Assembly (NCBI RefSeq): GCF_030413635.1
Contig: NZ_CP129235.1
Coordinates: 744,001 to 808,000, forward strand
Direction of reading: 5' to 3'
Source of the DNA: Planococcus shenhongbingii
Lineage (GTDB): Bacteria > Bacillota > Bacilli > Bacillales_A > Planococcaceae
Length of the DNA stretch: 64,000 bases
Both the position numbers and the translations under genes were made by a program. Each line of letters starts with the position of its first letter. Positions within the stretch are counted from its first letter, which is position 1. Below, piece after piece: positions 1-64,000 of the stretch. The notes beneath the pieces were generated by a model. That model made no database searches, was not told where the DNA came from, and saw nothing but the letters and a program-made list of their open reading frames with translations.

Positions 1-618
1 TCCAAGCTGCCAGGCCGCTATCATACTTACGACAAAGCATTGGTTGCCATTCAGGAATCGCTGTACCGTTCGAAGCTGGATTATTTAGATCTGTATGTGA
101 TTCACTGGCCGCTTCCAAATCAAAACCAATATGTGGAAGCGTGGCAAGCATTGATTGATGCGAAGAAATGGGGGCTCGTCCGATCGATTGGCGTGAGCAA
201 CTTCCTGCCTGAGCACCTGGAGCGCATCATTGGGGAAACCGGGGTAACGCCGAGTCTCAACCAGGTTGAATTGCATCCGTTCTTCATTCAGGAAGAACAG
301 CGGCAAGCGCATGAGAAACACAATATCCAAACCCAGTCATGGAGCCCGCTTGCCAGGGCTGCTGATATTCTGTCGAATGAAACAATCCGTAAAATCGCCG
401 GGAACCACAATAAGTCAATTGCTCAAATTGTACTGCGCTGGCATTACCAGATCGGCTCTGTTTCGATTCCGAGATCCACTTCTCCTCAGCGGCAGCGGGA
501 AAACCTGGAGATTTTTGATTTTGCCTTAAGTGAAGCCGAAATGGCTGAAATAGCCGAGTTATCCCGGCCGGACGGCAGACTGAATAGCCAAGATCCAGCT
601 ACCTATGAAGAGTTTTAA
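1..618 (+). CDS. Aldo/keto reductase, 3' part (cut by window edge)
   Basis: NAD(P)H-dependent carbonyl reductase of the aldo/keto reductase family, presumably cytosolic. The frame is open from base 1, thirteen codons ahead of the first possible start (TTG at 40), so roughly 70 N-terminal residues lie outside the window, including the usual catalytic Asp, Tyr and Lys. Visible family marks are YVIHWPLP (carrying the catalytic His), GVSNF, NQVELHPF and the cofactor-phosphate loop IPRST near the C-terminus. The stop is at 616-618, followed by a strong terminator, so this is the last gene of its transcript. The family is clear; the substrate cannot be read from sequence. Confidence 0.93.
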   Translation, partial: SKLPGRYHTYDKALVAIQESLYRSKLDYLDLYVIHWPLPNQNQYVEAWQALIDAKKWGLVRSIGVSNFLPEHLERIIGETGVTPSLNQVELHPFFIQEEQRQAHEKHNIQTQSWSPLARAADILSNETIRKIAGNHNKSIAQIVLRWHYQIGSVSIPRSTSPQRQRENLEIFDFALSEAEMAEIAELSRPDGRLNSQDPATYEEF

Positions 619-720
619 CATAAGCATTGGCGGCACCTCATGCCATCAATCGTACTTCAAGGAAAGAAACAGGTTTAAACAATTCTGAACCTGCACAAAA
701 ATTTATAGTCCAACCCATGG

Positions 721-756
721 CACACCCGCTGCAGCATATTGGCGGGTGTGTTTTTT
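721..756 (+). terminator. Intrinsic terminator after the aldo/keto reductase
   Basis: A 9-bp GC-rich stem (CACACCCGC at 721-729 with GCGGGTGTG at 742-750) is followed directly by six T residues. Confidence 0.85.
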
Positions 757-839
757 CATGTACCTTGGCTGGAATTTACAGGATAACAGTTTTACCAAAA
801 AGCCAATTCGGGAAGAGATAGGGGAGGAGGGGTATATCT

Positions 840-1826
840 ATGGATTCATTTAAAGCGATTGTCGTCAAAGAACAGGAAGACGAAGTGATTTACGGAGTGG
901 AACAAATAAGCGAGGACCAGCTGTCAGACGGTGAGGTCTTCATCAAAGTGGCGTATTCTTCGATCAATTACAAAGATATGTTGGCGGTACAGAAAAAAGG
1001 AGGCGTGATCCGGAACTATCCGATGATTCCCGGGATCGATTTGAGCGGCACGGTTGTTCAGTCGGCAGATTCCCGTTTTCAGGAAGGGCAGGAAGTCATC
1101 GTCACCGGTTTCGAATTGGGCATGAGCCACACAGGCGGCTTCGCCGAATATGCCCGGGTGCCTGCGGATTGGGTGGTAGCGTTGCCGGAAAGTTTAAGCC
1201 AGCGGGACGCGATGGTTTTCGGAACAGCCGGCTTCACGGCGGCATTGTCCATCCTGGCATTGGAACAAAACGGCATGGACCCGAAAAAAGATCCTAAAAT
1301 CTTAGTGACCGGGTCAAACGGCGGAGTCGGCAGCATTGCGGTGCAGATGCTCGCTAAAATCGGCTATCAAAATATTACAGCGTTGGTCCGGAAAGATCAT
1401 CAAGTGGACGTGGCGAAATCACTCGGCGCGCATACTGTCATTTTCTCGGACGACTTGGGCGAGTTGAAAAAGCCGTTGAACAAAGAAAAATTCGATTATG
1501 TACTGGATACCGTCGGAGGGGACGTTACCTCTGTTTTGATCCCGCAGCTTTCCTACGGCGGCAGCATGACCACCTGCGGAATGGCAGCCGGTGTTGAGTT
1601 AAAAGCAACCGTTTTGCCGTTTATCTTACGAGGAGTCAACTTGCTCGGCATCGATTCCGTCAATGTGCCTATCGAGAAACGGCCTGCGATTTGGGCAAAA
1701 ATGGCGAATGACTGGAACATTGCGGGAACGACTTTGGTAGACGAGATTTCGCTTGAAGAAGTGCCCGGCACGATTGATGCCATCAAAAACGGAGAGCATC
1801 TGGGACGGACCATTGTGAAGTGCTAG
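840..1826 (+). CDS. yhdH: YhdH/AcuI-family quinone/enoyl (acrylyl-CoA) reductase
   Basis: Medium-chain dehydrogenase/reductase of the zinc-free YhdH/AcuI branch, which reduces activated double bonds such as acryloyl-CoA or quinones with NADPH. The 328-residue length is normal for the family. Residues 30-70 hold the GroES-like fold (SINYKDMLA, then GIDLSGTV), and residues 156-168 hold the nucleotide loop VTGSNGGVGSIAV; no zinc-binding cysteines are seen. The start ATG sits 8-9 bases after a GGGGAGGAGGG Shine-Dalgarno. It stands alone between a terminator and two TspO-like genes, so the neighbours do not reveal its substrate. Confidence 0.9.
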   Translation: MDSFKAIVVKEQEDEVIYGVEQISEDQLSDGEVFIKVAYSSINYKDMLAVQKKGGVIRNYPMIPGIDLSGTVVQSADSRFQEGQEVIVTGFELGMSHTGGFAEYARVPADWVVALPESLSQRDAMVFGTAGFTAALSILALEQNGMDPKKDPKILVTGSNGGVGSIAVQMLAKIGYQNITALVRKDHQVDVAKSLGAHTVIFSDDLGELKKPLNKEKFDYVLDTVGGDVTSVLIPQLSYGGSMTTCGMAAGVELKATVLPFILRGVNLLGIDSVNVPIEKRPAIWAKMANDWNIAGTTLVDEISLEEVPGTIDAIKNGEHLGRTIVKC

Positions 1827-1919
1827 CGGGCTAATTCCATGTTTGCATAGCCTGGTGCCGATTTTGTAAAGGGAATTCTTTGGATGAAAGAAAAACAGCT
1901 ATCGAGAGGATCGGTTACT

Positions 1920-2729
1920 ATGGATGAAAACACGCTGAAAAAAACGAAAATATTCACCGTTTTAAATCTGGTCGTTTATTTTTCAACGCTCGGCGTCAAT
2001 TATCTCGGCTCTTCAGGATTTTTTAACGGAAATACCCAAAAGGATATCTCAGACAAATACACGACGCTCATATCTCCGGCACCTTTTACTTTTTCGATTT
2101 GGGGCGTCATTTACAGTTTGCTGCTGATTACGCTGATCTACTTATTTATAAAAAGAAAAGATAACAACGTCAGCCGGCTGATTTTATTGATTTCTCCATT
2201 ATTCATCGTGAGCTCTCTATGCAATATGGGATGGATCGTCGCGTTCTCTTATGAACGGCTGGGCATATCCACCATTTTGATATTTGGCATGTTGTTCTCA
2301 TTGCTCATCATCGTGGAAAGGATTTACAAAAATCGCTTTGAATTTCCTTCTACGCTTGTAGGCCTCAGTTTCACCTTTTATGGTTCGTGGGTGTTCATTG
2401 CAACCATCGTCAATATTTCTTTGTTTTTAGTGCAATTGGAGTGGAACGGATTCGGGATTTCCGATTCCGTCTGGACCATCATCGTATTGGGGATTGCGAT
2501 CGCCTTTGTCTTCTTTTACTTGTCGCGGTTTAAAAATGCCGCCTTTCCGATTCCTTTAGCTTGGGCTTTCTTTGGGATCTACAGTTCGTATACGAGCGGA
2601 CGGCTCGATCCGGCTATGTCTTCGGCCATTCAAGGAGTTCTTTTAGCCGGGATTGGGATCTTTGTTATTGCTGCTGTGTGGAGATTTATCAAAAATGGAA
2701 GGGCCCTTTTCCTGAGACATGCGGGTTAA
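1920..2729 (+). CDS. TspO-like multi-spanning membrane protein
   Basis: Integral membrane protein of about 269 residues with seven or so hydrophobic segments. The signature SPAPFTFSIWGVIYSLL in the second segment places it with the larger TspO/MBR-related proteins, often annotated as tryptophan-rich sensory proteins. An upstream in-frame ATG exists at 1884, but the ATG at 1920 has the better Shine-Dalgarno (GAGAGGA, 8 bases before), so I use it. It lies 42 bases upstream of a classical TspO gene and probably shares a transcript with it. TspO-type proteins bind porphyrins and isoprenoid-derived ligands in other organisms; here the ligand is unknown. Confidence 0.72.
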   Translation: MDENTLKKTKIFTVLNLVVYFSTLGVNYLGSSGFFNGNTQKDISDKYTTLISPAPFTFSIWGVIYSLLLITLIYLFIKRKDNNVSRLILLISPLFIVSSLCNMGWIVAFSYERLGISTILIFGMLFSLLIIVERIYKNRFEFPSTLVGLSFTFYGSWVFIATIVNISLFLVQLEWNGFGISDSVWTIIVLGIAIAFVFFYLSRFKNAAFPIPLAWAFFGIYSSYTSGRLDPAMSSAIQGVLLAGIGIFVIAAVWRFIKNGRALFLRHAG

Positions 2730-2771
2730 GGGAGCTCTTGACAGACAATTAAATTCAGAGGAGGAAATTGC

Positions 2772-3269
2772 ATGGAGTTCTTAAAAGTGGAGGGCAAGAT
2801 CAGTCCTGGAAAACTGGCCGTGAGCATCATGGTGCCGGTTGTCGGCGGCTCATTAGCCGGCGCGTTCGCAAACCGCAATACCCAAGAAGAGTACGCGGAA
2901 TTGAAAAAGCCTTCCTTTTCTCCGCCGCCTTGGATTTTTCCTTTGGCATGGACCGCTTTATACACTTCCATGGGGATGGCAAAATACCGTGCGGCTCAAA
3001 AAGCCGCATTGAAAAACGAAGCGGGGAAAGTGCTGGTCCCTTACAATCTGCAATTGGGCCTGAACTTCCTGTGGTCGTTCCTTTTCTTCAAATGGGGGCT
3101 GCGCGGCACCGCGCTTGCGGAAATGGTTTTGCTACTCGCCACGATAACGTGGACGACATATGAATTTTACCAATACGATCAAACCGCCGGCAATCTCATG
3201 ATCCCTTATCTCGCTTGGGTAATGTTTGCAATGGGCTTGAACAGCTCAATTTGGAAGCTGAATAAATGA
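2772..3269 (+). CDS. tspO: TspO/MBR family tryptophan-rich sensory protein
   Basis: Classical five-helix TspO of 165 residues in the cytoplasmic membrane. Diagnostic motifs are KPSFSPPPWIFPLAW (residues 46-60), LGLNFLWSFLFF (95-106) and PYLAWVMFAMGLNSSIW in the last helix. The ATG follows a GAGGAGG Shine-Dalgarno at 2758-2764. Family members bind tetrapyrroles and modulate pigment and stress responses. That fits an organism with a carotenoid cluster 27 kb away, but any link is inference. Two TspO-type genes side by side is uncommon and may reflect a division of ligand specificity. Confidence 0.9.
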   Translation: MEFLKVEGKISPGKLAVSIMVPVVGGSLAGAFANRNTQEEYAELKKPSFSPPPWIFPLAWTALYTSMGMAKYRAAQKAALKNEAGKVLVPYNLQLGLNFLWSFLFFKWGLRGTALAEMVLLLATITWTTYEFYQYDQTAGNLMIPYLAWVMFAMGLNSSIWKLNK

Positions 3270-3342
3270 ACGACAAAAAAATCGCGTTCCCGGGAAAGAA
3301 AAATTTTAATGGTTTGGCCATACACTAAAATTTATATCAGAT

Positions 3343-3392
3343 AAATAGCCGCTCCGAGGAACTCAATATTCTTCCGAGCGGCTATTTGTTTT
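3343..3392 (+). terminator. Intrinsic terminator after tspO
   Basis: A 12-bp stem (AAATAGCCGCTC at 3343-3354 with GAGCGGCTATTT at 3376-3387) is followed by a T-rich run. Confidence 0.8.
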
Positions 3393-3683
3393 AGTCATAC
3401 TGATAAATTGTTTGGGAATTGTCTGTTTTCATGGAATGACCCAAAGCGCTTTCCCATCATCCAATTCAAAACGCCGCAGACCCGGCCATACGATTGTACG
3501 TAATAAAAGTTGAAGAGAGGGAACGTATCACATTAGGAGAAAATACAAAAGGTGCACTCTTCGAAAATGAGTACACCTTTTTTTGAGTAGAGCGGGAAGT
3601 TTGAATAATATTTGGCATAGAGCATGTTACGATGAACGGTATAATCTATCTTAAATAAACTAATATAGAAGGTGACGATGAGG
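3393..3683 (+). other. Intergenic stretch with a second terminator
   Basis: No open gene is visible. A second hairpin at 3547-3581 (AAAAGGTGCACTC with GAGTACACCTTTT) ends in a T run, so something short may be transcribed between the two terminators. The stretch 3395-3545 is unassigned. Confidence 0.5.
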
Positions 3684-4349
3684 ATGTTTTATATTAGTAC
3701 AAAAAAGCTTTTGACAGCAGGCCTGATGGCAGGCCCCTTATTTACACTTTCTTGGTTAATAGATGGCGCTTCCCGTGAAGGATATAATCCGCTGCGGCAT
3801 CCTGTCAGCTCATTGTCTATCGGCAGCAACGGCTGGATACAGGCCGCTACCTTCCTTATTGTTGGCATCCTGCTTTTAGGGTTTTCACTAGCTCTTATCC
3901 GAATTTTAAGATCTCAAGGAGTTTCAGTTGGCGGTCCGCGTCTTCTCGCATTATGTGCAATAGGGTTGATCGGAGCAGGGCTGTTCGTATGCGACCCTTT
4001 GAGCGGTTATCCATCAGGATTACATACAGCTCGATCAGATAGAAGCATTTCCGGAATATTACATGATATGTTTTCTGCGTTTCTCTTCATTGGGTATCCA
4101 ATTGCGGCTTTCAAGTTCTATAAAATATTCGTGCAAAAGAAAGAGAGTGCTTGGGCAAATTACACCAAATTTTCAGCACTTGCTTTTATTTGTTTTTTTA
4201 TTGTAACAAGTATGGGTTTTGGCCAAGTAACAGGTTTTGTTGAGTACGGAGGGTTATTTCAGCGTATCACGTTAACGATATTTTGGATTTGGGTGACGTT
4301 GATTTCTCTCTATTTTTTGCAGCGAGACAGAAAAGTAGTAATGAAATAA
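3684..4349 (+). CDS. DUF998-type membrane protein
   Basis: Membrane protein of about 221 residues with six hydrophobic segments. PLRHPVSSLSIGSNGW after the first helix, then CDPLSGYPSG and HDMFSAFLFIGYPIAAF, match the DUF998 family, whose function is not established. Possible starts are GTG 3672, ATG 3678 and ATG 3684. The AAGGTGA Shine-Dalgarno at 3669-3675 gives its best spacing (8 bases) to ATG 3684. It has its own upstream and downstream space and is probably monocistronic. Confidence 0.8.
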   Translation: MFYISTKKLLTAGLMAGPLFTLSWLIDGASREGYNPLRHPVSSLSIGSNGWIQAATFLIVGILLLGFSLALIRILRSQGVSVGGPRLLALCAIGLIGAGLFVCDPLSGYPSGLHTARSDRSISGILHDMFSAFLFIGYPIAAFKFYKIFVQKKESAWANYTKFSALAFICFFIVTSMGFGQVTGFVEYGGLFQRITLTIFWIWVTLISLYFLQRDRKVVMK

Positions 4350-4424
4350 TTAAAAAACTGTGCTTTGATAAAAAGGGGGAGGCGTCTCTGGGTATATATA
4401 ATGAAGTAGAAACTCGGCAGTTGA

Positions 4425-4736
4425 ACGGCAACTACCGAATCGATTGTCGATGATTATTATTTCGGGTTTCCGACGCTGCTGGACGGAGCGGAGACGGTAC
4501 CTCCGGAAGATGTGGGCGGTATTCCCGGATTTTATGAGTTCCTGCAAATTTACCGCGACCCGCAGCATCCCGAGCACAAAGAAACGAAGACCTGGGCAGA
4601 CAGCCAGTACTTCAAAGAATATGATCCTGACCGAATTAATGGCAGACTGAAAAGCCGGATGTACAAAAAGACGGAATGGGATAAAATCCAACATGAAAAC
4701 CACCGGGTGATTGAAGATAAATACCGGAAGAGTTGA
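4425..4736 (+). pseudogene. Truncated pRiA4b ORF-3-like gene (C-terminal fragment)
   Basis: From 4425, directly after an in-frame TGA, a frame reads without start codon into VDDYYFGFPTLLDGAET, VPPEDVGGIPGFYEFLQI and DPQHPEHKE, ending in EYDPDRIN, KYKKTEW-like residues and a TGA at 4734. This is the C-terminal part of the plasmid pRiA4b ORF-3 family (TnpR-like proteins associated with IS1096). The N-terminal 90 or so residues are missing and there is no ribosome binding site. It looks like the remnant of a lost mobile-element passenger gene; GTG at 4512 could at most give a 74-residue peptide. Confidence 0.7.
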
Positions 4737-4772
4737 GCAGCTGCTTCAATAGCTGGTGCATCATTTTAAGTT

Positions 4773-4812
4773 AAAGAACACGTCTGGCATTTGGCCAGGC
4801 GTGTTCTTTCTG
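4773..4812 (+). terminator. Intrinsic terminator
   Basis: A long imperfect stem (AAAGAACACG and CTGGC at 4773-4788 with GCCAG and CGTGTTCTTT at 4794-4809) follows the gene fragment. Confidence 0.75.
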
Positions 4813-4914
4813 CTTCTGGCAAAGATGATGGCCTGTAAGCTGGAATCTTGTAGTTAGGCGGGGCGTGTGCTAATTTTGTTTAATGAGTCCAAAAGAAAAG
4901 AGGAATTTATTTAT

Positions 4915-6048
4915 ATGAAACCACAATATAAAGCTTTATTCGAAGAAATCACCTTGCCGAATGGCGTCATGCTGAAAGACCGCTTAGGCGTTGCGCCGAT
5001 GACTACATATTCAGGGAATCCGGACGGCACCGTATCAGATGAAGAACTTGTCTATTACCGCCGCCGCTCAAATATCGGCAGCTTATTCATCTCCGCGTGC
5101 ATCGCGGTTTCTGAAAACGGCCTCGCGTTCCCGGGACAATTCGTGGCATTCAACGAAGATGTCATGCCGCGTTTGACGCGTCTGGCGACTGAGATGAAAG
5201 CGAATGGCAACAAGGCAATCCTGCAGATGCAGCACGGCGGACGCCAAGGGCAGCCGGATTTGATCGCTGCAAATGAAACGGTTGCACCGAGTGCGGTCGG
5301 AGGATCTGCTCATAAGCCGGCACCGCGTGAACTGACAGCGGAAGAAATCACAAACATCATCCGTGATTTCGGCGAAACGACGCGCCGTGCTATCGAAGCC
5401 GGTTTTGACGGAGTCGAAATCCACGGTGCCAATACGTACCTGATCCAGCAATTTGTATCGGAAATGACGAATCGCCGGGAAGACGAATGGGGCGGCAGCT
5501 TCGAAAACCGCTTGAAATTCCCGCTTGCCGTTCTAGCGGAAGTAAAGCGCGTGGCAGTTGATTACGCAAGCGAAGAATTTATTATCGGCTACCGTGTGTC
5601 GCCGGAAGAATACAGTGAAATGGGAATCGGTTATACGATTGAAGAAACCAAAATCCTGACCGACAAGTTGATCGAAGGCGGCATTCATTACCTTCACGTA
5701 TCGCTCATGGATTTCAAAAAACGCCCGCATAATGAAGCAATAGAAGGCAGCATCGTTGAGATCCTTTCTGAGCAAATCACTGGCCGCGTGGCATTCGTGG
5801 TCGTCGGCAGTATCACGAAACCGCAAGACGCAATTGCTGCACTTGAAGAAGGCGCGGACATCGTCGTGATGGGACGCCAAGTGCTGGCAGATCCGGAATG
5901 GACGAAAAAAGTGAAACAAGGAAAAGAAGACGAAATCTATGAGAACGTACCGAAAGAGCGGATTGGCAAACTTGATATTCCGGGTCCTCTTTGGGAAAAG
6001 ATCGTCCAGTACAAAATGGTGGAAATCGAAGAAGGCGTAAACGTTTAA
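4915..6048 (+). CDS. NADH:flavin oxidoreductase (old yellow enzyme-like)
   Basis: FMN-dependent ene-reductase-type TIM barrel, 377 residues. Marks are PMTTYSGNPDG near the N-terminus, QMQHGGRQ (substrate/FMN site), EIHGANTYLIQQF, GYRVSPEEYSE and the C-terminal phosphate-binding strand IVVMGRQVLADPEW. An upstream start at 4867 is possible, but ATG 4915 aligns with the start of the paralogue at 46344 and is preceded by AAGAGGAA. It is monocistronic, with terminators on both sides. It is about half identical by eye to the enzyme at 46344-47492 over the first 125 residues. The substrate is unknown. Confidence 0.88.
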   Translation: MKPQYKALFEEITLPNGVMLKDRLGVAPMTTYSGNPDGTVSDEELVYYRRRSNIGSLFISACIAVSENGLAFPGQFVAFNEDVMPRLTRLATEMKANGNKAILQMQHGGRQGQPDLIAANETVAPSAVGGSAHKPAPRELTAEEITNIIRDFGETTRRAIEAGFDGVEIHGANTYLIQQFVSEMTNRREDEWGGSFENRLKFPLAVLAEVKRVAVDYASEEFIIGYRVSPEEYSEMGIGYTIEETKILTDKLIEGGIHYLHVSLMDFKKRPHNEAIEGSIVEILSEQITGRVAFVVVGSITKPQDAIAALEEGADIVVMGRQVLADPEWTKKVKQGKEDEIYENVPKERIGKLDIPGPLWEKIVQYKMVEIEEGVNV

Positions 6049-6066
6049 GGCCCAATACGAATCAGG

Positions 6067-6106
6067 AAAGCTCTCTAGCCAAAAGGTTAGGGAGCTTTGT
6101 TTGTTT
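6067..6106 (+). terminator. Intrinsic terminator
   Basis: The stem AAAGCTCTCTAGCC/GGTTAGGGAGCTTT with an AAAA loop is followed by a T-rich stretch. Confidence 0.8.
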
Positions 6107-6208
6107 TATCATTCATTTTAATGGAAAGGCAACTGTTTTCTAGTGCACACTATTTTAATGTTTTAATGGTGAATCTTGAAATGTACTATTTACATGTAAT
6201 TTGTCACG

Positions 6209-6242
6209 CTTTTTCTAAATAAGTTTACTTATTTAGAAAAAG
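6209..6242 (+). promoter_or_regulatory. Perfect 15-bp inverted repeat covering the ribosome binding site
   Basis: CTTTTTCTAAATAAG (6209-6223) and CTTATTTAGAAAAAG (6228-6242) form a perfect 15-bp hairpin with a TTTA loop. The 3' arm contains the AAAAAGG Shine-Dalgarno of the next gene, whose ATG follows at 6250. In RNA the structure would hide the ribosome binding site; in DNA it could equally be a dyad operator. Confidence 0.65.
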
Positions 6243-6249
6243 GTATACT

Positions 6250-7065
6250 ATGATGAATATAAAAGAATTGGAAAGAAGGAATTTAGAAGTGGATAAAATA
6301 AGAGCATTTATAAAAAGTAAATGGAAATACATACTAGTGGCAGTGATTGCTTTAATTATTGGCGGCAGCTTTGGGCCTTCTCAGTCTGACATAGATGCTT
6401 CTTCAACTGAAAATCTGAAAACACAAGAAAAGCTCGAATCAGAAAATGAGGAATTAAGTTTAAAAATTAAAGACCTTGAATCAACCAATGAGGAATCACT
6501 TTCAAAAATTAAAGAACTGGAAGCTAAGGTGAAAGAAGCCGAACCGTTTTTCTTGTTAGAAGAAAAAGAAAGAAAAGCGAAAGAAGCCGAATTGAAGAAA
6601 AAAGAAGAGGAAGAAAAAGCTGAAAAAGCTGCAGAAGAAGCTGCTGCTAAAGAAAAAGTGGAGGCTGAGGCAAAAGCGAAAGCCGAAGCTGAAGCAAAAG
6701 CCAAAGAAAAAGAAGAGGCAGAGGAAAAGGCGAAAGCTGATGCTGAGGCAAAAGAACAAGCTGCGAGAGACGCGGTAACGAACTCCCAGAACCAAGCGGT
6801 AGGAATGGCTGAAAATTATCTCGAGTACACTGCTTTTTCCAAGAGCGGATTGATTGAACAATTAGTATTTGAAGGGTTTAGCAATGCCGACGCGACTTAC
6901 GCAGTTGAAAATATCTCGGTTGATTGGAGTGAACAGGCAGTGAAAATGGCTCAGAACTATCTCGACTACTCTTCATTTTCAAGGTCTGGTTTGATCGAGC
7001 AATTAGTATTTGAAGGCTTTAGCAATGCTGATGCTACAAATGCTGCAAGTGCAGTAGGATTATAA
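6250..7065 (+). CDS. Membrane-anchored coiled-coil protein with two Ltp-type C-terminal repeats
   Basis: A 271-residue protein. A short N-terminal cytoplasmic part with KSKWK precedes a single membrane segment (about residues 26-42). A long Glu/Lys/Ala coiled coil (about 55-180) follows, then two copies of a roughly 45-residue module, each with the core SGLIEQLVFEGFSNADAT. That module is the host-cell-surface-exposed lipoprotein (Ltp) domain, known from the superinfection-exclusion lipoprotein of Streptococcus phage TP-J34. Topology suggests the repeats face outward. No lipobox is present, unlike true Ltp. The ATG doublet at 6250/6253 follows AAAAAGG inside a perfect hairpin. A surface role is well supported; phage exclusion is inference. 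Confidence 0.72.
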   Translation: MMNIKELERRNLEVDKIRAFIKSKWKYILVAVIALIIGGSFGPSQSDIDASSTENLKTQEKLESENEELSLKIKDLESTNEESLSKIKELEAKVKEAEPFFLLEEKERKAKEAELKKKEEEEKAEKAAEEAAAKEKVEAEAKAKAEAEAKAKEKEEAEEKAKADAEAKEQAARDAVTNSQNQAVGMAENYLEYTAFSKSGLIEQLVFEGFSNADATYAVENISVDWSEQAVKMAQNYLDYSSFSRSGLIEQLVFEGFSNADATNAASAVGL

Positions 7066-7115
7066 TAAAGTAAATGATAAGCTTTAATTTTTAATCAGAT
7101 ATTAGAAACATGTTC

Positions 7116-7152
7116 AAAACCTCCTTTTCCGCTTATGGCAAAGGAGGTTTTT
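7116..7152 (+). terminator. Intrinsic terminator after the Ltp-like gene
   Basis: AAAACCTCCTTT (7116-7127) pairs perfectly with AAAGGAGGTTTT (7140-7151). Confidence 0.8.
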
Positions 7153-7677
7153 GAAATTTTTTCTATGTTCCGGCCAAGCCGGATCCAGCGAGTGAATATG
7201 TAAAATGTCTTCTTTTTGGATAATCCCTTTAAGCAACTGATAATTCGCTCGTTCAAAATTCTTTCCACTTTGCTTGTTGAGACAAGTATCTTACGCACCG
7301 GTTTGAATCCTTCTCATGACATCCAATTGTCGTCCTTCATTTTGATCTTTGCTGCTAATACGTTTGAAGCTAAATTTATGATCTTTCATAAGTACCCCTA
7401 AAGCAGAGTTTTCTTTATGTATTCCTGTAAACCGTTCGTAAAAGTGTATGCAATTCCGCGAACTTTCGTAAAGTGTTTTGATACGTTTATGAACGCTGTT
7501 TTTAATCCTTTTCAGCCCTTTTCAAAGTGCTCGTAAACCTGTACTTTTACGAACGCTATTGAAGTACCGATATTTATTAAAAGCAAAGTTATCTTCCAGT
7601 TTATTAAAATGTTAAAGTTAGGAATAGAGAATATGGTTAACAGACTTCTATCAAACGAGAAGAAAGGCGGGTTTACT
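7153..7677. other. Gene-poor stretch with TTCGTAAA-type repeats
   Basis: No convincing gene. Copies and half-copies of a TTCGTAAA / TTTACGAA motif occur at 7434-7442, 7470-7477 and as an inverted pair at 7531-7552. The same motif recurs near 8240, 11455 and 14786. Confidence 0.5.
7531..7552. repeat. Dispersed short inverted repeat, copy 1
   Basis: TCGTAAA and TTTACGA flank CCTGTACT. The same layout with a GTGTACT core recurs at 14786-14811 and, degraded, at 8235-8260 and 11451-11466. Confidence 0.55.
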
Positions 7678-8134
7678 ATGAAGACATATGAAAAGATGTT
7701 AATTGCTATTCAAGACGAGGAATTTAACTGCTTTGCTTCAAAAGGGAGCTGGTTGTACATAGCCAATAAAAAGGATACAAAAAAAGGGCTTTTCCGTTTA
7801 CCGAACTACATCCACTTTTTCGTATCATTAGATGCGCAGCGAATGCCTTCTGAATTTGGTGTAGTAAAAAAAAATAGAAGTCCCAATCACTGCAAAGGAA
7901 CTGGCTGAACTCGATTATAGAAGTAGAAAGAAGGATCCTTCTCTGTTAACTGAGGAATTGTTACAGGAATATGAATGGTTTCTTGATAAAGTGAATTCTC
8001 AACCGGAACATACGCCAATGGCTGTTACCTGGTTTGAACGAATCTTTCCGAAGAAGGAAAAAGAACTGCGGGTACACAAAAAGTTTTTTAGTGGATTATC
8101 AAAAGAAGAGAAAAAAGAGTTGTTTGAAAGCTGA
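7678..8134 (+). pseudogene. Unrecognised gene broken by a +1 frameshift in an A9 run
   Basis: ATG 7678 follows GAGAAGAAAGGCGGG and opens with MKTYEKMLIAIQDEEF. The frame is left at a run of nine A residues (7866-7874) and becomes non-coding-like. The plus-one frame then reads IEVPITAKELAELDYRSRKK and stays coding-like to a TGA at 8132-8134, ending in EEKKELFES. With eight A residues the product would be a 151-residue charged soluble protein. I do not recognise the family. The break could be a real mutation, a sequencing error in the homopolymer, or a slippage/phase-variation site. Confidence 0.6.
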
Positions 8135-8164
8135 CATTTCTTTGTCTAAAGAGGTAACAACCAA

Positions 8165-8260
8165 AAATCAGTTTACATATCATGAGGTTATCGGAAGGAA
8201 AGAAGTGAAAGATATCGCTTCTTTCCTTCTTTTATTCGTTTAAGTGTACTTTTACAAATG
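8165..8260. repeat. Cassette-end repeat (hairpin plus TTTAC motif), copy 1
   Basis: GTTTACATAT, a spacer, ATCGGAAGGAAAGAAG hairpin and GTGTACTTTTAC recur in the same order at 14722-14815. A looser version lies at 11352-11470. Confidence 0.6.
8194..8233 (+). terminator. Intrinsic terminator
   Basis: GAAGGAAAGAAG (8194-8205) pairs perfectly with CTTCTTTCCTTC (8218-8229), followed by TTTT. It would end the transcript of the frameshifted gene. Confidence 0.75.
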
Positions 8261-8307
8261 CTTTAAATTAATTATAATCCGTGAAAGAAGTGAACGAATA
8301 TAAAAAA

Positions 8308-8346
8308 AAACGAACTGCCTCCTGTTCTAAAGAAGTCAGTTCGTTT
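8308..8346 (-). terminator. Intrinsic terminator for the small minus-strand gene
   Basis: AAACGAACTG (8308-8317) pairs with CAGTTCGTTT (8337-8346). Read on the minus strand it ends in a nine-T run and overlaps the stop codon of the gene at 8345-8569. Confidence 0.8.
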
Positions 8347-8569
8347 AATTGGCATGAATTCTTTTGTACAGAGCTTCTGCCGCTTCATCAATCGATGTAT
8401 AATATTCGACCTGCTGATTTTTACTGGATGTCACTTCGAGTATGGACGTACCTTTCAAGCACTTCACCGTTAGCGTATCCTCCACCCCAATTGTGAAGGA
8501 ATGACTGATGGAAGAAAAATTGAAAGTGCACGAAAGCTGCAATAGACTCTTGATGTGTTCCAATTTCAT
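8345..8569 (-). CDS. Small paralogous protein, family X2 copy A
   Basis: A 74-residue soluble protein starting MKLEHIKSLLQLSCTFNFSS, with a central beta-rich core (DTLTVKCLKG, LEVTSS) and a C-terminal helix IDEAAEALYKRI. It is nearly identical to the protein at 11522-11755 and clearly paralogous to the 80-residue neighbours at 8673 and 11861. All four share the pattern of an HxKxxL start, a serine or threonine helix, a CL(K/P)GT turn and a SIDEtA helix. A purine-rich Shine-Dalgarno (GAAGGAAAGAG) lies about 12 bases upstream. I do not recognise the family and give no function. Confidence 0.72.
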   Translation of the reverse strand: MKLEHIKSLLQLSCTFNFSSISHSFTIGVEDTLTVKCLKGTSILEVTSSKNQQVEYYTSIDEAAEALYKRIHAN

Positions 8570-8659
8570 AGCGATCGCGCTCTTTCCTTCTGTGACGTAA
8601 GGGTATTTCAGATTGAGCTATAGGGTTTTTACCCGATTCTCAGGCATTTAATCCAATAA

Positions 8660-8681
8660 AACTCCTGAGCAATCAGGAGTT
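8660..8681 (-). terminator. Intrinsic terminator at the stop codon of the 80-residue gene
   Basis: AACTCCTGA and TCAGGAGTT form a perfect 9-bp stem. Minus-strand reading continues into TTTT. It is conserved in the second copy at 11848-11869. Confidence 0.7.
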
Positions 8682-8915
8682 AAGAGATAAATCGTGGGAA
8701 GCTAGAAACGCCACAATGTACTGGGCTGTTTCGTCAATCGAATCGTTTTGAACAACTTCTTGGGTCTGTGAATTGGTCAGTTCAAACGTCGTTGTGCCGG
8801 GCAGGCAGCGAATGGATAAGCTGTGGCCGTCTTCCGTTGTGAAGCCCTGACTGATTTTCGACGTATTGAATTCAACCATCGTTTTCAGAAAAACCTTGAC
8901 GTGGTCAACTTTCAT
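8673..8915 (-). CDS. Small paralogous protein, family X1 copy A
   Basis: An 80-residue protein beginning MKVDHVKVFLKTMVEFNT, core GHSLSIRCLPGTTTFELTNS, tail SIDETAQYIVAFLASHDL. The frame extends upstream to 8984, but the ATG at 8915 has an AAAGGAG Shine-Dalgarno and matches the length of the duplicate at 11861-12103. It precedes the 74-residue paralogue on the minus strand, and each gene carries its own terminator. No signal peptide, membrane segment or known domain is seen. The function is unknown. Confidence 0.75.
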   Translation of the reverse strand: MKVDHVKVFLKTMVEFNTSKISQGFTTEDGHSLSIRCLPGTTTFELTNSQTQEVVQNDSIDETAQYIVAFLASHDLSLNS

Positions 8916-8951
8916 AGGGGGAATCTCCTTTCTAACTTTGGAAAGTGACGA

Positions 8952-9094
8952 TGAAAAGCCTGGAAGGATGGGCAGTTGGGGCATTCACGATAAGGAGCCT
9001 TTCCTTCTAACTGAAGGATATGCGTAGGAGCAACCGAAAATTCCCTTTTGCCGATGGGTAGAGACAAAAATCCATAGGAATGCCCCGCGAACTG
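8952..9094 (-). pseudogene. Truncated relic of the 66-residue gene at 14096-14296
   Basis: The plus-strand text from 8952 (AGCCTGGAAGGATGGGCAG) to about 9094 follows 14105-14255 closely. About 50 bases holding the N-terminal codons, start codon and part of the Shine-Dalgarno spacer of the intact copy are missing here, and the intact copy's stop codon is also absent. The gene is therefore dead in this copy although the upstream RNA-like element is kept. Confidence 0.6.
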
Positions 9095-9096
9095 TC

Positions 9097-9512
9097 CTTC
9101 TCTTCAACTAAGATAAAAACGAAAAAAAGCCGAAAAACATCCCTAAGGATGCTTTCCGGCTTTGTTGGCAGCGCTACTGTCTGCAACAGATTACCATGAA
9201 TCAGATTCTATTGTAGTTCTTATAGGTGTCTTAGTTGAAGTGCTTCTTTTTTTCGTAGGGTCTACTTCCAAGATGGAAACACTACTGTTTTCCAAGTAGG
9301 TTTATTATACCAGATTCCCAGTTTTAAGGGAAGAGGAGAAGTTGGCTTGTTTGAGGAAGAAGAAATAAAATGGCAAACGTCCTAGTTTTTTAATTGGTAT
9401 TTTATTGATTTTAGTTGATAATCACTTGATGTTTTATTGGGAGAATAAGTGACATTCAAAATGCTAAATATAGAAGAATCATAAGGAACTATAACAAAGC
9501 CCTGGGTTTTCA
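9097..9512. repeat. Duplicated RNA-element block, copy A
   Basis: Similar in the same orientation to 14312-14720, including AGTAGGTTTATTATAC and the far end ATAGAAGAATCATAAGGAAC. The similarity stops near 9512. Confidence 0.75.
9122..9303 (-). ncRNA. Repeated leader/sRNA candidate with own -10 box and terminator, copy A
   Basis: On the minus strand, TATAAT (complement of 9304-9309) is followed by about 180 bases. These contain a stem-loop-prone 5' segment (CTACTTGGAAAACA with TGTTTCC and AAGTAG), a second local stem (GTTGCAG with CTGCCAAC), and a terminator hairpin built on AGCCG/CGGCT (9128-9161) that runs into seven T residues. The element is well conserved at 14334-14517. In this copy the downstream gene is destroyed, which argues that the RNA may have its own role. 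No known RNA family was recognised. Confidence 0.55.
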
Positions 9513-9516
9513 TACC

Positions 9517-9663
9517 ATGAATTATTGGAAGACCTTCAAAAGCCCCTCTGCTTTAGCTATATCTAAACGGGAAACCCATACAAACCACAAGAAAAAAGAA
9601 ACCTTTACAGTTGAACAAGTCCAAGAAAAAGAAGGCGGAATTGAAATTCACCAGTGGAAGTAA
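9517..9663 (+). CDS. Possible 48-residue protein or fragment
   Basis: An ATG at 9517 opens MNYWKTFKSPSALA and ends EKEGGIEIHQWK with TAA at 9661. The sequence is charged and coding-like. There is no good ribosome binding site, and it begins exactly where the duplicated block ends, so it may be the tail of a gene cut by the rearrangement. Confidence 0.25.
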   Translation: MNYWKTFKSPSALAISKRETHTNHKKKETFTVEQVQEKEGGIEIHQWK

Positions 9664-9683
9664 AGATAGAAGACACCATGAAA

Positions 9684-9712
9684 AAGCGAAATCCTTATAC
9701 AGGATTTCGCTT
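9684..9712 (-). terminator. Intrinsic terminator for the UPF0180-YtxH gene
   Basis: AAGCGAAATCCT (9684-9695) and AGGATTTCGCTT (9701-9712) form a perfect 12-bp stem. The minus strand continues with T residues. Confidence 0.85.
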
Positions 9713-9717
9713 GTTGG

Positions 9718-10314
9718 CTAGTTCTTTTTGTCTTCGGATGAAGCTGAATCCGTTTCTTTTACCGTTTCCGTTTTTTGCTCCTCTTTAGACGAGCCGGAAA
9801 CTTTCTCTTTCACTTGCGTAGTAGCTTCGGTCGCTTTTTCTTTTGCCTGGTTGGCCAAGTCGGCTGCTTTTTCTTTCACTTGGCTCAATTTTCCGCTTCC
9901 GTCGCTTTCGGAATTGCGGCTTGCCAATTTTTCTTTCACGGTGACTTGGAGTTCTTTGCCGCTTTTCGGTGCCAGAAGAAGGGCTACGGCTGATCCGATC
10001 GCCGCTCCGCTTAAAAGACCCGCAAAAAATCCACTGCCGGCTTTACTTTTCGCTGCATCCGGCTCGCCTGGGATTTTCCCGGCGCGCTGCAAACGCTCTT
10101 CCACTTCGTCCACAATCTCGTTGACCGTGCGGCCGCTTACTTCCACGAGGGATCCTTGGAAGGAAAGATGGTCGTAGCTTTCCGAGTTGCGGACGACCAG
10201 GACATCGTATTGGGATGCTTTTTCTTTCTGGTCAAACATGTCTGCCTGATAGCCTCTTTTTTCTAATGCGAGTTGGATGTCTGTAAACGGATGTTCTACT
10301 GCAATTTTTGGCAT
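9718..10314 (-). CDS. Fusion of a UPF0180 (YkuS-like) domain to a YtxH domain
   Basis: A 198-residue protein. Residues 1-85 (MPKIAVEHPFTDIQLALEKR, then LVVRNSESYD and GSLVEVSGRTVNEIVDEVEE) match the UPF0180/YkuS family. Residues about 97-125 (GSGFFAGLLSGAAIGSAVAL, LLAPKSGKEL) are a YtxH-type glycine-rich membrane segment, followed by an amphipathic coiled tail rich in VKEKA repeats. YtxH proteins are general-stress proteins; UPF0180 has no known function. The start is placed at ATG 10314 after AAAGAGGG, because the upstream extension is not UPF0180-like. The combination in one chain is unusual and probably membrane-tethers the UPF0180 domain. Confidence 0.78.
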   Translation of the reverse strand: MPKIAVEHPFTDIQLALEKRGYQADMFDQKEKASQYDVLVVRNSESYDHLSFQGSLVEVSGRTVNEIVDEVEERLQRAGKIPGEPDAAKSKAGSGFFAGLLSGAAIGSAVALLLAPKSGKELQVTVKEKLASRNSESDGSGKLSQVKEKAADLANQAKEKATEATTQVKEKVSGSSKEEQKTETVKETDSASSEDKKN

Positions 10315-10414
10315 AGTATCAACCCTCTTTCTTTTATTATGGTTATTCTTGTGTCTTTCCCTTTTTCCTCCTTGGGTTAAACTTCCAATCGTCAAATTAG
10401 CGGGCAAGAAGATG

Positions 10415-10468
10415 AAAAAAAGAAAAAACTGCCCCTCTCGAGTAAGAAAAACTTAAGAGGGAACAGTT
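10415..10468 (-). terminator. Intrinsic terminator for the YndM-like gene
   Basis: On the minus strand AACTGTTCCCTCT pairs with AGAGGGGCAGTT and continues into a T-rich run (plus-strand A run 10415-10427). Confidence 0.75.
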
Positions 10469-10482
10469 CACTGGTTGGATTA

Positions 10483-10944
10483 TTAACGATGCGTATTTTT
10501 TGAGACAGCACGGCCGTCTTTTTCAGGAAAGACGTTCTTATCCAGGTATTTATGGAAGAACCATTCCCCAGCGCCAATCACCAAAGCAGAGATCAGGGCT
10601 GCTTGTACAATGTCTTCAGCGTTCTCAATCAGCGCATCGCCCAATAGCCAAATGACCAGGAACGACAAGACGATATCGGCAATCGTGGCCATCATGTTCC
10701 GTTTCTTATGGTCTTCATGGCGATCGTGGCCAGCAGCGTGGTTGTTGCCTGTCTGTTTATTCGATGCTCCGTCGCCGGTTTTTCTAAAGATCATCAGATC
10801 GCCAAGTACATAAGCGATGAGCGTCAGAACGAGGCTAATCAAAAGCGTTTTCTCGAACTCCACGTCGTAAATCCCGGTTAGGATGACTAAAAGTACGACG
10901 GCAATCATTAGGAATTTCATAATAAGGGCTTTTACATGGTTCAT
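10483..10944 (-). CDS. yndM: YndM family (DUF2512) membrane protein
   Basis: A 153-residue membrane protein with four hydrophobic segments. MNHVKALIMKFLMIAVVLL, SLVLTLIAYVLGDLMIF, and IADIVLSFLVIWLLGDAL are typical of the Bacillales YndM/DUF2512 family. A histidine-rich cytoplasmic or extracytoplasmic loop (GNNHAAGHDRHEDHKK) separates the two helix pairs and could bind metal; this is inference. The start has AGAGGAGG eight bases upstream. It is transcribed alone, away from the UPF0180-YtxH gene's terminator-flanked unit. Function unknown. Confidence 0.82.
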   Translation of the reverse strand: MNHVKALIMKFLMIAVVLLVILTGIYDVEFEKTLLISLVLTLIAYVLGDLMIFRKTGDGASNKQTGNNHAAGHDRHEDHKKRNMMATIADIVLSFLVIWLLGDALIENAEDIVQAALISALVIGAGEWFFHKYLDKNVFPEKDGRAVSKNTHR

Positions 10945-11398
10945 CTGATTTCCTCCTCTGTCATTTTTGTTCGTGCCTTAAGTAAAGTACCCCCTCATTT
11001 AACTTTTAACCCTTTTATTTTTTATTTTTTAAAAATAATGTATCGTTTTTTATGACTTTTGATGTGCAAGACGGACTTTTCTTTTGTTAGAACAGGAATT
11101 ACGAGGAACTAGAAAGAGGAGTGGTAAAAGAGATAAGGGAAGCAGTAGAACAGTAGTTTGATCAGAAGCAGTAATCTTTTCAATAGTAGTTGTTGTTACA
11201 AGATTACTCGCACTAAAGCGATGGGGCATTGAAAAATAGTAAAATAACCTTTACCTCTTCAATTAACTTCTCTGTTTTCGGCAAATATCTATCTTATGTA
11301 ATACAAATTGTTATTCCGTAAGACATTGAAAAAGGCATTTCGAAAGAAAGCAAGTTTACATACCAGCAGTAGCAGGGACTCGATCAGCAAAATACAAA
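10945..11398. other. Intergenic stretch without a recognised gene
   Basis: AT-rich sequence. The far end (GCAAGTTTACATACC near 11350) resembles the start of the cassette-end repeats at 8165 and 14722. Nothing else is recognised. Confidence 0.5.
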
Positions 11399-11437
11399 AG
11401 AGGAAGAGCGATGCTGATTTAGCACTGCTCTTCCTCT
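11399..11437 (-). terminator. Hairpin, probable terminator of the second small-gene block
   Basis: AGAGGAAGAGC (11399-11409) pairs with GCTCTTCCTCT (11427-11437), with an inner TGCT/AGCA. Minus-strand reading continues into TTTTG. Plus-strand GGTACTTTTACGGAC follows at 11452, echoing the other cassette ends. Confidence 0.6.
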
Positions 11438-11521
11438 CTAATCTATATTAAGGTACTTTTACGGACACGGAAAATTTTGTTCACTCAAAACCAACAGGTA
11501 AAACCTCCACTTCAAAAGAAG

Positions 11522-11755
11522 TCAGTCTGTTTGATGGGCGTGAATTCTTTTGTACAGGGCTTCAGCCGCTTCATCAATCGACGTATAATACTCGACGTGC
11601 TGATTTTCAGTGGATATCACTTCGAGTATATACGTATCTTTTAGGCACTTCACCGTTAGCGTATCCTCCACGCCAATCGAGAAGGAATGACGGATGGAAG
11701 AAAAATTGAAGGTGCACGAAAGCTGCAAGAGACTCTTGATGTGTTCCAACTTCAT
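11522..11755 (-). CDS. Small paralogous protein, family X2 copy B
   Basis: A 77-residue protein, MKLEHIKSLLQLSCTFNFSS then DTLTVKCLKD and IDEAAEALYKRIHAHQTD. It differs from copy A (8345-8569) at about a dozen positions and has three extra C-terminal residues. The substitutions keep the reading frame and mostly conserve character (for example SISHSF to SIRHSF), so both copies look to be under selection. It follows the 80-residue paralogue on the minus strand. The function is unknown. Confidence 0.72.
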   Translation of the reverse strand: MKLEHIKSLLQLSCTFNFSSIRHSFSIGVEDTLTVKCLKDTYILEVISTENQHVEYYTSIDEAAEALYKRIHAHQTD

Positions 11756-11847
11756 AACGACCGCACTCTTTTCTTCTGTGACATAAGGGAATTACAGGTC
11801 GAGCTATAGGGTTTTTACCCGATTCTTGGGCATTTAATCCGAGAAAA

Positions 11848-11869
11848 AACTCCTGAGCCATCAGGAGTT
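11848..11869 (-). terminator. Intrinsic terminator, conserved in both blocks
   Basis: AACTCCTGA and TCAGGAGTT with a GCCA loop; the minus strand continues into six T residues. Confidence 0.75.
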
Positions 11870-12103
11870 GATCGATAAATCGTGGGAAGCGATAAACGCC
11901 ACAATGTACTGGGCTGTTTCATCAATCGAATCATTTTGAAAAACTTCTTGCGACTGTGAATTGGAAATTTCAAAAGTTGTCGTGCCCGGTAAACACCGAA
12001 TGGATAAGCGGTGGCCGTCCTCTGTCGTGAATGCCTGCTCAATATCCATCGTATGGTATTCAACCATCGTTTCAAGAAAAACCTTGACGTTATTAAAATT
12101 CAT
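11861..12103 (-). CDS. Small paralogous protein, family X1 copy B
   Basis: An 80-residue protein, MNFNNVKVFLETMVEYHTMD, core GHRLSIRCLPGTTTFEISNS, tail SIDETAQYIVAFIASHDL. The N-terminus has diverged most from copy A, while the core and the C-terminal helix are nearly fixed. The ATG follows GGAAAGGAGATTCTC. It stands divergent from the structured leader and the MpsC-like genes that follow. No domain is recognised. Confidence 0.75.
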   Translation of the reverse strand: MNFNNVKVFLETMVEYHTMDIEQAFTTEDGHRLSIRCLPGTTTFEISNSQSQEVFQNDSIDETAQYIVAFIASHDLSINS

Positions 12104-12334
12104 ATGGAGAATCTCCTTTCCGACTTTGGAAAGTGACTAATAAAAGTCTGAAAGAATCCATTTATTGCTAGATATACAGTATGCCACGAAAGAAGACGAA
12201 TCCCTAATAACCGGGTTTTTCCTTGTAAGCGTAAAGACGGAATAGCTGAAAATAGAGCCAAAAGAATGGGGCTATTTGCCGCGGCTACAAAAGATGCCAT
12301 GTTTATGTAGGAACTGCAGGGGTAACCAACTTAT

Positions 12335-12430
12335 ATACATAGATCAGCCATAACTTCCGCTGATGGCGAGAGCCACAGGGAAGCTGATTCTGAACGGGAG
12401 GCATGCAGCTACTTGCAGGTCTCCTATCCC
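12335..12430 (+). promoter_or_regulatory. Structured leader-RNA candidate upstream of the MpsC-like genes
   Basis: Two nested stem-loops lie 57-145 bases before the start codon at 12487. The first has outer arm ATCAG/CTGAT (12342-12346, 12384-12388), middle CTTCC/GGAAG (12354-12358, 12379-12383) and tip TGGC-GAGA-GCCA (12364-12375). The second has GGGAG/CTCC (12396-12400, 12421-12424) enclosing TGCA/TGCA. No terminator follows. It resembles a cis-acting RNA or part of a larger ncRNA; I could not match it to a named riboswitch class. Confidence 0.45.
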
Positions 12431-12486
12431 TTGTCCTTCGTGACCGTCTAAATAAAAAATAATTTCGCCAAAAAGGAGCTTGAGCT

Positions 12487-13185
12487 ATGACAAACGATAA
12501 AACGGTCCAAACGGAAATTGAAGGCTTTATCTCTTCTTTTTTCGAGAGCCAATTCGGCGAAAGTCCCAGTTCCGTGAATGCAGCCATCCGAAACCCTTTT
12601 ATCGCGATCCATCTGATCGGTTTTTCACTTCCGAGTGAGAAATTGCTTTTAAAACGAATGGAAGCCAAACGGGTGGGCCAGACAAGAGATCTTTTGCTGA
12701 ACAGCGTCAAAATGGAATTGTTCCAAGAGCTAGCCGCCATCACGGGATATGACGTGAAGGAAATCTATGCAGACTGGAACTTTGAAAAGGAAAGCGGTCT
12801 GCTGATTGTGGTGCTGGATGCGGAAACAGACCCGGTGTCTTTCATCTATCCGGAAGGCGTGAATAAAGAAGCCCTGCATGAAATCGTCATCAAAATTAGT
12901 AAAATCACGCAAAAAGCACCCGAAACGATCGAGAGCTATTGGCTGAATGACATCACGGTCGTGGTGGAACGGAGAGGCATCATGGTGGATATTGAAAAAG
13001 AATTGATCAAAAACGGAGTAATCGAAGAATTGAGGGTGGCCAAACGGCCGCTCGAACACCGCGTGATGGAATTCTTTAAGCTGGAACCGGTATTAAAACA
13101 GGAAATCAACGACTTGTTTGTCGACTGGAATTTCGTAGCAGATAAAGCCTATATGGTCTTCATCTTGGAAGCGAAACCGAATTAG
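12487..13185 (+). CDS. MpsC-like (DUF2294) protein with two tandem domains
   Basis: A 232-residue soluble protein. Residues about 7-112 and 125-230 are two diverged DUF2294 domains. Each has a helical start, a PLEH/LPSEKLL-type segment, then IYADWNFEKESG in the first and LFVDWNFVADKA in the second. DUF2294 corresponds to MpsC, a component linked to the Staphylococcus aureus MpsABC bicarbonate/cation system. MpsC itself is usually a single domain of about 120 residues, and no mpsA or mpsB is present in this window. The start follows AAAAAGGAGCTTGAGCT. It forms a pair with the next gene. Confidence 0.75.
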   Translation: MTNDKTVQTEIEGFISSFFESQFGESPSSVNAAIRNPFIAIHLIGFSLPSEKLLLKRMEAKRVGQTRDLLLNSVKMELFQELAAITGYDVKEIYADWNFEKESGLLIVVLDAETDPVSFIYPEGVNKEALHEIVIKISKITQKAPETIESYWLNDITVVVERRGIMVDIEKELIKNGVIEELRVAKRPLEHRVMEFFKLEPVLKQEINDLFVDWNFVADKAYMVFILEAKPN

Positions 13186-13264
13186 GCCATGCAGGAAACC
13201 CTGCTTCCTGTATAATGAAACCCATCACAACAAGCGTTTACTCAAGGAAAAAGGGGGTGATTGG

Positions 13265-13990
13265 ATGCCGAAAGAGAAAACGGTCCAAGCGGAAGTCGGG
13301 GGCTATATCTCCGGTGTATTTCGCAAGCACTTCGGAAAAGGCCCGACCTCGGTCTATGTCACCATCAATCGTTCGTTTGTCACCATTCATTTCCGCGGGC
13401 TCCTGGCACCGACGGAACGCCTTTTGGTGAAGCAGAATGAATTGAAACGCGTATTGGAAATAAGGGATCTGATGATGGTGGACTTGAAGCAGGAAATCAT
13501 CCAAGGGCTGAAGGAAGTGGCAGCGCTTGAGGTAAAAGAGCTCTACGCCGATTGGGACCTGATCAAAGAGACGGGCCTGGTCATTGGGGTCATGAAAGAT
13601 GAGCAGGAAGACGGGAAATGGACCGATGATGCGGTGGAACAGGCGTTCACGAAAGAGATGGAAGAGGCAAGCCGAAAGGCAGAAAAAGTGCCTGGCCGTG
13701 TGGAGTCGTATTGGCTAAGCGACCGGGTCCTACTGGTCCGCCGTTCTGAGATTTTGGTCCAGATTGAAAAGGAATTGATCAAAAATGGCTATGAGGAAGA
13801 GCTGAAATTGTGCAAACGCCCGCTGGAGCATCGGATGCTTGGCGAGGTCCGGGTAGAAGCGGTATTAAACCGGCGAGTCAGTGAAACCTTCTTTGACTGG
13901 AACTTCGATGCGGATGTGGGCTATATCGTGTTTCTCTTGGAACCAAAAGGGCCGGAGGAAGCGAAGCCAGGAGGGCAAGTCCTCAATTAA
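13265..13990 (+). CDS. Second double-domain MpsC-like (DUF2294) protein
   Basis: A 241-residue paralogue of the preceding gene, with the same two-domain layout: ELYADWDLIKETG in domain 1, then QIEKELIKNGYEEELKLCKR and TFFDWNFDADVGY in domain 2. It is preceded by a near-perfect Shine-Dalgarno, AAGGGGGTGATTGG, just before ATG 13265, so translation should be strong. The 79-base gap after the first gene contains no clear terminator, so the two are probably co-transcribed and arose by tandem duplication. A heteromeric complex of the two is plausible but only inferred. Confidence 0.75.
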   Translation: MPKEKTVQAEVGGYISGVFRKHFGKGPTSVYVTINRSFVTIHFRGLLAPTERLLVKQNELKRVLEIRDLMMVDLKQEIIQGLKEVAALEVKELYADWDLIKETGLVIGVMKDEQEDGKWTDDAVEQAFTKEMEEASRKAEKVPGRVESYWLSDRVLLVRRSEILVQIEKELIKNGYEEELKLCKRPLEHRMLGEVRVEAVLNRRVSETFFDWNFDADVGYIVFLLEPKGPEEAKPGGQVLN

Positions 13991-14007
13991 GTTTACATGT
14001 AAATGAA

Positions 14008-14058
14008 AACCGCCTCTCTATTGTGAAACAACTTCAACAATGGAGGGGCGGTTCTATT
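14008..14058 (+). terminator. Intrinsic terminator after the MpsC-like pair
   Basis: AACCGCCTCTCTATTGT (14008-14024) pairs with ACAATGGAGGGGCGGTT (14037-14053), followed by CTATTTTT. Confidence 0.8.
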
Positions 14059-14095
14059 TTTAAGGGCTTTTATTTCAACTAAGGTCGATTTTGCC

Positions 14096-14296
14096 TTAAA
14101 CCTGTTCTGCTAAAACCTGAAAGGATTGGCAGTTGAGGCATTCACTATAAGCATCCTTTTCTTCTAACTGAAGGATATATGTGTGAGAATCTGTAAATTC
14201 TCTTTTGCCGATGGGGGTAGACAAAAATCCACAGGCATCCCCTGCAAATTGCCGGCGATGAATCCGTTTTTTCAAGTGGTCAACAAAGTAAGTCAT
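14096..14296 (-). CDS. Small 66-residue protein with a CxxC pair
   Basis: Starts MTYFVDHLKKRIHRRQFAG at 14296, after an AAGGAG Shine-Dalgarno ten bases upstream, and ends ECLNCQSFQVLAEQV. The middle holds ACGFLSTPIGKREFTDSHTY, and a CLNC motif near the end could bind metal with the earlier cysteine; that is inference. The frame extends to 14353, but the extra part falls within the leader's terminator. A truncated relic lies at 8952-9094. The gene sits directly behind the repeated RNA-like element, whose terminator ends about 40 bases before the start codon, so expression may depend on read-through. Family not recognised. Confidence 0.6.
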   Translation of the reverse strand: MTYFVDHLKKRIHRRQFAGDACGFLSTPIGKREFTDSHTYILQLEEKDAYSECLNCQSFQVLAEQV

Positions 14297-14311
14297 TCGT
14301 GTGCACTCCTT

Positions 14312-14720
14312 CTCTTCAACTAAGCTTAAGGACGAAAAAAAGCCGAAAAACATCCAAAAGGATGCTTTCCGGCTTTGTTGGCAGCACTACTGTCTGCAAC
14401 AGATTACCATAAATCAGATTCTATTGTAGTTCCTATAGATTTCTTAGTCAAAGTGTTTCTTTTTTTTCGTTCGGTCTAATTCCAAGCTGGAAACGCTACT
14501 GTTTTCCAAGTAGGTTTATTATACGGGATTTCCAGTTATAAGGGAAGAGTAGAAGTTGGCTCGTTTGAGGAAAAAGAAACAAATGACAAACGTCCTTGTT
14601 TTCTTTTAGTTTGTATGTTATTGATTCAGGATGATAATCCTATGGTATTTTATCCAGAAGTATAAGTGGCATTCAAAATGCTGAGTATAGAAGAATCATA
14701 AGGAACTATAATAAAGTTCT
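14312..14720. repeat. Duplicated RNA-element block, copy C
   Basis: Direct partner of 9097-9512. It ends at AAGGAACTATAATAAAG and passes into the cassette-end repeat. Confidence 0.75.
14334..14517 (-). ncRNA. Repeated leader/sRNA candidate with own -10 box and terminator, copy C
   Basis: Minus-strand TATAAT (complement of 14518-14523) is followed by the same elements as at 9122-9303: CTACTTGGAAAAC with GTTTCC, GTTGCAG with CTGCCAAC, then AGCCG...CATCC/GGATG...CGGCT and seven T residues (14334-14373). Here an intact 66-residue gene follows within 40 bases. The arrangement is either an attenuated leader (riboswitch-like) or an independent small RNA. The terminator loop differs between copies (CTAA versus AAAA) while the stem is kept. 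Confidence 0.55.
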
Positions 14721-14721
14721 T

Positions 14722-14815
14722 AGTTTACATATGACGGCTTATCGGAAGGAAAGAAGTGATGGAATAAGCTTCTTTCCTTCCTTTTGTTCGTAAACGTGTA
14801 CTTTTACGAACGGTT
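14722..14815. repeat. Cassette-end repeat, copy 2
   Basis: It contains the hairpin GGAAGGAAAGAAG/CTTCTTTCCTTCC (14744-14756, 14769-14781) with a TTTT tail. The perfect 9-bp inverted repeat GTTCGTAAA/TTTACGAAC follows (14786-14811, core CGTGTACT). Confidence 0.65.
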
Positions 14816-14926
14816 TTATGGTGGTGAATAACACCTAAAGAAGTCCCCTGATTAATTATGGTACACTTATCGATGAATAAAATTCTGAACATTCAAACTT
14901 TATGAGTTGCTGATGGAGGGGAGAAA
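14816..14926 (+). other. Intergenic region before the DinB-like gene
   Basis: No feature beyond the GGAGGGGAG Shine-Dalgarno at its end. Confidence 0.4.
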
Positions 14927-15433
14927 ATGAGTAGAAAAGAAGTACTTTTCATTTTCAAAAATGAGCTTAGCAAATACTCGCCAGAACAGCTACGGCATAT
15001 TCCTGGAGAAGGAGTTTGGTCCATTGGGCAAATGTATGACCATATCATTGTAGTAGCGCATGAGTATCTCGATAATGTAGAAATATGTGCTGCATCAAAT
15101 GAAGAGCAATCTTTAGGTAAAACTATGGCTGGTAAGAAATTATTTAAAGATGGTGGATTTTCGCCTATTAAAATCAGACTTCCAGATGAAATGAATGCTC
15201 CGCCCAATAATTCAGATGGCAGAGAAAAATTGGCGAAAAGAATGGAAGAGGTAATTAGTAGGCTGGAGCATTGGGAAGCGGAAGTGACTTTAATCAATCC
15301 GAATTGTAAAGTTGAACACGGGGGATTCGGCTGGCTGAATGCAAAAGAATGGTTTGACTTAGTGGGGATGCATTCCCATCATCACTTGCGCCAAAAAGAC
15401 GAGCTTGAAAGTTATCTGAAAAAGGAAATGTAG
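14927..15433 (+). CDS. DinB-like metal-dependent four-helix protein
   Basis: A 168-residue protein of the DinB/YfiT superfamily, which places three histidines around a metal in a four-helix bundle. Here GVWSIGQMYDHI supplies the first histidine and GMHSHHHLRQKDEL the C-terminal pair. Members act as thiol-dependent transferases or have no known role. The ATG follows GGAGGGGAGAAA. A YCII-like gene lies 118 bases downstream in the same direction and may be co-transcribed. An alternative TTG-initiated frame at 15437 in the gap lacks support. Confidence 0.75.
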   Translation: MSRKEVLFIFKNELSKYSPEQLRHIPGEGVWSIGQMYDHIIVVAHEYLDNVEICAASNEEQSLGKTMAGKKLFKDGGFSPIKIRLPDEMNAPPNNSDGREKLAKRMEEVISRLEHWEAEVTLINPNCKVEHGGFGWLNAKEWFDLVGMHSHHHLRQKDELESYLKKEM

Positions 15434-15551
15434 TTTTTGAGTGATGTTAAGAAAACTTTTTTGGAAATTGGTTTTACGAATTTTGATTTTAGTCCCTTCG
15501 CTAAAATTTATAAAAAAAGGAAAAGTACGTATCTCAAAAGGAGGCTTTTAG

Positions 15552-15926
15552 ATGAAATACTTGTGCTTGGGTTACTTCAACAAGGAGAAGATGGAGGCAT
15601 TGCCAAAGGAAGAAATTGATGCCATCATGCTAGAATGCCAGCCTCATCTTGAGGAATTATACAAAAGTGGTCATGTGCTGGTAGATGCTGGCGTTGCACA
15701 AGAAGTGAAGAGCTTGCAGCGGGTTGGCGGGAAGATACAAGTTGGTGATGGCCATTTAACCCAGCTGGATAAACTCATTGGAAGTGCGTTCATACTAGAA
15801 GCCCAGAACATTGAAGAAGCAATCCAAGTGGCTTCTCTACACCCGACTGTGCAGGTCAGTCGAGGAGAACAACTTGGGTGGGAAATTGAGATCCGCCCAA
15901 TCGATTCCTTCGATATGAAAGACTAA
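15552..15926 (+). CDS. YCII-related protein
   Basis: A 124-residue YciI/YCII-type ferredoxin-like fold protein. It has MKYLCLGYFNKEKMEALP at the start, a long helix, DKLIGSAFILEAQNIEEAIQ in the second half (the usual G-x-F-I-x-E-A strand-helix) and HPTV near the end. Such proteins are small putative enzymes with a conserved His-Asp pair. It has a clear AAAAGGAGG Shine-Dalgarno nine bases before ATG. It likely forms a two-gene unit with the DinB-like protein. Another member of the superfamily is encoded at 17874. Confidence 0.75.
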   Translation: MKYLCLGYFNKEKMEALPKEEIDAIMLECQPHLEELYKSGHVLVDAGVAQEVKSLQRVGGKIQVGDGHLTQLDKLIGSAFILEAQNIEEAIQVASLHPTVQVSRGEQLGWEIEIRPIDSFDMKD

Positions 15927-15966
15927 AGAGATTGCAGAGGCAAGCCCTTTGTTCTTGTTCACTATG

Positions 15967-16407
15967 TTACTTTAAATCAAAAATGCCTTTCCCCGTTTCA
16001 AAATCTATCGGCAATGAGGAATGTTCATGGACAATCGCCCATGAGTCCTCTACTTTTTTCAGTCCAAAGGTGAACCGGTTGGTTGTCTGCTGAAGCTGCA
16101 CACCTGATTCCTTTTGATATCCTGTATAAGTCACCGTGCAATGTACAAAAGCCAAGGTTGAAGTTTCTTCAATTACGATATCGTTAAAAGCGACTTTAAG
16201 GAGAACTTCCCCTTCACTCAGGCCATTGAACCATTCGGATATATTCGCTTTCCATGAAGAGATCCCTTTGCTTTCCCAGCTTTCCCAACAATCATAGAGG
16301 TGGATTTCAGAAGCATACAAGGACAATAATTTCTCAACGTCTTTTTCTTGAATTGCGGTTCTGTACGTTTCAAGGACATCTTGCACATCAGAAAAATTCT
16401 GCGTCAT
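15967..16407 (-). CDS. SnoaL/NTF2-like protein
   Basis: A 146-residue protein with the cone-shaped NTF2 fold pattern: an N-terminal helix (VLETYRTAIQEKDVEKLLSL), YASEIHLYDCWESWESKG, then alternating strands ending in RFTFGLKKVEDSWAIVHEHS, the classical last strand of DUF4440/SnoaL-like proteins. They bind small hydrophobic molecules or act as isomerases and hydrolases; no catalytic assignment is possible here. AAAGGGGA precedes the ATG. It converges with the YCII gene, separated by only 40 bases. Confidence 0.75.
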   Translation of the reverse strand: MTQNFSDVQDVLETYRTAIQEKDVEKLLSLYASEIHLYDCWESWESKGISSWKANISEWFNGLSEGEVLLKVAFNDIVIEETSTLAFVHCTVTYTGYQKESGVQLQQTTNRFTFGLKKVEDSWAIVHEHSSLPIDFETGKGIFDLK

Positions 16408-16754
16408 GAATGTCTTCCCCTTTCCTGATTACGAAATAACAAAATGTTACTGAGCCCTTAAGGCTATCTAATCTTAATACGGCGTTCAGCCTGTTTTTCC
16501 TGCTTTGAAATTACAGGTCTATTCTTTGATACAGGGAGCAATTAACACCAATAGAAGAGGAAGTATTTTAGTAAGATTTCGTCAAAGGTACGGTATGCAT
16601 AAAAAAACTATAATCGGAAGTTTTATATTTGAGTTAAAGAATTCAAAAAACCAGTGACCTCTTATTAAAGGTGACTGGTTTTTTAAAATTTAATGCAAAA
16701 TAAAGCTTGAATTGATGCAACTTATCTCTAAAAATGGCATCAATCACTAACAGA
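16408..16754. other. Intergenic region with bidirectional terminator
   Basis: No gene seen. A terminator for the YitT-like gene lies at 16645-16684; the remainder is unassigned. Confidence 0.5.
16645..16684 (-). terminator. Bidirectional intrinsic terminator
   Basis: AAAAAACCAGT and ACCT (16645-16660) pair with AGGT and ACTGGTTTTTT (16669-16684). Runs of A and T on both sides make it usable on either strand; it lies just after the YitT-like gene. Confidence 0.85.
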
Positions 16755-17630
16755 TCAGTGAATATCGCGCTTTTTAAAACTTCCGCCTCTGACTTCAGCT
16801 GCGTCGTAAACGACGATGAATGCGTTGCTGTCTATTTCGTAGATGATTTCTTTCATCTTGCTGTCTTCGAGCCGGTTGATGATGCAAGTAATTTCTTTGT
16901 GTTCCTCATTCGTGTAGGCGCCTTTGACGATGCTGTAAGTAGCATTGCGGCCGAGGCGGTCGTAGATGGTCTGGACGAGCAGCTCGGGTTCACGCGAAAT
17001 GATTTTATACGTTTTGGAGCCGCTGAATCCTTCTTCGACCAAGTTAATCACTTTGGATGCGATGAAATAAGCGATTCCGGAAAGGAAAGCGCCTTTCAGG
17101 CCGAAGACGAAGGAAACGATGATAAAAACGAATACATTAAGGAATAGGATCATATCACTCGTTCCGAATGGCAATTTGCGTGACAGCAGCACGGCCAGCA
17201 TGTCAATGCCGTCGAGCGCACCGCCGTTTCGAAGAGCAAGACCCATGCCAATGCCGATGATGATTCCGCCGATGACGGTGACCAGCAAGGTATCGTTTTC
17301 AACGATGGTCGGAACATGGTGCATGACCGTCGTTGCATAGGCGAGGGAAGCGATGCCAATGACGGAGTAGATGGCAAAGCTTCTGCCGATTTGTTTATAG
17401 CCTAAATAGACGAACGGGATGTTCAGGACAGCAATCAGCAAGCCAAGCGGCAAGTCGGATAATTGGGAACCGACGATGCTGATGCCCGTGATTCCACCAT
17501 CCGATACATTGTTCGGGATCAGCACGGCTTCAAGGCCGTATGCGGTGATAAAGGCTCCGATGATGATAGGAAGCGCTCTTAAAAGCATTTTAGCTTTACT
17601 CGTTTTGCTTTTTGTTGCAGTTGGGTTCAT
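16755..17630 (-). CDS. YitT family membrane protein
   Basis: A 291-residue protein. The N-terminal 190 residues carry five to six membrane segments with the YitT signatures IIIGAFITAYGLEAVLIPN, NVSDGGITGISI and LRNGGALDGIDMLAVLLSR. The C-terminal 95 residues are the soluble DUF2179 domain (GSKTYKIISREPELLVQTIY, EITCIINRLE, DAAEVRGGSF). The family is common in Bacillota; its transport substrate is not established. GAAGGGGA lies before the ATG at 17630. Confidence 0.88.
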   Translation of the reverse strand: MNPTATKSKTSKAKMLLRALPIIIGAFITAYGLEAVLIPNNVSDGGITGISIVGSQLSDLPLGLLIAVLNIPFVYLGYKQIGRSFAIYSVIGIASLAYATTVMHHVPTIVENDTLLVTVIGGIIIGIGMGLALRNGGALDGIDMLAVLLSRKLPFGTSDMILFLNVFVFIIVSFVFGLKGAFLSGIAYFIASKVINLVEEGFSGSKTYKIISREPELLVQTIYDRLGRNATYSIVKGAYTNEEHKEITCIINRLEDSKMKEIIYEIDSNAFIVVYDAAEVRGGSFKKRDIH

Positions 17631-17873
17631 TCTATTTTCCCCTTCTCTGAAGTTTCGTGATGGATTTTTTTCACTCCAATTAATAAATATAACCTTATTT
17701 TGGCTTTTTTAGTAGGAAAACTTGAAGAGAACGAGAAAGAAGCGCGGACCTGTAATAGATAATTTATTTAAAAAAGGGATTGGAACCGGGTGTCTTGAAT
17801 TTTATTAAGGATGAGCAAAATTATAGTAAGAGTTGAAGGTCAAAGGCTGCAGCCTTAAAAAGGAGGAATTTCC

Positions 17874-18260
17874 ATGCTGTTTATGTTGATAGTTAAAGCT
17901 TCACCCAGTTCGGAAGGCGGCAAGCGCCCAAGCACGGAGTTGATAGAAGCCATGTCCAGGTATAACGAGGAGTTAAAGGAAGCGGGCGTTCGGGTTATGG
18001 CAGAAGGGCTTCATCCCAGTTCGAACGGAATTCGCCTTTCATATGTGAAGCCTGGTGAAAAGCCTGTGGTTACAGAAGGGCCTTTTGCAAACCCAAAAGA
18101 ATTAATTTCCGGTTTCATTTTGATTGATGTGAAATCGAGGAAAGAGGCCATCGAATGGGCTATGCGGATGCCGGACCCGATTGGATATGGCGAAGGTGAG
18201 ATTGAATTGTGTCAAGTGTTCGAAGGGCCAATGGAGAGTTCGGAAAAGCAGTCTGATTAA
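17874..18260 (+). CDS. YCII/DGPF-type protein
   Basis: A 128-residue dimeric alpha/beta-barrel protein related to the DGPFAETKE family. The start MLFMLIVKASPSSEGGK, the mid-segment VTEGPFANPKELISGFILID (matching the GPFAETKE motif) and the C-terminal PDPIGYGEGEIELCQVFE are diagnostic. AAAGGAGGA gives a strong start. In many genomes such genes sit beside ECF sigma factors, but none is present here. A quinone-oxidoreductase-like gene follows 60 bases later, possibly in the same transcript. Confidence 0.85.
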   Translation: MLFMLIVKASPSSEGGKRPSTELIEAMSRYNEELKEAGVRVMAEGLHPSSNGIRLSYVKPGEKPVVTEGPFANPKELISGFILIDVKSRKEAIEWAMRMPDPIGYGEGEIELCQVFEGPMESSEKQSD

Positions 18261-18320
18261 GCTCCACTTGGACGCTAGCATGGCTGGTGGCTTTTCATCG
18301 GAAAAAAAGGGGGACGGAAA

Positions 18321-19292
18321 ATGAAAGCCATGGTCTGCACCCGATACGGGCCACCGGAAGTTTTGGAGCTGCAACAGCTCGATAAGCCCGTACCGAAAGA
18401 TGATGAAATTCTGATAAAAGTTCATGCGTCCACTGTAACAGCGGGGGATTGCGAGATACGGAGCTTTAAATTTCCGGTGTTATTGTGGATTCCGCTGCGG
18501 CTGTTTTTTGGCGTGCGGAAACCGAGATTGAATGTGCTGGGGCAGGAATTCGCCGGAGAAGTTGAAGTTGCGGGAGATGAGCAGACGTTATTCAAAAAAG
18601 GGGACCGTGTATTTGGTGCGACTGGATTGAAGCTTGGCGCGTATGCCGACTACCTTTGCCTTCCCAGCAGCTCTGCCATCGCCCGAATGCCGGAAGGGTT
18701 GAGTTTTGAAGAAGCCGCCACCATCCCGACAGGCGGAATGAATGCCTTATTTTTTCTTCGAAAAGCGAAAATCCAAACCGGCCAGAAAGTGCTCATTATC
18801 GGAGCCGGCGGAAGCATCGGCACGATGGCCGTTCAGCTCGCCAAAAATTCAGGCGCTGAAGTGACGGCCATCGACAGCGGGGAAAAGTTGGACATGCTCT
18901 TATCCATCGGTGCAGACAACGTAATCGATTATCGGCAAGAAGACTTTACTGCAAATGGCGAAACCTATGACGTGATTTTCGATGTTGCGGGAAAAAGCCC
19001 TTTTTCGAAAACCATCAACTCATTGAAGCCTAAAGGCATTTACCTGATGGGCAATCCGAGCCTTTCCCAAATGTTCCGGAGGCTTTTGCCGACGAAAAAA
19101 GGCAACCGGAAAATCATAGCGGGAGCGGCCAGTTATAAAGCCGAAGATTTACGCTATCTGAGTAAACTGTTGGCAGAGGGCAAGATCAAGCCGGTCATTG
19201 ACCAAGTATTCCCGCTGGAGCAGCTGCGCCAAGCTCATTATTATGTGGAGAGTGGAATGAAGAAGGGGAATGTTGTCATTGCTAATCGATGA
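18321..19292 (+). CDS. Zinc-free medium-chain dehydrogenase (quinone oxidoreductase type)
   Basis: A 323-residue MDR protein. The GroES-like half has VHASTVTAGDCEIR and VLGQEFAGEVE, and the Rossmann half has VLIIGAGGSIGTMAVQLAKN. NVIDYRQEDF is the familiar segment before the active-site loop. No catalytic or structural zinc cysteines are seen, so a NAD(P)H-dependent quinone or enone reductase is more likely than an alcohol dehydrogenase. GGGGG-rich Shine-Dalgarno before ATG 18321. No neighbouring pathway genes point to a substrate. Confidence 0.85.
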   Translation: MKAMVCTRYGPPEVLELQQLDKPVPKDDEILIKVHASTVTAGDCEIRSFKFPVLLWIPLRLFFGVRKPRLNVLGQEFAGEVEVAGDEQTLFKKGDRVFGATGLKLGAYADYLCLPSSSAIARMPEGLSFEEAATIPTGGMNALFFLRKAKIQTGQKVLIIGAGGSIGTMAVQLAKNSGAEVTAIDSGEKLDMLLSIGADNVIDYRQEDFTANGETYDVIFDVAGKSPFSKTINSLKPKGIYLMGNPSLSQMFRRLLPTKKGNRKIIAGAASYKAEDLRYLSKLLAEGKIKPVIDQVFPLEQLRQAHYYVESGMKKGNVVIANR

Positions 19293-19440
19293 TGCGAGTC
19301 AATCTATACTGAACATTAAAATTCTATCCATATGTAAAAAAAATTTTAGCTAAGTTGCTGCAACACACGAGTATTTATAATCCATACAATGCCACTCCTG
19401 CAACCTTCAGGATGTGGCTTCTTCGTGTTATCCCCATCAG

Positions 19441-19492
19441 AAAAAGCTGTCCCAAAAAGCCGTTATTCACAACTTTTCCAGACAGCCCTCAC
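19441..19492 (-). terminator. Probable terminator of the NCS1 permease gene
   Basis: On the minus strand GGCTGTC pairs with GACAGCT over a 30-base loop and runs into TTTTTC. The long loop lowers confidence. Confidence 0.45.
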
Positions 19493-19514
19493 AGCAGGAA
19501 TCATTTTCAATCCA

Positions 19515-20918
19515 TCAGGCAATATAATCATCTTTATTTACATCTGTCGCTTCCACTTTCTCATAGTAAGCACCTTTTGTGATCAGCGCCAAAACCACTG
19601 TCATGACAGCTGCCATCAGCGCGGCTAAGAAAGCGGCGGTGCTTTGGAGGAAAAGTCCGAAATAACCAAGTGCAGCAACGGTTCCGATTATAGTCGGTAC
19701 AAGAAGTGAAACTACGCCGACGGGATTCCATTTAAACAAATTCTCTTGCCTTGCGTCGTAATAGGGGGGGCCGATTTTCAGCAATTTTTTCACGATGAGC
19801 GCATCGGTTACGAGAATCGCAGCCCACGACATTAGCGCTACCCCCTGGAATGTCATCGCTGTTTGCAGGTGGTCGATGATGCCGCCAAGCATCAGCGCCA
19901 TGGCCGTAACAGCTGCCACGACTACCCAGAAGCGCCGGCCTGGAGTGAACCGGAACATATTTTCAAAAAAGCTCGATAGTGAAAGCGAAGCGCTGTAAAT
20001 ATTGGTGATATTGATGCGGACTTGCGTCAATACGGTAAACAGTACACCGCCGAGTCCGAGCAGGATGACGATGTAAACGCCCGGGTTCGATTCGCCGATT
20101 CGGACCCCGAACCAGATGCCGAGGCAGCCCATGACGCCGAAACAGAAAATCTGCGGAATAAAACCGATTGCGATGGAGCCGATTTTCAAATCTTTCGGCT
20201 TCAGGAAACGCGCATAATCGGAAGCGATCAGCGCTGTCAGCCCCATGATGCCGTGTTGCATCCCGATGCATAATAATAAAGCTGTGCCGCCGATCTGGGC
20301 ACCTTCTGGCATGTACGTCCAAAAACTTCCATCGTAGACAGATGGACGGTTGTAAGCAACGACGATTGCCGCGATTAAAAAAATACCGAAAATCGGCAAG
20401 GACCATTTTTGAAGTTTGTCCAATTGTTTGATGCCGAACCAGTTTAAGGGGATAACCAATGAACCAAAGATGACGATAAGAATCCACTGGGGGATTACGG
20501 GAAAATATGCATGGATAGCGGTCACCAGGATCATGCCTTCAAAAGCACAGTACATGATGAAATTTGATGCGTAAATCAAAGAAGTAAGCGAGGCTCCGAT
20601 GTAACCGAATCCTCCTCGGGATAGTAAATTGACGTTCATTCCCGACTTAGCGGACAGGTAGACGATAAAGGAACCGACAATGCCCGCTGCTATAATCGCA
20701 TAGGCAGCTGAAATGAGGGCATTCGCTGCTCCGAATTGAAGTGCCATAACACTGCCCATCTGGAAATAGAAAATGGCCGTCGCGATTCCGAATGTAATGT
20801 TCGTGATGCTTAGCCAGCCCATTCTCCGGTATTCCCGCGGAATTTTGTCCAAAGAATAATCCTTTTTCCTGTTTTCTTCCATTTCTCGTTCAAGATCTAC
20901 AGCAGAATCAGTTCTCAT
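19515..20918 (-). CDS. NCS1 family nucleobase (cytosine-type) permease
   Basis: A 467-residue cytoplasmic membrane transporter with twelve hydrophobic segments. NITFGIATAIFYFQMGS in the first helices, the acidic N-terminal tail with DYSLDKIPREYRRMGW, SLPIFGIFLI and IASDYARFLKP match the CodB/PurP branch of nucleobase:cation symporters. Cytosine or another nucleobase is the likely substrate, but no deaminase or riboswitch lies next to it. The start is well set by AAGGAGCTGAC before ATG 20918. It is flanked by terminators and so is monocistronic. Confidence 0.85.
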   Translation of the reverse strand: MRTDSAVDLEREMEENRKKDYSLDKIPREYRRMGWLSITNITFGIATAIFYFQMGSVMALQFGAANALISAAYAIIAAGIVGSFIVYLSAKSGMNVNLLSRGGFGYIGASLTSLIYASNFIMYCAFEGMILVTAIHAYFPVIPQWILIVIFGSLVIPLNWFGIKQLDKLQKWSLPIFGIFLIAAIVVAYNRPSVYDGSFWTYMPEGAQIGGTALLLCIGMQHGIMGLTALIASDYARFLKPKDLKIGSIAIGFIPQIFCFGVMGCLGIWFGVRIGESNPGVYIVILLGLGGVLFTVLTQVRINITNIYSASLSLSSFFENMFRFTPGRRFWVVVAAVTAMALMLGGIIDHLQTAMTFQGVALMSWAAILVTDALIVKKLLKIGPPYYDARQENLFKWNPVGVVSLLVPTIIGTVAALGYFGLFLQSTAAFLAALMAAVMTVVLALITKGAYYEKVEATDVNKDDYIA

Positions 20919-21183
20919 GTCAGCTCCTTCTTTCCTATTTAGATTTCTGCAGTGCCTGTTTTGTGTAAATAAAAAACAATGAAATGTATGGCAATATTAA
21001 AAATCAATGCCAAGGCATAGACATCCTCTTGAGTGAAAAAATCCGAAATGGTTCCAGTAATTTATTCTTTATATCTTTCCGTACCCGCTCTTACCGTATT
21101 TTAGGCATTAAAAGAGCTTGTCGGTATTGAACACTATTTAAGAAATACAGTGAACTTATTTTGCAATTAAACAAAACAAAAAA
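20919..21183. other. Intergenic region upstream of the permease
   Basis: No gene, purine-box or riboswitch-like fold recognised. Confidence 0.4.
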
Positions 21184-21219
21184 CATCAGCTTCGAAATCG
21201 GTTGATTTCGAAGCTGATG
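21184..21219 (-). terminator. Intrinsic terminator of arr
   Basis: A perfect 16-bp stem CATCAGCTTCGAAATC/GATTTCGAAGCTGATG with a GGTT loop; minus-strand reading continues into six T residues. Confidence 0.85.
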
Positions 21220-21280
21220 CTCATCTCTTTATTTTAGCCAATAATGTGAGAGGACTAATCAGCAATGTCCTTTTAAAAAT

Positions 21281-21697
21281 TCAGTCCAATATAATCGCCT
21301 TTCCTTGTTCCCGCAAGGCTTTTAAAGAAGCCAGCATATGATTGATTTGTTCATCGGAATGCCGTTCCCAAGATCCCAATTCAGCAACGATCTTCAGAGG
21401 GGATTTGGATCGGTACGAGCGTGTTGGATTGCCGGGAAACCGTTTGTCGGTCAAGTTCGGATCATTTTCAAAATCGCCCAGTGGTTCGACCAGATAAATT
21501 CTTTCTTTGGCGTTGGAGGCTGCGAGTTCCGCTCCCCATTTGGCAGCTTCCAATGTGGCCGTGAAATAGATGTAATTGGATTTCTTGTCCTGGTAATTGG
21601 ATAAATTCTGCGCCTCCAATAAATCACCGATCTTCAATTGGGCTTTTGTTCCGTGAAAGAAAGGACCGGGGTCTAAGACATCTTTTTTGTCATTCAT
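21281..21697 (-). CDS. arr: Rifampin ADP-ribosyltransferase
   Basis: A 138-residue NAD-dependent enzyme that inactivates rifamycins by ADP-ribosylation. The match to the Arr family runs along the whole chain: FFHGTKAQLKIGDLLEAQ (catalytic-site His15), SNYIYFTATLEAAKWGAELA, RIYLVEPLGDFENDPN and LTDKRFPGNPTRSYRSKSPL, which includes Asp84 in the position of the family's essential Asp. Length is normal. AGGAGG lies ten bases before ATG 21697. No integron, transposon or plasmid gene surrounds it, so it is probably a resident chromosomal gene, as in other environmental Bacillales. Resistance itself is predicted, not shown. Confidence 0.92.
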   Translation of the reverse strand: MNDKKDVLDPGPFFHGTKAQLKIGDLLEAQNLSNYQDKKSNYIYFTATLEAAKWGAELAASNAKERIYLVEPLGDFENDPNLTDKRFPGNPTRSYRSKSPLKIVAELGSWERHSDEQINHMLASLKALREQGKAIILD

Positions 21698-21844
21698 ACG
21701 GATCTGCCTCCTGTGCTATTCGCATTGTATAAAACAGTATAGGGCAGGGATTCGGAGAAAAACAGTCTGTAAATCATTTTTTATTAGCGGTATAATGGTA
21801 GTAGAGAGAGTGATATCGAACAACCAAGTTCAATAAAAATTGCG

Positions 21845-21890
21845 AAAGACCTCCATTTTCGAATCTGGTGATTCTAGAACGGAGGTCTTT
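21845..21890 (-). terminator. Hairpin, probable terminator of the symporter gene
   Basis: AAAGACCTCC (21845-21854) pairs with GGAGGTCTTT (21881-21890) with further inner pairing (GAATC/GATTC). The flanks are only weakly T-rich. Confidence 0.6.
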
Positions 21891-22001
21891 AACTTGCAGC
21901 TGTATAAGACCCGGTCTGTTGGACCGCGAAATGCTTCCTGGAACTGATCAGCTTTTGCAGCGCACAGTTAAAGCTGTTATTGTTCTGCTGCAAATTGCCG
22001 T

Positions 22002-23000
22002 CTATTTCGATGGTCTTTTTACATCAGCTAAAGAATTGTGATTTGACTGCACTTCTGCAATGTCCTTGTCTTTTGGCACTTCATGTTTTGCCCAGTAGGA
22101 AGCGAGAAACGTGCCGGTTATCACTTGCCATGCCGAGGCGAAGGCACTTGGCAATGCGGCAAGCGGTGTGAAATATGCTGAAGCCAGGGCTACTCCGAGA
22201 CCGGAGTTTTGCATGCCGACTTCGATTGAAATGGCGCGCTGATCCTGAGGAGACAGTTTTAAGGCTTTCGCTGCGTAATATCCGAGCAGCAGCCCGAAGC
22301 CATTGTGCAGCAGGACTGCTGCAAATACGAGAATGCCTGCCGCAGCAATATTATCTTTATTGTTGGCCACGATTGCTGACACAATAATGGTGATGGCCGC
22401 AATGGAGATTAAAGGCAAGACGGATACGCTTTTTCGGGTAACCACAGGCAGGAATTTACTGATTAACAAGCCTAGGATAATTGGAATGATGATCACTTGT
22501 ATGATGAACATGAACATGGAAATCGGATCAACTGGCAGCCATTGCCCTGCAAATATTAACAGCAGAAAAGGCGTCATAATAGGCGCCAGCAAAGTAGAGG
22601 CACTTGTCATGGTGATGGAGAGAGGGACGTTTCCTTTTGCCAAATAGACCATGACATTTGAAGAAGTTCCCCCGGGTACGCTGCCCAGCAAAACCAATCC
22701 TGCCGCAAGTTCTGCAGGCAATCTCAATAAGTACGCAATGATAAAGGCGATTGTTGGCATGATTGAGAACTGTGCGGTTACTCCTATTAGAACCGGGATT
22801 GGATTTGTAAACACTAATTTAAAGTCGGATGCTTTTAACGTAAGCCCCATACCGAACATGACGACGCCGAGTAAGAGGGTGATGTACGCACCAAATGAAG
22901 AAAACAGACTTGGAACCATAAAAGCAAGCACGGAACACACGATGACGATCAATGCGAAATACTTGCCGGCTAGACTGCTGATTTTGTCGAGCCCTTTCAT
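22002..23000 (-). CDS. Bile acid:sodium symporter (BASS) family transporter
   Basis: A 332-residue membrane protein with nine to ten helices. The family marks are GVVMFGMGLTLKASDF in the second helix pair, LLGSVPGGTSSNVMVYLAKG (the crossover region that binds sodium) and SIEVGMQNSGLGVALA (the second crossover). BASS proteins take up organic anions with sodium; bacterial members carry pantoate, pyruvate-like or sulfonated anions. The substrate here is unknown. GGAGGG precedes ATG 23000. It is not evidently co-transcribed with arr, since a hairpin separates them. Confidence 0.88.
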   Translation of the reverse strand: MKGLDKISSLAGKYFALIVIVCSVLAFMVPSLFSSFGAYITLLLGVVMFGMGLTLKASDFKLVFTNPIPVLIGVTAQFSIMPTIAFIIAYLLRLPAELAAGLVLLGSVPGGTSSNVMVYLAKGNVPLSITMTSASTLLAPIMTPFLLLIFAGQWLPVDPISMFMFIIQVIIIPIILGLLISKFLPVVTRKSVSVLPLISIAAITIIVSAIVANNKDNIAAAGILVFAAVLLHNGFGLLLGYYAAKALKLSPQDQRAISIEVGMQNSGLGVALASAYFTPLAALPSAFASAWQVITGTFLASYWAKHEVPKDKDIAEVQSNHNSLADVKRPSK

Positions 23001-23132
23001 TTTGACCCTCCGTTTCTGAATTTAGTCCAAAGAATGATAGTTGAACATGAGTAGCAACATTTTTAATTTGAGTATAGTTTTGAACGGCTAATTCTCTGCG
23101 GTTTCTGGAGGGAATAGGCTTTTGTTGCTGCG

Positions 23133-23699
23133 TTAGATCGCTTTCACAAACTTCGCCGGCACTCCGGCAACCACTGTATTGGCTGGGACATCTTTCGTCA
23201 CTACGGCACCTGCCGCAACAACTGAATTGTCACCGATTGTCACGCCGGGCAGGATCATGGCACTGGAACCGATCCAGGCATTTTTGCCGATGACCACAGG
23301 TGAGGAGTAGGTTGTGTTCCGGGTTTCCAAAGGCAGTCCGTGATTCAGTGTGGCAATCGTGACATTCATCCCGATTTGTGAACCGCTGCCTATTTGGATT
23401 CCTCCTCGGTCCTGGAACGAGCAGCCGGTGTTGAAGAAGACGTTCTTTCCGATGGTGATATTTTTACCGAAGTCGGTGTAGAACGGAGGGAAGCACATGA
23501 ACGACGGATCGACAGTGCTGCCGGTCAGTTCACTGAAAAGCTCCACGATTTCTTCTTTTGAATGATAGGAAGTGTTCAGTTCCATGGTGATCCTTTGCGC
23601 TTCAAAGCTGCATTGCACCAATAATCCATATAATTCTTGATCGTCGGCTGGGATGGAGTTGCCTTTCCGGCAAAAATCGATAAATTCGTTCATGTCCAT
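23133..23699 (-). CDS. Sugar O-acetyltransferase (LacA/Maa type, left-handed beta helix)
   Basis: A 188-residue acetyl-CoA-dependent hexapeptide-repeat transferase. The Maa-type N-terminal helical cap (RITMELNTSY) is followed by FPPFYTDFGKNITIGKNVFF, the catalytic histidine in TLNHGLPLETRN, then hexapeptide repeats ending VIGKNAWIGSSAMILPGVTI and VVAGVPAKFVK. Maltose, galactoside or related sugars are the usual acceptors. AAAGGTGG nine bases before ATG 23699 sets the start. It stands alone on the minus strand. Confidence 0.9.
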   Translation of the reverse strand: MDMNEFIDFCRKGNSIPADDQELYGLLVQCSFEAQRITMELNTSYHSKEEIVELFSELTGSTVDPSFMCFPPFYTDFGKNITIGKNVFFNTGCSFQDRGGIQIGSGSQIGMNVTIATLNHGLPLETRNTTYSSPVVIGKNAWIGSSAMILPGVTIGDNSVVAAGAVVTKDVPANTVVAGVPAKFVKAI

Positions 23700-23981
23700 T
23701 GTTTATTGCCACCTTTCTTTTAGGTCTGACCGAGATTCGGCTGCCGCATTCAGGTTTGATCAAACTGCTTGTTGTTTGTTGATCTTCTTATAAAATATAA
23801 TTTAACACATAAATTGAATAAACAAAGTTGGAATGTTCCATACTTAATGTATCGAGGGGGGCAAGTCGTTGAAGATATCTTGGGAAATGGTGGACAGACA
23901 ATTAAGGTTCAGGGGAATGCTGTTAAGCTGGCTGGTGCGGAACGGCGTAATTAAAGGGAGAATCATCATTCCTTAAAATTT

Positions 23982-23993
23982 ACATACGTATGT
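23982..23993. promoter_or_regulatory. Perfect 12-bp palindrome, possible operator of the aspartate dehydrogenase gene
   Basis: ACATACGTATGT lies 52 bases upstream of ATG 24045, in promoter position. Such dyads are typical of TetR- or PadR-type sites; no cognate regulator is adjacent. Confidence 0.4.
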
Positions 23994-24044
23994 CATAATC
24001 ATGGTAGTGTTGATTTTTGTTTTAAATAGATGAGGAGGCCAATC

Positions 24045-24824
24045 ATGAACATCGGAATCATCGGAACAGGAAACATTGCGTCGTATTTATTGGAACAGAT
24101 AAATCACAGCCATCTAGCCAATGGAAGGGTTACAGCTATTTTCGGGCGCAACCAGGAAGTCGGGCAGCAGTTGAGCGAACAGTTTGAAGCCGATTTTTAC
24201 ACAGACCTTCAAGGATTTTTAGGCTTGCCGCTCGATATTGTGGTGGAGGCAGCGACGGTGGAAGCGGCTAAAATCTATTTAAAAGATGTGGTCGCCCATC
24301 AGAAAGATCTCGTCGTCAGCAGCATCGGCGTGTTTAAAGATGTCGCCTTCTTGGATGAATTGAAAAGTTTGGCGGAGTCCAACGGCACACATATCTTCTT
24401 GCCATCCGGTGCAATCGGTGGATTAGACGTCTTGCAGTCGGCGAAAGCGGCTGGTGGGTTAGAGCGTGTCCAGATTACGACACGGAAATCTCCCGCATCG
24501 CTCGGGATTGAATCGGACGAAGAAAAGGTGCTATTCGAAGGCTCCGCATATCAAGCCGTCGAGAAATTCCCGAAGAATGTCAACGTAGCATTGGTGCTCG
24601 CACTTGCTGGCATTGGAGTCGAGAAAACGAAAGTGCGCGTCATCGTTGATCCGGCCGTTGAACGGAATACCCACACGATCGAAGCGGAAGGGGATTTTGG
24701 AAAGATGCAGCTGCAAGTCGAAAACAATCCGATGCCAAGCAACCCGAAAACGAGCCTGCTCGCTGCTTTAAGTATTCTGGCGGTATTGCAGAACAAAGAC
24801 CAGGCTTTGCAGATCGGGAACTGA
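24045..24824 (+). CDS. nadX: L-aspartate dehydrogenase-like protein
   Basis: A 259-residue NAD(P)-dependent dehydrogenase. MNIGIIGTGNIASYLLEQI is the Rossmann loop, DIVVEAATVEAAKIYLKDV and LPSGAIGGLDVLQSAKAAG follow the NadX fold, and NPKTSLLAALSILAVL is the family's C-terminal helix. NadX makes iminoaspartate for NAD synthesis, and related enzymes act in amino-acid catabolism. No nadA or nadC is nearby, so the role here is uncertain. An ATG at 24030 overlaps the GAGGAGG Shine-Dalgarno, so ATG 24045 is used. Confidence 0.85.
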   Translation: MNIGIIGTGNIASYLLEQINHSHLANGRVTAIFGRNQEVGQQLSEQFEADFYTDLQGFLGLPLDIVVEAATVEAAKIYLKDVVAHQKDLVVSSIGVFKDVAFLDELKSLAESNGTHIFLPSGAIGGLDVLQSAKAAGGLERVQITTRKSPASLGIESDEEKVLFEGSAYQAVEKFPKNVNVALVLALAGIGVEKTKVRVIVDPAVERNTHTIEAEGDFGKMQLQVENNPMPSNPKTSLLAALSILAVLQNKDQALQIGN

Positions 24825-24998
24825 ATTCTTGTTCTGAACGTAAAAAAATAGCCGGATTTGTTTAAATAACCCTGCTGAAATGGAGGGAATAGATAGGATT
24901 TATCCAATTGATTTTAGTAAAACCTATTTAGAATTTAAGTGTAAGCAATTTGCTTTGAATCATTTCTTTTATTAAAGCATCTCATTTTTCAAAAAAGT

Positions 24999-25043
24999 GA
25001 AAGCGACAGCTGGACGCATTGCATGTCCGGCTGTCGCTTTTTT
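24999..25043 (+). terminator. Intrinsic terminator
   Basis: AAGCGACAGC and GGAC (25001-25015) pair with GTCC and GCTGTCGCTT (25025-25039), followed by T residues. Confidence 0.85.
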
Positions 25044-25127
25044 AATCGGGTTGAATCCCCGTTTCTGAATGAGTTATCTCAAATAGCTTTCGATAAACTG
25101 CAGGGCATCTTACATAGATTATCTGAT

Positions 25128-25712
25128 TTATTTCTTTTGTCTTTGCTTTAAAATAATAAAAGCCGTAACGGTTCCTCCAACTAACCCGTCGATCATATCA
25201 ATCATGGTGTCATCCGGGTTCCGTCCTTGGATCGTAAAGTTGAGCAATTTATCTCCAGCGAACTCCATCAATTCCCAGACCGCTGCAGAAGCAAGCGAAA
25301 AACAAATGATGTAAAGGCCGATAAAAGCATTTGGGAGCCGGGCTGTCAACTGTTCTCCCAGCATTTTCTGCAGGATAATCCAGCTTCCAACCGCCAACAT
25401 GACTCCTGATGCAATATGAAGAAAATCATCAAAATGCGGAATATCATAAAAACCGCCAAAAGTACCCAGTCCCACTGAAATAAAGATAAAACCATAAACG
25501 ATGTTCACAAAAAAGCTCGGCAGCGAATGTTTAAGCCGTCTTTGCGCAAAAGCGATTGCCCCCATCAGTATGAGTGTGAAAATGCCCATCATCACTTTTG
25601 TGTTTTCTCCACTGGCAAACATATAACCCGTACCAATGGCCAACAAAATGAACACACTCCACCAAACGGTTCTTTCCCCTGTTTCCCCGTGTCCGTTCTT
25701 CAATAATTCCAT
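25128..25712 (-). CDS. Membrane protein, DUF2238-like
   Basis: A 194-residue protein with five to six hydrophobic segments. Conserved polar residues in the membrane region, PHFDDFLHIASG, AVWELMEFAGD and DDTMIDMIDGLVGG, are characteristic of a family of bacterial membrane proteins (DUF2238-like) with an unassigned role. The clustered His, Asp and Glu could form a metal or proton site; this is inference. AAAGGATG precedes the ATG at 25712. It stands between two terminator-bounded plus-strand genes and is monocistronic. Confidence 0.65.
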   Translation of the reverse strand: MELLKNGHGETGERTVWWSVFILLAIGTGYMFASGENTKVMMGIFTLILMGAIAFAQRRLKHSLPSFFVNIVYGFIFISVGLGTFGGFYDIPHFDDFLHIASGVMLAVGSWIILQKMLGEQLTARLPNAFIGLYIICFSLASAAVWELMEFAGDKLLNFTIQGRNPDDTMIDMIDGLVGGTVTAFIILKQRQKK

Positions 25713-26242
25713 CTACGTTCATCCTTTCGAAAACCTTTTAAAAAATGCCCTATTGAATCATTTTACTTCATATCCAGCTCAAAGGGGTTGATTTACTATT
25801 GAACCAGGATTTACTGGCGCTGTCATTTGGGCTTTTAAACTTCAATGGAATCACAATTGCAATACCTCTAAGGTCCGGAAAGCGGCTCCAGTTACCGGCT
25901 CGATTTTGACGGAAACCCGCAACACCTGAAATTTAAGAGTAAATTCCGGGGAAAAGGGTATGTATTATAAGGTAGGGCTAAAAAAGTCCAGCGAGTGAGT
26001 ATCAAACGGATTTTTGTTTGGTATGGACACTGGCCATAAAATATGTGCTCCTGTCACTCCTTTACATCGCTGAGCTATTGTTTAACAGGATGGCAAATGG
26101 TTTGATGCGGGCGTTGAATTGTTGGAAATTACTAGGTAGACAGTATTTCCAAGCTTGCCGTTATTGCTAAAAAAACGGCGGTGACGGAAGAATTATATGG
26201 AGCAGCATTTCGAATAATAAAAAAATGGAGTGGATGAAACAC
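25713..26242. other. Intergenic region, nothing recognised
   Basis: No open frame, clear hairpin or repeat could be supported; only the Shine-Dalgarno GGAGTGG (26227-26233) of the next gene. Confidence 0.4.
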
Positions 26243-26797
26243 ATGGAAAATGTCATCATTAGTTATTTTAAAGTGGAAAGCGAAGCTTATCAGGCGTTAT
26301 CGGATTTGAAGAAAGCCAGTACGTTCAATGAGAATTTTACGTTGTCACAAGTGGTATTATTAAAAAAATCAAATGAACAAATTATAATGCAGGATGGATT
26401 CGACACAGGCAAACGGACGCAAAATGACACGTGGAAAGGCGGGTTAATCGGTACGCTTGTTGGAATTTTAGGCGGTCCGCTTGGCATGCTGCTTGGGTTC
26501 GGGATTGGGTCAGTGGTCGGAATGGCCAAAGATACAGGCGAAGCCAGGGAAGAATCGAACCTCATTACAGCGCTCTCTACCCGGATGAAAGAAGGGGAAG
26601 TGGCAATTGTGGCAATCGCCCAAGAGCAGACTGAAGAATCCTATAATCTGATTTTAGAGAAGTACGGTGCGGTAACAGTGCGTTACAGTGCCAACGATAT
26701 CCAGGAAGAAGTGGAACATGCTCAGAATGTAGAGAAAAATCTCCAGGACCGGGCAAAAGAAGAAATGCGGCAGAAACGTTCTGACTATCGCAAATAA
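26243..26797 (+). CDS. DUF1269-like glycine-zipper membrane protein
   Basis: A 184-residue protein: MENVIISYFKVESEAYQALS opens a ferredoxin-like half, TWKGGLIGTLVGILGGPLG with GMLLGFGIGSVVGMAKD forms a glycine-rich membrane hairpin at about residues 70-100, and the second half ends in a charged coiled tail. The layout matches DUF1269-type stress-associated membrane proteins. Three in-frame ATGs occur (26225, 26234, 26243); GGAGTGG gives proper spacing only to 26243. A 20-bp perfect terminator follows. Function unknown. Confidence 0.7.
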   Translation: MENVIISYFKVESEAYQALSDLKKASTFNENFTLSQVVLLKKSNEQIIMQDGFDTGKRTQNDTWKGGLIGTLVGILGGPLGMLLGFGIGSVVGMAKDTGEAREESNLITALSTRMKEGEVAIVAIAQEQTEESYNLILEKYGAVTVRYSANDIQEEVEHAQNVEKNLQDRAKEEMRQKRSDYRK

Positions 26798-26896
26798 AAG
26801 CCGAAGAATAACGCAGCAAATTCAAGGAACAGTTGGAAAACCTCCAAAAGCGGGTTTCTTCCACATACTAAGCTAGAACAAGCAATCTAAATATAG

Positions 26897-26957
26897 AAGA
26901 CTCCAACCCCCTGTTTAAACTTTTCATGGAAACAGGGGGTTGGAGTCTTTGTTTTTA
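26897..26957 (+). terminator. Very strong intrinsic terminator
   Basis: A perfect 20-bp stem (26897-26916 with 26930-26949), then TGTTTTT. Confidence 0.9.
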
Positions 26958-27081
26958 AAAGCCTTATGGCGGCACTTGTTAATTGAGCTGTCCAGTTTAA
27001 GTGCGTCATTGTTCGGTTTGATTGCTTAATAGGGTGAGTTGATTGTGGGAGCGGCATCCCATAAAGTGAAGGAGAATTAAG

Positions 27082-27282
27082 ATGGAATTCGAAAAAAAAT
27101 TATAGGAAAGATTTTAACGCCTTGAAGTAGTTTCTAAGGTGAAATTGGAATAAATAACGGGAATATTAGAAGCAGCGGAGTACTCGAAGGGCGGGATGTC
27201 CATGATTCCGGAGAAGACATTGGATTCCCATGATAAAGATGTAGAAGAACGGGCCACTGTCCAATTTGTAAAACCAAATTAA
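27082..27282 (+). pseudogene. Decayed small gene with three in-frame stops
   Basis: A good ribosome binding site (GAAGGAGAATTAAG) precedes ATG 27082. The frame MEFEKKL is closed by TAG at 27103, TAA at 27115 and TAA at 27151. The same frame then resumes as ITGILEAAEYSKGGMSMIPE and ends VEERATVQFVKPN at TAA 27280. The intact Shine-Dalgarno and the coding-like tail suggest a recently inactivated gene of about 66 codons; the family is not recognised. Confidence 0.4.
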
Positions 27283-27304
27283 GGTTTGGAGGGTGTGATC
27301 AAAA

Positions 27305-28477
27305 ATGAAGATTAACCATCAAAGACTAATGGATCTGCTTGATGAATTGAACCAGATCACTTCAGAAGGTGAAGGGATCACACGCCTTGCTTACACGAAA
27401 CAAGAAAAATCGGCGTTGGACTGGTTCATCGAAAAATGTGAGCAGTATTCCATTAGAACGCACCGCGATGCTATCGGCAATGTATTCGGGACCATCGGAC
27501 CGGAAGCTGAAAAAGGGCTTTTGATCGGTTCACATCTTGATACCGTGAAAAACGGCGGAAAATACGACGGCGCACTTGGTGTAGTAGCTGGGTTGGAAAT
27601 ATTGATCACGCTGTTGGAGAACGGTGCTCAATTAGAGAAGCCGGTGACGGTCGTTTCGTTCCGCGGTGAAGAAGCGAATATTCTGGGCGGCACATTCGGC
27701 AGCCGTGCATTTTGCGGAACCATCGAATTTGATGAAGATTTTGTCAAACGACTGGAAAGTACGCCTTTCAGCCTCCAGCAAGTGAAAGAGACCGTCGGAG
27801 CAGAACGGTACAGCAATTACTTGGAGCTCCACATCGAACAAGGGAAAAAGTTGGAGAACAATGGTGCGGACATCGGAGTCGTCCATGCGATTGCGGGCAT
27901 CAAGCGGCTGGACGTCACTGTCCACGGGGAAGCTGCGCATTCCGGGACAATAGGAATGGAAGAGCGGAACGATGCGCTCATCAGCACGGCAAAAATCCTG
28001 CTGGAATTCGAGCGTCTCGTCAAAATGTATGGTGAACCGAATGTCGGGACAGTCGGCGAATTGTATGTGCATCCGAATTTGCCGAACGTCGTGCCGGGGC
28101 AAGTGGATTTCACCCTCGAAGTCAGAGGGACGGATATGGAGACCATGCGTGAAATAGCGGAGCGGTTTTCGGACTATGCCTCCACTTACCACCAGGTGGC
28201 CATCAAGCCGAATATCGAAAAGCACCCATCCGATTTGTCGGAAAAAATAGTTGCCACAGTGGAGCAAGTTTGCAGAGAAGCTGGCATGGGTTACCGGGTG
28301 ATGATGAGCGGCGCGAACCACGATGCGAATTCACTGGCGGCCGTCATGGATTCCGGGATCATCTTCATCCCGTGCGTGAACGGTGTCAGCCATAACCCGA
28401 AAGAACGTGTAGAAGCAGCCGATATTGAGAAAGGTGCAAATGTGCTGTTCAGAAGTGCATTGAGCTTGTTGAAATGA
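27305..28477 (+). CDS. M20 family N-carbamoyl-amino acid hydrolase / allantoate amidohydrolase
   Basis: A 390-residue dinuclear zinc amidohydrolase of the hydantoinase/carbamoylase group. Metal ligands are visible in LLIGSHLDTVKNGGKYDGAL (His, Asp), FRGEEANILGG (Glu pair), YLELHIEQGKKLE (His) and GVSHNPKE near the C-terminus. The dimerisation domain carries GIKRLDVTVHGEAAHSG. Substrates in the family are N-carbamoyl-L-amino acids, allantoate or ureidoglycine-type ureides. No hydantoinase or ureide genes are adjacent, so the substrate is open. GGAGGGTGTGATC is a near-ideal Shine-Dalgarno. Confidence 0.88.
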   Translation: MKINHQRLMDLLDELNQITSEGEGITRLAYTKQEKSALDWFIEKCEQYSIRTHRDAIGNVFGTIGPEAEKGLLIGSHLDTVKNGGKYDGALGVVAGLEILITLLENGAQLEKPVTVVSFRGEEANILGGTFGSRAFCGTIEFDEDFVKRLESTPFSLQQVKETVGAERYSNYLELHIEQGKKLENNGADIGVVHAIAGIKRLDVTVHGEAAHSGTIGMEERNDALISTAKILLEFERLVKMYGEPNVGTVGELYVHPNLPNVVPGQVDFTLEVRGTDMETMREIAERFSDYASTYHQVAIKPNIEKHPSDLSEKIVATVEQVCREAGMGYRVMMSGANHDANSLAAVMDSGIIFIPCVNGVSHNPKERVEAADIEKGANVLFRSALSLLK

Positions 28478-28650
28478 TTCATTTCCCTTCTGTGAGATTA
28501 TCGATGGAAATTTGATGATGCCGGGAAAAGTCATTCTGCCGATTTGGCAGCTGATTATTTTTCAATGAAATGGCCGGATAATGAAGAAGGATAAACTTAG
28601 GCGCATAAATAGAGAGTGATGTTACTGCATGTAATAATTACTGGAAATGA

Positions 28651-28694
28651 AAGACGGGCACCGTTTCAACTTTGAAACGGTGCCCGTCTTTTTT
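28651..28694 (+). terminator. Intrinsic terminator
   Basis: A perfect 17-bp stem (28651-28667 with 28674-28690) ends in a six-T run. It separates the amidohydrolase from the convergent regulator gene. Confidence 0.9.
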
Positions 28695-28755
28695 GCTGGG
28701 AATAAGAAAGATGACATCCATGATAGAAAATAAGCTATCTTTGACTTTATTTTTA

Positions 28756-29652
28756 CTAATCAATTTCATCACGGTTTTCATCGAAAACATCCGCCATGGA
28801 ATAAGCAATCTGGATCCTATTCGGCTTGAAATAGATTTTGTGGTCGAACACGCCGCTGCCTCCTATGAAGAATGCAGTAGCATCGTTTCTTTCTGCAATG
28901 TCTTCCAACTGTTCAAACAAATGAAGATTGTGCTGGAACGGCGTAGCGGTTGTTGCGGATAACAGAATTTTCTGTGGCTGCAATCGCTGCACTAAGTATT
29001 CAATCGACGACAACTTCGGGGAAGGTCCAGCTGCAATCGTTTGCCATCCATGCATCATCGCTTGGAGCAAAATAATGTGCAAGGGGATTTCATGCGTTTC
29101 GTGGGGCAAGCAGCACCCGAGCATGAGAGGAGACCCTTCCGCTAAATCAAAGTTTCTTCGGATTTGGACCAAGAAATCACGGACGGCCAAACTGGTGATG
29201 GTTTCTTGGCTTTCATCCCATTTTCCGCTTGCCCATAAATCCCCGATTTCCCGCATCAACGGCTGGACCGTAGTGCTTAAGAATTTCTCCAAGCCATAAC
29301 GGTGAAGGGCTTGCTTTAATAACAGCAATAAACCGGCCTCATCGTAAATAGCGCCTTTCTCTAAAAGGGCCAGCACATCTTCGCTTAAAGGCATTTTAGG
29401 AACGGGATTTGGAGCTTGATGCGAATGGAACAAATGCAGTGCTTCTTTCATTGAATGGCCTTGGTCCCGCAATCTGCAAACTTTCATCAATGTGCCCACA
29501 TCTTCGCATGTGTACAACCTATAGCCATTTCTATGCCGTTTCGGGCAGATCAGTCCATAGCGCTGTTCCCATTTGCGGATCACTTGCGGAGATAAACCAG
29601 TAAGTTCAGAAACTTCTTTTACAAGAAGACGATGCTCTTGGTTTGTTTTCAT
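28756..29652 (-). CDS. MerR-type regulator with cobalamin-binding domain (CarH/LitR-like)
   Basis: A 298-residue regulator, divergent from the carotenoid genes. Residues 8-75 are a MerR DNA-binding domain (VKEVSELTGLSPQVIRKWEQ, then RYGL). Residues about 100-170 are the helical B12-cap domain, and 175-298 a B12-binding Rossmann-like domain. CarH proteins sense light through adenosylcobalamin and repress carotenoid genes in the dark. The cap motif Wx9EH reads W140-x9-E150-Thr151, so the usual cap His is replaced. The lower B12 ligand appears to be kept as His187 in PHETHEIP. It could be a light sensor with altered chemistry or a B12-independent regulator like CarA. AAGAGG precedes ATG 29652. 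Confidence 0.82.
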   Translation of the reverse strand: MKTNQEHRLLVKEVSELTGLSPQVIRKWEQRYGLICPKRHRNGYRLYTCEDVGTLMKVCRLRDQGHSMKEALHLFHSHQAPNPVPKMPLSEDVLALLEKGAIYDEAGLLLLLKQALHRYGLEKFLSTTVQPLMREIGDLWASGKWDESQETITSLAVRDFLVQIRRNFDLAEGSPLMLGCCLPHETHEIPLHIILLQAMMHGWQTIAAGPSPKLSSIEYLVQRLQPQKILLSATTATPFQHNLHLFEQLEDIAERNDATAFFIGGSGVFDHKIYFKPNRIQIAYSMADVFDENRDEID

Positions 29653-29880
29653 TGTGCCGGGCCTCTTTTCTTCGAAGAAATCCTAGTATTTCTTATATAC
29701 TTACCTTATACTAATGCTATATAAACATTATACAAAAATTACGCATAGAATGTTTCAAACCGATTGTGATGGGTATAAAAGGTAATAATACACTGTGCTT
29801 CTATGGTTAACTGTAAAATGTTTTGGCCAAACCTTGTACAAGTGAAGCGTTAGACTAAAAGTAGAATCGAGGAGATTCAT
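29653..29880. promoter_or_regulatory. Divergent regulator/crt intergenic region
   Basis: It holds a minus-strand TATAAT (complement of 29728-29733), a sigma-B-like plus-strand promoter (29752-29776), and the palindrome CTTGTACAAG near 29834, a possible operator for the MerR-type regulator. Assignments are by eye. Confidence 0.5.
29752..29776 (+). promoter_or_regulatory. Sigma-B-like promoter upstream of crtN
   Basis: GTTTCA (29752-29757), 13-base spacer, GGGTAT (29771-29776). The general-stress consensus is GTTT-N13-15-GGGTA. It lies 105 bases before the crtN start. The S. aureus crt operon is sigma-B dependent, which makes the match meaningful. Confidence 0.65.
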
Positions 29881-31401
29881 TTGAAAAAAAGTGTTAGTGT
29901 CATCGGGGCAGGCGTGGCCGGGCTTGCGAGTGCTTGCCGACTGCAGTGTGCTGGATACGAAGTTACCTTATATGAAAAAGAAGCCATGGCTGGCGGAAAG
30001 ATGAACCGAATCCAACAAGACGGTTATCAGTTTGACTTAGGGCCAACTATTGTCATGATGCCCGAACTTTACCGTGAAGTATTTGAAATGTGCGGCGTCG
30101 ACCCGGATGACTATATTCCGATGCAGCGTCTGGATCCGATGTACAGCGTCTTTTTTGAAGGCGAGAGGGATGAACATTACGAAATCAGCTCAGACTTGAT
30201 CAAGCTGACAAAAACGCTCGAACAATTTGGAGAAGAAGATGCACAAGGCTTTTTTAAATACATCCAAGAAATCTACAGCCGTTTCGTAGTCGCTAAAGAA
30301 CATTTTCTTCAAAAACCTTTCCGCAAACCATCCGACTTTTACAATCTGTCGGTGCTGCGCCAAGGGTTAAAGCTGAAGACGTTCGACAATGCGGATACTT
30401 TCATCAGCAAATACATTAAAAATGAACGCCTGAAACAAATGATCAGTTTCCAAACCCTGTATATCGGTGTTTCTCCTTACAGCGGCCCATCTCTTTACAC
30501 AATGATTCCGATGATCGAATTCCTGTATGGCGTGTGGTTCATTAAAGGCGGGATGTATACCTTGGCACAGTCTCTTGAACGCTTATTCTTGGAAAAGGGC
30601 GGTACGGTCCGCTACAACTCTTCGGTGGATGAGATTGTGATTGAAAGCGGCCAAGCAAAAGGCATTCAAGTGAACGGCGAATTCATTCCTTCAGACTTTG
30701 TGATGTGCAATGCCGATTTCCCTTATGCGATGAAGAATCTGGTTGCAGAACCAAAGGCAAAAGGAAAATATACCGATAAGAAAATCGACAATATGAAATA
30801 CTCGTGCTCGTGTTTCTTGATGTATCTCGGCATGGATAAGAAGTATGAGGAAGTGCCGAATGCCCACAACTTTATTTTCAATGAAGAACTAGAACAGAAC
30901 TTGAATGACATCTTTTCAGGAAAACGTCTCGACACGGCCTCATTCTATGTTTATATTGGTTCTAAGCTGGATCCGAGCCTCGCGCCTGAAGGGAAAGACG
31001 GGCTGTACGTCCTCGTTCCGGTGTCCGACAAATCGGTTTCACAATATGAATGGAACGATGAAACAATCCAGCATTACCGCAACAATATCTTAGGTGCTTT
31101 GGAGAAAGTCAAAGGATTCGAAAACGTGAAACAGGAAATCGTATCTGAATCGTATATGACCCCGCCCGATTTTGAACGGCGCTTTAATGCCTACAACGGA
31201 GCAACTTTCGGTCTTCAGCCAACACTTGCACAAAGCAATCATTTGCGCCCTCAAAGTAAGGCCACTCATTGTGAAAACCTTTACTTTACAGGAAGCAGCA
31301 CTCACCCGGGCGCCGGTGTTCCGATTGTTCTGCTGTCCGCACGAATCGCCACGGAGGAACTATTGCATGATGACAAAGGAATCCTATTCCATACCCGCTG
31401 A
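29881..31401 (+). CDS. crtN: 4,4'-diapophytoene desaturase
   Basis: A 506-residue FAD-dependent phytoene-desaturase-family enzyme that converts diapophytoene to diaponeurosporene at the membrane. The N-terminal dinucleotide fold is SVIGAGVAGLASACRLQCAG, with GGKMNRIQQDGYQFDLGPT following, as in CrtN. The C-terminal FAD segment is YFTGSSTHPGAGVPIVLLSA. The start codon is TTG (29881) after GAGGAG six bases upstream; no ATG gives the full fold. crtM follows after 14 bases, so the two are co-transcribed. A weaker alternative is the related CrtP-type oxidase, but the pairing with crtM favours CrtN. Confidence 0.9.
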   Translation: MKKSVSVIGAGVAGLASACRLQCAGYEVTLYEKEAMAGGKMNRIQQDGYQFDLGPTIVMMPELYREVFEMCGVDPDDYIPMQRLDPMYSVFFEGERDEHYEISSDLIKLTKTLEQFGEEDAQGFFKYIQEIYSRFVVAKEHFLQKPFRKPSDFYNLSVLRQGLKLKTFDNADTFISKYIKNERLKQMISFQTLYIGVSPYSGPSLYTMIPMIEFLYGVWFIKGGMYTLAQSLERLFLEKGGTVRYNSSVDEIVIESGQAKGIQVNGEFIPSDFVMCNADFPYAMKNLVAEPKAKGKYTDKKIDNMKYSCSCFLMYLGMDKKYEEVPNAHNFIFNEELEQNLNDIFSGKRLDTASFYVYIGSKLDPSLAPEGKDGLYVLVPVSDKSVSQYEWNDETIQHYRNNILGALEKVKGFENVKQEIVSESYMTPPDFERRFNAYNGATFGLQPTLAQSNHLRPQSKATHCENLYFTGSSTHPGAGVPIVLLSARIATEELLHDDKGILFHTR

Positions 31402-31415
31402 AAGGGGAGCTTTCT

Positions 31416-32273
31416 ATGACTGCTCAAATGTCTGTTCCAGACGACTTTGCGTTTTGTGAACAAATCATTAAACGACACTCGAAAAGTTTTTACTACGCCT
31501 TCTCAAAACTGCCGGAGGAAAAAGCGCAAGCCGTCTATGCCCTTTATGCTTTTTGCCGGACGGCAGATGACAGCGTGGATGAAAACCTTGGAAGTGCAGC
31601 TCAGCTGGCAGCTTTGGATAAACTGACAGACGAACTTGATCGTTTTGCCGGGAAGCAGGAAATCAATCATCCGTTATGGCGTGCATTGCGTGTGGTCTTC
31701 AACAAATATGAAATGGACCTCGAGCCATTTTATGACCAAATCAAAGGGCAAAGGATGGATATTTCTTTTTCCGCCCCTAAAACGCTGGAAGATGTGGAAA
31801 CGTACAGCTATTACGTTGCCGGATCTGTTGGCCGGATGCTGTTGCCGATTATTGCTTCAAATTCGAAAGTGGATTGTACAGATTCTGCCGTCAGTCTCGG
31901 AGTAGCGATGCAATTGACGAATATTCTACGGGATGTCGGAGAAGACTACCGCGGGAAAAGAAGAATCTACCTTCCGACAGAAGAACTCAAGAGAGCAGGC
32001 TACCGCGTTGAGCAATTGGCCAACGCAGAAATCACCGGCAGTTTCATAGAAGTGTGGGAAGGGATGGCCAAGCGTGCTGAAGATTTGTATGACGAGTTTC
32101 TTGAATGCGTTTCGAACTTTGACGAAGACAGCCGCTTTCCTGTGCTGGTATCTGCACAAGTCTACCGAGGGATTTTAGGGAGTGTCCGCCAAAACAATTA
32201 CGATTGTTTCGCCCGGAAAAACTATGTGACGAAACGGGAAATGGTGCGGATTTTGAGTGACTCAATTATATAA
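31416..32273 (+). CDS. crtM: Dehydrosqualene (4,4'-diapophytoene) synthase
   Basis: A 285-residue squalene/phytoene-synthase-fold enzyme that condenses two farnesyl diphosphates head-to-head to diapophytoene, the first committed step of C30 carotenoids. Both aspartate-rich motifs are present: DDSVDE (51-56) and NILRDVGEDYR (169-179). YALYAFCRTADD just before the first motif is the usual N-terminal signature. GGGAGC precedes ATG 31416. It overlaps the crtN transcript and forms the conserved crtN-crtM core; the next crt gene is separated by a repeat-filled gap of 341 bases. Confidence 0.95.
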   Translation: MTAQMSVPDDFAFCEQIIKRHSKSFYYAFSKLPEEKAQAVYALYAFCRTADDSVDENLGSAAQLAALDKLTDELDRFAGKQEINHPLWRALRVVFNKYEMDLEPFYDQIKGQRMDISFSAPKTLEDVETYSYYVAGSVGRMLLPIIASNSKVDCTDSAVSLGVAMQLTNILRDVGEDYRGKRRIYLPTEELKRAGYRVEQLANAEITGSFIEVWEGMAKRAEDLYDEFLECVSNFDEDSRFPVLVSAQVYRGILGSVRQNNYDCFARKNYVTKREMVRILSDSII

Positions 32274-32304
32274 GTTTAGTTAATAATCATCACTTTTTGA
32301 TATT

Positions 32305-32415
32305 CCGCAAAACAGCTCCGCTTTCCTGCAGGCTCGCGCCAAGCCTCCTCAGCCGCTTCGCGTCTTGCGGGGTCTCGGCTGTCTCGCTGTCCTGCGGGAG
32401 TCTCCGCTGTTTTGC
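32305..32415. repeat. Bacillales-type dispersed palindromic repeat
   Basis: The ends GCAAAACAGC (32307-32316) and GCTGTTTTGC (32406-32415) are perfect inverted repeats. They enclose GC-rich text such as GCCTCCTCAGCCGCTTCGCG and TGCGGGGTCTCGGCTGTC. I know this type of element as a multicopy intergenic repeat of Bacillaceae and Planococcaceae genomes. It is highly structured in RNA and lies between crtM and crtP. Confidence 0.6.
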
Positions 32416-32472
32416 TCCATATCTTCTAGTTAAAAAGAGAGAAAGCTTCTGACTACTTCTTATACAGCATTT

Positions 32473-32506
32473 CCCTTGCGACGGAGCTAGCGCAGCGATG
32501 CAAGGG
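32473..32506. repeat. Second short palindromic repeat
   Basis: CCCTTGC and GCAAGGG enclose GACGGAGCTAGCGCAGCGAT, another motif that resembles multicopy intergenic repeats in related genomes. Confidence 0.4.
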
Positions 32507-32614
32507 CACAAGTCTTTGCTTTACTCAAAGCGGCCGAAGCGGCATGCAAAAGTGAATTTCTTTTGTTCAACTTATATGGATGAAAATAACTTCGGAAAGA
32601 AGGACGGTACACAT

Positions 32615-34114
32615 ATGGCGAATCCCAACAAATCCGTACTCGTTATCGGAGGAGGGCTCGGCGGTTTATCTGCTGCAATTTCTCTCGCACAAAACGGGTA
32701 CGCTGTTTCTTTATATGAGAAGAATACACATGTGGGCGGCAAACTGAACCGTCTGGAACAGGACGGTTTCGGCTTCGACCTGGGCCCGTCCATTTTAACC
32801 ATGCCGCATATTTTCGATAAGCTATTCCGTGGCAGCGGCAAGCGCTTGGTTGATTACGTGCCCATCAAGCGGCTCGGGCGCGAATGGCGTTCTTTCTTTC
32901 CGGACGGGACGGTGTTGGATTTATATGGAGATCTTCGCTTGATGGAACGGGAAAATCCGGCGCTTTCCCATAAGGGCATGAAAGAGTATTATGCATTTTT
33001 AAAGTACGCAAAACGGCTTTATGACACGACGGAAGCCGGCTATTTTGCAGAAGGCATTGATACGGTGAAAGAGGCCGTTAAGCATCACGGAGCCATGGCA
33101 GCTTTAAAAGGCTTCGACGTGAATTCAACTGTGCATGGAGCGATTTCCAAACGGATCAGCAGCCCGCATCTGCGTGATATGCTTTCCTATTTCGTCAAAT
33201 ACGTCGGTTCTTCTCCATACAGTGCTCCGGCGGTTCTCAATATGATGATTTACATGCAGCATGCGCAAGGCTGCTGGTATGTGCCGGGCGGGATGCATAA
33301 ATTGGCGGAAGGCTTGACGAAGCTGGCGGTTGAAGAAGGCGTTCAAATCCATACCGGGATGGGTGTGGCACAGGCGCATACCAATAAAAATAAGCAAATC
33401 ACGGGTGTTGAACTGGAAGATGGATCGTTCAAGGCCGCCGATTATTACGTATCGAATATGGAAGTGATTCCGTTCTATAGAAAGATGGTGGCTGCCAAAG
33501 GGAAGTTTGTGCGGAAGCTGGAGAAGAAGTTTGAACCGTCAAGTTCGGGCCTTGTCCTGCATCTTGGGGTGAAAAAGGAATATCCTTTCTTGAATCACCA
33601 CAACTTCTTCTTTTCGGAGAATTTGCATGAACAAATGGAGAAAGTGTTCAAGAAACACGAGCTGCCGGACGATCCCACTATTTACGTCGTCAATGCCAAC
33701 AAAACCGATCCGTCCCAAGCACCTTCCGGACATGAGAACTTAAAGATCTTGCCGCATATCCCTTATATCCAAGACCATCCATTTACCGCGGAGGATTATG
33801 TGAAGTTCGAAGCACGCGTTCTGGAAAAGCTGGAACGTATGGGCTTGCATGGATTGCGGGATCATATTGTGACGCGCGACGTCTGGACTCCCCATGATAT
33901 TGAACGCACCTACGGATCCGACCGGGGAGCCATTTACGGTACCGTTTCTGATAAAAAGACGAATAAAGGCTTCAAGCACCAAAAACAAAGTGAGCTTTTT
34001 GATAATCTCTATTTTGTCGGCGGTACGGTAAATCCTGGCGGCGGCATGCCGATGGTCACACTCAGCGGCCAGCAAGTGAGCGATAAAATCGTGAAGCGCG
34101 ATAAGGGAAAATAA
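32615..34114 (+). CDS. crtP: 4,4'-diaponeurosporene oxidase (CrtP/CrtNb type)
   Basis: A 499-residue FAD enzyme of the phytoene-desaturase superfamily that oxidises a terminal methyl of diaponeurosporene toward the aldehyde or acid. [20 protein letters not shown] is the FAD fold, [19 protein letters not shown] the following substrate/FAD segment, and [20 protein letters not shown] the C-terminal segment. NPGGGMP is closer to CrtP/CrtNb than to CrtN. An open frame extends upstream to 32498, but ATG 32615 with AGAAGG upstream starts the conserved fold. It follows crtM across the repeat-filled gap. A separate promoter was not identified. Confidence 0.88.
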
Positions 34115-34247
34115 GCCGTTCACAATGACTGTGTTTCTATCCGGTTTTATTGCTTTGTTCACTTTCTTTATTTGACCATCTACGCAAATCAACGAGTTGG
34201 CGGGGCGCAATGCCCTAATTTAAATAAAATGCTGAGGTGATCCGCAA

Positions 34248-34772
34248 ATGCCGTTAATTGAATTGCCCATCGGTTGGCTTGTATTGGCGGATGCTGCTGC
34301 ATGGACGTTTTTTCAACTCGTCATTTCTTATGGTGCGACTCGTATTCCTTTTCACTGGTTTGTCCGCCATGACCGGCTATTCCGCTCATTCCGTTTTGAA
34401 CGGAATGGGGAGTTGTGGCAGCAGCTTTTTCGGATTAAAGGATGGAAAGGGCATTTGCCGGACGGGTCCATGTTTTTCCCGAGCGCTTATAACAAGCAGG
34501 CGCTTCATGGACACGATAGCCCGTCTTTGGCTGAGTTCGTGGTTGAATCCAGAAGAGCGGAATTGACCCATTGGTTAGTGATGCTGCCTGCTCCGCTTTT
34601 TTGTCTATGGAATCCGGCAGAGGCATTTTGGATGAACGTAGCCTATGCTTTTTTCTTTAATATTCCATTCATCATTACCCAGCGGTATAATCGTCCCCGC
34701 TTAGAGCGGTTGATCATCCAAAAGCAAAACAAGTCCCAGGCACTGCCTGACAGCAGAATATTGAAAAGCTGA
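34248..34772 (+). CDS. crtO: Glycosyl-4,4'-diaponeurosporenoate acyltransferase
   Basis: A 174-residue membrane protein with three to four hydrophobic segments, resembling S. aureus CrtO, which esterifies the glucose of glycosyl-diaponeurosporenoate with a fatty acid in staphyloxanthin synthesis. Shared marks are YGATRIPFHWFVRHDRLFRS, FRIKGWKGHLPDG, ESRRAELTHWLVMLPAP and IITQRYNRPRLERL. GCTGAGGTGATC is the Shine-Dalgarno. It lies 133 bases after crtP in the same direction. Its presence implies a glycosylated intermediate although no crtQ-like glycosyltransferase is in the window. Confidence 0.88.
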   Translation: MPLIELPIGWLVLADAAAWTFFQLVISYGATRIPFHWFVRHDRLFRSFRFERNGELWQQLFRIKGWKGHLPDGSMFFPSAYNKQALHGHDSPSLAEFVVESRRAELTHWLVMLPAPLFCLWNPAEAFWMNVAYAFFFNIPFIITQRYNRPRLERLIIQKQNKSQALPDSRILKS

Positions 34773-34950
34773 CAAGGATCAAGAGGCGACTCATGGTCCT
34801 TTTTGATTTGAAAAGATTCATCTATGCAAATAAAAGGACTTTGGAAAACCGTTGGCGAATATACTGTCAAAAAGAATCTGAAGATATTTAATGTGCCCAG
34901 CGAATGACGAAGGAAGCGGCCAAATTGCAACGAAACGGGAGGGATTAGTG

Positions 34951-35406
34951 ATGGAAACAACTGCTCGAGACGACATGATGAAGCGAATGGACTTTTTCAT
35001 CGGCAATTGGAACATGGAAGTGATTCACCCTCATATTCAGCCAAGCCCAATCTCAGGCCAAACCAATTTTAGGTGGCTCGATGAGAAGTATGTCATCCAA
35101 CGCACGCATATCAACAAAAGCGAATTTCCCGATAACACGATTATTTACGACTGCAATCCGGATACGGGCCAGTATTTGATGCATTATTTCGATTCGCGGG
35201 GAGTGACCCGTCTGTACTCCATGAACCTGGAGAATGGAGTTTGGAAATGGTGGAGAAACACAGCCGATTTTTCGCCTTTGAAGTTCCAGCAGCGTTTTAC
35301 CGGAGAAGTCGATGACACGGGAAAGACCATACGAAGCCTATTGGAAAAATCGGACGACGGTGTAAATTGGGAGCGTGATTTCGAAGTGGTGTATCGAAAA
35401 GATTAA
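34951..35406 (+). CDS. DUF1579-like beta-barrel protein
   Basis: A 151-residue soluble protein. The start MDFFIGNWNMEV (after a short METTARDDMMKR leader), FRWLDEKYVIQRTHI, TIIYDCNPDTGQYLMHYFDS and RFTGEVDDTGKTI are typical of the lipocalin-like DUF1579 group. An in-frame ATG at 34891 exists, but GGGAGGGATTAGTG directly supports ATG 34951. It follows crtO after 178 bases and may belong to a separate transcript. The ligand is unknown. Confidence 0.7.
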   Translation: METTARDDMMKRMDFFIGNWNMEVIHPHIQPSPISGQTNFRWLDEKYVIQRTHINKSEFPDNTIIYDCNPDTGQYLMHYFDSRGVTRLYSMNLENGVWKWWRNTADFSPLKFQQRFTGEVDDTGKTIRSLLEKSDDGVNWERDFEVVYRKD

Positions 35407-35511
35407 GACAACACAGATCATTGAGACGGAATTAAAGAAGGCGTCAAGCTGTGTGGAATGCTATTATACTGAAAGAGTTAAGATTTGTTTCTTGAAGAAG
35501 GGAATGAAAAG

Positions 35512-35826
35512 ATGAACACGATTTTTATTGCGGGCCACTCCCGGCTGCCTTCTGGAATGGCAGCCCAAAATATATACGAAACGCTGACGATTACAGCAGA
35601 AGTGGATAAAAAATACGGCGTGATTGTAACCGCCAGCTGCACTTTAGCGACGGCTCACGGCCAGGAATTCATACATCAATTGCTGAGAGGGTACAGCCTT
35701 CAAGACGGGATAGAAGAACCGATCGCAAAACTGAAAAGTCATTACTTAGGAAAAGCAGGGAATGCCTTGATTTCCGCCTTAAAGGATTTGCACAAACAAT
35801 ACGAGACTCGTGAAACTTACCATTGA
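35512..35826 (+). CDS. DUF3870 domain protein
   Basis: A 104-residue protein, MNTIFIAGHSRLPSGMAAQN, then YGVIVTASCTLATAHGQEFI and HYLGKAGNALISALKDLHKQ. This is the DUF3870 family, commonly found next to acyl-CoA dehydrogenase and CoA-transferase genes in Bacillales and Clostridia, as here. Function unproven; a metal- or CoA-related role has no direct support. The start at 35512 follows GAAGAAGGGA. The longer frame from 35485 is not needed. Confidence 0.82.
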   Translation: MNTIFIAGHSRLPSGMAAQNIYETLTITAEVDKKYGVIVTASCTLATAHGQEFIHQLLRGYSLQDGIEEPIAKLKSHYLGKAGNALISALKDLHKQYETRETYH

Positions 35827-35972
35827 TTTTTCAGATTATTTTATTTTTTCTGTTTACAAGCAGGGTTTAATAGGTTAGGATTGGAAGTACGAATCATGCC
35901 GAAACGCAAACGCGTTCGTCCCGCATGGTCAATTTTTAAATGTATAATCCCATACTGCCTAGTCTGCCGACA

Positions 35973-36058
35973 ACCTCTTCCAGGTTGTTCGCCACAGATA
36001 AAAGCCAGTTCAATTTGGATAAACAGCTTGCTGTTGTCTATTTGAACTGGCTTTTTTG
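35973..36058 (+). promoter_or_regulatory. Hairpin plus terminator just before the CoA-transferase gene
   Basis: CAACCT/AGGTTG near 35971-35988 is followed by AAAGCCAGTTCAA (36001-36013) paired with TTGAACTGGCTTT (36042-36054) and a T run. The start codon is only 22 bases beyond. A TATAAT lies at 35943-35948. This could be the terminator of the DUF3870 gene or an attenuator for the CoA-transferase operon. Confidence 0.55.
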
Positions 36059-36080
36059 TTGCCACGAAAGGAGTGAAATC

Positions 36081-37241
36081 ATGTCTGGAGCGTTAAAGAA
36101 TATCAAAGTCCTGGATTTATCACGGGTACTGGCAGGTCCTTATTGCACGATGATCTTAGGCGATTTAGGCGCAGAAGTCCTGAAAGTGGAAGCGCCCGGA
36201 GGAAGCGATGAAACCCGGAGGTGGGGGCCGCCTTTCAAGGAAGACGTAAGCGCTTATTATCTCAGTGCCAATCGAAACAAAAAAGCCATAACAGTGGATC
36301 TCCGGACGGAAGAAGGCGTTGAAATCGTTAAAACGCTGGCTTCGGAAAGTGATGTGGTGATCAACAACTTCAAAACCGGGAAAATGGAAAAATTTGGGCT
36401 GGGGTATGAGACCTTGGCGGAGTTGAACCCGCGCATCGTTTATTGTTCAATTACCGGGTTCGGGGAGACGGGGCCAGAGCGTGATATGCCAGGCTATGAT
36501 TTTATCATCCAAGCCATGAGCGGGTTGATGAGCATAACGGGAACAACAGAATCAGGCCCTCAAAAGTCGGGGGTTGCGATTGTCGATGTCCTGACGGGGC
36601 TGTATGCGTGCATTGGCATCCAGGCAGCTTTATTGGAACGCACCGTTTCAGGGAAAGGGCAAAAGCTCGATATTTCCTTGTATGATTCTGCGGTGAGCGC
36701 ATTGATCAATATTGGCAGCAGTTACTTGATGTCAGAAAAGATTCCGACGGCTCTCGGAAATACGCATGCCAATATTGTTCCGTATCAAACATTCCGCACT
36801 GCTGACGGGGAAATGGTAATTGCTGTCGGAAACGACCATCAATTTGCAGCGCTGTGCAAAGTTCTTGGGAAACCGGAGCTTGCCTGGGATGACAAGTATA
36901 AGTCAAATCCGGTGCGTGTAGAGAATCGGGAACAGCTGATTCCAATTCTTCAAGAGCAATTATTAGCGGAGAAAACAGCTTTTTGGCAAGAAAAACTGAA
37001 AGGATGCAATGTTCCGAGTGGTCCCATTCAGAACTTGGAGGACGTTGTAAATGACAAGCAGCTTCAATCACGGAATATGTTTATCGAACACGATCATCCG
37101 ACAGCCGGCCGAATCAAAATGATCGGCAGCCCGCTGAAATTGTCCAGAACGCCAGTGGAAGTGAAACGTCATCCGCCGATGCCGGGAGAACATAATGAGG
37201 AAGTATTCAACCGCTTGAAAAAAATGAAAACATATAACTAA
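36081..37241 (+). CDS. CaiB/BaiF family class III CoA-transferase
   Basis: A 386-residue CoA-transferase that moves CoA between carboxylic acids through an aspartyl-CoA thioester. VLDLSRVLAGPYCTMILGDL and AEVLKVEAPGGSDETRRWGP are the family N-terminus. GYDFIIQAMSGLMSITG with QKSGVAIVDVLTGLYA contains the conserved catalytic Asp. AAAGGAGTG precedes ATG 36081; the longer open frame from 35940 lacks homology. It is followed after 17 bases by an acyl-CoA dehydrogenase, so the pair probably activates and oxidises a short dicarboxylic or branched acid. A glutarate- or methylsuccinate-like route is plausible but unproven. Confidence 0.9.
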   Translation: MSGALKNIKVLDLSRVLAGPYCTMILGDLGAEVLKVEAPGGSDETRRWGPPFKEDVSAYYLSANRNKKAITVDLRTEEGVEIVKTLASESDVVINNFKTGKMEKFGLGYETLAELNPRIVYCSITGFGETGPERDMPGYDFIIQAMSGLMSITGTTESGPQKSGVAIVDVLTGLYACIGIQAALLERTVSGKGQKLDISLYDSAVSALINIGSSYLMSEKIPTALGNTHANIVPYQTFRTADGEMVIAVGNDHQFAALCKVLGKPELAWDDKYKSNPVRVENREQLIPILQEQLLAEKTAFWQEKLKGCNVPSGPIQNLEDVVNDKQLQSRNMFIEHDHPTAGRIKMIGSPLKLSRTPVEVKRHPPMPGEHNEEVFNRLKKMKTYN

Positions 37242-37258
37242 TAAGGGAGAGAAAAACG

Positions 37259-38476
37259 ATGAACTTTAACTTTACTCAAGAACAGGAATTGCTGCGCAGC
37301 GCTACCCGGAATTTTGTAGACAAGGAAATCATGCCGTATATCGAAGAATGGGACCGCGAAGGGCAATCAGACCCGGCGATTTATTCCAAACTTGCAGAAC
37401 TGGGGTTGATGGGTGTATGCATTCCCGAACAATATGGCGGCAGTGGCATGGATTATAATTCACTGGCCATCGTTTGTGAAGAGTTGGAGCGGGGCGACAC
37501 GACTTTCCGTACAGCGGTTTCGGTCCATATCGGACTGAATAGCATGACGCTTCTTCAGTGGGGAACCGAAGAACAGAAACAGAAGTATTTAACGCCGCAA
37601 GCCAGCGGAGAAAAGATCGGGGCATTTGGGTTGACCGAGCCAGGCGCTGGATCAGATGTGGCTGCGATGCAGACGACTGCGAAAAAAGACGGCGACCACT
37701 ATATTCTGAATGGCCAAAAAACATGGATTTCATTATGCGATGTGGCTGACCATTTCCTGGTTTTCGCTTATACAGGAGAACAGTCAGGGAAACATAAAGC
37801 AATTTCGGCATTTATTGTAGAACGGACGTGGGAAGGATTTTCTTCCAAAGCGATTAAAGGGAAACACGGCATCCGGGCAGGCAATACCGGGGAGTTGTTC
37901 TTCGAGGATGTCAAAGTGCCAAAAGAGAATTTGCTTGGCGAAGAAGGGGAAGGATTTAAAATCGCGATGGCGGCACTCGATAATGGCCGTTTTACTGTTG
38001 CTGCAGGAGCAGTGGGGCAAATTATGGCTTGTTTAGAAGCAAGCGTCAGTTATTGCCACGAACGCAAAACCTTCGGAAAAGAGATTGGCAGACACCAGCT
38101 TGTTCAGCAAATGATTGCGAAAATGGAAGCGGGCTATCAAATGAGCCGTCTGCTTGTGTACCGGGCCGGTGAACTGAAAAACGAAGGAAAGCGCAATACG
38201 AGAGAAACGTCTCTGGCTAAATGGCAAGCCTGTGATTTTGCCAACCAGGCTGCAGACGACGCTTTCCAGATTCATGGAGCTTATGGCTATTCAGACCAGT
38301 ATCCGGTCAGCCGCTTTTTGCGGAATTCCAAAGCGCCGGTCATTTATGAAGGGACACGTGAAATCCATACCATTATGCAAGCGGAATATGTACTCGGTTA
38401 TAAGGAAGACAAACCGTTAAGCAAAACCCTTCCAGCTTGGCAAGAGGAAACCATTGCTTCGTTGACGAATAAATAA
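37259..38476 (+). CDS. Acyl-CoA dehydrogenase
   Basis: A 405-residue FAD enzyme catalysing alpha,beta-dehydrogenation of acyl-CoA, passing electrons to ETF. The three-domain fold is complete: GLMGVCIPEQYGGSGMDYNS, the FAD/substrate signature GAFGLTEPGAGSDVAAMQTT, KTWISLCDVADHF, and FQIHGAYGYSDQYPVSRFLR. The C-terminal VIYEGTREIHTIMQAEYVLG supplies the usual catalytic Glu and FAD contacts. AAGGGAG precedes ATG. It is the distal gene of the DUF3870/CoA-transferase unit, followed by a palindromic terminator. Confidence 0.93.
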   Translation: MNFNFTQEQELLRSATRNFVDKEIMPYIEEWDREGQSDPAIYSKLAELGLMGVCIPEQYGGSGMDYNSLAIVCEELERGDTTFRTAVSVHIGLNSMTLLQWGTEEQKQKYLTPQASGEKIGAFGLTEPGAGSDVAAMQTTAKKDGDHYILNGQKTWISLCDVADHFLVFAYTGEQSGKHKAISAFIVERTWEGFSSKAIKGKHGIRAGNTGELFFEDVKVPKENLLGEEGEGFKIAMAALDNGRFTVAAGAVGQIMACLEASVSYCHERKTFGKEIGRHQLVQQMIAKMEAGYQMSRLLVYRAGELKNEGKRNTRETSLAKWQACDFANQAADDAFQIHGAYGYSDQYPVSRFLRNSKAPVIYEGTREIHTIMQAEYVLGYKEDKPLSKTLPAWQEETIASLTNK

Positions 38477-38588
38477 ACTTTATAAGATTACGGCAATACC
38501 GTGATGACAACCTTGCCTGTGAAACAGAATACAGAGTTGAAATTCATGCACCCAAAACGCAGTTGGATAAGCTGTCTAAGATTTAAGA

Positions 38589-38636
38589 AAGGTGGAAATT
38601 AAATGGCTTCTGCAGAAGCCATTTAATTTCCACCTT
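38589..38636. terminator. Perfect 48-bp palindrome, bidirectional terminator
   Basis: Bases 38589-38636 read identically on both strands, centred on TGCA (38611-38614). Each half contains GGTGGAAATTAAATGGCTTC or its complement. It ends directly at the stop codon of the convergent SRPBCC gene, so it probably terminates both transcripts. Confidence 0.75.
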
Positions 38637-39113
38637 CTATTTTTCAATAAATTCAGCAAGGTTTTCAAGTGTGGAATTTAAACCGGTATCATGGTCTTCT
38701 TTTCGTATTCCTTCAGGGACGTGTTCGCAAACGATTGTCACTTTTGTTCCTGCTGGAACGGCTTCCAAATACCAAGTCTGACTCATCTCGCCGGAAAACG
38801 CCGGATCTTCAGAATCGAATTTTCCGGAACACACAATTTTGGTGTCCGGAACCAACTCCAAAAACTTTCCTTCGGTTACGTCCGTATTGTCGGAAGTCTT
38901 TCCGGGGGTTGGATGATCGGTTTCGTAGGTAAGAGTCATCCGGTAAGTTCCGCCTTCGTGAGGTTCAAAAACGTCCATATGGGCCGACATTCCTTTTGGC
39001 GGAAGCCAAGAACGCAAAGATACAGGGTTCATGAACGCTTGGTAGATAGCATTCGGCGACGCCTTAATCACTCTTGAAGCGGAATCGATTCGGTAGCTTG
39101 ATGGAGTTGCCAT
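38637..39113 (-). CDS. SRPBCC (AHSA1-like) protein
   Basis: A 158-residue START/Bet-v1-fold protein with the AHSA1 pattern: SRVIKASPNAIYQAFMNPVS, LRSWLPPKGMSAHMDVFEPH, GGTYRMTLTYE and a long C-terminal helix GLNSTLENLAEFIEK. Such proteins bind hydrophobic ligands or act as small-molecule response factors. The start has GGAGG about ten bases before ATG 39113. It is isolated, convergent with the acyl-CoA dehydrogenase gene. Confidence 0.82.
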   Translation of the reverse strand: MATPSSYRIDSASRVIKASPNAIYQAFMNPVSLRSWLPPKGMSAHMDVFEPHEGGTYRMTLTYETDHPTPGKTSDNTDVTEGKFLELVPDTKIVCSGKFDSEDPAFSGEMSQTWYLEAVPAGTKVTIVCEHVPEGIRKEDHDTGLNSTLENLAEFIEK

Positions 39114-39444
39114 ATTAAAACCTCCTGATTGAGTTTAATGTAGTATACCCATTTTCAGCTGGAAACCATTCCCGATAAATCTGGAAATGCGACATAATCT
39201 AAATTGTATAGACCGCCACTTCCGACGTATTAACGTTTAGGAAGCGGCGGTTTTTTATTTAATGTAATAAATTGTGTCGTTTTTTAGAATTGTAACGAGT
39301 GACGACAGGTATAAAAGACTATTTAGGTAGATTAAAAGTAATTATTAATGTAATATATAGGAAAAGTTGTAAACATTAAAGATTAGTAAGACCCCCCTGT
39401 CTCGGATAATGTGAAAAATAGGATGACTAGAAAGAGGAATGAAG
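39114..39444. other. Intergenic region with a terminator
   Basis: A hairpin ACCGCC..CTTCC / GGAAGCGGCGGT with six T residues lies at 39212-39256 (plus orientation). An odd run GACCCCCCTGTC lies at 39391-39402. No gene is seen. Confidence 0.5.
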
Positions 39445-40362
39445 ATGAGAAACCAGATTAAGACCATGGCAAAAAATATTGTTTTATTTAGCACAATTAC
39501 AACTGTAACTTTGACTGGCGGAGTAGGAAGCGTCTATGCTGCAGAAGCACCGGCATACTCGAATACTCAAGCTTACGAAGCGCAGCATATTGAACAGGAT
39601 GCCAAGTACTCGAAGAAAGTGATGAGAGCGGTCCGGGTTAGTTTGGGAGTGGATGCTAAGTCAATACAAGTAGATGCCGTGATTCAAACGATGCCGAAAG
39701 TGAACGTCATGGACCGTTACTTAGCTTCATTCGGTAAAAAGGTCAAAGGAAATGAAGTTCGGCTGGCGGTAAAAGAGATCTTTGATATCGATCTGAACTA
39801 CGTTTCGAAGATGGATTATGGCAGCAAATTGGCCAGCTATCCTACAGATGTGATGGAAAGCTTGCGCGTCTCTTTGAACGAAGAACCGGCATCGACTAAG
39901 CAAGATGCACGGATTATGGAAATGGCGAAAAATGAAGTGATGGACCGCTATCTGAAAGAACATGATTACGCACTCACTGGCGCAGAAAGCCGCGTGCTGA
40001 TCAACCAGATTTTCGGCGTTAATCTGGAGGGCATTTCCACTTTGGAACATATGCAATTAGCGGTCAGCTCTAAAGGCCAATGGATTGTGAAAAGTGATAC
40101 GGATCTATTCGTTCTCGAATCCAGCTTGGATGACGTCGATGTTTCCATTTATACAACACCTTACTTTAAAGAAGTGACAGGCAGCGACCAATTGCCGGAG
40201 CCGTTAAAAACGAAATTAATGGAACTTGGCTTTACGTATAATGAAGAAGCCAATCGGCTGTATTACAAAAACCCAACCGGGGAATCTGTGCCGGATGCGT
40301 TCAAAGGCCGAGTAATGGGGATTCTGATTGGCACGATTGTGACGGAATACAAGAACAAATAA
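39445..40362 (+). CDS. Secreted protein with an internal duplication, family unknown
   Basis: A 305-residue exported protein. A signal peptide spans residues 1-32 (MRNQIKTMAKN, hydrophobic core, cleavage near VYA). Two homologous repeats of about 60 residues follow. Repeat 1 (59-119) has VMRAVRVSLG, VMDRYLASFG and LAVKEIFDIDL; repeat 2 (136-196) has VMESLRVSLN, VMDRYLKEHD and LINQIFGVNL. The last 100 residues are a distinct domain ending GRVMGILIGTIVTEYK. ATG 39445 is preferred over 39439 because AAGAGG needs spacing. It is transcribed alone with its own terminator. I do not recognise a family; a cell-envelope role is inferred only from export. Confidence 0.7.
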   Translation: MRNQIKTMAKNIVLFSTITTVTLTGGVGSVYAAEAPAYSNTQAYEAQHIEQDAKYSKKVMRAVRVSLGVDAKSIQVDAVIQTMPKVNVMDRYLASFGKKVKGNEVRLAVKEIFDIDLNYVSKMDYGSKLASYPTDVMESLRVSLNEEPASTKQDARIMEMAKNEVMDRYLKEHDYALTGAESRVLINQIFGVNLEGISTLEHMQLAVSSKGQWIVKSDTDLFVLESSLDDVDVSIYTTPYFKEVTGSDQLPEPLKTKLMELGFTYNEEANRLYYKNPTGESVPDAFKGRVMGILIGTIVTEYKNK

Positions 40363-40374
40363 TAGGAAAACCTT

Positions 40375-40408
40375 CAAGGACTTAGAGGAAACTCTTGGTC
40401 CTTTTTTT
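40375..40408 (+). terminator. Intrinsic terminator
   Basis: AAGGAC...GAG / CTC...GTCCTT followed by seven T residues. Confidence 0.75.
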
Positions 40409-40677
40409 GCGCTTTCCTTTCTTGTAGAATGATTGGGCATGATGGGTTATAGAGCAAAACTTAATGTTTTAGAAGAATATAAGGCAGGCCGATTTCGGGC
40501 AGCTCTGCTAGGGTTTGTAATGAAAAATACTAACCAGGGTCTTTAAAAGGAATTCTCCTTCAATTGACCTGTACAATAATCAATCCTTTATATTAATTAT
40601 CTGATTTTTCTGATATATTTAGAAAGAGGAAGTTTTTGCTATATTTTCGAAATAATAAATTCCAAAGGAGGGATGGA

Positions 40678-41580
40678 ATGAACGTTATCAAGAATGATAT
40701 TACGTTCGCGAGTGAAGGGTTAAATTGCAAGGGCTGGTTATACGTTCCGGAAGGAGGCGAGCCTAGTAAGAAACCGGCGATTGTCATGGCGCATGGATTT
40801 AATGCGGTGAAAGAGATGCATTTGAAAAACTTCGCAGAAAAATTTGCAGAGGCAGGATTTGCCGTATTGGTTTTTGATTACCGATTTATCGGGGAAAGTG
40901 AAGGGGAGCCAAGGCAGCATGTGATTCCTGCAGAGCAGCATAAAGATTATAGAAATGCGATCAGCTGGATTTCAACTCATGATCAAGTAGATGAAAATCG
41001 AATTGGCATTTGGGGAACTGGCTACAGCGGAGCTCATGCATTGCATTTGGCGGCAATAGATCCGCGGGTGAAAGTTGTCGTAGCCCAAACTCCCGTGGTA
41101 AACGGATGGAAGAGTGCTCAACGGTTAATGAGAAATGATATATTCCAAGGATTCGTCCAAAATCTAAGTGCTTACCGTCTGGCCCGTTATATGGGAGCCG
41201 AGCACCAGTATGTGCCGGTAGTTGCACCAGAAGGTGAAGTAAGTGCTTTGCCAATTCCAGAGGCTTTTGAGTGGTTTACTGAAACAGGGAACACGATTGC
41301 ACCAAATTGGGAAAATAGAATTACGCTTGAAACAATGGAAGCTCTTTTGGAATATAGCCCAAGCAGCACGATTGAGCGTATTTCCCCGACACCTTTATTA
41401 ATATTGGTGGCAGAAAATGATATGTTGGCGACAGCGGATTTAACCATAGAAGCATTTCAAAAAGCACATGAGCCAAAAAAATTAGTGATTCTTCCCGGCG
41501 GCCACTATAGTGCCTATGGAGAACCAGGATTGTCGGGTTTTCTTCCACCGCAAATTGAGTGGTTCAAGGAGCATTTGTGA
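40678..41580 (+). CDS. Alpha/beta hydrolase
   Basis: A 300-residue alpha/beta-hydrolase related to dienelactone hydrolase and X-Pro peptidase-type enzymes. IVMAHGFNAVKEMHLKNFAE carries the oxyanion-side HGF, FDYRFIGESEGEPR the usual strand after the cap, GIWGTGYSGAHALHLAA the nucleophile Ser, VAENDMLATAD the acid and LPGGHYSAYG the His. ATG 40678 has an AAAGGAGGGATGGA Shine-Dalgarno; the longer frame to 40636 is unnecessary. Monocistronic. Esterase or C-C hydrolase activity is likely; the substrate is unknown. Confidence 0.85.
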   Translation: MNVIKNDITFASEGLNCKGWLYVPEGGEPSKKPAIVMAHGFNAVKEMHLKNFAEKFAEAGFAVLVFDYRFIGESEGEPRQHVIPAEQHKDYRNAISWISTHDQVDENRIGIWGTGYSGAHALHLAAIDPRVKVVVAQTPVVNGWKSAQRLMRNDIFQGFVQNLSAYRLARYMGAEHQYVPVVAPEGEVSALPIPEAFEWFTETGNTIAPNWENRITLETMEALLEYSPSSTIERISPTPLLILVAENDMLATADLTIEAFQKAHEPKKLVILPGGHYSAYGEPGLSGFLPPQIEWFKEHL

Positions 41581-41756
41581 GACTGATTTAAAGGAAGCAG
41601 AGAGACGAAAAAATCGCTTTCCTTTATCAATGGAAATTCTAAACCTAAGTTGTATTTCACTCTGGTTCTTTATTGCTAAAATTCACAATAAACAAAATGG
41701 GTCTTGCTTTTTGCGTTATATTGAAATAGTATGAAAATATAAATTAAATATGTAAA

Positions 41757-41932
41757 TCTCTTATGAAGAGCGGCGGAGGGACTGGCCCTGTGAAGCCCGG
41801 CAACCATTCAAGGTTTTGAACGACCATGAAAAGGTGCTACATCCTGCAAAATACTTGGTATTTTGGAAAATAAGAGAGGTGTAAACTCAAACTTTTTTGA
41901 ATGCCTCTCTTTTAAGAGAGGCATTTTTATTT
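41757..41932 (+). promoter_or_regulatory. SAM-I (S-box) riboswitch with terminator
   Basis: CTTATGAAGAGCGGCGGAGG and GACTGGCCCTGTGAAGCCCG, then GGCAACC, GGTGCTACATCCTGC and AATAAGAG, are the standard conserved S-box segments. A terminator follows: AATGCCTCTCTT (41900-41911) with AAGAGAGGCATT (41914-41925) and a T run. The AAGAGAGG at the aptamer end can act as an antiterminator with CCTCTCTT. High SAM should stop transcription before metQ. Confidence 0.95.
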
Positions 41933-42034
41933 TTCACAAAAAAGGAAGCGGTTGTCATTACAACGGCTGCATGCAGTTGAAGGTTTTACTGGCCACACTG
42001 GCAATGAAAAAGAAACAGGAAAAGGGGAAATGAC

Positions 42035-42868
42035 ATGAAGAAATGGATAGCAGGAAGTGTACTGGTTTTGTCAGCAGCAGTTTTAGGAGCTTGCGGAAGT
42101 GGTGAAGAGGCATCAACTAAAGAAGCGGAAAGCCTTGTCAGTGACGGTGTTTTAACTGTCGGCGTAACCGGTGGCCCGCATGAAGAGCTCGTCGGAAAAG
42201 TTGCGGAGCTTGCAGAAGAGCAAGGACTGGACTTCACCATTGAAACGAAAGTGTTCTCTGACTACGTAATGCCGAATGTTGCGTTAGCAGAAGAGGAAAT
42301 TGACTTGAACTCATTCCAGACGGAACCGTTTTTTGAAGAAATGAAAAAAAGCCGGGACTTGGATTTGGTCCGCGTCGGTGATACGGTCACGTTTCCGATG
42401 GGCATTTATTCATTAGACTACAAAGATGTCAGCGAACTGCCGGAAGGAGCAAAAATCGGTTTGCCGAGTGATCCGACCAATAGCGGACGGGCTTTGGCGT
42501 TGTTCGAAAAAGCGGGCCTTCTTAAAGTGAAGGAAGGCGTCGGCTTGCAGGCGACTGTGATGGATATCGCTGAAAACAAAAACAACTACGAGTTTATCGA
42601 ACTGGACTCTGCTCAAATTCCACGCCAATTGAACGAGCTGGATGCAGCAGCGATCAATACCAATTTCGCACTTGAAGCGGGCTTTGTGCCAGCAGAAGAT
42701 TCGATTTTCATCGAACCAAGCGATTCGCCTTTCGTCAACCTTGTTGCGTCACGCACTGAAAACAAAGACGATGAAGCGATCAAGCAATTCCTTGAACTGT
42801 ACCATAGCGATGAAGTAAAACAATTCATTGAAAAAGATTTCAGCGGATCGCTTATTCCTTCATGGTAA
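42035..42868 (+). CDS. metQ: Methionine ABC transporter substrate-binding lipoprotein
   Basis: A 277-residue NlpA/MetQ-family lipoprotein. The signal with lipobox LGAC puts the lipid-modified cysteine at residue 20. The mature part has VGVTGGPHEELVGKVAELAE, LNSFQTEPFFEEMKKS and AKIGLPSDPTNSGRALALFE, as in MetQ. It binds D/L-methionine outside the membrane for the MetNP transporter. It is controlled by the SAM-I riboswitch 100 bases upstream. The ATPase and permease genes usually found with metQ are absent here, so it must use a MetNP encoded elsewhere. GGAAAAGGGGA is the Shine-Dalgarno. Confidence 0.93.
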   Translation: MKKWIAGSVLVLSAAVLGACGSGEEASTKEAESLVSDGVLTVGVTGGPHEELVGKVAELAEEQGLDFTIETKVFSDYVMPNVALAEEEIDLNSFQTEPFFEEMKKSRDLDLVRVGDTVTFPMGIYSLDYKDVSELPEGAKIGLPSDPTNSGRALALFEKAGLLKVKEGVGLQATVMDIAENKNNYEFIELDSAQIPRQLNELDAAAINTNFALEAGFVPAEDSIFIEPSDSPFVNLVASRTENKDDEAIKQFLELYHSDEVKQFIEKDFSGSLIPSW

Positions 42869-42879
42869 AACCTAATGAG

Positions 42880-42920
42880 AAAGCCGCCTTCGATGGAATC
42901 CATCGAAGGCGGCTTTTTTT
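42880..42920 (+). terminator. Intrinsic terminator of metQ
   Basis: AAGCCGCCTTCGATGG (42881-42896) pairs perfectly with CCATCGAAGGCGGCTT (42900-42915), followed by seven T residues. Confidence 0.92.
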
Positions 42921-42983
42921 GTTTAACGGTATTGGCCAGCAGTCGCAGCATCGAAAAAGGGAAGATGCGGAAAGCGCAAATCT

Positions 42984-43787
42984 TTAAATTTCAATCATTT
43001 TAATCGTTGATGCGATTTCTTCTTCAGCCGACTGCAGGTTCCATTCATGTGGGTAATAGCCGAGTGGATTGCAGATTACTTCAATGTTTTTATAATGTTC
43101 ATGATAGCGTGTATGGGTATGGCCAAAAATAAGCTTTTTGACCTGGTATTCCAACGCCAGTTCGCCAAAGCGCGAACTTCCCATCATCGCATTGAAGAAA
43201 TCCCAGCTCGGATCTTCCTTCACTTGCAGAAAATGAGCGAACGGTACAACATGAGTGACCAGGATTATGTTTTTGCCGCGATATTCTTTGAGCCAGTTCT
43301 CCAGTTTTGCGGTATACTGCTCCGTCAAGGCAGAGTCGGTTACTGGCCAGTGGGCATACGTTTTATCCGGCCAGGTAAAGCTGCCGAATACGCCTTTGGC
43401 AAATTGCTGTTCAGTAAATCCCGCAACGCCGAATGTGTAATCATACCAGCCGCCATCGCCGATTACGACCCAGTCCTCGTTCAATTGGACAGGGCCGTTG
43501 CCAAGATTTCCGCGGAACTCGAGAAGTTTGGAATAGGCAGCGGCGGAATCTTCCGCATAGACATCGTGGTTGCCATGGACGAATAATAGCTTGGTTTCCA
43601 GAAAACCGTCTTGCAGCCGATTTAAAAGAGCCAAGCCTTTTTCAGGGCCGGCAGCTAGATCTCCGCTCACGATGAATACGTCAGGGGAGTGGTTTTTTAC
43701 CCATTGTTCGACTATAGCTAGAATATCTGTTTCTGCTTTTTTGCGGTTTAACCCTTCATGAATGTCTGATAAAACGGCGATTTTCAA
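42984..43787 (-). CDS. Calcineurin-like metallophosphoesterase
   Basis: A 267-residue binuclear-metal phosphoesterase. The motifs occur in order: LSDIHEG (D-x-H), VSGDLAAG (GD), FVHGNHDVY (GNH[DE]), VTHVVPFAH and FGHTHTRYHEH (GHTH). The frame is open up to an ATG at 43844. However, the only good Shine-Dalgarno, AGGAGGA, lies eight bases before a TTG (43787) that begins LKIAVLSDIHEG, so I choose the TTG start; the 19 upstream residues look non-conserved. The substrate could be a phosphodiester or nucleotide. Its neighbours give no clue. Confidence 0.85.
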   Translation of the reverse strand: MKIAVLSDIHEGLNRKKAETDILAIVEQWVKNHSPDVFIVSGDLAAGPEKGLALLNRLQDGFLETKLLFVHGNHDVYAEDSAAAYSKLLEFRGNLGNGPVQLNEDWVVIGDGGWYDYTFGVAGFTEQQFAKGVFGSFTWPDKTYAHWPVTDSALTEQYTAKLENWLKEYRGKNIILVTHVVPFAHFLQVKEDPSWDFFNAMMGSSRFGELALEYQVKKLIFGHTHTRYHEHYKNIEVICNPLGYYPHEWNLQSAEEEIASTIKMIEI

Positions 43788-43856
43788 CTGCGGTTCCTCC
43801 TGTCTCGGTTGCATCTGTTTAAAATCCATATTCCGGTCATGCACTGATTCAGTAAG

Positions 43857-43888
43857 AACGCCATTCCTTTTCTGGAATGGCGTTTTTG
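43857..43888. terminator. Intrinsic hairpin between phosphoesterase and formamidase
   Basis: AACGCCATTCC (43857-43867) pairs with GGAATGGCGTT (43874-43884). Plus-strand T run; it lies immediately beyond the formamidase stop codon. Confidence 0.65.
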
Positions 43889-43890
43889 TA

Positions 43891-45192
43891 TTATCCGTAC
43901 TGATTTTTGACTAAGTCGAATAAATCGGTTTTTTTCAAATACGCTTCCGGAGCAAGGAAAGTCACCGTAATGACACCTGGATGGCGGCCGATTTCAATCG
44001 CTCCGGTGATGGTCGCACGGTTCATGATTTCCGGAACGGACACACCGAAAAATTCAGCAGCTCGGTTCAACCCGTTTTCAGTCGCATCATTCAAATTCGG
44101 CCCGGATCCGATAAAAGAGACCGGATAAGATTGTTCGATCTGAGAGACGTTCCATTTGTCGGCAATTTGCTGGGCGGATTGCCGTTCTTCTGCAGTGAAC
44201 GGCTTCGCCGTATAGGGCAGGTCCTCGACATTCGGCAGCAAGATTGGTCCTTTGATATTAAACCCTTTCAGGACATGGACTTGGAGATGGGTGATGCCCG
44301 AAACGTCTGCTGTATGCCCAGCGATTTCACCGTCTCCTTGCATCGCATGCATATCACCGAGGTAAACGCCGCCTCCGGGAACTTTAACAGGGCAGATCAA
44401 AACAGCACCGGCGCGCACACGGTTGACATCCAAATGGCCGTCCGTCCGGTGGGTTTCCAATTCTTCCTGCGTGCTCGCATAATCATGGGTGGCACCGACC
44501 AGGAAAGAACCGAAATCTCCGGCATTATGGGAATCAGGCGTTGGCCGGGATGGCGTCGTTCCCAATTGTCCGAGGAAAGGGCGCATGCGTGCCATCGTGC
44601 CGACCAAGTCATGTGGTGCAAACGTGACGACCGGATTTTGTACAGAAGCTTCGGGAGTTTTCATGTAATCCCGTCCAGCTTTTGCAATGGTTTCAGCTGC
44701 TTCTTGCGGCAAGGTGAGGCCGACATCGCCGTTTTCCCCAAAGAAAATGGTATAGCCATTCGTGAAAACGAACGGAGTGGCGTCCGCTCCACACTTCGCA
44801 CAGCGGATGGCTTCCATGCCGATGCCTTTAATGACGGTTTCCGGATTCTTTGTTCCGCATTCCGGACATTTCGCGGCGACGTAGCCATCACCGTCTGCGC
44901 GGTCTTCAATCATTTTGTCGTTGCCGGAAGCGGTCGCTTGGGAAGTGACCGTGATGGACTGGATCCGGATGGCAATTGCGTCGCCCGGTTCAGCCCCTTC
45001 CACATAAACAGGTTTTGTCACTTCGTGGCCGCCTTTGATGCTTGGTGTAATCATAGGGCCCCAACAGCCTGGAGCCGTATTCGCAATAATGTATCCACCG
45101 TCTTTCACCGGCCCTAACATTTCTTTTCCCGGATCCAAAATGCCGTCTACGAAATGATTGACAAATAACGTTTCGACTACCGTTTTGTTCAC
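43891..45192 (-). CDS. fmdA: Acetamidase/formamidase with zinc-ribbon insert
   Basis: A 433-residue FmdA_AmdA-family amidase, which hydrolyses formamide or short amides to ammonia. NTAPGCWGPMITPSIKGGHE, VYVEGAEPGDAIAIRI, GVYLGDMHAMQGDGEIAGHT and IEIGRHPGVITVTF are family marks. Residues about 109-136 carry CPEC and CAKC pairs, a zinc-ribbon-like insertion seen in some longer members. The start is GTG (45192) after AGAGGAGG. It diverges from an IclR regulator gene, with a TTTCAC-ATA-GCGAAA dyad between them, so it is a likely regulatory target. Confidence 0.88.
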   Translation of the reverse strand: MNKTVVETLFVNHFVDGILDPGKEMLGPVKDGGYIIANTAPGCWGPMITPSIKGGHEVTKPVYVEGAEPGDAIAIRIQSITVTSQATASGNDKMIEDRADGDGYVAAKCPECGTKNPETVIKGIGMEAIRCAKCGADATPFVFTNGYTIFFGENGDVGLTLPQEAAETIAKAGRDYMKTPEASVQNPVVTFAPHDLVGTMARMRPFLGQLGTTPSRPTPDSHNAGDFGSFLVGATHDYASTQEELETHRTDGHLDVNRVRAGAVLICPVKVPGGGVYLGDMHAMQGDGEIAGHTADVSGITHLQVHVLKGFNIKGPILLPNVEDLPYTAKPFTAEERQSAQQIADKWNVSQIEQSYPVSFIGSGPNLNDATENGLNRAAEFFGVSVPEIMNRATITGAIEIGRHPGVITVTFLAPEAYLKKTDLFDLVKNQYG

Positions 45193-45435
45193 AATAATCC
45201 TCCTCTTTATTCGAATTATCAGACTACTTAAATTATATAGGTTTAGGGGGCCTTTAACAATTAAATGCGCTGTTTTGCATTTTCAAACAGCCTGCTCAAT
45301 TCAGAATTTAAAGAAGGAAAGACGACTTTTTTATATCAATAAAACCAACGATTTCAAAGACGGCTTCCATCTATATAACAGCAGGAGCCAGGCCCATAAA
45401 TGAACTGTGTATCGAAATAGGAAGCACCAGTAAAA

Positions 45436-45450
45436 TTTCACATAGCGAAA
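45436..45450. promoter_or_regulatory. Candidate IclR operator
   Basis: TTTCACATAGCGAAA is a near-palindrome (one mismatched pair) in the divergent fmdA/IclR intergenic region, 69 bases before the regulator start. Nothing else is recognised in 45193-45518. Confidence 0.45.
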
Positions 45451-45518
45451 CAAAATGCCAAGTTGTTGTAAGTGCAGAAATGCTCCTTTAAGATGAGTTC
45501 AAAGATGAGGTGAACTTG

Positions 45519-46262
45519 ATGAGCAATTATGAGGTGGCCGCATTAAAAAAAGGGCTGCAGATTTTGGACCTGCTGCAAGAAGAGGAATTTCTGACCTTAA
45601 CAGAAATCAGTACGGCTTTGTCTTTCAATAAAACTACGGCTTTTCGCTTGCTCAGCACTTTGGAAAACATGAATTACGTCATCAAAAAAGATAAATACTT
45701 CAAATTGAACGAGGGAAAATTTTATCAAGGCCACAGCACACGCCCTTTTGACTGGACTTCATTGAAAACGCCTTATCAATTAGGAGTAGAGGAGTCAGAA
45801 GGGGTTTATATCGGCGTATTGGAAAACAACGATGTGGTGATGAAGCAAATGCTCAAACCGCCTTTCAAGGAACCGTTTCAGCCTGAGATTGGCGACCGGT
45901 CTCCCGCCCATATTAGCGCACTTGGCAAAGTCATCTTGGCGAACTTACAGCCTGCAGAACTAGAGGGAATTTCTTCCTGCCTTTCGCTTAGCCAGGCTAC
46001 AGACCAGACCTTCATCGATCGGGAGTTGTTTGAGCAGCATTTGGACATCATCCAAAAACAGGGATTTGCCATTGATGATGAAGAACGTTTTGTCGGAGTC
46101 CGCTGCATCGCAGCACCGGTATTCTATAAAGACCGCGTCATTGCCGCAGTTGCGATTGCCGGACCCGTCGACAAGATGAAAAAGACTTTGCTGAGAGGCT
46201 TGACCAATAAAGTTAAAGCCGTCAGCAAAGAAATCACAAAAGAGCTGGACCTTCGCTATTAA
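45519..46262 (+). CDS. IclR family transcriptional regulator
   Basis: A 247-residue regulator: winged helix at residues 3-60 (KKGLQILDLLQEEEFLTLTE, then NKTTAFRLLSTLENMNYV) and an effector-binding GAF-like domain (YIGVLENNDVVMKQM, SPAHISALGKVILANL, RFVGVRCIAAPVFY). IclR proteins respond to aromatic or small organic acids. GATGAGGTG sets ATG 45519. An ene-reductase gene follows 81 bases later, and fmdA diverges upstream. Together with the aromatic-acid-type MFS gene at 48355 this suggests a small catabolic regulon. Confidence 0.88.
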   Translation: MSNYEVAALKKGLQILDLLQEEEFLTLTEISTALSFNKTTAFRLLSTLENMNYVIKKDKYFKLNEGKFYQGHSTRPFDWTSLKTPYQLGVEESEGVYIGVLENNDVVMKQMLKPPFKEPFQPEIGDRSPAHISALGKVILANLQPAELEGISSCLSLSQATDQTFIDRELFEQHLDIIQKQGFAIDDEERFVGVRCIAAPVFYKDRVIAAVAIAGPVDKMKKTLLRGLTNKVKAVSKEITKELDLRY

Positions 46263-46343
46263 GAATGGCAAGGCTTAAACTTTTAATAGCTCCGTATTCA
46301 ACAGCCACAAAGTTTTGTAAACATCAAGAGGAGAGATTAACCG

Positions 46344-47492
46344 ATGAAGGAAAGTTATAAACCATTATTTGAACCTTTAACATTGCGAAATGGCGTGCAG
46401 TTGAAAAATCGCATCGTCATGCCGCCGATGACTACTTTTTCAGCAAATCCAGATGACACGGCTTCAGATGCAGAACTGGCTTATTATGCCGCCCGTTCAA
46501 ACGGTCCAGGCATGGTCGTTACTGCCTGCGCATATATCCAGGAAAACGGCAAAGGCTTTGAAGGGCAATTTTCGGCACACCAGGATGCGATGATTCCAAG
46601 TCTGCGCAGCGTAGCTTCTTCTATAAAAGAGCAAGGCGCAAAAGCGGTGCTGCAGCTTTATCATGGCGGCCGCTTAGCGGTGCCCCATCTGATTTCAAAT
46701 GGAGAAACGGTCAGCGCAAGCAGCGTGGCACCGATGTTGGACCGGGGTTTCTATAGCATCGAACAGACACCCCGGAGCTTAACCGATACCGAAGTGCTGG
46801 AATTGATCCGGGATTTCGGCGAAGCGACGAGACGGGCGATTGAAGCCGGCTTTGATGGAGTGGAATTGCACGGCGCAAGCGGCTACATCATCCAGCAATT
46901 CTTTTCTCCTCATTCCAATATACGGAATGATTGCTGGGGAGGTTCTCTTGAGAATCGCCTGGCTTTCCCATTAGCTGTTATTGAGGAAGCGAAAAAAATC
47001 ATTGCGGAACATGCCAAAGAACCGTTTATCCTTGGCTACCGCTTGTCACCGGAAGAACCTGAGACACCGGGCATTACAATGGCCGAGACATTTGCGCTCC
47101 TCGATGCTTTAAAAGAAGCGGATCTGGATTACCTTCATATGGCCTTGAATGATTTTTGGTCGAAGCCGCGGCGCGGTGTGGAAAGCGGCCGATCACGGAT
47201 TGAACTGATTCAGGAACATATCGGAGGCCGTGTGCCTATTATTGGTGTAGGTTCCATACATACACCGGACCAGGCTGTCGAAGCACTTGAGCAAACAGGT
47301 ATTCCTTTGATTGCCCTTGGAAGAGAACTGATCATGGAACCGAATTGGGTGGAAAAAGTCGAACAAGGACAGGAAACCAAAATTCAAACGGCAATCCATT
47401 CCGATGACCAGGATGAGCTTCAGGTGCCGGATCCATTATGGGAGTTAATGATGTCTGTTCCGGGCTGGTTCCCAATAAAAGTCACAAAATAA
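46344..47492 (+). CDS. NADH:flavin oxidoreductase (old yellow enzyme-like), second copy
   Basis: A 382-residue FMN TIM-barrel enzyme paralogous to the one at 4915-6048. It has PMTTFSANPDDTASD, QLYHGGRLAVPH, VELHGASGYIIQQFFSPHSN, GYRLSPEEPETPG and the phosphate-binding VGSIHTPDQAVEAL, GRELIMEP. CAAGAGGAGAG gives a good start. It lies downstream of the IclR regulator and may be co-transcribed; a terminator follows. Likely reduces an activated alkene or unsaturated acid; the substrate is unknown. Confidence 0.88.
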   Translation: MKESYKPLFEPLTLRNGVQLKNRIVMPPMTTFSANPDDTASDAELAYYAARSNGPGMVVTACAYIQENGKGFEGQFSAHQDAMIPSLRSVASSIKEQGAKAVLQLYHGGRLAVPHLISNGETVSASSVAPMLDRGFYSIEQTPRSLTDTEVLELIRDFGEATRRAIEAGFDGVELHGASGYIIQQFFSPHSNIRNDCWGGSLENRLAFPLAVIEEAKKIIAEHAKEPFILGYRLSPEEPETPGITMAETFALLDALKEADLDYLHMALNDFWSKPRRGVESGRSRIELIQEHIGGRVPIIGVGSIHTPDQAVEALEQTGIPLIALGRELIMEPNWVEKVEQGQETKIQTAIHSDDQDELQVPDPLWELMMSVPGWFPIKVTK

Positions 47493-47512
47493 TTAAGAAT
47501 TTAATCTAAATT

Positions 47513-47546
47513 AAAGCGGCAAAGGGAATCTCCTTTGCCGCTTTTT
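47513..47546 (+). terminator. Intrinsic terminator
   Basis: AAAGCGGCAAAGG pairs with CCTTTGCCGCTTT, followed by T residues. Confidence 0.88.
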
Positions 47547-48018
47547 ATGGTTGCGGCCGTTTTGATTCAAGGAGTGTCCAGTTGGAATTTCCTGCATCAA
47601 AAGTCCAAATTTCGATTATGCGTATATTTAGTAATATTGCTTTTGACTATCTGGATTTCGCCCGCTGACAAAACCTTTTCAAGATTGTAGCTGGTTACAG
47701 CGCCTAAAGAAGCAGCCATCTTTTAAGAATTTCGATTAAGAGCTATTTAAAAATAACGTCCCAATATATGCTTAAAAACCTGATAGGACCATAAACCTGT
47801 TTTTGATTAAGCAGAAAATTCTCCATTGACTTTACAATGGACCGTAAATATACTAATAGTGTACTAAGTACTCTATTTATAGAATGCCTTATGAAAGCGC
47901 TTTAAATGAATTATATTCATATATCTATTTCTGTATTTTTGCTTCTCTATTTATTTTCACTGGCTAAATTGATTTGTGGAAGTTATTCAAATTAGGCAGA
48001 GAAAGCGAAGGAGAGAAA
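47547..48018. other. Long AT-rich intergenic stretch with a cre-like site
   Basis: No gene is seen. TGAAAGCGCTTTAA at 47892-47905 is close to the CcpA catabolite-response consensus and lies upstream of the small ORF and the MFS gene. TTGACT-like and TACTAATA-like hexamers occur around 47827-47860. Confidence 0.45.
47892..47905. promoter_or_regulatory. cre-like site
   Basis: TGAAAGCGCTTTAA has the central AAAGCGCTTT of a CcpA site; the last positions deviate from TCA. Confidence 0.45.
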
Positions 48019-48072
48019 GTGTTAGGCGTCATAATGGCTCCGCAAATTTTAAACAGCTTTCTGCTGAATTAG
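48019..48072 (+). CDS. Possible 17-codon leader peptide
   Basis: GTG at 48019, five bases after AAGGAG, opens MLGVIMAPQILNSFLLN with TAG at 48070. A terminator hairpin begins four bases later. This layout resembles a leader peptide with attenuator, or a hydrophobic micropeptide, upstream of the MFS transporter. Evidence is only the ribosome binding site and position. Confidence 0.3.
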   Translation: MLGVIMAPQILNSFLLN

Positions 48073-48075
48073 GCA

Positions 48076-48130
48076 GAATACCCCTTCTTCAAACAGCATA
48101 TGCGGCTGTTTGGAAGGGGTTCTGTTTTTA
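48076..48130 (+). terminator. Intrinsic terminator upstream of the MFS gene
   Basis: ACCCCTTC and AAACAGC (left arm, about 48080-48098) pair with GCTGTTT and AAGGGGT (right arm to 48120), with GTTTTT after. Confidence 0.7.
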
Positions 48131-48354
48131 ATAACATCTTTCAACTAAAGCATCAATTTAAGAATGGTATTGAAGAAAAGTGCTTGTAAGAGCATTGCAT
48201 AATCAGTGGTACGAACTTCATGATTTTGCCATTTCATGCATTAAGGCTGAAATAGCGAATCAGGAGAAATAAGGCAAGTTTATCAAAGAAAAGAACAAGC
48301 ACGTAAAGAAAGTGGAGTTCTTTTAGAAGAACTAAAAGACGAGGGGGAACTAGT

Positions 48355-49710
48355 ATGGCTGCAATAAATACAAACGAAGTAATCGCCAACAGTAAATTCA
48401 ATCGCTTCCATTGGAGTTTGCTGTTATGGAGTTTTTTGATCATCGCATTTGATGGATATGATTTGGTGGTTTACGGTACGGTAGTGCCGGTACTGATTGA
48501 GAACTGGAACCTGACATCAGTTGAAGCTGGTGCCATGGGCAGTTATGGATTATTCGGTATGATGTTCGGTGCCGTTTTCTTTGGAACATTGGCAGATCGG
48601 ATCGGACGCAAAAAAGTAGTGGTAATGACAGTTATCCTATTCAGTTTGTTTACTGTGCTATGCGGTTTCGCAAATTCACCAACTGAGTTCTCAACTTACC
48701 GCTTCTTGGCCGGACTAGGACTGGGCGGCATCATGCCGAACATCATTGCGTTGCTGACGGATTATTCACCTAAATCGATGAGAAGCATGATGGTTTCAAT
48801 CGTTTTATGCGGTTATTCCGTCGGCGGAATTCTGGCGCCTTTGCTGGGCATTTACTTGATGCCGCAATTCGGTTGGGAATCGATTTTCTGGATCGCAGGC
48901 TTGCCGCTTCTGGCCCTGCCATGGATGTACAAACAATTGCCGGAGACTGCCAGCCATTTGATCCGTACCGGCAATAAAAAAGAACTTTTCCGGATTTTGA
49001 GAAAAGTAAGCCCGGAAACGGAATTTAATGAAAACGATGAAGTACTGGAACTCGAAAAATCAGATTCGAAAGTTCCGCTTGCCGGCTTGTTCAAAGAAAA
49101 GCGCGGCTTGAGTACAGTCATGTTCTGGATTGCGTTCTTCTCTTGCTTATTGATGGTATACGGACTGAACACATGGTTGCCTAAATTGATGATGGATGCA
49201 GGATATGCATTGAATTCAAGTCTTGGCTTCCTCATTGCCCTTCAAGGCGGGGCGATTGTCGGTACTTTGATCATTGCCCGTCTTTGTGACAAGTACGGCG
49301 CTAAGAAATTGCTGGTGCCGATGTACGCATCAGGCGCAGTCGTCCTGACTTTACTTGGGTTCGGCGGCAACATTGTCGTGATTTATGTCTTGGTGGCAAT
49401 TGCCGGAGCAGCAACCATCGGGGCGCAAAATATTGTCCAGGCTTATGTCTCGCAATATTACCCGGCTTACATCCGTTCGACTGCACTAGGAACGGCATCA
49501 AGCATCGGCCGCATCGGGGGCATGCTTGGACCGGTTCTTGGCGGCTTCCTGTTATCGATCAGTTTGCCAATCCAGATGAACTTTATCGCCTTCGCGATAC
49601 CAGGATTGATAGCGGCAATTGCCTTGGGATTAGTGCCCGATAAAGAATCGCATGCAAGACAAAAAGAAGTGAAAATACAAACTTCTCAAACGAGTGAGAC
49701 AACCATTTAA
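48355..49710 (+). CDS. MFS transporter, aromatic acid:H+ symporter type
   Basis: A 451-residue twelve-helix transporter. The first helix carries IIAFDGYDLVVYGTVVPVL, the acidic DGYD motif of the AAHS family (BenK/PcaK-like). The cytoplasmic loop has GTLADRIGRKKVVV, and the second half has IARLCDKYGAKKLL. Aromatic carboxylates or related acids are the expected substrates. GAGGGGGAACTAGT precedes ATG 48355. It is followed by a terminator and lies near the OYE-like, IclR and SDR genes, which fits uptake for a catabolic route. Confidence 0.88.
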   Translation: MAAINTNEVIANSKFNRFHWSLLLWSFLIIAFDGYDLVVYGTVVPVLIENWNLTSVEAGAMGSYGLFGMMFGAVFFGTLADRIGRKKVVVMTVILFSLFTVLCGFANSPTEFSTYRFLAGLGLGGIMPNIIALLTDYSPKSMRSMMVSIVLCGYSVGGILAPLLGIYLMPQFGWESIFWIAGLPLLALPWMYKQLPETASHLIRTGNKKELFRILRKVSPETEFNENDEVLELEKSDSKVPLAGLFKEKRGLSTVMFWIAFFSCLLMVYGLNTWLPKLMMDAGYALNSSLGFLIALQGGAIVGTLIIARLCDKYGAKKLLVPMYASGAVVLTLLGFGGNIVVIYVLVAIAGAATIGAQNIVQAYVSQYYPAYIRSTALGTASSIGRIGGMLGPVLGGFLLSISLPIQMNFIAFAIPGLIAAIALGLVPDKESHARQKEVKIQTSQTSETTI

Positions 49711-49715
49711 TAAGA

Positions 49716-49750
49716 GAAGAACCGCATCCGTAATGGTGCGGTTCTTTTTA
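49716..49750 (+). terminator. Intrinsic terminator of the MFS gene
   Basis: AGAACCGCA (49718-49726) pairs with TGCGGTTCT (49737-49745), followed by T residues. Confidence 0.85.
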
Positions 49751-49798
49751 TGGTTTGGATAGTATGGATGTTGTCAGGCAACTCCCAAGAATGAATAG

Positions 49799-49846
49799 AA
49801 AAGAGCTTCCACAGGATACGGAAATTCCCATTGGAAGCTCTTTTTC
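49799..49846 (-). terminator. Bidirectional terminator, serving the SDR gene
   Basis: AAGAGCTTCC (49801-49810) pairs with GGAAGCTCTT (49833-49842), with T/A runs on both sides. Confidence 0.75.
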
Positions 49847-49925
49847 ATTGATCATTTAAAGCGCCAGTGAATTACCTGAAACAGGAAAATGATTTTAAAA
49901 GGTTTGTGATGATGCAGGCGGATAC

Positions 49926-50690
49926 TTAATCCGCCTGCATTCCACCGTCTACATTATAAATAGAACCTGTAACAAATGAAGATTTTTCAGAGGCTAGGAA
50001 CAGCACAATCTGGGCAACTTCCAAAGGCATGCCGAAACGGCCAACAGGAATTCCTTGGCGGATCGCGGAAGCTGCTAATTCTGGATCACCCGGTGAAATA
50101 TTGCTTTGGATAGCCGTCAGCATTTGTGTATCTATGGCTGCAGGGGCTACCGCATTGACGCGGATTCCATGGGCTGCTGTTTCCAGAGCTGCCGTTTTGG
50201 TCAAACCGACCACCGCATGTTTGGAAGCGATGTAGCCAGACATGCCGGCTGCGCCGATATAAGCGGCATTCGAAGCGGTATTGATAATGCTGCCGTATCC
50301 TTGTATTTCCATTTGCCGAATCACATGTTTCAAGCCTAAAAATACACCTGTGACATTGATGGCCATAATGGTCTCGAATTGTTCCTTATCAAGTTCTTTA
50401 ATCGGTTTGTGTGGTCCGTTGATGCCCGCATTGTTAAAGAAGACATCGATACGTCCATAAGCATCCACCGTTTGCTTCACATAATTCGCTACATCGGCCT
50501 CTTCTGTAACATTCGCTTGAATAACCAACACACGCTCTTCTTCAACGTCTAATAAATCTTTTGTTTTATTTAAAGCTTCCTGATTGATATCCACCAATAC
50601 GATGGTATCTCCTTGATCCAAAAAAGCTTTCGCTGTTTCCATGCCGATGCCGCCTGCTCCACCAGTAATCACTACTACTTTTTCTGTCAT
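49926..50690 (-). CDS. Short-chain dehydrogenase/reductase
   Basis: A 254-residue classical SDR. VVVITGGAGGIGMETAKAFL is the TGxxxGIG cofactor loop, with Asp in VLVDIN favouring NAD. NNAGINGP is the structural NNAG, and the active site is Ser in INTASNAAYIGAAGMSG with YIASK (YxxxK). The C-terminal YNVDGGMQAD is the family ending. A longer frame reaches 50774, but GAGGAGG seven bases before ATG 50690 fixes the start. The substrate is unknown; it lies convergent with the MFS gene. Confidence 0.92.
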   Translation of the reverse strand: MTEKVVVITGGAGGIGMETAKAFLDQGDTIVLVDINQEALNKTKDLLDVEEERVLVIQANVTEEADVANYVKQTVDAYGRIDVFFNNAGINGPHKPIKELDKEQFETIMAINVTGVFLGLKHVIRQMEIQGYGSIINTASNAAYIGAAGMSGYIASKHAVVGLTKTAALETAAHGIRVNAVAPAAIDTQMLTAIQSNISPGDPELAASAIRQGIPVGRFGMPLEVAQIVLFLASEKSSFVTGSIYNVDGGMQAD

Positions 50691-51206
50691 GGTAAAACCT
50701 CCTCGAATTTGTCTTACAACTGATTCGTCTTTACGCCGTAGCTGAAATATCTCGATATGCATATTTTCTTTCACTTACAAAATAAAAGAAGATCCATACA
50801 TTCTTTCTAAAGAATATTCTTCTAATGGTTAAGGTTACATCACTTACTGGAATTGGCCTATTCCCTTTAAAGTAAGGAGTGCCTACCTCAAAAGGATGTA
50901 GTATCTTAAATTTTATTCATCGAATTGAGGGATTTGGAAGTGGAAATAGAAGAAACATCACCTTCATGGAAGAAACTCGACTTTAACGTTCTTCAGACAA
51001 GTCAGTAGACGAAAGAGATATGTAGAAATTAGTTTTTTCATACAATTTTTCTAATCACAAAATTCACAGCTTCACAACATAATTTTCAAGAATAGATGAT
51101 ATGATGATTAAATGAAAAAAGATTAGACCCTCCGTTTCAAAAGGTCCCAATCTTGGTGCAATGAATCAATAATAGATTTCTTCAGTTATACAGAACAGGT
51201 GATTAA
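50691..51206. other. Intergenic region before the helicase gene
   Basis: No gene. A weak hairpin GATT-GACC/GGTC-AATC lies at about 51121-51153. AGGTGAT at 51197-51203 is the Shine-Dalgarno of the helicase. Confidence 0.4.
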
Positions 51207-54200
51207 ATGGTGTTAGCAAAAACAAGTACATACAGCACATCCTTACGAATGACAAAGACCGCTACGGAAAAAATGAGAGGGTTCGGCATCAACGAACGCT
51301 CATTTTTTATGGAGAAACAGGCTTTTAATGTGTTTATCGAAAGGTATCCTTCAAATCCGGATGCCTCTCTTTCGGTTGCGCTGATTTTCGACAAGGCTGA
51401 GAGGAGCCGTTTGACCGAGAAGGAACTGGAAGGATTGATCGTCTTTCACTGTGTCGTCAAGAACCATCAATTGCTGGTGACGAATGTGACGCTTCGAAAA
51501 GCGTATGGAGCGCTCGGAACGAACTGGCAACGTGAAGAATCCATCCGTTTTGACAATTCCCGGGACCCAGCGCCAGTCGTACTCCTCAATTTGTTCAATC
51601 GCATGACACCGGCAAAGGAAAGTTCGGATTATGTGAAAAAGCGGATTTCCAGCTGGGAAGGCTATTTGAAGATTCAGGAACGCGGCATGGATATACCGGA
51701 TATCAAGACTTCTTATTCGAAACTGGCTTTTAGCCACGATTTCAGCCGCATCACGTTGACCGGCTGCCAAATGAAAGACAATGAGTGGAAAACTTTGAAG
51801 AATTTAAGTGTTCGGCTTGCCGGGATTGATGGCGATGTCGGAACGGTGATCAAAGCAGCGAACCGGACAGTCGAAATAGAACTTCAAAATTACGCCGTCA
51901 AACAGCTTCGCGAGAAAGAACATTCATTAAATAAAAGAGAAGTGGTGTTCAGCAATTTTGCGGCCCTCAGCCAAATCAGAAGGCTGCGCCAAGGTTTTAC
52001 GAATTTAGAAAAGGGTTTGGCAGTGAATCCGAATCTTGACCGCTTGTTGTTTGAAGAAAAGCCGCCGGTGCAGCCGCTCCAAAGAATAGAACGGCTGGCA
52101 TTCCATAATCGGCTTAATGAATTCCAGCAGCAGGCTGTATCAGGCGCGGTGGCAGCGGAAGATTTGTATGTCATCCAAGGTCCGCCTGGCACAGGGAAAA
52201 CCACGGTAATTGCGGAAATCTGCCTTCAAAATGCCAAAAAGGGATTGAAGACGCTTGTCGCTTCGCAGTCGAATTTAGCGGTTGATAATGCACTCGGCCG
52301 TTTGCTGGCGCATAAAGATATCCGGATTTTGCGTGTCGGCCGGACCGAAAGCATCGAAGAAGAAGGCAAAAAATTTATCGAAGAAAACGTCGGCCAGTAT
52401 TGGAAAGACAATACACTGAAAGAAATATCGGCACAATACGAGACGCGCCAAAAACGGGAAACCCAGCTGGAAAAAGAACTCGCGGCAACGGAACAAGCTT
52501 ATGAAGAGTTGCAGCCGGTTTACGAAAACTTAGCGGCAGCCGTCAAGGAAAAGAAAACAGCGCAGGAAAAACATCATGCAATTGAAACGGCATTGGAAGA
52601 AGAACAAGACAAACTAAAAGCATTCGAGCTTGTGAAACAAAAGGCCATGGATGAACAGCGCGAAATGACACAAAAGCTGCAGGCGTTTGAAAAGTTGATT
52701 CACCAAGATCAATTTATGATTGAAAGCAAGAGCATCCAGTGGTTCCAGGAAGAGCAAAAGCGGATATCGGATAATATCCAGCAACTCGAGCGTGCAGTGC
52801 TGTCTGGAAAGCTTGAAGAAGAACTGGCCAGTAAAAAGCGGGACATTGCTGCAATTGCGGATAAACGCAAACAAGTAACGGCGGTTATTGAACAGAAGAA
52901 CGCTTTAGCAGAGGCAACCGGACGCGTGAAAAAAGTGGATGGCTTGATGCAGGTGATGGCTGAGCAAAAAATTGAAGAAACACCGGCCATCACTTATTCA
53001 TTCAATAAATTAGAGATGATCCGTGAAAAGATGAATGAATTTGAAAAACTGCGGAAATACAACGAACTGATTGCCGCAGCGATTTCCTATGTGGAACAAT
53101 TATTAATGCCTTTTAACCCTTCTATTGATGAAATGAAGCAGCACGCCTTAGCAAAACCGGAAGCCTACCGTTCTTCTGAAATCGATTCCTTTTTGGAAAA
53201 GCTGCGGGGAGTACTGAAGAGTCCGCAGCGAAACGAGCCGGCAGTTTTGGCAAAAGCGCTCACAGGATTGTACAAGCGCCAACAGAATCTATGGAGAAGA
53301 GGCGCGAAGCTGAAGTCTGCGGAAGCGTATATCGAAGAAACCAAGCGGACTTTTCAGGAATTGAAAAAGGCGGTGTGCGGAGAGCTGTTAAAGCAACAAC
53401 AGCATTATCTCGAGTTGGACCGGAAATGGCAGACAGAACTGGAACGGAAGCAGCAGGACTTGGCTCCGCTTGAACAGCAATACAAAGAACTGGCTGTTGA
53501 GGCCGATATCCCTGAAGATATCGAAGCAGCCGTCCGTGAATATAAAGCTGAACTCGTTGAACTCCAAAAAGAAAAAGCCTTGTATGAACAGGCAGAAAAG
53601 CGGCTGGAAAAACTTCAAGGCGACTGTGCACAAGAAGCAACTGCTTTAGAGAACCAGGAAGCAAGAATGGCTGAAATAAACGCTGAACTGGAACAAGTGC
53701 AAGAAAGCATATCCCTCAAAGAAAAAGAAGTGGATGCTTTAAAAAATATCCTTTCTTCCAACCCCGAGGCCGAATACGAAGAAACGGCGAAGAAAATCGC
53801 CAGTCTTTCATTTGATCAGGAATCCCTCAAACAGGAAAAGAAGAATCTGCCATTGATGCAGTCCATCCAGAAAAAATGGCTGGATTTATTGGAAGGCGCG
53901 AATGACCATGATTTAGATGAAATCCGCAAATTGTATATCAAGCATGCCAATGTCATTGGGACGACTTGTGTGGCTTCTGCACGCAAAGATTTCGTCGACA
54001 ACTATCCGGTATTTGATGTCGTGATCATCGATGAAGTGTCGAAAGCGACACCGCCGGAACTGTTGCTGCCAATGCTGAAAGGCAAAAAAATCATTCTGGT
54101 CGGTGACCACCATCAATTGCCGCCGCTTCTTGGAAATGACACTTTGGAAGAAACGCTTGAGGAAATGATCAAAGAAAACAGCGGCTTTGAAGAAAAGCGG

Positions 54201-54977
54201 GAGCTCGAGAAGCTGCTGGAAGAGTCGTTGTTTGAGCGTTTGTATAAAAACTTGCCGGAAGCCAATAAGACGATGCTCGCGATTCAGTACCGGATGCATG
54301 CGGATATCATGGAAACAATCTCGCCGTTTTATAAAGGGGAGCACAAGCAATTGCAATGCGGCCTTATGGATTCCGACCGGGAACGCGATCATTTACTCGA
54401 GTCAAATTCAGTGAAACGCAGCAATCATTTGATGTGGATTGATCTGCCGAATGAACCGGCATATTTTGAAGAACGGATGAGCGGCGGTAAAAGTTTATAC
54501 AATCCAGCAGAACTTGGGGAAATCAGCGCGCTGTTAGTGGAAATGAATGATGCAGTGGCGGAAGCGAAGCGGGCGGGAAGAATGGCTGCAGATGAACTGA
54601 AAAGCGTCGGAGTCATCTCTTTCTACGGCGAACAAGTCAAACGGCTGCAGCGGATGATCGACCAAGAGCTGCGCTTGCCGCATTTGACGATCCGGACCGG
54701 AACCGTCGACCGGTTCCAAGGAAGCGAAATGGAAATCATTCTGCTCAGCATGGTGCGCAATAACCAAAACAACCACGGCGATATCGGATTCGCAAAAGAT
54801 TACCGCCGCTTGAACGTCGCGTTGTCGCGAGCCAAGCAATTATTGGTATTAGTCGGCAGTTCGGAAATGTTTACGAAACGTGCGAAAAAAGATGAAACGA
54901 AGAAAATGTACCAGCATGTATTGGAAACCGTTAAACAGAAGGATGGCTTGAAGCTATTGCAGGGAAGTAAGGGGTGA
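51207..54977 (+). CDS. UPF1-like superfamily 1 helicase with long coiled-coil insertion
   Basis: A 1256-residue SF1B-type helicase of the Dna2/NAM7/UPF1 group. The motifs occur in order: Walker A GPPGTGKTT (325-333), motif Ia VASQSNLAVDNAL, Walker B VIIDEVSKAT (Asp942-Glu943), motif III LVGDHHQLPPLL, motif IV QYRMHADI (1027 on), motif V TVDRFQGSEMEIILLSMVR and motif VI NVALSRAKQLLVL (1203 on). Between motifs Ia and II lies a roughly 500-residue charged coiled-coil region (about 415-900), far longer than in UPF1. The N-terminal 300 residues lack a recognised nuclease. The start ATG 51207 follows AGGTGAT. It is coupled to the next gene (TGA, four-base gap, ATG). Confidence 0.85.
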   Translation: MVLAKTSTYSTSLRMTKTATEKMRGFGINERSFFMEKQAFNVFIERYPSNPDASLSVALIFDKAERSRLTEKELEGLIVFHCVVKNHQLLVTNVTLRKAYGALGTNWQREESIRFDNSRDPAPVVLLNLFNRMTPAKESSDYVKKRISSWEGYLKIQERGMDIPDIKTSYSKLAFSHDFSRITLTGCQMKDNEWKTLKNLSVRLAGIDGDVGTVIKAANRTVEIELQNYAVKQLREKEHSLNKREVVFSNFAALSQIRRLRQGFTNLEKGLAVNPNLDRLLFEEKPPVQPLQRIERLAFHNRLNEFQQQAVSGAVAAEDLYVIQGPPGTGKTTVIAEICLQNAKKGLKTLVASQSNLAVDNALGRLLAHKDIRILRVGRTESIEEEGKKFIEENVGQYWKDNTLKEISAQYETRQKRETQLEKELAATEQAYEELQPVYENLAAAVKEKKTAQEKHHAIETALEEEQDKLKAFELVKQKAMDEQREMTQKLQAFEKLIHQDQFMIESKSIQWFQEEQKRISDNIQQLERAVLSGKLEEELASKKRDIAAIADKRKQVTAVIEQKNALAEATGRVKKVDGLMQVMAEQKIEETPAITYSFNKLEMIREKMNEFEKLRKYNELIAAAISYVEQLLMPFNPSIDEMKQHALAKPEAYRSSEIDSFLEKLRGVLKSPQRNEPAVLAKALTGLYKRQQNLWRRGAKLKSAEAYIEETKRTFQELKKAVCGELLKQQQHYLELDRKWQTELERKQQDLAPLEQQYKELAVEADIPEDIEAAVREYKAELVELQKEKALYEQAEKRLEKLQGDCAQEATALENQEARMAEINAELEQVQESISLKEKEVDALKNILSSNPEAEYEETAKKIASLSFDQESLKQEKKNLPLMQSIQKKWLDLLEGANDHDLDEIRKLYIKHANVIGTTCVASARKDFVDNYPVFDVVIIDEVSKATPPELLLPMLKGKKIILVGDHHQLPPLLGNDTLEETLEEMIKENSGFEEKRELEKLLEESLFERLYKNLPEANKTMLAIQYRMHADIMETISPFYKGEHKQLQCGLMDSDRERDHLLESNSVKRSNHLMWIDLPNEPAYFEERMSGGKSLYNPAELGEISALLVEMNDAVAEAKRAGRMAADELKSVGVISFYGEQVKRLQRMIDQELRLPHLTIRTGTVDRFQGSEMEIILLSMVRNNQNNHGDIGFAKDYRRLNVALSRAKQLLVLVGSSEMFTKRAKKDETKKMYQHVLETVKQKDGLKLLQGSKG

Positions 54978-54981
54978 GCGA

Positions 54982-55746
54982 ATGGATCAACTGATAAAAG
55001 AACTGCGGTCGAGTCTATTGGCAACTCCTGATATCTCCATTATAAAAGATCAGGTTTGGAAGTTGCCGATTGTATCCTATGATGTGAGCTTTAATCGGGT
55101 CAAGCGGTTGAAAATGGACATCTTGATGAAAATGCTGCTCTTTGCTTTTCAGGAATCGGATATCCGAAGAGCCGCTGCTTTAGCGGATATGCTGCTGGTG
55201 GAAGAGCTGTTTATCCGCGATTTGATCGACAAGATGCAGCGCGGGCAATTGATTCAGCTTGAAAAAAAGGGGTTTAAATTGACGGCTAAAGGATACAACT
55301 ACCTGGAAAAAGGCATTTTTGATGAAGACATGGAAGGGGATCAAACCTTGATCTCCTGTAGTGCCATCCATGACGACTACCTGTTAACGGCAGAAACTGC
55401 TCATCCGGAAGCTGAAGAGAAACTTCCGCTTTACCGCTATGACGCAGCAAAAGGAAGCTTGAAAAAGGACCGCATGCAGCAGCTTCTTGCCAAGGAAATG
55501 GTGTATCCGGAGGAAGAAAGTTTTCAAATCATCGTGACAGACATTACAGCTTGCATTGAGCACAAAACGCACTGGATTCCGTGTATTGAATTTCAACTAT
55601 ACGATCAAAAGCAGGACGTCTTTTATGCCCGTGTCTGGAATACGCTGAAGGAGAGCTGGGACGAGACGTTGGCGAAGCAGATTGAAGAGCGCGAAGTGGT
55701 GAAATGGCGCAAAGCGATGGAGCAGCGGGAATCAGCTTTGGGTTGA
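54982..55746 (+). CDS. Unrecognised helicase-partner protein with winged-helix-like N-terminus
   Basis: A 254-residue soluble protein. Residues 45-105 (MDILMKMLLFAFQESDIRRA, then LADMLLVEELFIRDLIDKMQ and IQLEKKGFKLTAKGYNYLEK) have the helix-turn-helix-wing pattern of a winged helix. The C-terminal half is beta-rich (SFQIIVTDITACIEHKTHW, CIEFQLYDQKQDVFYARVWN). No catalytic motif is evident. Its ATG lies four bases after the helicase stop, and its AAGGGGTGAGCGA Shine-Dalgarno overlaps that stop, so translation is coupled and a shared function is likely. A strong terminator follows. Confidence 0.7.
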   Translation: MDQLIKELRSSLLATPDISIIKDQVWKLPIVSYDVSFNRVKRLKMDILMKMLLFAFQESDIRRAAALADMLLVEELFIRDLIDKMQRGQLIQLEKKGFKLTAKGYNYLEKGIFDEDMEGDQTLISCSAIHDDYLLTAETAHPEAEEKLPLYRYDAAKGSLKKDRMQQLLAKEMVYPEEESFQIIVTDITACIEHKTHWIPCIEFQLYDQKQDVFYARVWNTLKESWDETLAKQIEEREVVKWRKAMEQRESALG

Positions 55747-55761
55747 ATATCTATAAATGAC

Positions 55762-55807
55762 AAAAAGAGCTTCCGGGGGTGCAAGTTACTCCCGGAAGCT
55801 CTTTTTT
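55762..55807 (+). terminator. Bidirectional intrinsic terminator
   Basis: AAAAAGAGCTTCCGGG pairs with CCCGGAAGCTCTTTTT. It ends the helicase operon and the convergent LysR gene. Confidence 0.9.
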
Positions 55808-55811
55808 ATGA

Positions 55812-56693
55812 TTAGAAAGGTGCGTTATCCGATAGATAGTGGATGAATTCACGGACCGCAGGTGAAGGTTTTTTCTTCTTTTTGGATATGAGGCCCAGTT
55901 TCCAAGGAAATGTTGGATTGACGATGGGAATTGCTTTGATTAATTCAGGATCGAATTTTTTCTCGATAGGTTTCGGGCAAATTGAAATTCCTAAGTTTTC
56001 GGCAATCATTTCACTAATGAAGCCCCATTCGGAAATTTCATAAGCGATTTTTGGCTGAAAACCGGCTCGCTGGCATTCTTGGACAATCAGGCTATGAAAG
56101 AGCGCTTGTTTAAACAGGATGAAGGTTTCATGTTCCAGCTCTTTAATTTCCACTTTTTCCTTCTGCGCGAAGGGATGGGAATGATGAACAAAAAGCGCCA
56201 GTTGTTCATCGACCAAAGGAACTGAATTGAACTCCTTGTCATCCACTGGCAAAATTACTACCCCTAAATCCAATCTTCCGTCTCTAACATCCTGTTGAAC
56301 TTTTTTCGAGTCATCTTCCGTAATTTTTAGTTTGATATCGGGATATAGATTATTAAACCCTTTGATGATTTTCGGGAAAAACAAAAACCCGATTACTGGC
56401 GGGATGCCAATTTTTATTTTTCCTTTTTTTAAGTTCATTAAATCGTATAGGTTAACAGATAAATCATTCAGCGATTCCATAATCACTTCGCCTTCCGCCA
56501 AGACGATTTCCCCTGCCTCTGTTAAGTCAATTTTCTTTGTCGAACGGTCAATCAGTTCAACATTCAATTCATCTTCCAAGTCTTTGACTACTTTACTGAT
56601 TGTAGACTGTGACAGATGAAGGGACTTCGACGCTTCCGTGAAACTTTTATATTTAGCTACTTCTATAAAGTAAGTAAGATGGCGTATGTCCAT
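55812..56693 (-). CDS. LysR family transcriptional regulator
   Basis: A 293-residue LysR regulator. The DNA-binding domain MDIRHLTYFIEVAKYKSFTE, ASKSLHLSQSTISKVVKDLE and the effector domain (KGKIKIGIPPVIGFLFFPKI, HSHPFAQKEKVEIKELEHET) are complete. AGGAG precedes ATG 56693. It diverges from a GntP permease gene across a 348-base region containing ATGATTATCAT. By the usual LysR layout it probably controls the permease/dehydrogenase pair in response to their substrate. Confidence 0.9.
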   Translation of the reverse strand: MDIRHLTYFIEVAKYKSFTEASKSLHLSQSTISKVVKDLEDELNVELIDRSTKKIDLTEAGEIVLAEGEVIMESLNDLSVNLYDLMNLKKGKIKIGIPPVIGFLFFPKIIKGFNNLYPDIKLKITEDDSKKVQQDVRDGRLDLGVVILPVDDKEFNSVPLVDEQLALFVHHSHPFAQKEKVEIKELEHETFILFKQALFHSLIVQECQRAGFQPKIAYEISEWGFISEMIAENLGISICPKPIEKKFDPELIKAIPIVNPTFPWKLGLISKKKKKPSPAVREFIHYLSDNAPF

Positions 56694-56724
56694 ATCTTTA
56701 AACTCCTAACCATGATTAATATAG

Positions 56725-56735
56725 ATGATTATCAT
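56725..56735. promoter_or_regulatory. Palindrome in the LysR/permease intergenic region
   Basis: ATGATTATCAT is an 11-base dyad 32 bases upstream of the LysR start. It is a candidate LysR site (T-N11-A type); it also faintly resembles a Fur half-box. The rest of 56694-57041 holds no gene. Confidence 0.35.
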
Positions 56736-57041
56736 TCTAAACATTCATTTTACTCATAATCAGTTGGATTGTATACTATATGGGTCGTTAACAATTTTAA
56801 CTTAGAAGAGAAGAAATGGATGGTGAATGAATAAGATTTTTTAGAGAATTTCTGTTTTATTTTCACAAGGCATAAAAACTGGATAAGGCATTGACATAAA
56901 GCTGTTGCCATACTTGTGAGTTATATATCTTGAATTCGAGATTTTTTGATCGTGGAAAAAGAGAATGAGCATTGTATGCGCATACTGAGCAAGTTTTCTT
57001 GGAAGAGTAAAACTACTAAAAAGTAATGAGGTAAAAATAAA

Positions 57042-58361
57042 ATGGATATATTGGGTTTACTGGGAATTGCGTTAGGAATCCTGACAATCATTCTCTTTAT
57101 TGTGAAAAAGTTCAGTATCATCGTGGCAGCTCCCATCGCTACGATTGTCGTCCTGCTGTTCAGTGGAGTCCCGATACTGGAGACGGTATTTGGCAAAGAA
57201 AACTCCTATATGACGGCACTTGCCGGATTTATTGCGGCCAACTTTGCCATCTTCTTATTGGGTTCGATCTTGGCGAAATATATGGACAAGAGTGGGGCGA
57301 CGGTTTCGATCGCCGATAAAGTCTTGTCGGTGGTCGGAACGAAGAACCCGTACAATGCTTTAGTGGCATTGTTCATCATTTCCGCCATCCTCACATACGG
57401 TGGCATTAACGTCTTCGTCATCATCTTTGCTTTGATTCCGATGGCGAAGCCGATTTTCCAACAGTTGAACATTTCCTGGAAATTGGTGATCATTCCGATT
57501 TTCGGGGGGACATCGACATTCACCATGACGATGCTGCCGGGGGCACCGTCCCTGCATAATATTGTGCCATCAACGGGCTTGGGTACTTCTCTGACAGCAG
57601 CACCGTTGATTGGGATTGTGACCTCGATTGTTGCGATTGTTTTCATCCTGCTATTCATGAAATGGTCGCTCAATAAGAGTTTGAAGAAGAACGAAACCTT
57701 CGAAGTGAAAGACGGCGTATTGAAAGATGAAGCGGTCGTCGACCGTGAACTGCCTTCATTCCTTGTCAGCTTGCTGCCGATTGTCACTTTGCTGGCCATC
57801 ATCCTGATTTTCAGTTCAGTGAACAATATCATCATTGTGGCTTTGATTGTAGCGATTTTACTGAGTGCGGTTTTATTCCGTAAACAAATCACTCAACAAA
57901 GAGAAGCATTAAACGAAGGGGCTGCCGACTCATTGGCATCCACCATTACGACAGGCAGTACCATTGCATTTGGTAGCATTACCACCAGTGTTCCAGCGTT
58001 CAAAGGCGTCTTCCGAATGATCCAATCGATTCCGGGACCTCCGATCCTGTCACTGATGATCGGTACAGGTCTGATCAGCGGGATCACCGCTTCCGCAGTT
58101 GGAGCCATCGGAATCGCAGTCCAGAACTTTGCCCCGATTTATCTGGAAATGGGCATGAATCCTGAAACGATCCACCGTACGATTGCCATCTCGGCGGGGG
58201 CATTGGCTATCGTCCCTTACTCTGGCTTCTTAATCATCTTCAACAGCTTGACGGGATTGCCGATGAAAGACACCTTCAAAAATGCCTTTATCAGTATTAA
58301 CGTAACCCACTGGATCGCGCTGGTTGTCATCATCATCATGACGTTGGTAGGTTTAGCTTAA
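57042..58361 (+). CDS. GntP-type carboxylate/gluconate permease
   Basis: A 439-residue membrane transporter with about twelve to fourteen hydrophobic segments, of the GntP/anion-symporter group. GGINVFVIIFALIPMAKPIF, FGGTSTFTMTMLPGAPSLHN and SGITASAVGAIGIAVQNFAP are the conserved stretches; PGAPS-type turns are typical of the substrate hairpins. Substrates in the family are gluconate, glycerate, lactate or 3-hydroxybutyrate. The downstream dehydrogenase suggests a hydroxy acid. Weak Shine-Dalgarno (ATGAGGT, 12 bases upstream). Confidence 0.85.
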   Translation: MDILGLLGIALGILTIILFIVKKFSIIVAAPIATIVVLLFSGVPILETVFGKENSYMTALAGFIAANFAIFLLGSILAKYMDKSGATVSIADKVLSVVGTKNPYNALVALFIISAILTYGGINVFVIIFALIPMAKPIFQQLNISWKLVIIPIFGGTSTFTMTMLPGAPSLHNIVPSTGLGTSLTAAPLIGIVTSIVAIVFILLFMKWSLNKSLKKNETFEVKDGVLKDEAVVDRELPSFLVSLLPIVTLLAIILIFSSVNNIIIVALIVAILLSAVLFRKQITQQREALNEGAADSLASTITTGSTIAFGSITTSVPAFKGVFRMIQSIPGPPILSLMIGTGLISGITASAVGAIGIAVQNFAPIYLEMGMNPETIHRTIAISAGALAIVPYSGFLIIFNSLTGLPMKDTFKNAFISINVTHWIALVVIIIMTLVGLA

Positions 58362-58451
58362 TCACGAAACAAGAAGAACATTAAAAGAACGATGAAATCA
58401 GAACGAATCCGCACCACCAAAAATTCAACACACTATTAGGAGGAATTCGAC

Positions 58452-59288
58452 ATGAGTAAAAAAATTGGATTTGTAGGATTAGGAACAATGGGCTTCCCAA
58501 TGGCAGTCAACTTATTGAAAGCTGGATTTGAAGTTATCGGATACGACGCCTTCCCGGCGGTTTATCCAAAAGCGGAAGCAGCAGGAATCACGATGGTTAA
58601 GACTTTGAAAGAAGTAGCGGAACAATCCGACGAAGCGATCATCTCGATGGTTCGTGACTATGCGCAAAACGTCGACATCATTTTTAGCGAAGGCGGCTTG
58701 TTATCGGCTCAACCGAAAAACAAAACCATCATTGTCATGAGTACATTGGATCCGGAGACGATGAATCAATTAAGCAAAAAGGTTGAAGCAGAAAGTGATT
58801 TGAACTTGATCGACGCAGCAGTGAGCGGCGGGGCATCTGGTGCTCAAGCAGGTACGTTGTCGATTATGACTTCCGGTTCAGAAGAAATCGTGAAATCGTT
58901 ACAGCCTTACTTTGATGCAGTTGGCTCGAACACATTCTACTATGGCACAGAAGTCGGCAATAGCCAGGCAGCGAAATTGATTAACAATTTAATCCTCGGC
59001 ATCAACATGAATGCCGTAGCAGAAGGCCTTAAATTAGGTGCGCATTACAACTTGCCTGAAGAAGAAGTCCTGAACTTATTGAAAGTCAGCACAGGCGACA
59101 GCTGGGTAGTACGCAACTGGAGCGATGTTTCTGAGTGGACATCTGAAACTGCGTTGGCTGTTCTATTGAAAGACTTAATCGCGTCTTACAACCAAGGCAT
59201 CAAACACAATGTTTCTATGCCATTCAACGCCTTGTCATCGACTCAATTGTTCAACTCGATGGAAAAAGAGAAGCCAGAAGCAAAGTAA
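58452..59288 (+). CDS. 3-hydroxyisobutyrate dehydrogenase-like / beta-hydroxyacid dehydrogenase
   Basis: A 278-residue NAD(P)-dependent beta-hydroxyacid dehydrogenase. KKIGFVGLGTMGFPMAVNLL is the cofactor fold, DAAVSGGASGAQAGTLSIMT the substrate-binding signature, and SQAAKLINNLILGINMNAVA carries the catalytic Lys. Hydroxyisobutyrate, tartronate semialdehyde or related acids are candidates. TTAGGAGGAATTCGAC gives a strong start. It lies 90 bases after the permease gene, presumably in one LysR-controlled transcript for hydroxy-acid uptake and oxidation. Confidence 0.9.
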   Translation: MSKKIGFVGLGTMGFPMAVNLLKAGFEVIGYDAFPAVYPKAEAAGITMVKTLKEVAEQSDEAIISMVRDYAQNVDIIFSEGGLLSAQPKNKTIIVMSTLDPETMNQLSKKVEAESDLNLIDAAVSGGASGAQAGTLSIMTSGSEEIVKSLQPYFDAVGSNTFYYGTEVGNSQAAKLINNLILGINMNAVAEGLKLGAHYNLPEEEVLNLLKVSTGDSWVVRNWSDVSEWTSETALAVLLKDLIASYNQGIKHNVSMPFNALSSTQLFNSMEKEKPEAK

Positions 59289-59321
59289 TTGAACAAATAG
59301 GTTGGTTAGACAATTTTTAAT

Positions 59322-59360
59322 AGGAAAGGGTTCTGTATTACACAGAATCCTTTCCTTTTT
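59322..59360 (+). terminator. Intrinsic terminator
   Basis: AGGAAAGG..TTCTGT pairs with ACAGAA..CCTTTCCT, followed by T residues. Confidence 0.85.
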
Positions 59361-59367
59361 CATCCGT

Positions 59368-59943
59368 TTAAACTTTCAACGCACCGCGAAAACCCCGGGC
59401 AGCGTAATAGGAGTCTGCGCCGTTGTGATACAAAAAGACTTGCCCGTAGCGGAGATCGCAGAAAAGAGCGCCGCCGCGTTCCCGGATCTGCTCGGGGGTT
59501 TGTACCCAACTGGAAGTCTTCAAATCGAAATTCCCCAATTTTTGCAGCGCCCGGTACTGTTCTTCCGACAATAGCTCAATGCCCATGTCTGCTGCCATGC
59601 CGATTGCGCTGTTTTCAGGTTTGTTTTTCTTTCTCGCCTCCAGCGCTTCCGGGTCATAACAAACGCTTCTGCGGCCTTTCGGGCTTTCCTCTGAACAATC
59701 ATAGAAAATATATTCATCTTCCGCTTTATTGTAATCGACAACATCAGGTTCCCCGCCCGTCCGTTCCATCTCATAGAGCGACCACAGCTTGGCAGGATTC
59801 GCCTCCAGCTTGGCTTGAATCTTATCCCATTCCATCCATTCATGGCGAGTGATGTTGTTCTCGAAACGGTCTTTCAATGTGCTGAGCAGTTCTTCGCGTT
59901 GTTCTGGTGTCAATTCGTTTTTGCTGCTGTTTGTCTTTGTCAT
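59368..59943 (-). CDS. DUF4256 family protein
   Basis: A 191-residue soluble protein. RFENNITRHEWMEWDKIQAK, LYEMERTGGEPDVVDYNKAE, DCSEESPKGRRSVCYDPEAL and the C-terminal FLYHNGADSYYAARGFRGAL match DUF4256, a bacterial family without an assigned function. A longer frame reaches 59985, but GGAGGAAAACAC before ATG 59943 sets the start. It is monocistronic and converges with the dehydrogenase gene. Confidence 0.82.
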   Translation of the reverse strand: MTKTNSSKNELTPEQREELLSTLKDRFENNITRHEWMEWDKIQAKLEANPAKLWSLYEMERTGGEPDVVDYNKAEDEYIFYDCSEESPKGRRSVCYDPEALEARKKNKPENSAIGMAADMGIELLSEEQYRALQKLGNFDLKTSSWVQTPEQIRERGGALFCDLRYGQVFLYHNGADSYYAARGFRGALKV

Positions 59944-60126
59944 GTGTTTTCCTCCTTGGGTTTGTTTATATAGGTAATAACTCAAGTATATCTAAAAATG
60001 TTGCTTCTATGGAAAAAAAGGAATGTCCGCTGCCGCAGTAGAATATTATAAGCTGATGGCTGCAGAAGAAATGACTGTGATTCGATTTTTTAATAAACCT
60101 TTTTGAAAAAAGAAAGGGGAATGGAT

Positions 60127-61146
60127 ATGAAAATCTTGATTCTTGGAGGCACTCGTTTTTTGGGCCGTTTTCTGGCTGAAACAGCGCTTCAGAAAGGGCA
60201 TGAAGTGACGTTGTTTAATCGCGGGAAAGCGAATCCGGAGTTGTTTCCGGAGACAGAGAAGCTGATTGGAGACCGGGACGGGGATTTAAAGGCGCTGGAA
60301 GGGCGTTCGTGGGATGCAGTGATTGATACATGCGGTTATGTTCCGTGGACTGTCCGGGAATCAGCCGAGCTGCTCAATGATGCAGCCGGGCATTATACTT
60401 TCATCTCAACTGCCTCAGTTTATGCAGAATTGGAAGAACCGGGAATTGATGAAAATCATGCGGTCGGGCAGCTGGCACCGGAAAAAGTAGAAGAGCTGAA
60501 GAAAATGGAAGCCAGTAAAGCAATCAGCGAACGTTACGGGGAATTGAAGGTTTTATGCGAGCAGGAAGTGGAGCGGGCATTTCCTGCTCGCAGTTTGATC
60601 ATCCGGCCGGGGCTTATTGTTGGGCCACATGATTTCACGGACCGCTTCAATTACTGGGTAACTCGCATTGCAAAAGGCGGGGAAGTGCTGGCGCCGGGAC
60701 GAAGACACAAAGAAGTGCAATTCATCGATGTCCGGGACTTGGCCGAGTGGATCGTCAAACTGGTGGAAGCGCAGACTACCGGAACCTTTAATGCGACAGG
60801 GCCTGAAAAAAAGTTGACGATGAAGAAGTTTTTGGAAGTCTGCAAGGCGGTTGCCGAAAGCGATGCGGAATTGTGCTGGGTTGATGAAAACTTTTTATTG
60901 GGTCATGGAGTCGAAGGCTGGACGGACATGCCGCTATGGATACCGGACCGGGAAAAGATGGCCGGTTTCCTCACGGTCGACATTCGAAAAGCGCTGAAAG
61001 CCGGGCTGACGTTCCGGCCGGTCAGCGAAACGGTTCGCGACACGCTCGCCTGGGAAGCTGCGCGAACCGTAACAAAGCGCCAAGCAGGCTTGGATCCAGA
61101 GAAAGAAAAAGCGGTGCTGGAAGATTGGAAACAACGGGCTCTTTAA
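60127..61146 (+). CDS. NAD-dependent epimerase/dehydratase (extended SDR)
   Basis: A 339-residue extended SDR. MKILILGGTRFLGRFLAETA carries GGTxFLG, typical of the atypical/extended group related to reductases of isoflavone or RNA-binding CSP41 type. DAVIDTCGYVPWTVRESAEL and FISTASVYAE follow, the catalytic pair is YGELK, and SLIIRPGLIVGPHDFTDRFN closes the core. Starts at 60103, 60121 and 60127 are possible; AAGGGG spacing favours 60127. The substrate is unknown; it is not in a sugar cluster. Confidence 0.85.
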   Translation: MKILILGGTRFLGRFLAETALQKGHEVTLFNRGKANPELFPETEKLIGDRDGDLKALEGRSWDAVIDTCGYVPWTVRESAELLNDAAGHYTFISTASVYAELEEPGIDENHAVGQLAPEKVEELKKMEASKAISERYGELKVLCEQEVERAFPARSLIIRPGLIVGPHDFTDRFNYWVTRIAKGGEVLAPGRRHKEVQFIDVRDLAEWIVKLVEAQTTGTFNATGPEKKLTMKKFLEVCKAVAESDAELCWVDENFLLGHGVEGWTDMPLWIPDREKMAGFLTVDIRKALKAGLTFRPVSETVRDTLAWEAARTVTKRQAGLDPEKEKAVLEDWKQRAL

Positions 61147-61437
61147 AGTAGGAAAGGTTTATTGGCTTCCGGCTGTAAGTACATCTGGCTCAAGTATTTG
61201 ATGCAGCTGCTGCTGCAGGATAATTTGTCTCCTGCTTCAGTAGCTGCTTGTTTTTGTTAGGAGAAGAATATGATATGGAACAATTTCATTTAAATAGTTT
61301 GGAAGAACTTCCCTATTTGTGGTAAACTAGAAAGATAGGGAAATTTTAATCAAACATTAATCACTTTTTAATAAAACAACAGCTTCGTTATAAGACTAGT
61401 CAAAGTTGCTTATACGAATTAATAATATTATTTCATT
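61147..61437. other. Intergenic region, nothing recognised
   Basis: No gene or strong hairpin with a T run. AT-rich text around 61380-61430 may hold the promoter of the following leader. Confidence 0.4.
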
Positions 61438-61731
61438 AGACGCTGAGAATGGCTAACAATCGAGCCGGAACGGGTTATTTATCTCACAGCGAAATATGCG
61501 AAAGCCAGCGGGGAAAATAACCGCCCGCACTGGAAATGAAAAACCAAGCTTTGGGAACCTTAAGCAAGGCGAATCGTTCCTAAAATATAGAGGGTTTTAT
61601 TTCTTTTGAAACAGTAGCTGTGAGAGCGGAAAACTTTAAACTGTCATTTTTATTAGTATTTTAGTAAAATGGAGTTTGTCATTCTTTGTAAGAAGTTCTC
61701 GCTTGAGGTTATCTGACTTCAAGCTTTTTTA
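61438..61731 (+). promoter_or_regulatory. Long structured leader with terminator before ltaS
   Basis: Local pairings include CGGGTTATTT (about 61480) with AAATAACCGCCCG (about 61518), and GGAAC (61556 region) with GTTCC (61576 region). A terminator follows: GCTTGAGGT (61701-61709) with ACTTCAAGC (61716-61724) and a T run, 51 bases before the ltaS start. The aptamer-like region plus terminator is the layout of a transcription-attenuating riboswitch, but no known class was matched. Confidence 0.45.
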
Positions 61732-61781
61732 GTTCAATGTCCGAACAGTTCCCGTGAAGTTTAATAATGAGAAGGTGCAAT

Positions 61782-63770
61782 ATGGAGAAAAACAAAACTG
61801 CGAATACTAAAACTTATAACAAGTATGTACCTCTTTTTCTATTAGCTGTTGTTATGCTATGGATGAAGACCTATGTATCCCAAAAAACACAATTTAAATT
61901 AGATGTCGACGGATTCCTCCAGGAGTTCCTGCTGTTCATCAACCCACTCGGATCCGCGCTGTTGCTTTTAAGCTTGTCGCTCTTTTTTAAAGGAACGCGA
62001 AAATACATATCACTCCTAGTAATCTATATCCTCATGTCTGTCTTTTTGTATGCGAACGTGGTGTACTACCGATTTTTCAGTGATTTCATCACGTTGCCGA
62101 CAATGTTCCAAACACAGAATTTCGGCGATTTGGGCGGCAGCATCGCTACACTGATACAGCCAACCGATTTACTTTTCTTTGTGGATGTTGTTTTACTGGC
62201 ATATTTAGTATTTTCGAAAAGAGTCAAGAAAGAGTCCCGCAACTTCAAAACCAAAACTGTCCTTCCGGTCATCACCATCGCATTGGCCGTTTCGTTCTTT
62301 AATCTTGGCTTGGCAGAAGCAGACCGGCCGGAATTATTGACCCGCGGTTTTGACAGAAGTTATATTGTGAAGTATTTAGGCATGTATAATTACGCTCTTT
62401 ACGACTCCGTTGAAACGCTTAAATCCTCTTCTCAACGAGTATTGGCTGACAGCGACGAAGTCACAGAAGTATTGAACTACACAAAAGCCAATCATGCAGC
62501 TCCAAACGAAGCGTATTTCGGTGCAGCTGAAGGGATGAATGTTGTTTACCTGCATCTGGAATCGATGCAAACATTTTTGATGGACTATAAATTGAACGGG
62601 GAAGAAGTGACTCCGTTTTTAAATTCAATGATTAAAGATCAAAACACACTGTATTTCGATAATTTCTTCCATCAAACCGCTCAAGGTAAAACAGCGGATG
62701 CGGAATTCCTGCTGGAAAACTCGCTATTCGGTTTGTCCAAAGGATCGGCTTTTATTACGAAAAGCGACAATACGTACCAGTCAGCTCCTGCCATTTTAAA
62801 GGATAAAGGATATACATCAGCTGTATTCCACGGCAATAATGGAACATTCTGGAATCGCTCTGAAATCTATAAATCCTTTGGCTATGACCATTTCTTTGAT
62901 ATTGAGTCTTATACCGGCTTGACTGAAGCAGATATGGCAGAATACGGCGTCATGGATAAGCCGTTCTTTGAACAGTCGGCAGATATGCTGGCCACATTGC
63001 CGGAGCCTTTTTATTCGAAATTCATCACGGTGTCACACCATTTCCCTTATAAAATCGACCAAGAGTTGACGACAATCGGAAAAGGCACGACGGGTGATGC
63101 AAGTGTCGATAATTACTTCCAGACGGCGCGCTACGCGGATGAAGCGATTCAGCAGTTTTTTGCGGATCTGGAACAATCCGGTTTAGCGGACAACACAATG
63201 ATTGTGATGTACGGCGACCATTACGGAATTTCCGACAATCACAATAAAGCGATGGAACAAGTGCTTTCGAAAGAAATCACTCCAGTTGAAAATACCAAGC
63301 TGCAGCGGGTTCCGCTGTTCATTCACGTGCCAGGCATGGAAGGCGGCATCAACCATACGTATGGCGGCCAAATTGACCTTCTGCCGACTGTGATGCATTT
63401 GCTTGGAGTTGAAACACAGAATTATATCCAGTTCGGTACAGATCTATTGTCCGATGAACATGAAGAACTGGTGACTTTCAGAAATGGTGATTATGCCAGC
63501 CCGGAGATCTATTCAATCGGCGACAATTTCTATGATCCGAAAACAGGTATGCCGATCGAAGAAAATCAACTGGAACAAGCGCAAAAACTCCAGCAGTATG
63601 GGAATTATGAATTGCAGCTGTCAGACCGGGTAGTCAACGGCGACTTGCTGAGATTCTATACACCTGATGGATTCAAGCCCATTAATCCAGCCGACTATAA
63701 TTATTTGAACAAACCGGCTGTAGGACCGGTTGAAGAACCGGCTGTCGAACCGGTCGAACCCATTAAATAA
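61782..63770 (+). CDS. ltaS: Lipoteichoic acid synthase (LtaS-type)
   Basis: A 662-residue polyglycerolphosphate polymerase. Five membrane helices span about residues 10-180, then a linker with the likely signal-peptidase site near RVLADSDEV. The extracellular sulfatase-fold domain has HLESMQ (metal Glu), the catalytic Thr304 in QGKTADAEF, HGNNGTFWNR, TVSHHFPY and MYGDHYG (metal Asp/His). Length is normal, except for a C-terminal tail of repeated PVEEPAVEPVEP type that LtaS usually lacks. The start at 61782 follows GAGAAGGTG. It lies behind a long leader with a terminator and is monocistronic. Confidence 0.92.
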   Translation: MEKNKTANTKTYNKYVPLFLLAVVMLWMKTYVSQKTQFKLDVDGFLQEFLLFINPLGSALLLLSLSLFFKGTRKYISLLVIYILMSVFLYANVVYYRFFSDFITLPTMFQTQNFGDLGGSIATLIQPTDLLFFVDVVLLAYLVFSKRVKKESRNFKTKTVLPVITIALAVSFFNLGLAEADRPELLTRGFDRSYIVKYLGMYNYALYDSVETLKSSSQRVLADSDEVTEVLNYTKANHAAPNEAYFGAAEGMNVVYLHLESMQTFLMDYKLNGEEVTPFLNSMIKDQNTLYFDNFFHQTAQGKTADAEFLLENSLFGLSKGSAFITKSDNTYQSAPAILKDKGYTSAVFHGNNGTFWNRSEIYKSFGYDHFFDIESYTGLTEADMAEYGVMDKPFFEQSADMLATLPEPFYSKFITVSHHFPYKIDQELTTIGKGTTGDASVDNYFQTARYADEAIQQFFADLEQSGLADNTMIVMYGDHYGISDNHNKAMEQVLSKEITPVENTKLQRVPLFIHVPGMEGGINHTYGGQIDLLPTVMHLLGVETQNYIQFGTDLLSDEHEELVTFRNGDYASPEIYSIGDNFYDPKTGMPIEENQLEQAQKLQQYGNYELQLSDRVVNGDLLRFYTPDGFKPINPADYNYLNKPAVGPVEEPAVEPVEPIK

Positions 63771-63781
63771 CTGAACGATAG

Positions 63782-63836
63782 AAGAGGTATCTGAGAAGCC
63801 GGCTTTTGCTGGCTTTGGAGATAGCCTCTTTTTTTC
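63782..63836 (+). terminator. Intrinsic terminator of ltaS
   Basis: AGAGG..ATCT and AGCC..GC pair with GC..GGCT and AGAT..CCTCT, followed by seven T residues. Confidence 0.88.
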
Positions 63837-64000
63837 TGCCTTTTGCTCCTGTGCTCCAACACCTTCTTTTGCTTGTTAACAACAGTATCTCAAAGCATTG
63901 ATAATCTATTGCAAAGAAGATGTAAAGAATTGTGAAATTTGAATCCGATTGCTTGTCCGCTAACTGCCAGTTCATCAAAGGTTTTGGTTGAAGTAAAACG
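63837..64000. other. Window end, nothing recognised
   Basis: No gene start or hairpin is supported. Confidence 0.4.

Follow-up and report, generated by a model that had tools for sequence, protein, structure and literature searches.

Which task is served by a long UPF1-like helicase gene and the short winged-helix gene that follows it closely in Planococcus shenhongbingii? The two genes lie in the window, that is, the whole 64,000-nucleotide stretch of DNA that was analysed (contig NZ_CP129235.1, assembly GCF_030413635.1, positions 744,001 to 808,000). We call their products H (the helicase) and S (its partner). An earlier note on this DNA had offered antiphage defence, nucleic-acid surveillance or rescue of stalled complexes as possible roles.

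The two-gene unit

The layout described in the earlier note holds in every part: two genuine reading frames on the same strand, a partner start four bases past the helicase stop according to the ORF calls, a ribosome-binding-site-like sequence that spans this stop, a long upstream spacer and a strong terminator (Table 1). The stretch with the terminator, 55747-55815, has a folding energy of -33 kcal/mol (z -7.7); a pattern scan had overlooked the terminator, which was recovered by folding.

Promoter-like sites between 50780 and 55900 number 7, with 6.0 expected, hence there is no excess over chance. A search with one pattern in 79 upstream regions, 250 bases each, found no LexA-like box, which would have pointed to SOS-type control, and no conserved 5' leader RNA was predicted in the 28 of 44 loci that contain a GCAGGTG site. 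The five nearest neighbours of the pair encode an MFS transporter, an SDR protein, a LysR protein, a GntP-type permease and a hydroxyisobutyrate-type dehydrogenase.

Table 1. Features of the pair and its surroundings, in positions of the window
Feature	Position	Strand	Basis
Spacer between the divergent SDR gene and the helicase gene, 432 bp	50775..51206	.	Read from ORF list and sequence
Helicase H, UPF1/SMUBP2-type SF1 motor, 1256 aa	51207..54977	+	ORF, Pfam, PDB relatives, alignment
First motor segment of H (residues 301-400; Walker A and motif Ia)	52107..52406	+	20-genome identity
Long insertion of H (residues ~401-890), partly coiled coil	52407..53876	+	Periodicity, alignment lengths
Second motor segment of H (residues 891-1256; motifs II-VI)	53877..54974	+	Pfam, alignment
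Ribosome-binding-site-like AAGGGGTGA, overlapping the stop codon of H	54969..54977	+	Read from sequence
Partner S, winged-helix protein, 254 aa	54982..55746	+	ORF; alignment to MkoB-like N-terminus
Winged-helix region of S (residues ~44-110)	55111..55311	+	Weak CggR_N / HTH_45 matches, below cut-off
C-terminal region of S (residues 111-254), without known domain	55312..55743	+	Pfam scan, residue conservation
Intrinsic terminator between S and the convergent LysR gene	55763..55807	.	Folding energy

The helicase and its insertion

Pfam families AAA_11 and AAA_12 span the motor of H, and its relatives in the PDB are SMUBP-2, DNA2, UPF1 and SEN1. The retention of SF1 motifs, as claimed earlier, is indeed evident. 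In all 21 rows of an H alignment, the window included, GPPGTGKTT (325-333), DEVSK (942-946), GDHHQLPPL (966-974) and QYRMH (1027-1031) are invariant, and so are most residues of regions Ia (349-363), V and VI; the invariant stretches comprise Walker A, motif II and further motifs, by the names that we presume for them. The median pairwise identity across 20 genomes is 0.84 in the first motor segment, 0.67 in the second and 0.19 in the insertion.

This insertion takes up about 490 residues in the window (400-890) and 473-516 in 99 aligned helicases, from which broken or cut sequences were left out. In the earlier note, the stretch from motif Ia to motif II was given as some 500 residues of coiled coil; the size and the position stand, but only a part is coiled coil. 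By a simple, uncorrected Fourier test, heptad periodicity is strong in 84-residue segments at 379-504, 547-630 and 673-882, and absent in those at 463-588 and 589-714. The insertion, which lies in the first RecA domain, would project as an arm of constant length, in part coiled coil. H itself would be an SF1B motor that moves 5'-3' along RNA or single-stranded DNA, a direction that we presume from UPF1, SMUBP2 and DNA2. H has the SF1B motor and its motifs in common with IGHMBP2/SMUBP-2, UPF1, SEN1 and DNA2, none of which is known to have an insertion of about 490 residues at this position.

In the paper on CoCoNuT systems, CnuH is described as having a large helical insertion after Walker A (PMC11090510), and H has the same combination of a UPF1-like helicase with such an insertion. 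The core of H also matches the PADLOC model of the Mokosh helicase MkoA, of the COG1112 type (PDLC03920, E 1.7e-114). MkoA has a serine/threonine kinase region at its N-terminus. A NERD region is placed N-terminally in MkoA as well, and the MkoB of Mokosh type I carries a PLD effector, according to PMC10952713. Neither Pkinase nor NERD was found in H by Pfam at E<=1, while both were found in an MkoA encoded beside MkoB (locus L223). In the host genome, the N-terminal ~300 positions of the MkoA model have their only match in a separate 662-aa frame, probably a kinase.

The partner and the second proteins of related operons

The earlier note stated that the partner matches no family. For S of the window this is so (no Pfam family at the cut-offs, no PADLOC model at E<=1), but some of its relatives do match the N-terminus of MkoB models. 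At E<=1, PDLC03922 matches 9 of 21 S proteins and PDLC03923 matches 6, the best E-value being 1.7e-7; when ten S proteins were examined singly, six matched MkoB, always near its N-terminus. The WH_III-A model matches more S proteins than the MkoB models do (11/21, best 9.7e-5), and a few of the 21 have matches to models of PRTase_III-A, Csa3 and CARF.

Aligned by hhalign with the profile of PLD-type MkoB-like proteins, columns 21-230 of the S profile correspond to 28-243 (E 2.3e-5, score 46.7, probability 76%; the E-values are those of single comparisons). The best of 200 column shuffles scores 27.6, the reversed control gives E 0.67, and the effector part of the MkoB-like profile gives no alignment with S (E 0.56). 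Over ~240 residues S follows the N-terminal part of MkoB-like proteins, and it ends where their PLD, PIN or DarT effector would begin. Compared singly with S, three of 14 second proteins, those of L218, L220 and L290, exceed every one of 150 unrelated controls in score, and the scores of the other 11 lie within the range of these controls; all three are PLD-type proteins of cyanobacteria. No recognised nuclease or toxin domain was found by Pfam in 21 S proteins, none of the 21 has the PLD of a Mokosh type I MkoB, and no HEPN, PLD or Vsr effector was found in S.

Plasmid relatives of H come with longer partners. In 14 of 15 plasmid regions, which were our own choice out of 60 listed (208 matching records), the helicase is directly followed by a protein of 434-821 aa, and by our scans and the record annotation these second proteins are PLD, PIN, DarT, MkoB or unnamed. 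The helicases of three plasmid operons, those of Cyanobacterium HL-69 (L218), Nostoc C052 (L219) and Aulosira (L220), can be aligned with H over both motor parts (in Nostoc from about residue 109 of H to its end, E 2e-103), and they share with it a long insertion and the lack of any kinase or NERD region that we could find. The Nostoc helicase has nearly the length of H (1246 aa), and the other two are longer (1626 aa in L218, 1478 aa in L220). In these operons the second gene overlaps the end of the helicase gene; the second proteins, of 531-621 aa, end in a PLD or DarT domain, whereas S stops before the effector, and the N-terminus of the PLD-type ones aligns with S.

Mokosh type I has in common with the pair the MkoA helicase core and, in some S relatives, the MkoB N-terminus, but its N-terminal kinase and NERD are missing from H and its PLD or other effector from S. 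CoCoNuT types II and III, likened here by description, also have a UPF1-like helicase with a large helical insertion and then a wHTH gene; downstream of CnuH-family helicases there is typically an elongated wHTH fused to an effector, generally a nuclease (PMC11090510). Through its likeness to MkoB, S would correspond to the elongated wHTH of CnuE, and it has no C-terminal effector. Unlike in these types, no McrB-like GTPase or McrC-like protein (CnuB/CnuC) is encoded among the five nearest neighbours. A search of the host genome for DUF2357, a CoCoNuT partner, gave no match, and the control query was likewise silent. The helicase of Hachiman belongs to another family than H. Hachiman HamA-HamB resembles H-S by analogy only, as a sensor helicase that holds its partner (PMC12278908). 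HamA is a nuclease, whereas S has no recognised nuclease.

Judged by sequence, the closest known arrangement to H-S is the operon of a helicase and a winged-helix-effector protein, as in Mokosh MkoA-MkoB and CoCoNuT CnuH-CnuE. Because S aligns to the MkoB-like N-terminus and stops where the effector starts, the pair looks like an effector-less, near-core variant of this known defence-type pair. In our opinion, the chances are somewhat better than even that H-S is a surveillance pair of the Mokosh or CoCoNuT kind minus the effector. S would then amount to the adaptor part of a CnuE/MkoB-type protein, most likely docked on H. The adaptors of the defence relatives bear a nuclease or ADP-ribosyltransferase that is thought to be coupled to the helicase; since the effector domain is absent from S, the output of H-S would probably lie in remodelling, by which proteins, R-loops or stalled complexes are cleared, or in recruitment. 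We infer an ATP-driven nucleic-acid surveillance motor with an adaptor, which remodels or recruits and does not cut, and S may be an immune-type sensor part that works without its weapon. The open-access literature (titles and starts of abstracts) returned no paper on such an effector-less pair; the supplements of the CoCoNuT paper may hold relatives.

History of the pair and other readings

Of 200 genomes from the host family, 179 encode both H and S, and no genome with only one of them was seen; of the 21 genomes without the pair, 20 are listed and identical for both proteins, and the 21st is unlisted in both. The situation that the earlier note had named as refuting its view, a widespread helicase that lacks the small gene and keeps a constant housekeeping setting, is not what was observed. 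The genes are neighbours in one constant order in all 20 fetched loci, and adjacent in four of five further ones (about 257 bases apart in two of these), and in one genome where they stand apart both frames are still open. Among 80 named loci, chosen for encoding S, adjacency was seen in 78 by ORF calling and in the remaining 2 by tblastn. The flanking genes vary, and the pair is the sole element common to 21 of 21 diverse loci, in agreement with its description as a stand-alone unit.

Further, H and S co-evolve: across 20 genomes their distances correlate at 0.80 after the rpoB distance is removed, and none of 2000 permutations is as high. In the same genomes the median identity is 0.42 for H, 0.36 for S and 0.90 for rpoB, and the correlation with rpoB distances is r 0.45 for H and r 0.25 for S. 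Such fast divergence, which follows rpoB only loosely, weakens a purely vertical, housekeeping-like history. The tree of the pair is largely rpoB-like, with discordances and several losses, and outside the host family the pair is sporadic. Such a wide distribution within a single family agrees at least as well with a domesticated function as with a defence system of the usual patchy kind, and nearly all of the family would have retained this function.

More tentatively, and with somewhat less than an even chance of being right, we propose that an immune-type helicase-adaptor sensor, which lost its killing domain or lacked one from the start, is now a near-core genome or RNA surveillance machine of the entire family. 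It would be either a domesticated descendant of a Mokosh/CoCoNuT-type system or close to an ancestral weaponless state that was later armed with interchangeable effectors. If true, the sensing and remodelling step of these helicases could be studied without the cell damage of the armed systems, in easily grown environmental bacteria that host a natural version with no recognisable toxic effector. The pair would then also illustrate clearly how helicase-based surveillance passes between immunity and housekeeping, in parallel to UPF1 in eukaryotes.

It seems unlikely to us that H-S is instead a functional defence against phages, with a novel effector (a nuclease or nucleotide-acting enzyme) in the C-terminal region of S. 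An undiscovered activity is possible, because R217 and D227 (99 of 99 S proteins each), H130 (98/99) and S127 (97/99) are conserved specifically in S, and residues 139-223 of the S from locus L098 weakly match oligonucleotide-cyclase models (best E 3.6e-4). The fast divergence and loose tracking of rpoB would agree with this, as would several plasmid relatives near defence genes: one lies inside a BREX operon, one beside a qatC gene and one with a Mokosh MkoB. However, the C-terminal region of S aligns to the pre-effector part of MkoB-like proteins, none of 21 members has a convincing Pfam match there, and the near-core presence, the largely rpoB-like tree and the metabolic neighbours speak against it as well. 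The earlier hint of defence is half sustained: the nearest relatives in the plasmid regions examined are indeed operons of the Mokosh/CoCoNuT type, but no nuclease or toxin is recognised in S.

Quite improbable, in our opinion, is an ordinary housekeeping repair or replication helicase of the IGHMBP2/DNA2 kind, which shares its operon with a DNA-binding regulator by chance and resembles defence systems by common ancestry only. The core of H is like SMUBP-2 and DNA2 and the pair is near-core, but H scores 247 bits against the cut-off of 348.9 for the IGHMBP2 family (NCBIfam TIGR00376). The strict co-occurrence and correlated divergence, with frames intact even where the genes are separated, speak against a chance association; and the pair is not essential, since 21 of the 200 family genomes lack it and its occurrence elsewhere is sporadic. 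Very improbable is an effector that acts in trans, encoded at an unlinked site and recruited by S: it would suit an adaptor-like S with its effector missing, but no further gene accompanies the pair consistently, and the most frequent family in the flanks is present in 6 of 21 diverse loci and in 8 of the 44 loci L168-L211.

As to mobile elements, spread of the pair itself on plasmids was rejected: two S queries found no match in 72,556 plasmid records. A phage origin was considered and rejected as well: a scan of viral contigs with S found two loci, each with a single short match (46 residues, E 4e-4), taken as chance because the frame there is unlike S elsewhere, and H has only two partial matches in phages. 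The placement in a defence island that the earlier note raised finds no support in the metabolic, transport and regulatory neighbours in the window or in the flanks of L168-L211, loci outside the host family: among 95 of their 209 flank proteins, scanned without a background set, no PADLOC family occurs in more than two. In all, 72 PADLOC families matched at least one of the 95, and two of these proteins have strong matches to DrmD/DpdE/ZorD-type helicase models, down to 6e-130 among the matches listed.

The helicase, its arm and the adjoining gene

The earlier note described a helicase (H) followed by a small winged-helix gene (S), with all SF1 motifs kept, a ribosome binding site overlapping the helicase stop and a strong terminator behind the unit, and these points stand. 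Both genes lie exactly where it placed them, with a 4-base gap; an RBS-like AAGGGGTGA is present at the H stop codon; the strong terminator is confirmed; and aligning the window's H with 20 homologues (19 from the Planococcaceae, the host family, and one from outside, G296) shows no variation in the main catalytic motifs in any of the 21 rows. Pfam AAA_11 and AAA_12 are found in H, and its nearest PDB relatives are SMUBP-2, DNA2, UPF1 and SEN1. The insertion between motifs Ia and II is very variable in sequence (median identity 0.19 over 20 genomes) and tightly constrained in length (473-516 aa in 99 helicases). Of the coiled coil proposed for it, heptad periodicity indicates stretches on either side, with none in the middle. 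H is an intact motor with a length-constrained arm, and S is a partner of correlated divergence, without a known effector.

Upstream of H, many of the 44 loci from other genera discussed below share two elements: TATGCTATAAT, which resembles a promoter of the extended -10 type, and GCAGGTG, a ribosome-site motif. Prediction on 28 aligned loci of this set gave no conserved RNA structure there.

Positions of the genes and loci discussed
Feature	Sequence	Position	Strand
H, UPF1/SMUBP2-type helicase, 1256 aa	window	51207-54977	+
S, winged-helix partner, 254 aa	window	54982-55746	+
GntP-type permease and 3-hydroxyisobutyrate-dehydrogenase-like genes beside a LysR gene (ordinary metabolic neighbours)	window	57042-59288	
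H of genome G171	L275	4375-8226	-
S of genome G171	L276	5973-6740	+
Second S-like match, Domibacillus iocasae	L177	14259-14815	
Helicase and DarT-domain pair, Nostoc plasmid	L219	5551-10870	

Linkage and distribution

H and S adjoin in 20 of 20 fetched loci, and a simple ORF caller finds them adjacent in 78 of 80 loci from named genomes, which had been fetched for encoding S; tblastn shows S directly after H in the remaining two. L192 and L196 have a broken or truncated H. Five further genomes have them as neighbours in four cases, two with about 257 bases between. In the fifth, G171, chosen since its listed contigs differed (the remaining listed pairs were inspected by eye only), both genes are open on separate contigs, each beside genes apparently for components of a sugar ABC transporter; either a rearrangement with both genes kept or an assembly artefact would account for this. 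Only H and S are common to all 21 diverse loci, the next flank family reaching 6/21, and one flank family is present at 19 of the 30 Planococcus loci. After removal of rpoB distance, S and H distances still correlate at 0.80 (20 genomes; G069 and G518 left out); local rates or transfers common to the two genes could add to this figure.

S was found in 24/24 genomes of the genus, the window's own included, and in 0/16 others. Across the family, S and H (called at E<=1e-60) each occur in 179 of 200 genomes; the 20 absences listed for each are identical, with the 21st listed for neither. Matches are partial or fragmented for S of G209 and for H of G063, G072, G081 and G222. Class-wide, H occurs in 28/299 genomes, 27 of them of the host family, and the S profile matches 42/398, 36 within the family, two full-length outside it (G296, G518) and four short matches to the winged helix only. 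A phylum-wide search gave 2/299, both of the host family.

A pattern search of named genomes returned 313 stretches, 170 coding for a relative; the best 80 of these comprise 30 from Planococcus/Planomicrobium, 6 from Filibacter, Psychrobacillus or Sporosarcina, and 44 from other genera. By their names, most of these 44 are Bacillaceae (among them Mesobacillus, Domibacillus, Halalkalibacter, Neobacillus and Metabacillus); one bears the label Paenibacillus and another that of a Planctomycetes MAG. The last (L192) carries a Bacillaceae-like pair, probably through contamination. The second S-like match in Domibacillus iocasae, in two pieces about 3.5 kb past the first, is probably a degraded copy.

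Evolutionary history

Trees of rpoB and H were built by quick searches, and in that of H long branches were flagged for G040, G045 and G049. Both trees contain the groups G048+G139, G051+G109+G053, G044+G055, G041+G208, G043+G166 and G000+G009+G069. They conflict for G045/G052 and for G040, which goes with G043/G166 on rpoB and stands beside Planococcus and Bacillaceae on H. Distances track rpoB loosely (r 0.45 for H, 0.25 for S). On the H tree, which is unrooted, Bacillaceae H adjoin those of Planococcus. This closeness agrees with the place of Planococcus as first branch of the family on the rpoB tree; transfer between the two is an equally possible account.

The five pair-lacking genomes included on the rpoB tree fall in at least four separate places, and this scatter suggests that the pair was lost several times. 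In all ten pair-lacking genomes tested with the model of the Mokosh helicase MkoA, the sole match at E<=1e-30 was a frame of 648-694 aa, aligned to about the first 300 model positions and probably a kinase; hence no close replacement helicase was seen there.

Relation to Mokosh and CoCoNuT

A helicase followed by a second gene is the arrangement reported for CoCoNuT CnuH/CnuE and relatives in PMC11090510. In Mokosh the second protein, MkoB, joins a winged helix to an effector. The S profile aligns through columns 21-230 to positions 28-243 of an MkoB-like profile (20 PLD-type proteins or unscanned relatives of one, together with a DarT one) at E 2.3e-5 and 76% probability, scoring 46.7 against 27.6 for the best of 200 column shuffles; the C-terminal part of the MkoB-like profile and the reversed profile gave no match to it. 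Against 14 single second proteins, S scored above the best of 150 unrelated controls for three (L218, L220, L290) and not for the other 11. The two PADLOC MkoB models are matched by 9/21 and 6/21 S proteins (best 1.7e-7), the window's own S matching neither, and WH_III-A by 11/21 (best 9.7e-5), so part of the MkoB-model signal is that of a general winged helix. Of ten S proteins examined singly, six have an MkoB match at E<=0.1, in every case close to the MkoB N-terminus (residues 27-137 to 9-120 of 610 in one of them). On these comparisons, S resembles an adaptor half that lacks the effector half.

The H-S pair does not show the defining features of Mokosh type I and is not a member, nor is it a CoCoNuT on the features tested; by analogy, it may work like the sensing half of such systems. 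We regard it as a genuine variant, worth attention, of a known helicase and winged-helix arrangement, and we lean towards a nucleic-acid surveillance pair of the Mokosh/CoCoNuT kind without an effector. The matches to WH_III-A and the loose correlation with rpoB make this reading slightly less firm, and two rival readings gain marginally. Judging from its family, H would translocate on RNA or ssDNA, and S would bind H, perhaps at the arm; a multimer model suggested to the CoCoNuT authors that CnuE binds its helicase (PMC11090510). With no effector, the pair would presumably remodel or recruit, and it could clear stalled complexes, R-loops or aberrant RNA. A role in defence is a less probable alternative.

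On plasmids, tblastn of H matched 208 records, none more than 80% covered in one place. In 14 of 15 regions, selected by choice from 60 listed, a 434-821-aa gene directly follows the helicase, its product being PLD, DarT, PIN, MkoB or unnamed (by record annotation for nine regions); the exception is a short helicase of Streptococcus salivarius. The Nostoc pair lies within a BREX operon, flanked by pglX and ADP-ribosylglycohydrolase/pglZ. A five-gene operon (helicase, PIN-domain protein, hypothetical, AAA ATPase, 4Fe-4S protein) recurs on plasmids of five proteobacterial genera (L222, L282, L283, L284, L285).
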